Source of the DNA: Protofrankia sp. CiT1
GTDB lineage: Bacteria > Actinomycetota > Actinomycetes > Frankiales > Frankiaceae
Assembly (NCBI RefSeq): GCF_917627385.1
Contig: NZ_CAKJTL010000154.1
Coordinates: 1-34,701, forward strand
Length of the DNA stretch: 34,701 nucleotides
Direction: 5' to 3'
The position numbers were made by a program, and so were the translations under genes. The notes beneath the pieces are model-generated. The model worked only from the letters and a program-made list of their open reading frames with translations. It was not told where the DNA came from and ran no database searches. Positions 1 to 34,701 of the stretch are shown one piece after another. Within the stretch, counting starts at the first letter, position 1. Each line of letters starts with the position of its first letter.

Positions 1-2251
1 GCCCCACCCGGCCCGCGCCGAGGTCGATGACATCGAACCAGTCACCGCCTACCTCGGTGTCGGCAACGCCCGGCACATAGCGGGCAGCGATCTCAAGCCC
101 CTCAGGCTCGGCCACGGTCAACGGCAGGAGACTGCGTTGCAGCGTCAGCGCGGTGTCCCGGCTATGGCGATAGAGCTCGGCGTGCTCGACCGCGACCGCG
201 GCGCGCGCCGCGAGTTCCTCCAGGAACGCGACGTCCGCCCCGGTGAAGGGCGCACGGTCCCCGGCTGCCATGAGGCTGAGCACACCCGCCACCTGGCCGC
301 GCAGGATCAGCGGCACGGCGGCGAGAGTGTGTGCCCCCACGTGCCGCATCCAGCGGGCCATCTCCGTGGATGACAACCACGACGCGCCGCTCAGCGGTTC
401 GATACGGCTGTGCCCGGTGAGCGCGGCGAGGGTGACCGGGCTGTCGTCCGGCCACGGACCGGTACGGGCCCGCGGCATCGGCAGCCGGGTGAGGCCGGGA
501 CGGACAGCGGCGGCCGCCCGCCGCAGGACCGGGGCACCCGGCGGCACGGCGGTTGCCCCGGCGGGCTCGTCCTGATCGCTTTGGCTGGAACCGGCCGGCT
601 GGGCCGGCCCCAGCAGATACACCGCGCAGGAATCAGCGAGCTCGCTGACAACGACATCGGTGAGTGCCCGCAGAGCCCGCTCGGGCTCGAGCGCGCTCGA
701 GACCGCTCCGGTCGCGCGGGCCAGTAGTTCCAGGCGGCGGCCTGCCTCTCGCGCGGCGCCCTCGGCGATCCGTGCCATCTCCTCCGCCCGGCGGCTCGCC
801 TGTGCCTCGGCGAGAACCCGCTCGAACAGCGTGGCGCGCTCGAACGCCTGGGCGCACTGGTCGGCAAGCGCGGTCAGGAAGGCGCGGTCCTCCGGCGAGA
901 ACTCGCGCGGCGCGCGGAAACCGAAAAACAGCGCGCCGAACGGGGCGTCGGTGGTAGCCAGTGGAAGTACCGCCCACGCGTGCTCATCGGCATCGGTGAC
1001 GCTCGCGACCAGCGCTGGCACGGGCCAGCGTCCGGCGAGTTCCGCCCGGCCGGACAGAAACAACGCGCGACCACCTCGAATGGCCTCCGACAGCGGGTGG
1101 ATCGCGCCCAGGTTGATGTCAGACCAGCTGCTGACGAACCATGGCGGATAGCCGAGCAGGGACCGGAAGCGCAGGCAGCCGCTGCTCTGGTCGACCAACG
1201 CCGCCCCCCTGCCGGCCGCGTCCAAGGCCTGCTGCCCGGCTTCGAGCACGACGGTGGCCACCTCGTCGACGGTCACCGCGCGCGACAACGCGGCAGTGAC
1301 GAGCCGCAGGCGCTCGTTCCATTCAGCCGCGCTCCGCGCACGCGCCGCCAGCGCACTGTGGGCGCTGGCGGCCGCGCGTGCCTCGGTGACGTCACGGCTC
1401 GTGCCCACCCACTCGACCAAATGATCATCGCTTGTAACTGGCAGGAGCCGCAGGGCGAGGATGTGATCCGTGCCGTCCGCACCGGCGAGGCGGAACTCCG
1501 TCTCAAAGACGCCGCGCCGCTCGACCGCCTGCCGCCAGGCCCGCGCGACCCGGTCGCGGTCCTCGGCGTGCACCGCGTCAAGCCAGCCGAATCCGACGAT
1601 CTCCGCACGCCGCTGGCCCGTGATCGCTCGCCACCGCGGCAGGTCGACGTCCAGGCCGCCATGGGCATCCGTGTGGAAGACGTCCGCAGCCACAGCCTCG
1701 ACCAGCGCCTGGCACCTGGCCTCACCGCGGGCCGCCTCGCCACGGGCGTCGCTCAACGCGGTGATATCCGTGGCGACGAAGGCCACGCCGAGCAGCGCGC
1801 CGCGGGCATCGGTCGCCGGGTACCAGCTGACAGTCCAGGTCCGCGGCGGCTGCGGGCCGTCGGCCGCGACACTGACCTCCAGGTCCACCACGGGATCACC
1901 GGTGGTGACCACCCGCTGAAGCACCTCGTCCATCTCGCGGCCGATGTCCCCCAGCAATTCCGCTGTGGTGCGACCGATGTGCTCCGCGGCAGGGCGGCCG
2001 TTCAACCTGGCCAGGACGTCGTTGACCCGCACATAACGCCCCGCGGTGTCGTAGAGGGCGAGACCGACCGGCGCCTGGGCGACGAGCGCCGTCAGGAGCT
2101 CGACAATCGGCTCCGCCGCGCCGTTCGTGCCCTCGCCGCCAGCCGCTGGGCCGCGCCCGCGGGGCTCGCCATCACCGTCGTCGTCGGCCCGATCGCCGGT
2201 CGACCCAGCCGACGAAGGTCCGGACGGCTCCTCGAGGAACGGCGTCGTCAT
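1..2251 (-). CDS. PAS/GAF sensor SpoIIE-type serine phosphatase, 3' end outside window
   Basis: Read on the minus strand from ATG at 2251, the frame stays open to the window edge for about 750 codons. An acidic Gly/Ser-rich head is followed by a PAS-like domain (about residues 50-160, with APVGLALYDTAGRYVRVN) and a second PAS (about 170-285, ending in a VGTSRDVTEAR-type exit). A GAF-like domain follows (about 320-475), then a second GAF (about 500-665), then the start of a PP2C/SpoIIE phosphatase domain with LQRSLLP and VGGDWFDVI. This is the usual build of actinobacterial phosphatases that dephosphorylate anti-anti-sigma factors, so a role in partner-switching control of a sigma factor is likely, but the partner is not in the window. 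The catalytic C-terminus lies outside. No transmembrane segment is seen, so it should be cytosolic. No clear ribosome site precedes the ATG, so the start is less sure than the family. Confidence 0.85.
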   Translation of the reverse strand, partial: MTTPFLEEPSGPSSAGSTGDRADDDGDGEPRGRGPAAGGEGTNGAAEPIVELLTALVAQAPVGLALYDTAGRYVRVNDVLARLNGRPAAEHIGRTTAELLGDIGREMDEVLQRVVTTGDPVVDLEVSVAADGPQPPRTWTVSWYPATDARGALLGVAFVATDITALSDARGEAARGEARCQALVEAVAADVFHTDAHGGLDVDLPRWRAITGQRRAEIVGFGWLDAVHAEDRDRVARAWRQAVERRGVFETEFRLAGADGTDHILALRLLPVTSDDHLVEWVGTSRDVTEARAAASAHSALAARARSAAEWNERLRLVTAALSRAVTVDEVATVVLEAGQQALDAAGRGAALVDQSSGCLRFRSLLGYPPWFVSSWSDINLGAIHPLSEAIRGGRALFLSGRAELAGRWPVPALVASVTDADEHAWAVLPLATTDAPFGALFFGFRAPREFSPEDRAFLTALADQCAQAFERATLFERVLAEAQASRRAEEMARIAEGAAREAGRRLELLARATGAVSSALEPERALRALTDVVVSELADSCAVYLLGPAQPAGSSQSDQDEPAGATAVPPGAPVLRRAAAAVRPGLTRLPMPRARTGPWPDDSPVTLAALTGHSRIEPLSGASWLSSTEMARWMRHVGAHTLAAVPLILRGQVAGVLSLMAAGDRAPFTGADVAFLEELAARAAVAVEHAELYRHSRDTALTLQRSLLPLTVAEPEGLEIAARYVPGVADTEVGGDWFDVIDLGAGRVG

Positions 2252-2335
2252 GGGAAAAGATTGTGGACGGTGGGGCAACGTTGTGCTCAATGCCCTACCC
2301 CTGACATTTCCGGCCATCGTCTGGTTGCCACCCGG

Positions 2336-5125
2336 TCACGAACACGCTCCGCCATGGAGCGTCCCCGGGCCCGGGACAGCTCCGACGTCGCGTGCGGATC
2401 CGGTCACCTCCGGAGCATCTTCATGGACATACCCGCTGGCGTCGTCCAGTCCGTGCTTTGGCGTGGGTGCCCACAGTTTGCGCGGCCCAGCGTCCGCGCG
2501 GGGCAGCCCGCGGCCCACGACGGCCTCCGCGGACAACACCGTGACCGACGACTTCGAGACAATGACCGGGTTCAGCGTGAGGGATGCCACCTCCGGCAGG
2601 TCGTCCGCGAGCCGCGCGACCCGCATGAGCAGCAGCTCAAGGGCTGCGACGTCGACGGTCTCCGCTCCCCGGTAACCGAACAGCAGGGGGGCGGCCCGGA
2701 CCGACCGCACCAGCCGCGCCGCGTCGGAGTCGGTGAGCGGCAGGATGTGGTGGGCACGGTCACCCAACAGATCGGTGGCGGGCCCAGCCAGCCCGAAGGA
2801 CACCAGCGGCCCGTATCGCGGATGCTCGAGGGAACCGACCACCACCGCGACCCCTGCCGGGGCCATCCGCTGCACGACGAATGACCCATTGGCGGCGAGC
2901 TGTGCGTCACCGCCGTTCCCGTCACCGAGCCGCGCCAGCATCGACGACCAGGCGGTCCGCAACGCCGCCGGGCCGAACAGGTCGAGCCGCTGCCCACCGA
3001 GCTCGGGGCGGTGCCGATACGGGCGGGCACGCGCTTTGAGGGCCACCGGCCACCCGAGCCGTTCCGCGGCCAGTACCGCCTCATCGGCGGAGGTGACCGT
3101 GCTGAACGGCTGGACGTCGATGCCGTAACAGTCGAGCAGATCGGCCACCCGGTCCTCGTCGAGCGGACCGGAAACGCCGGCGAGCAGCGTACGGGCCGCC
3201 TTGGCCCGCCGGGTGATCTCAGGCACCGAGCCGGCCGGCTCCGCGCGCCACTCAGCGTATGAGACGGCCCGCACCAAGGCCGCCACGGCGCCCTCCGGCG
3301 ACGGATAACCCGGCACACCAGCGAGATCCGGTGGTACCTCGGTGCCCAGAACCGTCGCGAGGACGGGCACGTCGACAACCTTCGCGGCGGCCGCGACCGC
3401 CCTCGCGACCGGGCCGGGTTCAGCCGGCGCCAGCCGCACCACCGTCGCGATCAGCGCGTCCGCACGGCCAGCCGCGTCGATGAGAACCTCGGTGAACGTC
3501 TCGGGCGGGGTGCCACCCGGCAGCAGGATCCGCTCCACCGCGAGCCCGGACGCCTCCGCGGCCTGGCAGGTCAGCCAGACCAGCGCCCGGGAGTCGCCGA
3601 CGACCGCGACCCGCCGCCCGGCCGGCAGCGGCTGGGCGGTCAGCAGCAGCGCCACATCGAAGCCCTGGGAGATCCGATCAACCCTGATCACGCCCGTCTG
3701 GCGCAGTAACGCGTCATCCAGGGGCGAGCGGCCGCTGGTCACCACCACGACCGGCGTGCGCCGTCCGACCCGGCGGGCCAGCCGGGCGAACTTCCGCGGG
3801 TTGCCGAAGGTCTCCACGTGCATGAAGACCACGTCGGTGGCTGGATCCTCCTCCCAGAACTGCAGAAGGTCGTTGCCACTCACGTCGACCCGGTCACCCG
3901 CTGAGACAAAACAGGACAGCCCAACCCCGCGGGCAGCCGCCGCCTCCAGCAGCGCCGCGCCGAGCGGGCCGGACTGTGAGTAGCAGCCGACCCGCCCAGG
4001 GGCGGGCATCCGGCCTGCCAACGACGCGTTGAGCCCGGTGGCGAGGTTCTGGATGCCCAGGCTCGCCGGCCCCACCACGCGCATGCCGAATGCGCGGGCC
4101 GCGGCTGTGACCTCGATCTCCGCCTGGTAGTCGCCGAGGTCGGTGAGCACCACCAGACCGCGGACGCCCTTACGGCCGCACTGGTCTATGATCTCGGGCA
4201 CGTTAGGCGGTGGCACGCACACCACGGCCAGGTCCACCGGGCCGTCGATGTCGGCCACCGAGGCGACCGCCCGTACCGAGGCGACCGCGCCCCCGACGTC
4301 AGCCGCGGCGGGGTTGACCGGATAGACCGGGCCGGCGAACCCACCGGCCAACAGGTGCCGGAAGACCGTGTGCCCCACCGCGTCGCGATCCCGGGAAGCC
4401 CCGATCACCGCGACGGACCGCGGGTGCAGCAGCCGGACGATCGACGCGGCCTCCGCGTGGTGCTCACGGGCACGCATGACGTCCACCGAGGTCTGCGTGG
4501 GTGCGATCTCAAAGGACAGCCGGACCGCCCCACTGTCCCACGCTCGTGACACACTGTAACCGGCGTCCAGAAAAACCCCGATCATCTGACGGTTCTCGCT
4601 GAGCACATCGGCGTCGAAACGACGGATCCCGCGTTCGGACGCCGCCGCCGCCAGATGTTCCAGCAGGACCGATCCGAGGCCGCGTCCCTGGTGGGCGTCT
4701 TCTACGAGAAAAGCGACCTCCGCGGCCAACGCCGGCCGCCGCGCCCCCGGTGGCGGCTCCTCCGCATCCGTCCGATCATGTTCGGCCGCCGGCGCCGGTG
4801 CGCCCTCCCAGTGGGCGATGGCCACGATCTCGTCCCCGATGAGCGCGACCAAGGCCCCACGCACCCACTGGTCGACAACGGTCATCCGCCGGATGTCGGT
4901 ATCGGTGAGCGGCCCGCGTGCGCTGAAGTAGCGGAAGTAGATGCTGCGCATCGACAGACGGCCCCAGAACGCGCGCAGCCGCTCACCGTCACCAGGTATG
5001 ACCGGACGAAGCCGGGCAGTACCCCCGTCAGCGAGGATGACGTCCGCCTCCCACCTCGCCGGGTAGCTCGCCCCGGCGTCGGCCCGCATCCCGTCGTCAT
5101 GGCTCGGCGGCACGGTGTCACTCAT
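2336..5125 (-). CDS. patA: PatA-type protein: N-terminal GNAT acetyltransferase fused to NDP-forming acyl-CoA ligase domain
   Basis: This is a 929-residue fusion. Residues about 25-215 form a GNAT acetyltransferase with the acetyl-CoA loop HQGRGLGSVLL. From about 230 there is a CoA-binding Rossmann domain (SVAVIGASRD), then a succinyl-CoA-ligase-like part (CYSQSGPLG), then an ATP-grasp part (about 660-890). The order GNAT first, ligase second, is that of Streptomyces lividans PatA, which acetylates acetoacetyl-CoA synthetase; Salmonella Pat has the reverse order. The segment after SGRS (about 460-475) goes straight to a DDALLRQTGVIRVD stretch and lacks the SHTGALAG-type loop that carries the phospho-histidine in active enzymes. 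The ligase half is therefore probably a sensor or regulatory domain. The ATG overlaps the acuC stop (ATGA), so the two are translationally coupled. The assignment as protein acetyltransferase is an inference from architecture and neighbours. Confidence 0.85.
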   Translation of the reverse strand: MSDTVPPSHDDGMRADAGASYPARWEADVILADGGTARLRPVIPGDGERLRAFWGRLSMRSIYFRYFSARGPLTDTDIRRMTVVDQWVRGALVALIGDEIVAIAHWEGAPAPAAEHDRTDAEEPPPGARRPALAAEVAFLVEDAHQGRGLGSVLLEHLAAAASERGIRRFDADVLSENRQMIGVFLDAGYSVSRAWDSGAVRLSFEIAPTQTSVDVMRAREHHAEAASIVRLLHPRSVAVIGASRDRDAVGHTVFRHLLAGGFAGPVYPVNPAAADVGGAVASVRAVASVADIDGPVDLAVVCVPPPNVPEIIDQCGRKGVRGLVVLTDLGDYQAEIEVTAAARAFGMRVVGPASLGIQNLATGLNASLAGRMPAPGRVGCYSQSGPLGAALLEAAAARGVGLSCFVSAGDRVDVSGNDLLQFWEEDPATDVVFMHVETFGNPRKFARLARRVGRRTPVVVVTSGRSPLDDALLRQTGVIRVDRISQGFDVALLLTAQPLPAGRRVAVVGDSRALVWLTCQAAEASGLAVERILLPGGTPPETFTEVLIDAAGRADALIATVVRLAPAEPGPVARAVAAAAKVVDVPVLATVLGTEVPPDLAGVPGYPSPEGAVAALVRAVSYAEWRAEPAGSVPEITRRAKAARTLLAGVSGPLDEDRVADLLDCYGIDVQPFSTVTSADEAVLAAERLGWPVALKARARPYRHRPELGGQRLDLFGPAALRTAWSSMLARLGDGNGGDAQLAANGSFVVQRMAPAGVAVVVGSLEHPRYGPLVSFGLAGPATDLLGDRAHHILPLTDSDAARLVRSVRAAPLLFGYRGAETVDVAALELLLMRVARLADDLPEVASLTLNPVIVSKSSVTVLSAEAVVGRGLPRADAGPRKLWAPTPKHGLDDASGYVHEDAPEVTGSARDVGAVPGPGTLHGGACS

Positions 5126-6384
5126 CTGTCGACGAGGGGGTCGAGACCATGCAGCGGAAGGATCTCTCGCCGGGTGGCCGCCACCGCCCGGTCCAGGGGG
5201 TCATCCGGATCACCCTCGCCTGCCTCCCAGGGATGGAAGGCGATGTCGACGCCGTCGCCGAAACGGTCGGGCGTGGGACCGCCAGCGACGGCCGCGCCGG
5301 TGGCCTCCCGCACGCGGGCGTCAGCCGTGTGCCGCCACTCCTGCGGCAGCGACCGCGAGCAGTCCAGCGGCACGTGGCCGGCAATGGCCAGCAGGTGCGT
5401 CCAGGCGCGTGGCACCACCGACGCGAGCGCATAGCCACCGCCCCCGCAGGCAACCCATCGTCCGCCGCACACGTCATGTGCCAGATCGTGCAGGGCCTGG
5501 TAGGAAGCACGCTGTCCGTCGACCGACAGTGTCAGATCCCCGAGCGGATCGAGGAAATGTGTGTCACACCCGTGCTGGGTGACCAGGATCTCAGGGGCGA
5601 ACTCACGCAGCAGCACCGGAACCACCCCGCTGAACGCTCGCAGCCATCCGGCGTCTCCGGTGCGCGGCGGCAGCGCGACGTTGACCGACATACCGCTGGC
5701 CTCCCCTGTCCCGGATTCGTCCGGGAAACCGGTGCCGGGAAACAGGGTCCGGCCGGACTGGTGCAAGGAGATCGTCAGTACCCGTGGGTCATCGTAGAAA
5801 GCGGTCTGGACACCGTCACCGTGATGAACGTCGACGTCGACGTAGGCCACCCGAGCGGCCCCGTTGCGCAGCAACCAGGCGATCGCCACCGCCGGGTCGT
5901 TGTAGACGCAGAACCCACTGGCGGCGAGACGCATCGCATGGTGGAGCCCGCCCGCGGGAGCCACGGCATGGCCGTGCCGTCCCGTCCACACGCCCTCGGC
6001 CGCGGCCAGCGTCCCACCGGTAATCCGAGCGGCGGCGGTGTGCATGGACTCGAAGACCGGGTTGTCCGGCGTTCCCAGACCGAACATGGTCGCCAATCCG
6101 CGCGCGGCGTACCACGGCGCCTGGCGCACCGCCTGCACGTACGCGGGATCGTGCACAAGTTCGATCAAGTCATCCGTGGCGAGCTGAGGCGGCCGGACCG
6201 CCACCTGGGGGCCGTCCAGCACGCCGGTACGCGCGGCGAGATCCATGGTCAGCTCGAGCCGCACGGGATGCAGCGGGTGTCCGCGCCCGAAGCCGTAATC
6301 AGCCAGCTCGGAATCCCACATGACCAGTGTTGGCCCGGGATCACCACCGTCAGCGGAACCGTTCGGCCGCGAAGCACTGCCCAT
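5122..6384 (-). CDS. acuC: AcuC-type class I histone-deacetylase-like lysine deacetylase
   Basis: A 420-residue arginase/deacetylase-fold protein, near the family length. Diagnostic parts are the GGLHHAM pair of histidines, the zinc-site YVDVDVHHGDGV, the second zinc aspartate in QHGCDTHFLDPLG, and the GGGGY loop with the catalytic-pocket tyrosine. All residues needed for Zn-dependent removal of acetyl groups from lysine appear present. In Bacillus, AcuC reverses AcuA acetylation of acetyl-CoA synthetase. Here the gene sits between a PatA-type acetylase (4-bp overlap) and a divergent acetoacetyl-CoA synthetase, so deacetylation of that enzyme is the natural guess. The ATG at 6384 has no Shine-Dalgarno but lies 6 nt behind a TAGGGT, which suggests a leaderless mRNA. 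Confidence 0.9.
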   Translation of the reverse strand: MGSASRPNGSADGGDPGPTLVMWDSELADYGFGRGHPLHPVRLELTMDLAARTGVLDGPQVAVRPPQLATDDLIELVHDPAYVQAVRQAPWYAARGLATMFGLGTPDNPVFESMHTAAARITGGTLAAAEGVWTGRHGHAVAPAGGLHHAMRLAASGFCVYNDPAVAIAWLLRNGAARVAYVDVDVHHGDGVQTAFYDDPRVLTISLHQSGRTLFPGTGFPDESGTGEASGMSVNVALPPRTGDAGWLRAFSGVVPVLLREFAPEILVTQHGCDTHFLDPLGDLTLSVDGQRASYQALHDLAHDVCGGRWVACGGGGYALASVVPRAWTHLLAIAGHVPLDCSRSLPQEWRHTADARVREATGAAVAGGPTPDRFGDGVDIAFHPWEAGEGDPDDPLDRAVAATRREILPLHGLDPLVDR

Positions 6385-6390
6385 GATTCG

Positions 6391-6396
6391 ACCCTA
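6391..6396 (-). promoter_or_regulatory. Candidate -10 for leaderless acuC transcript
   Basis: TAGGGT on the minus strand fits the actinobacterial TANNNT -10, and the acuC ATG begins 6 nt later, so transcription would start at or next to the start codon. No Shine-Dalgarno is present. The first TA belongs to the end of a dispersed repeat, so that repeat may supply part of the promoter. No good -35 is seen. Confidence 0.4.
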
Positions 6397-6449
6397 CGGC
6401 GTGTTGCGGAAGCCGTCGTTCGATCAGGGAACCGCGTCCAGGTGGCTGC
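6395..6449. repeat. Dispersed repeat A, copy 1 (half element)
   Basis: These 55 bp match the reverse complement of 13565-13619 with three mismatches. This copy has the GGCGTGTTGCGGAAG end but lacks the opposite inverted end. It forms the upstream region of acuC. Confidence 0.8.
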
Positions 6450-6473
6450 TGGCAAGGCCGCGAGCCGGACAGT

Positions 6474-6524
6474 CCTATTGCCGGGCGCTCCACGAGCGAC
6501 CGGCAATAGGGGACGCGGCGTCGC
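6474..6524. repeat. Repeat C: near-perfect hairpin plus shared flank
   Basis: CCTATTGCCGG (6474-6484) and CCGGCAATAGG (6500-6510) are perfect inverted arms. CGCTC and GAGCG extend the stem inside, leaving one mismatch and a 3-nt loop. Positions 6497-6524 match 32648-32675 at 26 of 28 bases, and 6474-6490 match 32720-32736 at 15 of 17. It has the look of two element ends abutting. Confidence 0.75.
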
Positions 6525-6532
6525 CAGCGGCA

Positions 6533-6598
6533 CAGTCCGGCCAGTCCGGCCACTCCGGCCACTCCGGCCAGGCCCGCCGACCAGGCCAACCAGGCCAA
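6533..6598. repeat. Two short tandem arrays with 9-bp period
   Basis: CAGTCCGGC twice and CACTCCGGC twice stand in a row at 6533-6568. CCAGGCCAA occurs twice at 6581-6598. They lie in the non-coding divergent region between acuC and aacS. Confidence 0.8.
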
Positions 6599-6678
6599 AG
6601 GCGGCGGCTGGTCGCACGGCGTGATTTTTTCGACGCACCCCGGCCGTCGAGTGGACCATTTCGGCCTCCCGTATTCGT

Positions 6679-6684
6679 TAGGGT
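6679..6684 (+). promoter_or_regulatory. Candidate -10 for leaderless aacS transcript
   Basis: TAGGGT lies 8 nt before GTG 6693. The same hexamer precedes acuC on the other strand. The rest of 6385-6692, a 308-bp stretch without a gene, holds repeats A and C and the 9-bp arrays; I see no other gene in it. Confidence 0.4.
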
Positions 6685-6692
6685 CTGAGTCC

Positions 6693-8723
6693 GTGGCTGT
6701 TGGACACGATGATGAACACGAGATTGCGCCAGATGCCGGGCCCAGGATGGATATCGCGGGACGGCGGTTGTGGACGCCATCTCCGCAGCGGGTCCGCGCC
6801 GCCGGGGTCACCGCCTATCTGGACTGGCTGGCCACCGAACGCGACCGGAAGCTGAGCGGTGCCACGGCTTTGTGGCAGTGGTCGGTGGACGACCTTGACG
6901 GGTTCTGGGACTCGATCTGGGATTTCTGCGCGGTCGAGGGCGAGCGCGGGGACGGCCCTGCCCTTGCCGACGCCCGGATGCCGGGCGCTCAGTGGTTCCC
7001 GACCGCCCGCGTGAACTATGCCGAGAACGCTTTAACGCGACATGGCCCCGCACCCGCGGTGATCGCCGTCCGCGAGGACTCGACCACCGCCGTGGTCTCC
7101 TGGGACGAACTTCGCCGCGAGGTCGCGGCGGCCGCGGCGGGGCTGCGGCGCCTGGGTGTGCGTCCCGGCGACCGGGTCTGCGCCGTGCTGCCGAACTGCG
7201 TCCATGCCGTGGTGGCCATGCTCGCCGCGACCAGCGTCGGCGCGGTCTGGTCGTGCTGTTCCCCGGATTTCGGGTCTTCCGCCATTGCCGACCGTTTCGC
7301 TCAGATCACCCCAACGGTACTCATCGGGGTGGACGGCTACACCTACGGCGGAAAGTCCTTTGACACGCTCGGCGCGCTCGGTGGCGTGGCCGACCGTCTG
7401 CCAGACCTGCGGGCAATGGTCGTGATCCCATACCTGGCCGCGGATGCCGTCGAGCGTGCCCACAAGGCCCACCTACCGGCTGTCATCTCCTGGGCGGACC
7501 TGCTCGCCGGCTGCGATGACCAGGTCCCCGCCTTCCACCGGGTCCCCTTCGACTCGCCGCTGTGGATCCTGTACTCCTCGGGTTCGACCGGCCGCCCGAA
7601 ACCGATCGTGCAGGGCCATGGCGGAATCCTGTTGGAACACCTCAAGTCGCTGGTACTCCATCTCGATCTGGGACCTGACGATCGCTTCCTGTGGGTGACG
7701 AGCACCGGCTGGATGATGTGGAACCTGCTCGTGTCCGGCCTGCTGACCGGGGCGACCGTCGTGCTTTTCGACGGCAGCCCGAAGTTCCCCGACCTGGGGA
7801 CCCTGTGGCGGCTCGCCGAGGCCGTCCGCATCACCTGCCTGGGAGCAAGTCCCGGCCTGCTGGCCGCGTGTGAACGCTCGGGCATCGTCCCGCGGGAGAT
7901 CGCCGACCTCTCCGCGATACGTACCATCGGTTCCACCGGCTCGCCGTTGTCCCCGGCCGGGTACGCCTGGGTGTACGACGCGGTCGGCTCCGACCTGATG
8001 CTCTCGTCGGTCAGCGGCGGCACGGACATGTGCACGGCGGTCGCGGCGGGCCTGCCCACGCTGGCAGTGCACGCCGGGGAGATCTCCATGCGCGGGCTCG
8101 GGTGCGCGGTGAGCATCTTCGACGGCGACGGCAAGGAACTCGTCGACGAGATCGGCGAACTGGTGCTCACCGCGCCCATGCCCTCGATGCCGCTCTTCTT
8201 CTGGGGCGACGATGACGGCTCGCTGCTGCGCGCGTCCTACTTCTCGACCTACCACGGCGTATGGCGCCACGGTGACTGGGCCAGGATCACCCCCACCGGA
8301 TCAATGATCATATATGGCCGCTCGGACGCGACCCTGAAGCGCGGCGGAGTCCGGCTGGGTACCGCCGAGTTCTACCAGGTGCTGGACAGCATCCCCGGCG
8401 TGGCGGACAGCATGATCATCGATACCTCGACCGCCGAGCGGCCAGGTGAGCTCGTGCTGTACGTCGTGCTGGACGACAACGGAACGCTTGCCGACTCCTT
8501 CATCAGCTCCCTGCTGACGACGATCAGAAGGGAGCTGAGCCCCCGGCATGTGCCTGACCGCGTCGAACAGGTCTCCGCGATTCCCCGCACCTACAACGGC
8601 AAGAAACTGGAAGTGCCGGTTCGGCGCCTGCTGCTGGGTGCAGCCCTGGAGCAGGCCGTCAACCTCGGCATGGTCGCCAATCCCGAGGCGTTGCTGCCGT
8701 TCATCCCGCCCGCGGCCAGCTGA
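6693..8723 (+). CDS. aacS: Acetoacetyl-CoA synthetase (AMP-forming)
   Basis: This adenylate-forming ligase (676 residues from the chosen start) converts acetoacetate, ATP and CoA to acetoacetyl-CoA. The N-terminal part has the family's LWTPSPQRV and FPTARVNYAENAL blocks. The ATP-binding signature is LWILYSSGSTGRPKPIV, followed by STGWMMWN and SGGTDMCTA typical of acetoacetyl-CoA synthetases. The C-terminal lid has SDATLKRGGVRLGTAEFY and ends with PRTYNGKK, a P-x4-G-K motif whose lysine (about residue 637 from this start) is the catalytic lysine and known acetylation site in this superfamily. The frame is open further upstream to 6621. I prefer GTG 6693 because a TAGGGT lies 8 nt before it, as in leaderless actinobacterial genes; ATG 6747 is another candidate. 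It is divergent from acuC-patA and convergent with sigA. Confidence 0.92.
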   Translation: MAVGHDDEHEIAPDAGPRMDIAGRRLWTPSPQRVRAAGVTAYLDWLATERDRKLSGATALWQWSVDDLDGFWDSIWDFCAVEGERGDGPALADARMPGAQWFPTARVNYAENALTRHGPAPAVIAVREDSTTAVVSWDELRREVAAAAAGLRRLGVRPGDRVCAVLPNCVHAVVAMLAATSVGAVWSCCSPDFGSSAIADRFAQITPTVLIGVDGYTYGGKSFDTLGALGGVADRLPDLRAMVVIPYLAADAVERAHKAHLPAVISWADLLAGCDDQVPAFHRVPFDSPLWILYSSGSTGRPKPIVQGHGGILLEHLKSLVLHLDLGPDDRFLWVTSTGWMMWNLLVSGLLTGATVVLFDGSPKFPDLGTLWRLAEAVRITCLGASPGLLAACERSGIVPREIADLSAIRTIGSTGSPLSPAGYAWVYDAVGSDLMLSSVSGGTDMCTAVAAGLPTLAVHAGEISMRGLGCAVSIFDGDGKELVDEIGELVLTAPMPSMPLFFWGDDDGSLLRASYFSTYHGVWRHGDWARITPTGSMIIYGRSDATLKRGGVRLGTAEFYQVLDSIPGVADSMIIDTSTAERPGELVLYVVLDDNGTLADSFISSLLTTIRRELSPRHVPDRVEQVSAIPRTYNGKKLEVPVRRLLLGAALEQAVNLGMVANPEALLPFIPPAAS

Positions 8724-8756
8724 CCGGCGGCGGCCGGCAGCCCTCGCCTTCGCGCC

Positions 8757-8794
8757 AAAAAAAGATCCCCTGCCCGGTGACCGGGCAGGGGATC
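8757..8794 (-). terminator. Intrinsic terminator of sigA
   Basis: A perfect 14-bp stem (GATCCCCTGCCCGG at 8764-8777, its complement at 8781-8794) has a 3-nt loop. On the minus strand it is followed directly by seven T. It lies 50 bp after the sigA stop. For the convergent aacS the T run is on the wrong side. Confidence 0.9.
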
Positions 8795-8844
8795 TCCACC
8801 ACGACGACGCACTACATCCCGGACGCGCTACATCCCCGGATGCG

Positions 8845-10116
8845 TCAGTCGAGAAACTCGCGCAACCTGCTCGCGACCGCCGGCTTACGCAGTTCGCGAA
8901 GGGTGTCGCGCTCAATCTGGCGAATCCGCTCACGGGTCAGCCCGAGACGGTTACCGACCTCGGCAAGCGTGTGCTGCTTGCCGTCGGCGAGGCCGAAGCG
9001 CAGCCGCATGACCTCACGTTCACGCGGTGTGAGCCCACTCAACACGCCCTCGATCTCGTCCTGCATGGCGCCGTAGGAGGCGGCGTCCGCGGGAGAGGTG
9101 GCATCCGCATCCTCGATGAAGTCACCGAGGACCGAATCCCCGTCGTCGCCCACCGCGGTCTCCAGGCTGACCGTGTCCTGGGCGTACCGGCGCAGTTCGA
9201 CGACCTGCTCGATCGGCATGTCGAGCTCCAGAGCCAGCTCCTCGTCAGTCGGTTCCCGACCGAGTGTGGAGACGAGCTGGCGCTGCAGCCGAGTGATCTT
9301 GTTGATCTGCTCGACGACATGGACCGGGATCCGGATCGTCCTGGCCTGATCGGCCAGTGCCCGACCGATCGCCTGCCTGATCCACCAGGTGGCGTAGGTC
9401 GAGAACTTGTAGCCCTTGGCGTAGTCGAACTTCTCGACCGCGCGGATCAGCCCGAGGTTTCCCTCCTGAACCAGGTCGAGCAGGGTCATGCCACGACCGC
9501 TGTACTTCTTGGCGACCGAAACCACCAGGCGCAGGTTCGCCGAGACCAGCTGCTGTTTTGCCGCATGCCCGTCCCGGACCAGGGTCCCGAGATCGCGCCG
9601 CAGCGCCGGCTCCAGGTCGGAGTCAGTGTCCAGCTTGTACTCGGCAAACAGGCCGGCTTCGACCCGCTTGGACAGCTCGACTTCCTGCGCGGCGTTGAGC
9701 AGGGGTACCTTGCCGATCTCGCGCAGGTACATGCGCACGAGATCGGCCGTTCCGGCATGCTCCGAGGTTGCGCGGGCAGCCGGTGCTCCACCTGTTGACT
9801 CCTCCTCGTCGAGAACCTCGACGCCAAGGGCTGTCAACCGGGCAGTCAGAACGGGAAGTAGTTCAAGACCGAGGTCAGCGGTCTCGAGCGCTTCGCGAAG
9901 TTCGGCGCGGCTCAATTCGCCGGATTCGCGCCCACGCGCGACAAGCTCGGCGACCTGAGTAACGTCGAGTTCGTCGGTATCATCGGGCACGGCGGCCAGG
10001 CCACGGCCGGGCACCGTGCGTGCAGGAGTGGCCGACCGACGGGTGCGCCGCGTACTTGTGGCACGCGTACGCGGCTCGTCGGGGCGCTCATGAAGTTCCA
10101 GGGCAGGCAGCGTCAT
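8845..10116 (-). CDS. sigA: Primary RNA polymerase sigma factor (SigA/HrdB type)
   Basis: A sigma-70 group 1 protein. Visible parts are a region 1.1-like helical stretch ([19 protein letters not shown]), region 1.2 ([12 protein letters not shown]), and region 2 with [19 protein letters not shown] and the tryptophan-rich [17 protein letters not shown]. Region 3 begins at [11 protein letters not shown], and region 4 has [15 protein letters not shown] and the helix-turn-helix [19 protein letters not shown]. The frame is open up to 10278, but I choose ATG 10116 (423 residues) because the upstream 54 codons look non-coding and contain an inverted repeat and a promoter-like sequence. No good Shine-Dalgarno precedes this ATG, so the start is tentative. 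The protein lacks the long Lys/Ala-rich N-terminal extension of Streptomyces HrdB. Region 1.1 argues for the housekeeping sigma rather than a group 2 sigma. Confidence 0.9.
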
Positions 10117-10174
10117 CAGTAGCAGATCCGAAGGTCGGTGCGGGTGGCGGGTCTTGGTGCTTGCACGTATGGGC

Positions 10175-10201
10175 AACGCCTGACGGCGTCCCTCCCATTC
10201 C
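10175..10201 (-). promoter_or_regulatory. Candidate sigma-R (SigR/SigH-type) promoter of sigA
   Basis: On the minus strand GGAAT (10201-10197) and GTT (10177-10175) are separated by 19 bp, close to the GGAAT-N18/19-GTT pattern of thiol-stress sigma factors. It lies about 60 bp before the sigA start. In Streptomyces one hrdB promoter is of this type. Confidence 0.4.
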
Positions 10202-10234
10202 GCGTTCAGACACAACCGGACGTAAGCGATCGCC

Positions 10235-10258
10235 GGGTCTACGAAGCAGTGTAGACCC
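10235..10258. repeat. Perfect 8-bp inverted repeat upstream of sigA
   Basis: GGGTCTAC and GTAGACCC are separated by 8 nt. A TACACT that could serve as a -10 lies across one arm on the minus strand. It could be an operator or leader hairpin. The 430-bp gap 10117-10546 also holds a 9-bp direct repeat CTCTTCAGG at 10336 and 10349; I see no convincing gene there. Confidence 0.5.
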
Positions 10259-10536
10259 TCGCTCTCGGGACGCCGCACCCGCTGTCGCGAAGACTACCCT
10301 GCGGACCGGCCGGTGTGTCGCGAATAACTAACTATCTCTTCAGGCCCGCTCTTCAGGTCTCCGCGGCCACGATGTCAATACCGAGCCCAGGAACAACAAA
10401 TCGCCAATACAGCACCAACCTCCATCGAAACCCATAAGGGTGGTTACGGTATGGCGCCGCACCCGCCGCGCAGTGACCATTCGCGCCAAACAGGGGTCCG
10501 TTGATCAGAATTCGAGAGTGGTACCGCGGGCGCGGC

Positions 10537-10550
10537 GCGGCGACCACTAG
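10537..10550. repeat. Repeat B end at the nrdJ stop codon
   Basis: On the minus strand CTAGTGGTCGCCGC equals the first 14 bases of the terminal inverted repeat of the element at 24047-24213. The TAG of CTAG is the nrdJ stop codon. No second end was found in the gap, so this is a solo end or remnant. Confidence 0.65.
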
Positions 10551-13510
10551 CTACAGCCGCTGGTGGAGCCACATTGCTCGCACACGTAGCAGCTACCGGC
10601 CGGCCGCATGGTCACCCCGCAGGTGAAACACAGCGGCGCGTCCACGGCGTTCTGCGCCGACAGCGACTCTCCCACCGGGACCTCCGCCGGCAACGAGCCC
10701 CGCAGCTGGACCATCGACCGCACAACCGGGAAGGCATGCTCGTGCCCGGCCTGCCGCGCCTCCGTCATTGGGTCAGCTCCGGTCAACCGGTCAGTGGAGA
10801 GCTCGGCGCCGACCGTGTCGACCGGCTCCGGAGCTGACGCTACTGACGCCGACGCCGACGCCGGCTCCACGAGAGCATCAGATACGTCCACCGCGCCCGG
10901 CCCGCCATACTGCCCGGTGAGCTGACGCGCCCGCTCCTGGGCGCTCAGCACACCGAGTTCCGCGCGGGTTTCCTGGGGCAGGTAGTCCAGCGCCAAGCGG
11001 CGGAAGAGGTAGTCCATCACGGACTGCGCCATCCGGACATCCGGGTCGTCGGTCATGCCGGCCGGCTCGAAACGCATGTTGATGAACTTGCGGACGTAGG
11101 CGTCCAGCGGGACACCGTACTGAAGCGCGATCGAGATCGCAATGGAAAACGCGTCCATGACACCTGACAGGGTGGAGCCCTGCTTCGACATCTTGATGAA
11201 GACCTCGCCGAGACCGTCATCGGGATAGGACCCGGCGGTCATGTAGCCCTCCGCGCCACCGACGGAGAAGGACACCGTCCGGGAAGGCCGGATCTTCGGT
11301 AGGCGGCGACGGACGGGCTGGTACTCCTCCGGCGGCCCGCCGACAGCCAGCGCGGCCGCCGTGCCGGTGCCCGCAACCGCTCCCGCGGACCTCCTCGCGC
11401 CACGCAGGTCGGACAGCGGCTGGCCGACCTTGCAGTTGTCCCGGTAGATGGCCAGGGCCTTCAGCCCGAGCCGCCAGCCCTCGAGGTAGATCCGCTCGAC
11501 GTCCTCGACCGTCGCCGAGGACGGCATGTTGACAGTCTTCGAAATAGCTCCGGACAGAAACGGCTGGACCGCCGCCATCATCCGAATATGCCCCATGGGG
11601 CTGATCGCCCGCTCGCCGATCGCGCAGTCGAACACCTCGTAGTGCTCGCGGCGCAGGCCCGGGGCGTCGATGACATGGCCGTGCTCGGCCACGTACTCGA
11701 CGATCGCCTCGACCGTCTCCTCCGCGTAGTCGAGAGCCCGCAGCGCGGCGGGAACCGTCTGGTTGACGATCCGCATGCTCGATCCGCCCACCATCTTCTT
11801 CATCTTCACCAGCGCGAGGTCGGGCTCGATGCCGGTGGTGTCGCAGTCCATCGCCAACCCGATCGTGCCGGTCGGAGGGAGCAGGCTGACCTGCGCATTA
11901 CGCCATCCGTGCTTCTCGCCCAAGGCGTGCGCACGGGCCCATTCAGCGGCGGCCAGGGCGAGCACCCGGGCATCATCCGCTCCGGCGTTGCGGACCGTGT
12001 CCGTCGCGGCGGCGTGCTTACGGATCACCCGGCGATGGGCCTCAGCGTTGCGCGCGAAGCCGTCGTACGCCCCCATGACGCCCGCGAGCTGCGCCGAGCG
12101 CCGGTAGGCCGCCGCGGTCATCAGCGCGGTGATCGCGCCAGCCATTGCCCGGCCGCCCTCGGAGTCATACGCGCGGCCTGTCGCCATGAGCAGCGCACCG
12201 AGATTTGCGTAGCCGATCCCGAGCTGGCGGAACGCCCGGGTCACCCGGGTGATCTCCGGGGTCGGGAAGTCAGCGAAACAGATCGAGATGTCCATCGCGG
12301 TGATGACCAGCTCGACGGCGGCGACGAACGCCTCCGCGTCGAAGGTCAGATCGTCGCGCAGGAACCGCATCAGGTTCAGCGAGGCCAGGTTGCAGCTGGA
12401 GTTGTCCAGGTGCACGTACTCGCTGCACGGATTGCTGGCGCTGATCCGGCCGGACTCCGGGCAGGTGTGCCAGTCGTTGATCGTGTCGTCGTACTGGATC
12501 CCGGGATCCGCGCAGTCCCACGCGGCCTGCGCGATGGTACGGAACAGCGACCGCGCCCCGATGGTCTCGATGATCCGCCCGTCGATCCGGGCCCGCAGGT
12601 GGAAGTCGGTGCCGTCGAGCACCGCCCGCATGAACTCGTCCGTCACCCGAACCGAGTTGTTGGCGTTCTGGTACTGCACCGAGACGATGTCACGGCCGCC
12701 GAGGTCCATGTCGAAGCCGGCATCCCGCAACGCTCGGATCTTGCTCTCCTCACGGGCCTTGCTCTCGACAAAGTCGACGATGTCGGGGTGATCGACGTCA
12801 AGCACGACCATCTTCGCGGCTCGCCGGGTCGCGCCACCTGATTTGATCGTCCCGGCCGAGGCGTCGGCTCCACGCATGAAGCTGACCGGGCCGGACGCGG
12901 TACCGCCGGAGGAGAGCAGCTCCCTGGACGAGCGGATGCGTGACAGGTTCAGCCCGGCACCCGAGCCACCTTTGAAGATCAGGCCCTCTTCCCGGTACCA
13001 GTTGAGGATCGACTCCATCGTGTCGTCGACGGACAGGATGAAACAGGCCGAGACCTGCTGCGGTGCCGAGGTGCCGACGTTGAACCACACGGGGCTGTTG
13101 AAGCTGAAGACCTGGTGCAGGAGCATCCAGGTCAGCTCCTGCGCAAAGACCTCGGCGTCGGTCTCCGACGCGAAGTACCCGTTCTGCTGCCCGGCGGCCG
13201 CGTAGGTGCGCACGACCCGGTCGATGAGCTGGCGCAGTGACCATTCGCGCGTGGCAGCGCCCAACGCGCCGCGGAAGTACTTGCTCGTGACGATGTTCGT
13301 GGCGTTCACCGACCAGAAGTCAGGGAACTCCACCCCGCGCTGCTCGAAGTTGACCGAACCGTCCCGCCAGTTGGTCATCACGACGTCCCGCAGCTCCCAG
13401 GTGACCTCGTCGTAGGGATGTACGCCGGGCGACGTGTAGACACGTCCTACTTTCAGGCCGGTGGTCTTACCAGCGGGCCGGGTCGACTTCGTGCCGCGGG
13501 TCTCGGTCAT
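10547..13510 (-). CDS. nrdJ: Adenosylcobalamin-dependent class II ribonucleoside-diphosphate reductase
   Basis: A 987-residue enzyme that makes deoxyribonucleotides with coenzyme B12 and so needs neither oxygen nor an iron-radical subunit. Motifs seen: FNSPVWFNVG, QQVSACFIL, GSGAGLNLSRIRSS, the active-site block NPCSEYVHLDNSSCNLASLNL, and the late LLPPTGTIGLAMDCDTTG. The C-terminus ends in a Cys-rich CxxC pair and STSGCS, the usual redox-active or zinc-binding tail of NrdJ. A low-complexity Ala/Ser linker (ASASASVASAPEP) precedes it. The ATG at 13510 follows GAGGAG by 6 nt. It lies downstream of nrdR on the same strand, with a small inverted repeat element between them, and is probably part of the NrdR-controlled unit. 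The stop codon TAG lies inside a repeat end shared with recX. I saw no cobalamin riboswitch upstream. Confidence 0.96.
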   Translation of the reverse strand: MTETRGTKSTRPAGKTTGLKVGRVYTSPGVHPYDEVTWELRDVVMTNWRDGSVNFEQRGVEFPDFWSVNATNIVTSKYFRGALGAATREWSLRQLIDRVVRTYAAAGQQNGYFASETDAEVFAQELTWMLLHQVFSFNSPVWFNVGTSAPQQVSACFILSVDDTMESILNWYREEGLIFKGGSGAGLNLSRIRSSRELLSSGGTASGPVSFMRGADASAGTIKSGGATRRAAKMVVLDVDHPDIVDFVESKAREESKIRALRDAGFDMDLGGRDIVSVQYQNANNSVRVTDEFMRAVLDGTDFHLRARIDGRIIETIGARSLFRTIAQAAWDCADPGIQYDDTINDWHTCPESGRISASNPCSEYVHLDNSSCNLASLNLMRFLRDDLTFDAEAFVAAVELVITAMDISICFADFPTPEITRVTRAFRQLGIGYANLGALLMATGRAYDSEGGRAMAGAITALMTAAAYRRSAQLAGVMGAYDGFARNAEAHRRVIRKHAAATDTVRNAGADDARVLALAAAEWARAHALGEKHGWRNAQVSLLPPTGTIGLAMDCDTTGIEPDLALVKMKKMVGGSSMRIVNQTVPAALRALDYAEETVEAIVEYVAEHGHVIDAPGLRREHYEVFDCAIGERAISPMGHIRMMAAVQPFLSGAISKTVNMPSSATVEDVERIYLEGWRLGLKALAIYRDNCKVGQPLSDLRGARRSAGAVAGTGTAAALAVGGPPEEYQPVRRRLPKIRPSRTVSFSVGGAEGYMTAGSYPDDGLGEVFIKMSKQGSTLSGVMDAFSIAISIALQYGVPLDAYVRKFINMRFEPAGMTDDPDVRMAQSVMDYLFRRLALDYLPQETRAELGVLSAQERARQLTGQYGGPGAVDVSDALVEPASASASVASAPEPVDTVGAELSTDRLTGADPMTEARQAGHEHAFPVVRSMVQLRGSLPAEVPVGESLSAQNAVDAPLCFTCGVTMRPAGSCYVCEQCGSTSGCS

Positions 13511-13553
13511 GGCGCTCCTCGTCTGGCGGATACGGCATTAGGGCGGCGACTAG

Positions 13554-13619
13554 GGCGTGTTTCGGCAGCCACCTGGACGCGGCTCCCTGATCGAACGACG
13601 ACTTCCGAAACACGCCGTA
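13554..13619. repeat. Dispersed repeat A, copy 2 with inverted ends
   Basis: GGCGTGTTTCGG (13554-13565) and CCGAAACACGCC (13605-13616) are perfect 12-bp inverted ends of a 63-bp element between nrdR and nrdJ. It matches 6395-6449 in reverse. It has no coding capacity. MITE-like; it may fold as a hairpin in the nrdR-nrdJ transcript. Confidence 0.8.
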
Positions 13620-13632
13620 ACCAGCTGGTGAA

Positions 13633-14082
13633 CTACCTGGCCTGCGTCCGAAGACCGGCGATCGCGGTCTCGAAGTCCGCCAGGGAGTCGAAGGCCAGAT
13701 ACACCGAGGCGAACCTCAGGTAGGCGACCTCGTCAAGATCTCGCAGTGGGCCGAGAATCGCTCGGCCGATCTCGTCCGAGGGAATCTCGGCCGCTCCGGG
13801 CGCACGCAGCGTGTCCTCGACCAACTGAGCAAGCTGGGCCAGCGCGTCCGTCTCCACCGGTCGGCCCTGGCACGCCCGGCGCACCCCCGCCACCACCTTC
13901 GCGCGGCTGAACGGCTCGGTGACCCCGCTGCGTTTGATGACCCGCAGTGATGCCTCCTCGATCGTCGTGAACCGGCGGCCGCAGGACGAACACGATCGCC
14001 GACGGCGGATCACGGCGCCTTCCTCGGTCTCGCGGCTGTCGACAACCCTGCTGTCCGGGTGTCGACAAAACGGGCACCGCAC
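13633..14082 (-). CDS. nrdR: NrdR transcriptional repressor of ribonucleotide reductase genes
   Basis: 149 residues, the standard length. The N-terminal zinc ribbon has CPFC and CSSCGRRF, and the ATP-cone follows (about 49-139) with [24 protein letters not shown]. NrdR senses ATP/dATP and represses ribonucleotide reductase operons by binding paired NrdR boxes. GTG at 14082 is chosen because the protein must begin MRCPFC, and GGGGGA lies 6 nt upstream. Two candidate NrdR boxes lie just upstream, suggesting autoregulation together with the downstream nrdJ. The two genes are separated by 122 bp holding a 63-bp inverted-repeat element. Confidence 0.97.
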
Positions 14083-14090
14083 GGACGATC

Positions 14091-14106
14091 CCCCAAGATC
14101 TTGATG
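14091..14106 (-). promoter_or_regulatory. Candidate NrdR box 1
   Basis: The palindromic core CAAGATCTTG (14094-14103) fits the NrdR-box core C-W-A-T-A-T-N-T-W-G at 9 of 10 positions. It lies just above the nrdR ribosome site. Confidence 0.5.
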
Positions 14107-14122
14107 ACTTACACCTTCGTAA

Positions 14123-14138
14123 CTACCACATGTTGTGG
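14123..14138 (-). promoter_or_regulatory. Candidate NrdR box 2
   Basis: On the minus strand CCACAACATGTGGTAG fits most of the NrdR consensus. Its centre is 32 bp from that of box 1, three helical turns, as in known paired NrdR boxes. Confidence 0.5.
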
Positions 14139-14192
14139 TGGACGATAGAGTCAGCCACCACGACCTGGCAAACCCGCCGGCGTGTCCAACGG

Positions 14193-14495
14193 TCAGGGCA
14201 GGCGAAGCGCCTGGCCCGGAACAAGATCGGTGGTGCCGAGTTGATTCATACCGGCCAGCCGCGCCACAACCACCCGGGTGTCACCCTCGGGCGCCAGCCC
14301 ACGCGCTATCCCCCACAGGGTCTCCCCGGACTGGACCACATGAACACGCGCCGGCCCGCCACCCCCACGCGACGAGGCCAACGAGGTCACCCGCGCGAGA
14401 GACAGGACCAGACAGAAGACAGCCGCGACGAGGACGACCAGGACCGCCCGACCCCTCCTGGTCAACCTCAGCGGAGGCTCAGCCGACCTCTCCAC
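14193..14495 (-). CDS. Small LysM membrane protein, probable SOS-induced cell-division suppressor (YneA/Rv2719c-like)
   Basis: About 100 residues: a short basic cytosolic head, one transmembrane segment ([19 protein letters not shown]), a Gly-rich linker, and a C-terminal LysM domain ([18 protein letters not shown] ... [10 protein letters not shown]) that would face the cell wall. Its size, topology, LysM domain and position divergent from lexA match YneA of Bacillus and Rv2719c of Mycobacterium, which are SOS-induced and delay division. An SOS box lies 35 bp upstream. The frame is open from a TTG at 14525, but I choose GTG 14495, which follows AAGGAG by 6 nt. The function is inferred from synteny and domains. 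A role in peptidoglycan hydrolysis, as reported for Rv2719c, is also possible. Confidence 0.8.
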
Positions 14496-14529
14496 CACAC
14501 ACTCCTTCAACCTCCGAGATCGCAAACAA

Positions 14530-14543
14530 CGAACATCCGTTCG
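14530..14543. promoter_or_regulatory. SOS box of the LysM gene
   Basis: CGAACATCCGTTCG has the GAAC-N4-GTTC core of Gram-positive LexA sites. It lies 35 bp upstream of the chosen LysM start and 58 bp from the second box, which belongs to lexA. Confidence 0.85.
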
Positions 14544-14601
14544 ATCGAACTCCCGATCGAGTTTCTACCGCACGACCCCGACGGAATCGCCACGACACGC
14601 T

Positions 14602-14641
14602 CGAACAGACGTTTGAGAAATTCGGTCACGGCAGTTACGGT
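14602..14641 (+). promoter_or_regulatory. lexA promoter with overlapping SOS box
   Basis: -35 TTGAGA (14613-14618), a 17-bp spacer, and -10 TACGGT (14636-14641). The SOS box CGAACAGACGTTTG (14602-14615) overlaps the -35, so LexA should block its own promoter. The leader is about 100 nt. Confidence 0.75.
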
Positions 14642-14751
14642 CGTACCGATGAGATGTCGGTTGTGACCACCAGCGCCGGTTCCTGGCAAAACCACTGGGT
14701 CCGCCGGGAGCGGAGTCTGCCACGACCGCGAAACGAAGGAGAACGGCAGGT

Positions 14752-15525
14752 ATGACCACCGACCCCAACCGCACCCGACGTGGCCGGCCACCACGCGGCA
14801 GCGTGCGCGACCTGCCGGACGGGCCGGCGGACGCGTCGGGCCTGACCCCCCGCCAGCGCAAGGTGCTGGAGGTGATCCGCAATGCCGTCGAGCGCCGCGG
14901 ATACCCCCCCAGCGTGCGCGAGATCGGCCAAGCGGTCGGGCTGACCAGCACAAGCAGCGTCGCGCATCAGCTCAGGATGCTGGAGGAGAAGGGCTTCCTA
15001 CGGCGTGACCCCCACCGCCCGCGGGCCATGGAGGTACTTTCCGCGGACGCACCGGTCCGCCCGGCGGCACGCGACAGCCTCCGTCTCGGGGCACCAGCGA
15101 TGCCGGCTGCCGGTGCCGACGGATCGGTGGTCCCGTCGGACGGCCATCGCGACGCGGCCTACGTACCCGTCCTCGGCCGCATCGCGGCGGGCGGACCGAT
15201 TCTTGCCGAACAGGCGGTTGAGGAGATCTTCCCTCTTCCCCGCGAAATCGTCGGCGAGGGCACCCTGTTCATGCTGCGCGTTGTCGGGGATTCCATGGTC
15301 GATGCCGCGATCTGCGACGGGGACTGGGTGGTCGTCCGGCAACAGCCGGTCGCGGACAGCGGCGAGATCGTCGCCGCAATGATCGATGGTGAGGCCACGG
15401 TCAAGACCTTGCGTCACCGTGATGACCATGTATGGCTTCAACCGCAGAACCCGGCCTATGCCGATATTCCGGGTGACGAGGCGGCGATCCTCGGCCGGAT
15501 CGTCGCGGTTCTGCGCCGGGTCTGA
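14752..15525 (+). CDS. lexA: LexA SOS repressor and autoprotease
   Basis: 257 residues, with a 30-residue basic extension typical of actinobacteria. The winged helix-turn-helix runs from about 31 to 95 ([41 protein letters not shown]). The cleavage site is A146-G147 in GRIAAGGP, the catalytic serine is S181 in VGDSMVD, and the lysine is K218 in EATVK. The A-S and S-K distances (35 and 37) are those of E. coli LexA, so self-cleavage should work. Its promoter is well formed (TTGAGA, 17 bp, TACGGT) with an SOS box over the -35, which means autorepression. miaA starts 2 nt after the stop, so the two are probably co-transcribed. Confidence 0.97.
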
Positions 15526-15527
15526 TC

Positions 15528-16442
15528 GTGGCTGGCTGTGCCGACCGGGAGAAAGCCGGACGCATGGTGGCGGTCGTCGGGCCGACGGCGGCCGGCAAAA
15601 GCGAACTTGCGATCGACCTTGCCGCCGTACTCGGCGGTGAGGTCGTCAATGCCGACTCCATGCAGCTTTACCGCGGCATGGACATCGGCACAGCCAAAGT
15701 ACCGACGCGGGAGCGCAGAGGCGTCCCGCACCATCTGCTTGACATCTGGGAAATCACCCATACCGCCGACGTGGCCTCCTACCAGGCCAGAGCACGAACC
15801 GTCATCGACGATCTGCTCAGTGCCGGCCGGACCCCGGTGCTCGTCGGCGGCTCAGGGCTCTACCTCAGGGCTGTCATCGACGACCTCAGGTTTCCCGGCA
15901 CCGACCCGGCGGTACGCGCGCGCCTTGAACAGGAACTGTCCGAACGTGGGGCGGCCGCGTTGCACGCCGACCTGACCGCGCGGGCGCCGAAAGCGGCTGC
16001 CGCCATCCTGGCCAGCAATGGTCGCCGCATCGTGCGCGCGCTGGAAGTGCTGGAGCTCACCGGCGGCTTCGCCGCCTCCCTACCGGAACACCGCGCGGTC
16101 TATGACGTCGTCCAGATCGGCCTCGACCATCATGACCTTGATATCCGAGTCGCCGACCGCGTGGCGGCGATGTGGGCTGCCGGCATGGTCGAAGAGGTCC
16201 AGACGCTCGCCGGTCTGGGCCTGCGCAAAGGACGCACCGCCTCACGCGCCCTGGGCTACGCGCAGGTCCTGGCGTGGCTGGATGGCGAGATCGAATCCAG
16301 TGAAGCCGCCCGGCTCGCGACCATTGCCGCGACGCGCCGATTCGTCCGCAGACAAAGGTCGTGGTTTCGCCGCGATCCCCGCATAATTTGGCTAGACCAT
16401 CCCGACGTCGATCAGGTGGCGGGCATGGTCAGCTCAGCCTGA
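15528..16442 (+). CDS. miaA: tRNA dimethylallyltransferase
   Basis: About 304 residues. It transfers a dimethylallyl group to A37 of tRNAs reading UNN codons. The P-loop GPTAAGKS opens the protein, followed by NADSMQLYRGMDIGTAK, PHHLLDI, and GGSGLYLRAVIDDL, all typical of MiaA. The GTG at 15528 is 2 nt behind lexA; an ATG at 15564, just before VAVVGPTAAGKS, is an alternative start. MiaB, which methylthiolates the product, is also encoded in this window on the other strand. Confidence 0.96.
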   Translation: MAGCADREKAGRMVAVVGPTAAGKSELAIDLAAVLGGEVVNADSMQLYRGMDIGTAKVPTRERRGVPHHLLDIWEITHTADVASYQARARTVIDDLLSAGRTPVLVGGSGLYLRAVIDDLRFPGTDPAVRARLEQELSERGAAALHADLTARAPKAAAAILASNGRRIVRALEVLELTGGFAASLPEHRAVYDVVQIGLDHHDLDIRVADRVAAMWAAGMVEEVQTLAGLGLRKGRTASRALGYAQVLAWLDGEIESSEAARLATIAATRRFVRRQRSWFRRDPRIIWLDHPDVDQVAGMVSSA

Positions 16443-16491
16443 CATGCGATGGGTACCGGCGACCCGTTCATCCCGGCGTCTGGAGACATCT

Positions 16492-17388
16492 GTGACCGCG
16501 CTCGAGCTGAACCTCGTCCCGGCCCTGTGCGCCGCGTTCGACGACGGATCGTTGCAGTTGCATTACCAACCCGAGGTTGACCTGCACAACGGGTCGGTCC
16601 CGGCGATGGAGGCGTTTCTGCGTTGGCAGCATCCCGATCGTGGGTTGATGCGCCCGTCACAGTTCATGCCGGTCGCCGAAGCGGCCGGCCTGTCCGAACA
16701 GGTCGGCCGCTGGGTGCTGCGGACCGCTGTGACGGAGGCTCGGACGTGGCACGAGATGGCTTCAGGGACCACGATCCGCCCACCTCGCCTGTGGGTGAAC
16801 GTCACCGCCGACCAGCTGATCCGGCCGGATTTCGCGGCCGAGGTGGAACACCTCGTGCGTGGCCGGGGGCTGCCGCCGGGAGCCCTCGGGCTGGAGTTCA
16901 CCGAACAGACTCTTGGGCTGGCGCACATCGGGGTCCCCCGCCTGTTGGCCCAGTTACGCTCGTTCGGGCCAGCGATCGGCGTTGACGGGTTCGGCACCTG
17001 GTATGCTTCGATGTCGACTCTTGATGTCCTGCCGCTGGACATGGTGAAGATCGACGGTCGGTTCCTTCATGCGATGCAACGGGACCTGGAAGGTGAAGCC
17101 GTTCTGGCCTCGATCATTACGCTGGCTCACCGACGCCGGCTGATGGTGGCGGCAGAAGGTGTCGACAGCGCCGTCATCGCATCCAGGTTGGCGGCGATGA
17201 ACTGTGACCGCGGCGCCGGCCGGCTGTTCTGCCCGCCCGTTCCCACCGACGACGCCCGGATGATCGCCCTCGGCCGCGGCCGGCCAGACCGGTGGCAGCA
17301 GCGATCGGGTCCATCTGCGGCGTCTTCCCGCCCCACGTCCCGCCACGCCGCCACCGTACCGATGCGCGCCCCCGCCGGTGCCGGCTGA
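16492..17388 (+). CDS. EAL-domain protein with degenerate active site
   Basis: 298 residues that are almost all EAL domain, with no GGDEF, PAS or membrane segment. Some family residues are kept: LHYQPEV, VNVTADQ (N103), LEFTEQT, VKID (K186) and AAEGVD (E222). Others are changed. EAL itself reads EAF, the DDFGTGY motif reads DGFGTWY (second Asp is G166), and the late D-x-x-Q-G loop reads DRGAG (A242). The second Asp is a metal ligand in active phosphodiesterases, so hydrolysis of c-di-GMP is doubtful and a binding or protein-interaction role is more likely. The tail (about 265-298) is low complexity. GTG 16492 follows GGAG by 6 nt; ATG 16444, right after the miaA stop, is the alternative. It occupies the place of dapF in many actinobacterial miaA-hflX regions. 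Confidence 0.85.
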   Translation: MTALELNLVPALCAAFDDGSLQLHYQPEVDLHNGSVPAMEAFLRWQHPDRGLMRPSQFMPVAEAAGLSEQVGRWVLRTAVTEARTWHEMASGTTIRPPRLWVNVTADQLIRPDFAAEVEHLVRGRGLPPGALGLEFTEQTLGLAHIGVPRLLAQLRSFGPAIGVDGFGTWYASMSTLDVLPLDMVKIDGRFLHAMQRDLEGEAVLASIITLAHRRRLMVAAEGVDSAVIASRLAAMNCDRGAGRLFCPPVPTDDARMIALGRGRPDRWQQRSGPSAASSRPTSRHAATVPMRAPAGAG

Positions 17389-17436
17389 GCACGGATCGAC
17401 CATTCGGATGCAACCATGTGTCAGAGAAGGGCAAAT

Positions 17437-18837
17437 ATGACGCTTCCCGCCGTTGAGGACACCATCCGCGACCAGTTCTTCGACGCCACCGGCGAGGGAC
17501 TCGATCTCGTCGATCGAGCGGCCCTACGCCGAGTTCCGGGTCTGACGACCGAACTCGACGACGTCACCGAGGTCGAATACCGCCAGCTCCGGCTGGAACG
17601 AGTCGTCCTCATCGGCGTGTGGACCGCCGGGACCGCCACCGACGTCCAGACCTCCATGACCGAGCTCGCGGCACTCGCGACTACGGCGGGCTCGGTCATC
17701 CTGGACGCGCTCGTCCAGCGCCGTGACACTCCCGACGCCGCGACCTACGTCGGTTCCGGCAAGGCCCGGGAACTGTGCGAGGTCGTTGCCGCTGTCGGCG
17801 CCGACACCGTTGTCTGTGACGGGGAACTGACCCCGGGCCAACTGCGCCAGCTGGAGGATGTCGTAAAGGTCAAGGTCATCGACCGGACCGCGCTGATCCT
17901 GGATATTTTTGCCCAGCACGCGACCTCCCGGGAAGGCAAGGCGCAGGTCGAGCTTGCTCAACTGCAGTACATGCTGCCGCGGCTGCGCGGCTGGGGTGAG
18001 TCGATGTCACGGTCCGGCGGCGGCATCGGCACCCGGGGGCCCGGTGAAACAAAGATCGAAACCGACCGGCGGCGCCTGCGCGCGCGCATGGCCAAACTCC
18101 GCCGGGAACTCGCCGACATGAAGACGGTCCGGGCGACGAAGCGGTCCTCACGGCAACGCAGCAGTGTACCCGCGGTCACGATCGCCGGGTACACCAACGC
18201 CGGCAAGTCCTCGCTGCTCAACCGCCTGACCGGCGCGGGCGTGCTCGTCGAGGATGCGCTGTTCGCCACGCTTGATCCAACGGTACGGCGGGCCACGCTC
18301 CCGGACGGCCGGATCTTCACCCTCGCGGACACCGTTGGCTTCGTCCGCCATCTGCCGCACCAGATCGTCGAGGCGTTCCGCTCGACCTTGGAGGAGGTCG
18401 CGGACGCCGATCTTCTCCTGCACGTGGTCGATGGTTCGCATCCCGATCCGATGTCACAGATTTCGGCTGTCCGCACGGTGATCAACGACGTCGACGCCGG
18501 TGACGTCCCCGAGCTGATCGTGGTGAACAAAACCGACCTGGCTGACCCGGAGGTACTGGCTCGGCTACGCCGAGAAATCCCAACCGCGGTCTTCGTGTCG
18601 GCCCGCACCGGCGAGGGCCTGACCACCCTGGTGGAGGCGCTGACCGAACATGTACCGCACCCCGCGGTTGACGTGCGTGTGCTGGTGCCCTTCGCCCGCG
18701 GGGATCTGGTGTCCCGGGTCTACGCCGACGGCGAGGTCCTCGATCTCGGGCACACAGCGGACGGCACCGTTCTGCGGGCTCGGGTACCGGTCGGCCTCGC
18801 CGCCCAGCTCGCCGTGTTCCAGCTCGAACCAGCCTGA
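17437..18837 (+). CDS. hflX: HflX ribosome-associated GTPase
   Basis: 466 residues. The N-terminal HflX domain (YVGSGKARELCEVV, VCDGELTPGQLRQLE, FAQHATSREGKAQVELAQL) is followed by the Gly-rich GPGETKIETDRR linker. The G domain has G1 GYTNAGKSSL, G3 DTVGF and G4 NKTD. HflX splits stalled 70S ribosomes under heat or antibiotic stress. ATG 17437 is chosen because AGAAGG lies 6 nt upstream; an in-frame ATG at 17416 has no such site. It is the last gene of the plus-strand run beginning at lexA and meets the hydrolase gene tail to tail. Confidence 0.96.
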   Translation: MTLPAVEDTIRDQFFDATGEGLDLVDRAALRRVPGLTTELDDVTEVEYRQLRLERVVLIGVWTAGTATDVQTSMTELAALATTAGSVILDALVQRRDTPDAATYVGSGKARELCEVVAAVGADTVVCDGELTPGQLRQLEDVVKVKVIDRTALILDIFAQHATSREGKAQVELAQLQYMLPRLRGWGESMSRSGGGIGTRGPGETKIETDRRRLRARMAKLRRELADMKTVRATKRSSRQRSSVPAVTIAGYTNAGKSSLLNRLTGAGVLVEDALFATLDPTVRRATLPDGRIFTLADTVGFVRHLPHQIVEAFRSTLEEVADADLLLHVVDGSHPDPMSQISAVRTVINDVDAGDVPELIVVNKTDLADPEVLARLRREIPTAVFVSARTGEGLTTLVEALTEHVPHPAVDVRVLVPFARGDLVSRVYADGEVLDLGHTADGTVLRARVPVGLAAQLAVFQLEPA

Positions 18838-18870
18838 AAAACGGATGGGCAAGCCGACCGGTCGAACTCG

Positions 18871-18904
18871 ATAGCTATGCCGCCCGTATAGCTATGCCGC
18901 CCGC
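18871..18904. repeat. 17-bp tandem duplication across the hydrolase stop codon
   Basis: ATAGCTATGCCGCCCGT is followed at once by the same 17 bases with a final C. The hydrolase stop lies in the second copy. The 54-bp gap to hflX holds no clear terminator. Confidence 0.85.
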
Positions 18905-19737
18905 TGGCCGACGGCCTCGCGCCAGAAATCGATCAGCACCGCCGCGGTAGCCGGTGGATTTTCGGTCGCGGGTGAGTGCGCGGCGTCAGGGATCACTTCG
19001 TAGCGGGCGCCGACACGCGCGGCCATGTCCGCCTGCAGATGCGGCGGCCAGGCGTCATCGGCGATGCCGTGCGCAACCAGAACAGGCGCGGCGGCCTCGC
19101 GGATCACAGCCGCGAGCTCGCCGACCCGGTCAGGCTCGTCAAGGAGCTGCTCACCCATGACCCGCAGGCCAATGTCGCTGCTGGCGAAGAACCTGCGCTC
19201 AAGGAACTCCAAACCACCCGGTGGATAGACGGTGGTGTCCGCGACGCGTACCGCGGCCCACACCGCGTCGCGACCGCTGCGGTCGTAGACGATCCGCATG
19301 GCTCGCAACGCGATCCGGCGGGCGCCGACGATGCCAGCGGGACCCGAGCTGAGCAACACCAGGCTGGCCATGACCGAAGGCCGGTTAATGACCGCGGCAC
19401 GGGCGACCAGACCGCCAAAGGAATGGCCGAGCAGATGCACCGGCCGGCCGATCTCGTCGACCACGCGCCCTACATCCACAGCCAGTGCCTCGACCATGCA
19501 GTCTCGTTCCGGATCAGCGGCCGGCGACTCGTACTGGCCACGCTGGTCGATCGCGATGACATTGAACCCCGCCTGCGCCAGCTCTGTCATGATCAGCAGA
19601 TAGTCCTCCTTGCTCCCGGTGTACCCGGGCAGCAGGACGACCGGTGGATCAGCTGGTGAGCCAGCTCGCAGCGCCGCCAGACCCGCGCAGGTCAAGCGCC
19701 GCACTCCTGGTGGCAGTTCCGTCGACGTCAAGAGCAT
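18892..19737 (-). CDS. Alpha/beta-hydrolase fold enzyme, substrate unknown
   Basis: 281 residues. Visible are the oxyanion region LLPGYTGSKEDY, the nucleophile elbow GHSFGG, a likely acid in HGIADDAWPP, and the catalytic histidine in DAAHSPATENP, so a complete Ser-Asp-His triad is likely. There is no signal peptide. ATG 19737 starts 2 nt after the upstream gene's stop and has GGGGGAG 9 nt before it; ATG 19755 in frame would overlap that site and the previous gene. It is the last gene of the miaB unit. The pairing with a LigB-fold gene recalls ring-cleavage pathways, but that is weak evidence. The stop codon lies in a 17-bp tandem duplication. Confidence 0.8.
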   Translation of the reverse strand: MLLTSTELPPGVRRLTCAGLAALRAGSPADPPVVLLPGYTGSKEDYLLIMTELAQAGFNVIAIDQRGQYESPAADPERDCMVEALAVDVGRVVDEIGRPVHLLGHSFGGLVARAAVINRPSVMASLVLLSSGPAGIVGARRIALRAMRIVYDRSGRDAVWAAVRVADTTVYPPGGLEFLERRFFASSDIGLRVMGEQLLDEPDRVGELAAVIREAAAPVLVAHGIADDAWPPHLQADMAARVGARYEVIPDAAHSPATENPPATAAVLIDFWREAVGQRAA

Positions 19738-19739
19738 TA

Positions 19740-20483
19740 CTAGCGACTCCCCCATTTCCAGCAGGCGACCATGTACCCCACACCGTAAGGCGCACCAACA
19801 TACTCAGCGTAAGATATCCATGACCGTTCGTGCGTGTCACTCGGCCTGGAGACAAGACTCGCGCCAGCCAGCACCTGCCACGAGGCACGGCCCGCCGCCA
19901 TCAGCTCACGGGAGAGAGCGGGCTCGAGCCGCAGCAACGCGGGCGCGTCAGCCGCGGCCAACGCCGCCGCCACCGTGTCGTCATGAGCTGCGGCGCGTTC
20001 ATCAAAGCCGCCGGGAGCGCCGACCGTCCGCCGCGCGCTGCCGTCCGCCATCACCAGGAACGCGACCCTGGCCGCACGTTGAGCCAACGTGACGCCGATG
20101 GTGGCGGCCTCCCGCGGGACGGTCATCGCGCTCACGCCGAATCCGGCCACGTCCCCCTGCCATGCCGTCTGTTCGAGCAGCCAGGCTCCGACCGTCAACG
20201 ACAACGGCAACGTCGGCCGGTCCGGGCATCGCTGACCAGGTTGGCTCGCCTGTCCCAGCACTACCGAGCGGGCCACCCCGAAACCGGTCAGGGATCCCGA
20301 CTGGCCGGCCGCATATGCCGCCGTTCGTGGGGCATCGCCGACAACCACGAGAAGGTCCGGGTCCCATGCGACCAGCCGACGAACAGCCTGGATTGCCGGT
20401 TCTCGCACAGCTACCGGCTCGCCTCGCGCCACCTCGGGAATGAGCAATGGTGGATGCGGGCAGGTCACCGCCGCGAGCAGCAT
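19740..20483 (-). CDS. LigB-fold (class III extradiol dioxygenase subunit B-like) protein, function unknown
   Basis: 247 residues that begin [18 protein letters not shown], the opening of LigB/MEMO-fold proteins commonly encoded beside miaB in actinobacteria. One histidine of the usual metal site is present (H10). Where true class III dioxygenases have a second histidine after the beta-strand, this protein reads LLVVVGDAPR, so a working Fe(II) site is doubtful. The C-terminal half has GFDERAAAHDDTVAAAL and a conserved-looking YAEYVGAPYGVGYMVA end. The ATG overlaps the miaB stop by one base (TAATG), so translation is coupled. Despite the fold name, I would not assign ring cleavage. Confidence 0.75.
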   Translation of the reverse strand: MLLAAVTCPHPPLLIPEVARGEPVAVREPAIQAVRRLVAWDPDLLVVVGDAPRTAAYAAGQSGSLTGFGVARSVVLGQASQPGQRCPDRPTLPLSLTVGAWLLEQTAWQGDVAGFGVSAMTVPREAATIGVTLAQRAARVAFLVMADGSARRTVGAPGGFDERAAAHDDTVAAALAAADAPALLRLEPALSRELMAAGRASWQVLAGASLVSRPSDTHERSWISYAEYVGAPYGVGYMVACWKWGSR

Positions 20484-21964
20484 TACCGGTGGCGCGTGGG
20501 CATACCGAGGTCGGTCAGCCGCCGCGTCATCCCGGTCTCCCCAACATCGCTCGGTGTGTGCCGCGCGATCTGCCAGAGGTCACCCGCTCTGGTCCGTCGA
20601 TGGGTCAGCGGCGGATCGTCCGCCACAAGATGGTGCGGCGCGCCTCTGGTGATCACAGTTTCGATCACATCACCGGGCCGTATCCCTGGGTCCGCGCTGT
20701 CGGAAACAGCCGGTGGCCGCAGGTGGACAAGCCGGCCGTCACGGGCGCGGCCGGACCGTCGCCCGGTGGCGGCATCCTTGCGCCCCTCGCCCTCGACGAC
20801 CAGTACCTCCACCCGCTGGCCGACGAGCATGCGGTTGGCCTCCCAGGAGATCTCCTCCTGCACGGCCACCAGCCGGTCATAGCGGTCCTGAACGACTGCC
20901 CGGTCCACCTGGCCGGCCATGGTCGCCGCCGGGGTACCGGCTCGCTGGGAGTACTGGAACGTGAAGGCGCTGGCGAACCGCGCCTCGCGTACCACCTGCA
21001 GGGTGTCGGCGAAGTCGGCCTCGGTCTCCCCAGGGAAACCGACAATGATGTCGGTGGTGATCGCGGCGTGGGGCAATGCCGCCCGCACCCGCTCGACGAT
21101 CCCGAGGAACCGGTCCTGCCGATAGGAACGGCGCATCCGCCGCAGCACCGCGTCCGATCCCGACTGCAACGGCATGTGCAGCTGCGGGCAGACCGCCTCC
21201 GTCGCCGCCATCGCCTCGATCACATCGTCGGTGAAGTCGCGTGGATGCGGCGAGGTAAACCGGACCCGTTCCAGGCCATCAACCGTCCCGCAGGCACGCA
21301 GCAGTTTCGCGAATGCTCCCGGGTCACCCAGTGACCGGCCATAGGAGTTCACGTTCTGGCCGAGCAGGGTAATCTCCAGAACACCCTCGGCGACCAGGGC
21401 GTCGACCTCGGCGAGGATCTCCCCGGGCCGACGGTCAGTCTCCCTGCCCCGCAAGCTCGGCACGATACAGAACGTGCAGGTATTGTCACAGCCAACGCTG
21501 ATACTTACCCAGGCCGAATGATGGGCTGCCCGCTTGGCGGGAAGTGCGCTGGGAAAGACCTCCAAGGCTTCAGCGATCTCGACCTCGGCCACCGCGTTGT
21601 GCCGAGCGCGCTCCAGCAGCACGGGCAGCCGGTGGAGATTATGCGTCCCGAAGACGACGTCCACCCAGGGCGCGCGTTCGGCGATCAGCCCGCGGTCCTT
21701 CTGCGCGAGGCAGCCGCCGACGGCGATCTGCATTCCCGGGTGACGCTGCTTGGCCGGGAACATCTGGCCGAGGTTGCCATAGAGCCGGTTGTCGGCGTTC
21801 TCCCGCACCGCGCACGTGTTGAAGACCACCAGATCAGGAGTGACGTCAACGCCGGTTTCAGCTGGCACGTAACCAGCGGCCTCAAGCATGCCGGCGATGC
21901 GTTCGGAATCATGGACGTTCATCTGACAGCCAAACGTCCGGACCTGATAGCTGCGGGGACTCAC
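20483..21964 (-). CDS. miaB: tRNA-2-methylthio-N6-dimethylallyladenosine synthase
   Basis: 493 residues. The UPF0004 domain starts [16 protein letters not shown] with its three cluster cysteines ([19 protein letters not shown]). The radical-SAM motif is CDNTCTFC, and a TRAM-like RNA-binding end follows ([13 protein letters not shown] and later [11 protein letters not shown]). It adds the methylthio group at C2 of i6A37 in tRNA, the next step after MiaA. The start is GTG 21964; the Shine-Dalgarno is weak. It heads a coupled unit with the LigB-fold and hydrolase genes. Confidence 0.97.
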
Positions 21965-21973
21965 GCAGCCAGC

Positions 21974-22108
21974 CTACGGTGCGCAACCCGGACCTTCCTG
22001 GTCCGCCAGCCCCAATGCCGTCGCGGCCCGGGTCAGCGGCGGGGTGCGTGCGCGCAGGACCTCGCCGCCCAGGATGACGAAACACCGCTGCCCCCTCCCA
22101 TCGATCAT
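21974..22108 (-). CDS. Possible 44-residue small protein between rny and miaB
   Basis: ATG 22108 begins 11 nt after the rny stop and the frame runs 44 codons to TAG at 21974, filling almost all of the 155-bp gap before miaB. It starts MIDGRGQRCFVILGGEVLRA and contains no motif I recognise. There is no Shine-Dalgarno, but coupling to rny termination is possible. It could equally be a chance frame in GC-rich DNA. Confidence 0.3.
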   Translation of the reverse strand: MIDGRGQRCFVILGGEVLRARTPPLTRAATALGLADQEGPGCAP

Positions 22109-22119
22109 GGTAGGGCGGA

Positions 22120-23778
22120 TCAGCGGGCGACCTCAACGGCGCGGGTCTCCCGGACCACGGTGACCCGGATCTGACCGGGGTAGGTCAGCTCGTCCTCGAT
22201 CTGCTTGGCGACGTCACGAGCCAACATGTGGGCGGCAATGTCATCGACCTGATCCGGGACGACCATCACCCGGACCTCACGACCCGCCTGCATCGCGAAC
22301 ACCCTTTCAACGCCCGGACGCCCAGCGGCGATCTGCTCGATGCGTTCGAGGCGCTTGACGTAGGACTCCAGGCTCTCCCGGCGAGCACCTGGTCGCCCAC
22401 CGGAAATCTGGTCAGCGGCCTGGGTGAGAACGGCTTCGATCGAACGCGGCTCAACCTCGTTGTGATGCGCTTCGACCGCATGCACCACCTCCTCGTCCTC
22501 ACCGTAACGGCGGGCGATCTCGGCACCGATGAGGGCATGGCTGCCCTCCACCTCGTGGGTCAGCGCCTTGCCAAGATCGTGCAGCAGCGTTCCCCGCTTG
22601 GCCAGAGCTGGTGGCAGCCGCAGCTCAGCTGCCATGATCCCCGCCAGATGGGCGGACTCGACAAGGTGCGCGAGAACGTTTTGGCCATAGCTGGTCCGAT
22701 ACCGCAGGCGTCCGAGCAGGGCGATCAACTCCGGGTGCATCTCCGCGATCCCGGTCTGCATAAGCGCGTCCTCGCCAGCGCGGACGCAGCGAGCCTCAAC
22801 CTCACGCCTAGCCCTTTGGTACTCCTCCTCAATGCGGTGTGGATGAATACGCCCATCCGAGACCAGGGCCTCCAAGGTGATTTTCCCGACCTCACGCCGC
22901 ACCGGATCGAAACAGCTCAACAGGACCGCCTCCGGCGTGTCATCGATAATGACATTCACCCCGGTGACCGACTCGAACGAGCGGATGTTGCGTCCCTCGC
23001 GGCCGATGATGCGGCCTTTCATCTCGTCGTTGGGCAGGTGCAGCACAGAAACGACCGATTCCGTGGTCGCTTCCGCGGCGACGCGCTGAATCGCCAACGT
23101 CACGATTTTCCGAGCCCGGTCCTCGCCCTGCTCACGAGCTTGCGCCTCAATATCGCGGACGAGCACGGCGGCATCTCGACGAGCATCGGCCTCGACAAGT
23201 TTGACAAGCTCGGCACGCGCCTGGGTCGCGGTGAGCCGGGCCGCGCTCTCCAGCGTCTGGCGACGCTCCTCCTCCAGATCAACAAGCTCAGCCCGACGCC
23301 TGGCGAGATCAATTTCTCGAGCGGCAAGATCACGATCTCGGGTCTCGAGCTCGCGTGCCTGCTCATCAATCACGGCCGCGCGAACCTCCAGGCGCTGTTC
23401 GCGCTGGACGAGCCGAGCATCCTGCGCGTGGAGCTCGGATCGCAGCTGCCGCACCTCCGCTTCGGCCTGCGCCCGGAACGTCTCGGCCGACTTGCGGCCT
23501 AATTCGCGTGCTTCCGCCTCAACAAGGGAGGCCCGCAACACGGATTCGGCCTCCGCCCGCTCCTGCACCGCCCGTGCCCCCTCCTCAGCCCGGCGTAGCA
23601 GCTCGGCGCCATCCCGCTCCGCCTGTTGGGCGTCAAGGAGCCCGGCCGACTCCTCATGATCTGTACCGGGACGATGCGCCGTCAGCGCGCCCGAGCCCAA
23701 TACCCGAACGAGCAGTACGGCTATGACCACCAAACCCACGAGCAGGCAGGCCCCAAGCACAGCGAGGAGAACACCCAT
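22120..23778 (-). CDS. rny: Ribonuclease Y
   Basis: 552 residues from ATG 23778, which follows GGAGGAGG by 6 nt; the frame is open to 23841 but that extension lacks a site. The order is as in RNase Y: an N-terminal membrane anchor (VLLAVLGACLLVGLVVIAVLLV), a long charged coiled coil (about 35-230, rich in Glu, Arg and Ala), a KH domain (MKGRIIGREGRNIRSFE), and an HD domain with LLHDLGKALTHEVEGSHALIGAE. It is an endonuclease that starts mRNA turnover at the membrane. Actinobacteria often rely on RNase E/J, so its presence together with those is worth noting but not unusual in Streptomyces-like groups. A 7-bp hairpin lies in the leader. Confidence 0.95.
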   Translation of the reverse strand: MGVLLAVLGACLLVGLVVIAVLLVRVLGSGALTAHRPGTDHEESAGLLDAQQAERDGAELLRRAEEGARAVQERAEAESVLRASLVEAEARELGRKSAETFRAQAEAEVRQLRSELHAQDARLVQREQRLEVRAAVIDEQARELETRDRDLAAREIDLARRRAELVDLEEERRQTLESAARLTATQARAELVKLVEADARRDAAVLVRDIEAQAREQGEDRARKIVTLAIQRVAAEATTESVVSVLHLPNDEMKGRIIGREGRNIRSFESVTGVNVIIDDTPEAVLLSCFDPVRREVGKITLEALVSDGRIHPHRIEEEYQRARREVEARCVRAGEDALMQTGIAEMHPELIALLGRLRYRTSYGQNVLAHLVESAHLAGIMAAELRLPPALAKRGTLLHDLGKALTHEVEGSHALIGAEIARRYGEDEEVVHAVEAHHNEVEPRSIEAVLTQAADQISGGRPGARRESLESYVKRLERIEQIAAGRPGVERVFAMQAGREVRVMVVPDQVDDIAAHMLARDVAKQIEDELTYPGQIRVTVVRETRAVEVAR

Positions 23779-23803
23779 CGGTCCTCCTCCCGCTGCCGGC
23801 CAT

Positions 23804-23822
23804 GGCCCGCAACTAGCGGGCC
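23804..23822 (-). other. Hairpin in the rny leader
   Basis: GGCCCGC, 5-nt loop, GCGGGCC, about 25 nt before the rny start. It could act in the mRNA leader; rny mRNA autocontrol is a guess. Confidence 0.4.
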
Positions 23823-23995
23823 GGAGCGGCGAGGGGCCCACGAAACGGGCCGTTCCGAAACTTCAACCCGTGTCGTTGCGGACAGCCGGGTTGAGCCCAA
23901 ACGAACGCGACGACGTCCACAGACATCGCGATCCGGGCCAACCACCCTCGTGTGAAGTTGTTTCACGCTATCGGAACCGCGTCACCGCGGGAGCC

Positions 23996-24014
23996 CTCTC
24001 ACCTTCGGTGAGAG
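23996..24014. other. 8-bp hairpin between recX and rny
   Basis: CTCTCACC, TTC, GGTGAGAG. There is no T run on either side, so it is not a standard terminator. The gap 23779-24209 otherwise holds the rny leader and repeat B; no gene is seen. Confidence 0.4.
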
Positions 24015-24046
24015 TAGGTCTGCGGCTCTCGAACGGTCAAGAAATG

Positions 24047-24213
24047 CTAGTGGTCGCCGCTGGAAGTTGTTCGGGGGGTGCCGGATGACAGACGGATGCA
24101 TCGTGCGGCGGAGAAGGCCCGGGTAGCGGTGTTCTACCTGGGCCGACGACAACGAGGCGAGGCGCCGTCTGGCGCCGGCAGACCCTGGACGAACTTCCGG
24201 CGGCGACCACTAG
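24047..24213. mobile_element. Repeat B: 167-bp MITE-like element after recX
   Basis: Both ends read inward CTAGTGGTCGCCGC, a variable base, then GGAAGTT: 22-bp inverted ends with one mismatch. Both outer ends are CTAG, which may be a 4-bp target duplication as made by IS701-type and some IS5-type transposases. The interior has no open frame for a transposase. recX ends with TAG inside the CTAG. Confidence 0.7.
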
Positions 24214-24719
24214 TCCTCCATGCTCCCCTCCAGTTCCTCCATGACCACCCGCAGCACCAGGTCCGCGGGATAGCCACGACGATCGAGTAACGCGGCCAGA
24301 CGCCGGGCCCGCACCGGTGCGGGCAGGTCGTCCATCGCTGCCAGCCGGCGTCGTACCAGACTCCGCGCGGTGGCCTCCTCGTCGACGCCGTCCACGGCCT
24401 GCAGCGCCACCGACGAGATCTCCGGATCCACTCCTCGGCGCCGCAGCTCGTGAGCAAGACCACGCCGACCGAGGCCACGGTTCACCTGGGCAGAGGAAAC
24501 CAGCATGGCAGCGAACGCCCTGTCGTCCACCAGACCCACCTCGGCCAGGCGGTTCAGCACAACCTCGGCCACTTCTTGATCAATCCTATGACGATCAAGT
24601 ACGGCGGCCAGTTCCGCGCGGCTTCGCGGACGGGTTTCAAGCTGGCGCAGGCATATCTCCCGCGCCCTGCCCATCGAGTCCGCGCCTTCTCCTCGATCAC
24701 GATCCACAGCCGTCACCAC
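24210..24719 (-). CDS. recX: RecX regulator of RecA
   Basis: 169 residues with the three-helix repeats of RecX: CLRQLETRPRSRAELAAVL, then VVLNRLAEVGLVDDRAFAAMLV, then RGLGRRGLAHELRRRGVD. RecX binds the RecA filament and limits its activity. It lies 44 bp downstream of recA on the same strand. The start is one of two adjacent GTG codons; AGGAG lies about 10 nt upstream. The stop TAG is part of the CTAG at one end of a 167-bp inverted-repeat element. Confidence 0.93.
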   Translation of the reverse strand: MVTAVDRDRGEGADSMGRAREICLRQLETRPRSRAELAAVLDRHRIDQEVAEVVLNRLAEVGLVDDRAFAAMLVSSAQVNRGLGRRGLAHELRRRGVDPEISSVALQAVDGVDEEATARSLVRRRLAAMDDLPAPVRARRLAALLDRRGYPADLVLRVVMEELEGSMED

Positions 24720-24763
24720 CGACCATGATCTCCTGTCGCCCGAAGATCGACAAAAGGATCAAC

Positions 24764-25792
24764 TCAGAGATCGGCTGACGGCTGATCCGCGTCGATCGAC
24801 GGCACCAGGCCGAGCGTTTCCTTGATTCGCTTCTCGACCTCATTCGCGATGTCGGGATTATCACGCATGAAAGAACGAGCGTTTTCCTTGCCCTGTCCCA
24901 GCTGATCACCATCGTAGGTGTACCAAGCCCCTGACTTGCGGATGATGCCGTGTTCAACCCCCATGTCAATGAGGGAGCCCTCGCGGCTTATACCACCGCC
25001 ATAGACAATGTCGAACTCAGCCGTCCGAAACGGCGGCGCCATCTTGTTCTTCACAACTTTTACGCGGGTTCGGTTACCCACAGCATCCGTACCGTCCTTC
25101 AGGGTCTCGATGCGACGGACATCCAGTCGCACGGACGCATAGAATTTCAGCGCCTTTCCACCCGTAGTCGTCTCGGGCGAACCAAACATGACACCAACCT
25201 TCTCGCGGAGCTGGTTGATGAAAACGGCGGTGGTGCCCGAATGCGAAAGAGCACCGGTGAGCTTGCGCAGCGCCTGAGACATCAGCCTGGCCTGAAGGCC
25301 GACATGGCTGTCGCCCATCTCACCTTCGATCTCGGCCCTGGGCACGAGAGCGGCCACCGAGTCGATGACGATGATATCGATCGCGCCGGACCGGATGAGC
25401 ATGTCCGCGATCTCCAGTGCCTGCTCACCGGTATCGGGCTGGGAGACCAGCAGCGCGTCGGTGTTGACCCCGAGCTTGGTCGCGTAGTCGGGGTCGAGCG
25501 CGTGCTCGGCGTCGATGAAGGCTGCGATCCCGCCGGCGGCCTGGGCGTTCGCGACCGCATGCAGAGCGACGGTCGTCTTACCGGACGATTCCGGACCGTA
25601 GATCTCCACTATGCGTCCTCGTGGCAGCCCGCCGATGCCGAGCGCCACATCCAGCGCGATGGAACCGGTTGGGATGACCTGGATCGGTGGACGGGTTTCG
25701 TCACCGAGCCGCATAACCGAGCCCTTGCCGAACTGCTTGTCGATCTGTGCGAGAGCGTTCTCCAACGCCTTCTCACGGTCGAGTCCTGCCAT
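24764..25792 (-). CDS. recA: RecA recombinase
   Basis: 342 residues from ATG 25792 with GGAG about 9 nt upstream; the frame extends to 25918 but those codons are not RecA-like. Residues 66-73 are the Walker A motif GPESSGKT. Loop regions [19 protein letters not shown] and the DNA-binding surroundings are intact. There is no intein, unlike some mycobacterial recA genes. It forms the ssDNA filament for recombination and triggers LexA self-cleavage. An SOS box lies 184 bp upstream of the ATG. Confidence 0.98.
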
Positions 25793-25968
25793 GGGAGTCA
25801 CTCCAGGCTGAGGTCGTCGAGTCTTGGCCACGTTGGTGACGGTAGGGGGCAGGTCCGACAGTTTCGAGCGCCGGGCCAGATCTGTGGACAACCGAACGGC
25901 CGCGGATGACGCGATCATGGCCTTCTCCCGCCGTCAGCGGCCCTGGCGGACCTGGACGCTTGCCATCC

Positions 25969-25990
25969 AGGATAGCCGAACATTCGTTCG
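25969..25990 (-). promoter_or_regulatory. recA SOS box and -10
   Basis: CGAACATTCGTTCG (25977-25990) is a full Gram-positive SOS box. On the minus strand TATCCT (25974-25969) follows 2 nt later as the likely -10, so LexA would cover the spacer. No clear -35 is seen. Confidence 0.8.
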
Positions 25991-26019
25991 ACACCATGGT
26001 CAACACGCCGTGCATCCGG

Positions 26020-26214
26020 TCAACGGTCGTGCGCGGGTAACTCGAACTCGTCGCACACAGCCCGCCAGACATCCTTGACATCATCACCACGGGCGAGGGC
26101 ATCGTGCACCGTCACCCCGCCGAGTCTGGCGACCACATGGTCGCGGGCAACCGACTCGGCATACCCGGTACCGAACTGTTTGTTCATCCGCGCCCAGAAC
26201 TCGGTCAGTCGCAC
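26020..26214 (-). CDS. DUF3046 small protein upstream of recA
   Basis: 64 residues: VRLTEFWARMNKQFGTGYAE then SVARDHVVARLGG and VWRAVCDEFELPAHDR, which matches the DUF3046 family found next to recA in actinobacteria. I choose GTG 26214 to fit the family length; the frame is open to 26385 without family likeness. A GAGAGG is close to the start. Function unknown; acidic, soluble, no membrane segment. Confidence 0.85.
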   Translation of the reverse strand: MRLTEFWARMNKQFGTGYAESVARDHVVARLGGVTVHDALARGDDVKDVWRAVCDEFELPAHDR

Positions 26215-26323
26215 GCCTCTCAGTGTGTCGGACCGGCGAGGCAGACTCCGAACACGGCCGCCCCGATCCCGGCTCACGCCGTCCCCAGGACCCGCCCAGA
26301 GCTGGTTCACCGCCGCATATGAG

Positions 26324-27043
26324 TCAGCGCTTGAGATCGCGCATACCCTCAGCGAAGGCGCGCAGCGTGGCGGTCTGGCGGTCAAGACTGTCGAGCTGCC
26401 CCGGCGTCAGCTGTGTCGACACCGTCGAGGCGAGCAGGTCGCTGGCGGCGGCCAACATGTTGTCCAACGCCCGCACCCCGGCGTTCATCGAGCCCACCAG
26501 CTCCGAGACCGTCGATATGATCTCGGCCCGACGATCGACGTCCGTGACCACCCGGGCCGCCGATTCGCACGCAAGAACTCGCTGTGCCCGATTCCGGAGG
26601 GTGTCCACCACCGCCGCGGCTGATGCCATCGCCGTGCGGACCGCCTCGGCCGCGGGTCCCGGCGGCGACGCCCGCATGATCGCCGTAAGAGCGGCCATGG
26701 CCGCCTCACCACGTTGCATCGGCTCCGCCGCGGCCGATCCAGACAGTCGTGCGCGTGACAGCAGCGGCAGAGCCGGCGGTGGCGACGATGCGGCGAGCTG
26801 CGCCTGTCGCCAGGCAAGGCCAGCCCGGGCCAACGCGCCGGCTCCCACCACCAGCCACCCCCAGCTGCCCTCCAGCACCGCCATCGTCGGCGCGGCGATG
26901 GCCACCCCGGCCCACAGCCGGGTGGACCGCGTTGCCCGCCGCCGGCGTCGGTCATAAGCGCGAACGAGCCGTTGCTCACCGCGTATCAGGCGCTGGCGTT
27001 CGATGTCGGCGCGGAGCCGGTCCGGCAGATAGCTCACGAGCAT
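26324..27043 (-). CDS. PspM-like membrane protein of the phage-shock operon
   Basis: 239 residues. A basic N-terminus (RLRADIERQRLIRGEQRLVR) precedes one hydrophobic hairpin (about 44-78, GVAIAAPTMAVLEGSWGWLVVGAGALA). A long, helical, soluble C-terminal part follows (about 115-239). It starts 4 nt after pspA, so it belongs to that operon. In Mycobacterium the gene after pspA (Rv2743c, PspM) is a membrane protein that ties PspA to the envelope. This gene has the same place and topology, so I call it PspM-like, mainly by position. Confidence 0.65.
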   Translation of the reverse strand: MLVSYLPDRLRADIERQRLIRGEQRLVRAYDRRRRRATRSTRLWAGVAIAAPTMAVLEGSWGWLVVGAGALARAGLAWRQAQLAASSPPPALPLLSRARLSGSAAAEPMQRGEAAMAALTAIMRASPPGPAAEAVRTAMASAAAVVDTLRNRAQRVLACESAARVVTDVDRRAEIISTVSELVGSMNAGVRALDNMLAAASDLLASTVSTQLTPGQLDSLDRQTATLRAFAEGMRDLKR

Positions 27044-27047
27044 CCCG

Positions 27048-27857
27048 TCAGGGCTCCAGTTGGTCCGGCGAAGGCCGGTCCGGCGGCAGTTGGTCCGGCG
27101 GCCGTCGGTCCGGAAGCTGGTCCGGCGAGCCCTTGTCGGCGGACAGCTCCGTGCGGATCTCGGTCAGGCGCTTGGACGCCTTCGCGTCCAGCGCCGCCCT
27201 GCGGATCTCCAGCATCCGGGCCTCCACGCCCTGGGAGGCAAGCTCGTGACGTCCCAGCGATACCGCGTAGCGCTGCTCGACCTTGTCGCGGACCTGCGCC
27301 AGCGTCGGGGTGTCACCTGGCGGAGTCAGCTGGGACATTCCGTCGAGGGCCTTGCTCAGCTGCTCCTGCATGGCGGCATGCTCGATCTGGGTCAGCAGGC
27401 GCGCGCGCTCGGCAAGCTGTCCCTGCAACCGCATGGTGTTGTCCTCAACGGCGCGGCGGGCCTGCTCGGCCGAATAGGAAGCCTGCTGGTGGAGGCCTTT
27501 GAGCTCCGCCAGGGAACCTTCCGCGGCTACCAGCTGGCTGGCAAAGGCCTGGGCTGTCTGCTCGTAACGATCAGCGGCGACCGCGTCACCACTCGCGTTG
27601 GCCTTGTCCGCGAGCATAACGGCCTGACGCGCGGAGTCGGCCAGGTTCTCCACCTCATCGATCTGACGTGCCATCCGCATCTCCAGCTGCCGCTGGTTGC
27701 CCACCACCGCGGCGGCCTGGCCTACGAGCGCCTGGTGCTGCCGCTGGGCCTCGGTGATCGCCTGATCGATCTGTACCCGCGGATCGGCCTTCTCGTCCAG
27801 CTTCCGGTTCGCCGAAGCCGACAGGTAGCGGTAGAACTTGCGGACGACGTTCGCCAT
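27048..27857 (-). CDS. pspA: PspA/IM30 phage-shock protein with repetitive C-terminal tail
   Basis: 269 residues from ATG 27857. The protein is almost wholly helical coiled coil, beginning MANVVRKFYRYLSASANRKL with the short amphipathic helix and DPRVQIDQAITEAQ of the PspA/Vipp1 family. It guards the inner membrane when the proton gradient is threatened. The frame continues to 27941 but without family likeness. The last 25 residues are an unusual Pro/Asp tail with PDQL three times. Upstream lies clgR, as in Mycobacterium, and a 12-bp palindrome sits 21 nt before the start. Confidence 0.93.
   Translation of the reverse strand: MANVVRKFYRYLSASANRKLDEKADPRVQIDQAITEAQRQHQALVGQAAAVVGNQRQLEMRMARQIDEVENLADSARQAVMLADKANASGDAVAADRYEQTAQAFASQLVAAEGSLAELKGLHQQASYSAEQARRAVEDNTMRLQGQLAERARLLTQIEHAAMQEQLSKALDGMSQLTPPGDTPTLAQVRDKVEQRYAVSLGRHELASQGVEARMLEIRRAALDAKASKRLTEIRTELSADKGSPDQLPDRRPPDQLPPDRPSPDQLEP
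27051..27125 (-). repeat. Repeats coding the PspA tail
   Basis: The last 25 pspA codons hold PDQL three times with PDR between. At DNA level the unit is about CAGTTGGTCCGGCG, imperfectly repeated. Confidence 0.7.
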
Positions 27858-27878
27858 GCACCAATCGTCCCACGCCAA

Positions 27879-27890
27879 CGCTGCGCAGCG
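27879..27890. promoter_or_regulatory. Palindrome upstream of pspA, possible operator
   Basis: CGCTGCGCAGCG is a perfect 12-bp palindrome 21 bp before the pspA ATG. It resembles the CGC...GCG shape of ClgR sites but the spacing is 6, not the usual 5, so the regulator is uncertain. Confidence 0.35.
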
Positions 27891-27965
27891 AAGCCAAGGC
27901 GTGTCTGATCGATCTTCGACCACGCAGATGGATGCCCGCATCGACCAACATCCATCAGGCAGGCC

Positions 27966-28313
27966 CTAGGCGGCGCGCTCCACCACTGCGGTGGATGTAC
28001 CGCCGCGTGCGGGCATACCCGTCATCGGCGGCATACCCGTCATCGGGACACCAACCCGCGCCGGCCCACCAACGGCGAACTCGGCGAGCTCCAGGTCGTC
28101 GCTTACCTCACGGAGCAGGTCGGCGAGACGGACACCGAGCGCGGCACAGATCGCGGCGAGCAGTTCCGAACTCGCCTCCTTCTGCCCGCGCTCGATCTCG
28201 GACAGGTATCCGAGCGAGACTCTCGCGGCAGAGGACACCTCACGGAGGGTCCGATGTTGATCTTGACGGCGGCGGCGCAACGCCTCGCCGAGCATGCGTC
28301 GGAGCAGGACCAT
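27966..28313 (-). CDS. clgR: ClgR-type transcriptional activator of Clp protease and Psp genes
   Basis: 115 residues from ATG 28313 with GGAGG 8 nt upstream. It has an XRE-type helix-turn-helix with [24 protein letters not shown], almost the actinobacterial ClgR signature, followed by [14 protein letters not shown]. ClgR activates clp and, in mycobacteria, pspA. The C-terminus has a repeated [12 protein letters not shown] and ends ...VVERAA. A terminal Ala-Ala is a known ClpP degradation signal in this regulator class, so the protein may be short-lived. Confidence 0.9.
28012..28047. repeat. 18-bp tandem repeat in clgR
   Basis: GGCATACCCGTCATCGGC is repeated once with a single change and encodes the [12 protein letters not shown] pair near the ClgR C-terminus. 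Confidence 0.8.
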
Positions 28314-28422
28314 CGTGCCTCCTCCTTCGTCCTCAGGCTGGGCCTTACCGTATACCTGTCGTCCACCGGGATGGCCGGCCGTTGATACGAATGTAACTAT
28401 GTAAGCAATCCGCGTCCACGAT

Positions 28423-29706
28423 TCATCCCGGCTGGCATGGGTGAACTGCCAGGGTACGCCGAAGAGCGTCCAATGCCTGGACGACCGCGTAAGCACGGTT
28501 CCGTGGACGGTCCCCGGGCAGCTGAACGGACCTGGTCAGCGCGCCGGACGGCCCCACCATACCGATGTGCAGCGTCCCGACCGGTTTGCCCTCCAGCTCG
28601 GTGGGGCCGGCCACACCGGTCACGGCGAGCCCGTGGGTTGCCCCGAGGAGGTCCCGGACGCCCGCGGCCATCGCCTCGGCCGCCTGCGTCGACACCGCGC
28701 CGCTGGTGGCCAGGAGCTCGGCGTCGACGCCGAGCAGCGACGCCTTGGCGTCGGTTGCGTAGGTGACCACGCCTCCCCGGAACACCGCGCTCGCGCCCGG
28801 GACGTCCGTGAGCCGCCCCGCAAGCAGACCGCCTGTCAACGACTCGGCAACCGCGAGCGTCTCCCCCCGGTCCGCGAGCAGGCGCAGGACGGTCCCCTCC
28901 AACGAGTCGTCGTCGACGCCGTAGAGCGCGATGCCGAGAGCGATCCGCGCCGCCTCCTCGACGGGTTCAATAATCTTGTAGGCTGCGGCCCTGTCGCCAG
29001 CACGGGCACTGATCCGGATTCGGGTCTGGCCGTTGCTGGCGAGAAAAGCGATCGTGGGGTTGCCGATCGGGGCGAGCCGGTCGATCTCCCCGGCGAGGGC
29101 CTGGGCAACGACCGACTCCCAGACGCCGGCTGTCCGCAGCACCCGATGTACCACAACCGCGGGTTCCCCGGCCCGGCGAAGCAGGTCCGGCAGGACCGAC
29201 TCGGTGAACATCGGGTACATCTCGTGCGGAACGCCGGGCATCGCGTAGACCACACCATCCATGATCTTCATACGAATGCCGGGCGCCGTGCCCACCTCGT
29301 TGGGTAACGGCTCCGCGCCCTCGGGCACGTCCGCCTGCCGGTAGTTCATCTCCGGCGCCTGGCTGCCGGCGGTGGGGCCCTCCCGGGCAAGCGCCCGGAA
29401 GCGCCGGCGCAGCATCGCCTCCAGAAAGGCGTCCCGACGCAGGCCCACCCCGGCCGCCCGGGCGATTCCCTCCCGGGTCAGATCGTCCTGAGTCGGCCCC
29501 AGCCCACCGGTCAGGATGACGGCGTCCGCACGGCCAAGACCCTCGGTGATCCTGGTCGCGATCATCTCGACATCGTCACCCACCACTGTGGACATCCTCA
29601 GCAGCGCGCCCACATCGGCGAGCTGCCGCCCCAGCCAGGCCGCGTTGCCGTTGACAATGTCCCCAAAGAGCAGTTCGTCCCCCACGGCCAGCAGTTCAAC
29701 CCGCAT
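28423..29706 (-). CDS. cinA: CinA family protein with NMN deamidase domain
   Basis: 427 residues. The N-terminal MoCF-like domain has [20 protein letters not shown] and [15 protein letters not shown]. The C-terminal PncC-type domain has [20 protein letters not shown] and [17 protein letters not shown]. The protein would hydrolyse nicotinamide mononucleotide and ADP-ribose-type pyrophosphates for NAD repair. ATG 29706 has GGAGG upstream and overlaps the end of pgsA by 11 bp, so the two are coupled. The name recalls competence induction, but no DNA-uptake link is implied here. Confidence 0.94.
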
Positions 29707-30310
29707 CGCTGTCCTCCAGTACCTCGTCGGTGAGCCGCGCCGGCCGCCGCCGCAAGGCCAGCGCCCGGCCCACATAGTCCAGACCCGTGACGACCGCGAC
29801 AAGCACGCCGAGAGCCAGCATGACCGCCCGGACCGAAGCACCCGCGCCTGCCAGCGGCAGCACATAAAGACCGATCGCGCAGTTAAGCAACAGGGTCTTC
29901 AGTTTGCCACCGCGGCTGGCCGCTATCACACCACGCCTGATCACCCACAGCCGCAGCAGCGTCACGCCGATCTCCCGGACCGCGACCACGGCGGTCACCA
30001 GCCACGGCAGCTCGCCCAGCAGCGAGAGGGACACCAGCGCGGCACCGGTGAGCGCCTTGTCCGCAATCGGGTCAAGGATGATCCCGAAATCGGTGACAAT
30101 GCTCCGGCTTCGGGCGACGTACCCGTCGACCTGGTCGGTGACCGCCGCGATCGCGTACGCGGCAAAGGCGGCCACCCGCCAGCCGGCGACGTGACCACCA
30201 GCGGCGAACATCAACAGCACGAAGACCGGAACGAGCGCAAGCCGCACGACGGTCAACGCGTTGGCCAGGTTCATCCGGCTGACAGCGGCACCCGGCTCAG
30301 GTGCGCTCAC
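29696..30310 (-). CDS. pgsA: CDP-alcohol phosphatidyltransferase (phosphatidylglycerophosphate synthase type)
   Basis: 204 residues, mostly hydrophobic with several membrane helices. It carries the full CDP-alcohol motif: DGYVAR, then eight residues, then GIILDPIAD, giving both aspartate pairs. It most likely joins CDP-diacylglycerol and glycerol-3-phosphate. The GTG start at 30310 overlaps the rimO stop (GTGA); a later ATG at 30274 is also possible. The exact alcohol acceptor cannot be proved from sequence. Confidence 0.9.
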
Positions 30311-31743
30311 CCTGACACGGCATCAACGACGTCGACGAAATCAGTGATCAGATCAACGCCCTCCGTCGCCACCACCTTGGCACTCACCAGATCCCCCACT
30401 CGAAGGTCCCGGAGCGGCCCGGCCGGCAGCGCGACAGTGCATGCTCCGTCGACCTCGGGCTGCTGGTGAGCGGCCCGTCCGTGGGCCACTCCATCGGCGA
30501 CCTCTTCTACCAGAATGTCGACGACCGAGGAGATCCGCCGCTCGGCCCGGTCGGCGGTCAGCTGCTCCACCAGGTCGGTGACGCGTTGCTGACGCCGGCG
30601 CACGGTAGCTGGGGCGACCTTGTCAGGCAGGTTGGCCGCCTCGGTTCCGTCCTCGTCGGAATAGCCGAAGACCCCGACCGCGTCGAGGTCCGCGTCGACG
30701 AGGAAACGCTCGAGGATCGTCACGTCCGCCCGGGTCTCGCCCGGGAAACCGAGGATCACGTTCGAACGCGCCCCGAGTTCCGGGGCGAATGCGCGGGCCC
30801 GCGCCAACAGGTCGCTGAAGGCGTCCGCACCGCCGAAGCGGCGCATCCGCCGCAGCACCGAGGGGCTCGCGTGCTGAAACGACAGATCGAGATAGGGAGC
30901 GACACCCGGTGTCGTCAGCATCGTCTCCAGCAGCGACGGACGTATCTCCGCCGGCTGAAGATAGACAGCGCGGACCCGCACGACGCCGTCGATCGCGGCC
31001 AGTTGGGGAAGCAGCTTCTCCAACGCCCGCAGATCCCCCAGATCCTTCCCGTAGGACGTCGAGTTCTCACTGACCAGGACGAGTTCCCGCACACCCTGAC
31101 CGGCCAGCCACTCGGCCTCGGCCAGCACCTCCTGCGGGAGACGGGAGACATGCGAGCCACGAAACGCCGGGATCGCGCAGAACGCACAGCGCCGATCACA
31201 TCCGCTGGAGATCTTCAACGGAGCGACCGGGCCACCGGCCAGCCGGTGCCGCGGAACCGCTGAGGCCGATCCCGGCGCCGGCGATCGACGATCGGCCTGC
31301 CGCCGGTCCACCGGAGTGATCGGGAGCAGGGTCCGCCGGTCCCGCGGGATGTGTGCGCTCGGCGTCTCACCAAGCAGCACCGCGTCCAAGTGCGCGCCCA
31401 GCGCCGGATAGGCATCGAATCCCAGGACGGCGTCCGCCTCCGGAAGGCTCTTGGCCAGCTCCCGGCCGTAGCGCTCGGCCAGACAGCCCACGGCGACCAC
31501 CGCACGCGGGCCGTCGGCGCTATCCCGCAGGTCGGCGGCGGCGAGCACGGTGTCGATCGAATCCTTTTTGGCAGCCTCGACAAAACCACAGGTGTTGACA
31601 ACCACCGCATCGGCTACGGCCGGATCGTCGACCACGCTCCAGCCATCGGCGCCGAGCCGCGCCGCAAGTTCCTCGGAGTCCACATCGTTACGGGAACATC
31701 CCAAAGTGATCAGAGCGACGCGACGGGCGGGGCGATCGGGCAC
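30307..31743 (-). CDS. rimO: Ribosomal protein S12 methylthiotransferase
   Basis: 478 residues. It opens [19 protein letters not shown], the RimO form of the UPF0004 domain, with further cluster cysteines in VVNTCGFV and AVGCLAE. The radical-SAM triad is [13 protein letters not shown]-like domain ends the protein. It adds a methylthio group to the conserved aspartate of S12. An insert of about 40 Arg/Pro-rich residues ([18 protein letters not shown]) separates the first two domains. The start is GTG 31743, 9 nt after rodZ, without a clear Shine-Dalgarno. It is paralogous to MiaB, also in this window. Confidence 0.95.
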
Positions 31744-31752
31744 GATGTCAGG

Positions 31753-32559
31753 CTACCGGGACATCGGATTACCAACAGTGCAGTCTCCCGAAGCGCCAAT
31801 GCCAAGACGGACGGTGACAACCTGGCCGGGGCCCCCGCTGGGCCCCAGATTCCGGCCGTTGCATGACACGTCGACCGCTCCCGCGTTGCCCATTTTGATC
31901 TCCATGGAACGGGCTGCCGTGACCGTCCGGCTGTCACCGGGTTGCAGGATCTGTTGCAGCAGCACCCGCGCGCTCTCGTCTCGCACCTCCAGCCAGCTCG
32001 GATCACCGCGCACCGCCACGAGAACGCTCACCCCGGCCGCGGGAGCCGTCGGCGGCCGGGTGGAAACGGCCGGTTGGGCCGGCATGGTCCCAGCCGGCAA
32101 CGATGGTGTGACAGTGGTGGTTGCCGCGCCCGGAACGACATCGGTGGAACGTCCGGACCCGCTCGGAGCCAGCAGAATGGCCAAACCGACCAGCAGACAA
32201 ACCGAGAGCAGCGAGATAACCGTCGCCGGCCCCCGGCGGAAGCCCTGGCGGCCAGGCCCGCCCTTGGTGGTCAGTGGATCGAACCCCCGAGGCGGAAGCA
32301 CCGGCCCCTCGGGCGGCCGGCCGTGGATCTGATCATATTCGGCGATCAATGGTTCCGGATCAAGCATCAGTATGCGGGCAATGCTCCGAATATGACCGCG
32401 CGCATACACCGGACCACCGCATCCGGTGAAGTCCTCGTTCTCCATTTGCTGGATCAGCGTCACGCGGATACGGGTCCCGGCGCTGACCTCGGCAACGGAC
32501 ATGCCCCGTTCGCCACGCGCCGCGGCAAGCGCCGCGCCCACGCCAGCACCGGACCGCAT
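31753..32559 (-). CDS. rodZ: RodZ-family cell-shape protein
   Basis: 268 residues from ATG 32559, which has GGAGG 7 nt upstream. The N-terminal helix-turn-helix is of HTH_25 type (LAAARGERGMSVAEVSAGTR; VYARGHIRSIARIL), followed by a Gly/Arg linker and one transmembrane segment (ATVISLLSVCLLVGLAILLA). A Pro/Thr-rich stretch and a C-terminal DUF4115-like domain (LVAVRGDPSWLEVRDESARV) lie outside the cell. RodZ links the cell-shape skeleton to wall synthesis. Frankia-type filaments lack rod shape, so the role may be in hyphal growth. Confidence 0.85.
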   Translation of the reverse strand: MRSGAGVGAALAAARGERGMSVAEVSAGTRIRVTLIQQMENEDFTGCGGPVYARGHIRSIARILMLDPEPLIAEYDQIHGRPPEGPVLPPRGFDPLTTKGGPGRQGFRRGPATVISLLSVCLLVGLAILLAPSGSGRSTDVVPGAATTTVTPSLPAGTMPAQPAVSTRPPTAPAAGVSVLVAVRGDPSWLEVRDESARVLLQQILQPGDSRTVTAARSMEIKMGNAGAVDVSCNGRNLGPSGGPGQVVTVRLGIGASGDCTVGNPMSR

Positions 32560-32607
32560 GGCCAACCTCCGCACCGGTCAGATCGGCAGTAGAGCCGAGT
32601 CTACGGT

Positions 32608-32736
32608 CGACAGCCGACAGCCGACAGCCGATCCAGAACGCTCAGCACGACCGGCAGCAGGGGACGCGGCGTCGCGGGGCCGGGGCACGCACCCCAGCCC
32701 CACTCCTTGGTCCACACCTCCTGTTACCGGGCGCTC
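32608..32736. repeat. 7-bp triplication and repeat C copy after ftsK
   Basis: CGACAGC stands three times at 32608-32628. Repeat C parts are at 32648-32675 and, in inverted sense, at 32720-32736, ending 4 bp from the ftsK stop codon. They bound a unit of about 90 bp with imperfect inverted ends. It fills the 180-bp gap between ftsK and rodZ. Confidence 0.65.
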
Positions 32737-32739
32737 GTA

Positions 32740-34701
32740 CTACCCATTACGCAACGTTGTCAGCAAACCCTCGAGTTCGTCGGGCACAACCAACACATCC
32801 CGAGCCTTCGAGCCCTCGCTGGGCCCGACGATTCCGCGGCTCTCCATGAGGTCCATCAACCGGCCCGCCTTGGCGAAGCCCACCCGCAGCTTGCGCTGGA
32901 GCATCGACGTCGACCCGAACTGGGTGGACACCACCAGCTCGACAGCCTGAAGGAACAGCTGAAGGTCGTCGCCGATGTCCTCGTCGACCTCCTTCTTGGA
33001 CTCAGCACCGCCGGCAAACACGTCCGCGCGAAACGCCGGGGCCGCCTGTTCCTTGGTATGAGCGACGATTGCCGCTATCTCCTCCTCGGAAACAAACGCG
33101 CCCTGGATGCGAGCCGGTTTGCCAGCACCCATCGGCAGGAACAGCGCGTCACCAAGTCCAACCAGCTTCTCGGCACCGGCCTGATCGAGGATGACCCGGC
33201 TGTCCGCCAGCGACGAGGTTGCGAACGCCAATCGCGACGGCACGTTCGCCTTGATCAGCCCAGTCACCACGTCCACCGACGGGCGCTGCGTCGCCAGCAC
33301 CAGGTGGATCCCGACCGCCCGCGCCATCGCCGTGATCCGGCAGATCGCGTCCTCCACATCCCGTGGGGCCACCATCATGAGGTCGGCGAGCTCATCGACG
33401 ATCGTCAGGATGTACGGATACGGGACGTACACTCGCTCCGAGCCCGGCGGCGCCACGATCTCCCCAGACCTGACCTTGCGGTTGAAGTCGTCGACGTGCC
33501 GAACCCCGCAGGACGCGAGATCCTCGTACCGGTTCTCCATCTCCTTGACAACCCAGGCGAGCGCGTCCGCGGCCTTCTTCGGGCTCGTGATGATCGGCGT
33601 AATCAGATGCGGGATCCCCTGGTAGCTGGTCAGTTCGACCCGTTTCGGGTCGACCAGCACCAACCGCACCTGATCGGGAGTGGCCCGCGCCAGCACACTT
33701 GTGATCAGCGTGTTGATACAGGTCGACTTGCCGGCACCGGTCGCGCCCGCGATGAGGATGTGGGGCATCTTCGCCAGGTTCGCGACGACATACCCGCCCT
33801 CGATGTCCTTGCCGAGGCCCACCAACAGCGGATGCGGGTTGCCGGTCGCCTCGTCGCTGCGCAGGACGTCACCGAGTGAGACCAGTTCCCTGTCCGTGTT
33901 GGGAATCTCGATGCCGACCGCGCTCTTGCCCGGGATCGGGCTGATGATCCGGACATCCGGGCTCTTCACGGCGTACGCGATGTTCTTGGTCAGCTGGATG
34001 ATCCGCTCCACCTTCACCGCGGCGCCGAGCTCCACCTCGTAACGGGTCACGGTCGGCCCCCGGGTGAAGCCCGTCACCCGGGCGTCCACCCGGAACTGGG
34101 AAAACACATCCGTCAGCGACGCGATCACAGTGTCCGTCGCGGCCGATCGCACCTTCGGCGGTGTTCCCTGTTGCAGCAGGGCCGGCGATGGCAGCGTGTA
34201 GTTACCTTCTGTAGCGGCATCCGCCGTGGGCGCCACGAAGTGCTTCACCGCGGCTGGGTCGGGCAGCGGAGCCGGCACCGATCCGCTGTCCCGCACCTTC
34301 GGTGCCCTGCGTGTGGTGCCCGTCGCGGGCACCGGATCGTCAGGCACCGCATGGGCTGTCGGCGCGTCGATGTCGAAGACGTCCGGGTCGGGCGCTTCTC
34401 GGGCGCGGCGCCCGCGGTTCGTCCGGCGTCCCGCCTCGACTGGGGCCTCCCCAGCCGAGGCGACCCCCAGCAGATCGTCCACAAGCTGCCGTCCCGCGAC
34501 AGGCGCCGCCCGGCCCCCGCCCGAGCGGTCATCGCGTTCGGCATCCGCGGGCGCATCGTCGATGAGGAGGGTGTCCCACAGCTCCCGCAGCCGGTCAGGG
34601 ACCGCACGGATCGGCGTCTTTGTGATCACAAGAACGCCGAACAGGCTGAGCAGAAGCAGCAGCGGAGCCGCCAGGTAGGCGGTCACCGCACCAGCCAGTG
34701 G
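32740..34701 (-). CDS. ftsK: FtsK/SpoIIIE DNA translocase, N-terminus outside window
   Basis: The frame enters from the right edge and runs 653 codons to TAG at 32740. A hydrophobic membrane end ([17 protein letters not shown]) is followed by a charged linker and the alpha and beta motor domains with Walker [10 protein letters not shown] and Walker B VDELADLM. It ends in the gamma winged helix ([20 protein letters not shown]) that reads KOPS-type DNA signals. It pumps chromosomal DNA through the division septum. The first membrane helices are missing because of the window edge, not mutation. Confidence 0.95.

Follow-up and report, generated by a model that had tools for sequence, protein, structure and literature searches.

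A predicted PatA-AcuC reversible lysine-acetylation pair and its family-specific neighbour, an acetoacetyl-CoA synthetase, in Protofrankia

The window, meaning the whole stretch of 34,701 nucleotides of Protofrankia sp. CiT1 DNA that was analysed, carries side by side the genes patA (2336-5125, minus strand), acuC (5122-6384, minus strand) and, divergent from acuC, aacS (6693-8723, plus strand). Pfam and PDB matches identify the patA product (929 aa) as a protein lysine acetyltransferase of the SlPatA type, with an N-terminal GNAT domain (PF00583, approximately aa 19-207, 4505-5071 on the minus strand) that contains the acetyl-CoA motif AEVAFLVEDAHQGRGLG, followed by a C-terminal region resembling NDP-forming acyl-CoA synthetases (approximately aa 230-868, 2522-4438 on the minus strand) in which Pfam recognised CoA-binding, succinyl-CoA-ligase and ATP-grasp_5 domains. 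This is the order, GNAT first and ligase domain second, that the first-pass annotation had read for the acetylase. The closest relatives of the GNAT domain in a PDB sequence search were 4nxy and 4u5y (158 bits), both structures of the GNAT domain of S. lividans PatA, and the GNAT motif was kept in every PatA of the family alignment. The SHTG phospho-histidine loop fell into a gap in the alignment to 8wzu and an [SA]H[ST]G motif was found in none of the PatA proteins of the family, so the ligase-like region is probably non-catalytic and would be sensor-like rather than a working ligase. PatA is present as a single copy in the genome.

The acuC gene codes for a predicted zinc-dependent lysine deacetylase of the HDAC type (420 aa; PF00850, E 4.5e-83) with the residues of the classical enzymes in place, the HH pair (H148, H149), the DxH motif (D185, H187), the further aspartate (D274) and the tyrosine (Y318) all being invariant across the aligned family. 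It is the only PF00850 protein in the genome. Its stop codon and the patA start share an ATGA overlap of 4 bp (5122-5125, minus strand), as had been described from the letters together with the HDAC-type assignment, and would couple translation of the two genes.

Thirty-five genomes of the family Frankiaceae were surveyed, including those of the host genus Protofrankia (g1; G000 and G023-G026), along with Frankia (g2), Pseudofrankia (g7) and a genus that is probably Parafrankia (g6). The 4 bp overlap of acuC and patA also occurs in Protofrankia, all g6 and several Frankia genomes. A search for SIR2 gave no match in the host genome while the same search was positive in 10 of 14 control genomes, and SIR2-family proteins were missing from all five Protofrankia genomes and present in 29 of the 30 other family members, most of which encode one or two. 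With no sirtuin encoded, AcuC is the only candidate eraser of known type here; a deacetylase of an unrecognised family may still exist.

The aacS product (676 aa) was identified as an acetoacetyl-CoA synthetase by scores above the curated cut-offs of NF002937 (887 against 639 bits) and TIGR01217 (769 against 521 bits) and by an end-to-end alignment to its top PDB match, 4wd1 (668 bits). The ATP loop SSGSTGRPK and the RHGDW, GRSDATL and PRTYNGKK motifs are intact, and the C-terminal PX4GK lysine, Lys637 (PRTYNGK; codon 8601-8603, plus strand) by the 4wd1 and motif alignments, is the predicted catalytic and acetyl-acceptor residue equivalent to K617 of S. lividans AacS. In two family members (L122 and L123, genomes G013 and G009) the glycine of PX4GK is replaced, giving TAKK and TDKK, and the lysine is kept. 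The genome holds one AacS. It also encodes elsewhere two Acs-like synthetases with SGK motifs, so AacS is not the sole candidate substrate of PatA. The identity and the orientation away from acuC stand as first proposed, and only the start codon is revised. A start at 6621 had been assumed, but the most likely start is GTG 6693, since conservation with congener DNA begins only at 6673 and the arrangement TAGGGT-N8-GTG (6679-6695) is found family-wide.

A -10-like TAGGGT element lies 8 nt upstream of the aacS GTG (6679-6684, plus strand) and a second lies 6 nt upstream of the acuC ATG (6391-6396, minus strand), where they would serve as promoters of aacS and of acuC-patA. The pattern TAGGGTC-N2-10-RTG was present in 30 of 34 aacS regions of the family, against 0.06 expected after shuffling, and no such element was seen at the aacS start of G015 or G014; related TACCGT elements occur upstream of acuC in several relatives. 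The conserved spacing between TAGGGT and GTG suggests that the aacS mRNA is probably leaderless, and the presence of the element near both starts suggests two leaderless, divergent transcripts. An operator shared between the two genes was considered and rejected, as conservation in the intergenic region was limited to the -10-like elements. Adjoining patA on the other side is a large PAS/GAF multidomain protein (2-2251, minus strand) that continues past the left end of the window and is a possible sensor. The sigma factor gene sigA (8845-10278, minus strand), a flanking gene outside the proposed switch, keeps its position in almost every locus of the family and is followed by nrdJ and lexA.

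The comparison across relatives that the first-pass annotation had called for found patA, acuC and an intact aacS side by side in 23 of the 35 family genomes (two Protofrankia, thirteen Frankia and eight Pseudofrankia). In seven further genomes, all six of g6 and G015, the acuC-patA pair lies beside a degenerate AacS, which in G015 is 1.2 kb from acuC. The co-location within the family is not due to chance. Of the remainder, G014 has AacS and acuC-patA on separate contigs, no AacS was found in G016 (63% complete), and three Protofrankia genomes (G023, G024 and G026) have AacS and lack both patA and acuC.

In these three congeners the flanks of the window align on both sides, patA is gone and acuC is reduced to fragments that lie between the PAS/GAF gene and aacS (L100 8094-8340; L101 7781-7840, in reverse-complement coordinates; L102 1969-2085); the assemblies are only 81-88% complete, with the locus itself on a contig. 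Their AacS is intact, including the catalytic lysine. Since the three genomes group as a single clade in the tree of AacS, the co-loss was probably a single event, and a joint loss of writer and eraser is understandable in a genus that encodes no sirtuin. The persistence of AacS without PatA and AcuC counts against a switch dedicated to this enzyme.

The seven genomes with degenerate AacS count against it from the other side, as PatA and AcuC persist there, with motifs intact, beside a synthetase that has lost its lysine. In all six g6 genomes AacS ends at the domain hinge (548-569 aa), so that the C-terminal domain and its lysine are absent, and the ATP loop glycine, the ribose-binding aspartate of RHGD and the hinge arginine are lost as well. 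In G015 the C-terminal domain remains, the catalytic lysine is replaced by Glu and the other motifs are broken. Scores fell below the NF002937 cut-off of 639 bits (545, 579 and 534 for three g6 copies and 450 for G015), and with the cut-off, the ATP motifs and the catalytic lysine all lost these proteins no longer qualify as acetoacetyl-CoA synthetases. No other AacS was found elsewhere in the six g6 genomes or in G015 at E<=1e-100. A frameshift or assembly error behind the short g6 proteins was rejected, as the same hinge end recurs six times and no C-terminal domain could be read downstream in either of the other two frames.

The g6 copies nevertheless appear to be maintained. Median dN/dS within g6 was 0.37 for AacS and 0.25 for both acuC and patA, compared to 0.30 and 0.20 for working AacS of Frankia and Pseudofrankia, respectively, and the g6 consensus keeps 194 of the 221 positions fixed in working AacS (residues 1-520). 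The lack of stop codons was set aside as proof of selection because it carries little weight in DNA so rich in GC (neutral simulation P ~0.3 per pair). The case is made instead by dN/dS and the retained residues, for which purifying selection on a non-catalytic protein is the simplest reading. All g6 copies share a single lysine, at the position of residue 318 in the host AacS. The TAGGGT-N8-GTG start region is also retained, and together with purifying selection this raises the prospect of a new regulatory role. We put forward tentatively, with somewhat more doubt than confidence, that AacS is a pseudoenzyme in g6 and G015, and that in g6 it now acts without catalysis, as a partner, a decoy or a regulator that binds a ligand, on PatA-AcuC or on acetoacetate/CoA metabolism.

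In S. lividans, SlPatA acetylates and inactivates SlAacS (PMC4053389), the target residue being K617 and the preference over Acs approximately 34-fold (PMC8007912), which bears out the precedent that had been named for this locus. The host locus shares with this system the PatA architecture, the substrate class and the acceptor lysine motif, and structures of relatives match both host proteins. The Streptomyces genes are far apart in the genomes examined, among the matches listed, and the deacetylase shown to reverse SlAacS acetylation is of the sirtuin type (PMC8007912; table in PMC6640162), in contrast to the adjacent AcuC and absent sirtuin of the host. The layout finds its counterpart in B. 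subtilis, where AcsA, encoded divergently from the acu operon, is acetylated by AcuA and returned to activity by AcuC (PMC11255334). In both loci an operon encodes an acetylase together with AcuC, and an AMP-forming acyl-CoA synthetase reads away from it, but AcuA is a small GNAT and not a PatA, its target is AcsA, and the host locus has the order acuC-patA with no AcuB (CBS-ACT) in between. The two loci would work alike, while their operons are not homologous. The host locus joins a predicted writer and substrate of the Streptomyces type to a layout and predicted eraser of the Bacillus type.

The Pat-CobB system of Salmonella enterica likewise places the active-site lysine of an AMP-forming synthetase, Acs, under reversible acetylation, the acetylase again being a GNAT with a ligase-like domain attached. 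There the domain order is reversed, the eraser is an NAD+-dependent sirtuin and the genes are not clustered with acs. In the literature collection searched, nothing linked Frankia with acetoacetyl-CoA synthetase.

At the level of the class 247 genomes were surveyed and the lists of matches were read by eye. AacS was present in 97 genomes outside the family (E<=1e-150), and among the matches listed none lay near AcuC or PatA, the closest cases on a shared contig being approximately 44 kb and 62 kb away. The first-pass annotation had named the separation of the three genes in relatives as evidence against their joint function, and for AacS outside Frankiaceae this separation is what was found. 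The acuC-patA adjacency on the other hand recurs in at least six other families (Micromonosporaceae, Pseudonocardiaceae, a Propionibacteriaceae MAG, a Sporichthyaceae MAG and the lettered families f10, f30, f32 and f41, which may coincide with named ones), often near nrdJ and a sigma factor. On this distribution acuC-patA is an old unit that predates its linkage to AacS, a family-specific neighbour. In the Sporichthyaceae MAG (L145 1-2601) acuC-patA is immediately preceded, on the same strand, by a true Acs whose sequence shares 73-74% identity with the Acs of the host genome.

These distributions raise the possibility that AacS is merely syntenic, having come to lie between acuC and sigA in the ancestor of Frankiaceae and been kept there by a stable sigA-nrdJ-lexA order while PatA and AcuC regulate Acs and other proteins. 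Consistent with this, the positions of sigA and nrdJ are conserved to the same degree as that of AacS, the order nrdJ...acuC-patA exists in Micromonosporaceae without AacS, AacS function and the PatA-AcuC pair each disappeared without the other, the two Acs paralogues bear SGK motifs, and it is Acs rather than AacS that precedes the pair in the Sporichthyaceae MAG. We nonetheless consider this rather unlikely. The one characterised PatA of the same architecture favours AacS by the margin given above (PMC8007912), and an AMP-forming synthetase sits beside AcuC and an acetylase in independent lineages, namely Frankiaceae, the Sporichthyaceae MAG and Bacillus, so the linkage exceeds what neutral drift would lead one to expect.

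A broader alternative, that PatA and AcuC form a global acetylation system with many targets among which AacS and Acs are minor, would fit the sole PatA and the sole deacetylase of known type in the genome, and StrM is a further substrate of SlPatA and of an S. griseus orthologue (PMC8007912). Against this, characterised Pat-type enzymes mainly modify AMP-forming synthetases and three congeners tolerate the loss of patA-acuC, which makes such a system improbable here.

The reading we favour, with reasonable though far from full confidence, is a PatA-AcuC switch acting on AacS as a likely but non-exclusive target in the host genome. We infer the enzymatic activities in the organism, the substrate choice, the sensor role and the promoters from the DNA and its relatives, and propose that acuC-patA forms a two-gene module for reversible lysine acetylation. 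PatA would transfer acetyl groups from acetyl-CoA onto the lysine in the active site of AMP-forming acyl-CoA synthetases and so block acyl-AMP formation, with its non-catalytic CoA-ligase-like region probably acting as the gate, and AcuC with zinc would hydrolyse the acetyl group and restore activity. The adjacent AacS (K637) would be the most likely substrate here, with the two Acs paralogues as possible further ones. AacS, which lies between acuC and sigA and would have a divergent, probably leaderless promoter of its own, is on this view a family-specific neighbour and not an obligatory part. The self-contained AacS switch proposed at first thus survives as a count, one PatA, one AcuC and no SIR2 in this genome, and gives way on exclusiveness to the three congeners with AacS alone, the seven lysine-less AacS proteins and the two Acs with SGK motifs. 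As judged from sequence comparison, AacS is neither the sole nor an obligatory target, and the three genes form one unit only in the sense of their place within the family, the predicted functional unit being acuC-patA.

Actinobacterial AcuC proteins have long been catalogued beside sirtuins with an unclear division of labour. As sirtuins are missing in Protofrankia, which has a single AcuC and a single PatA, an acuC deletion in this genus should leave acetylated AacS unrescued and would be a clean test of whether AcuC erases PatA marks. The congeners lacking both enzymes and the genus with dead AacS are ready natural controls, and the g6 AacS may be a case of an acyl-CoA synthetase turned regulatory pseudoenzyme.
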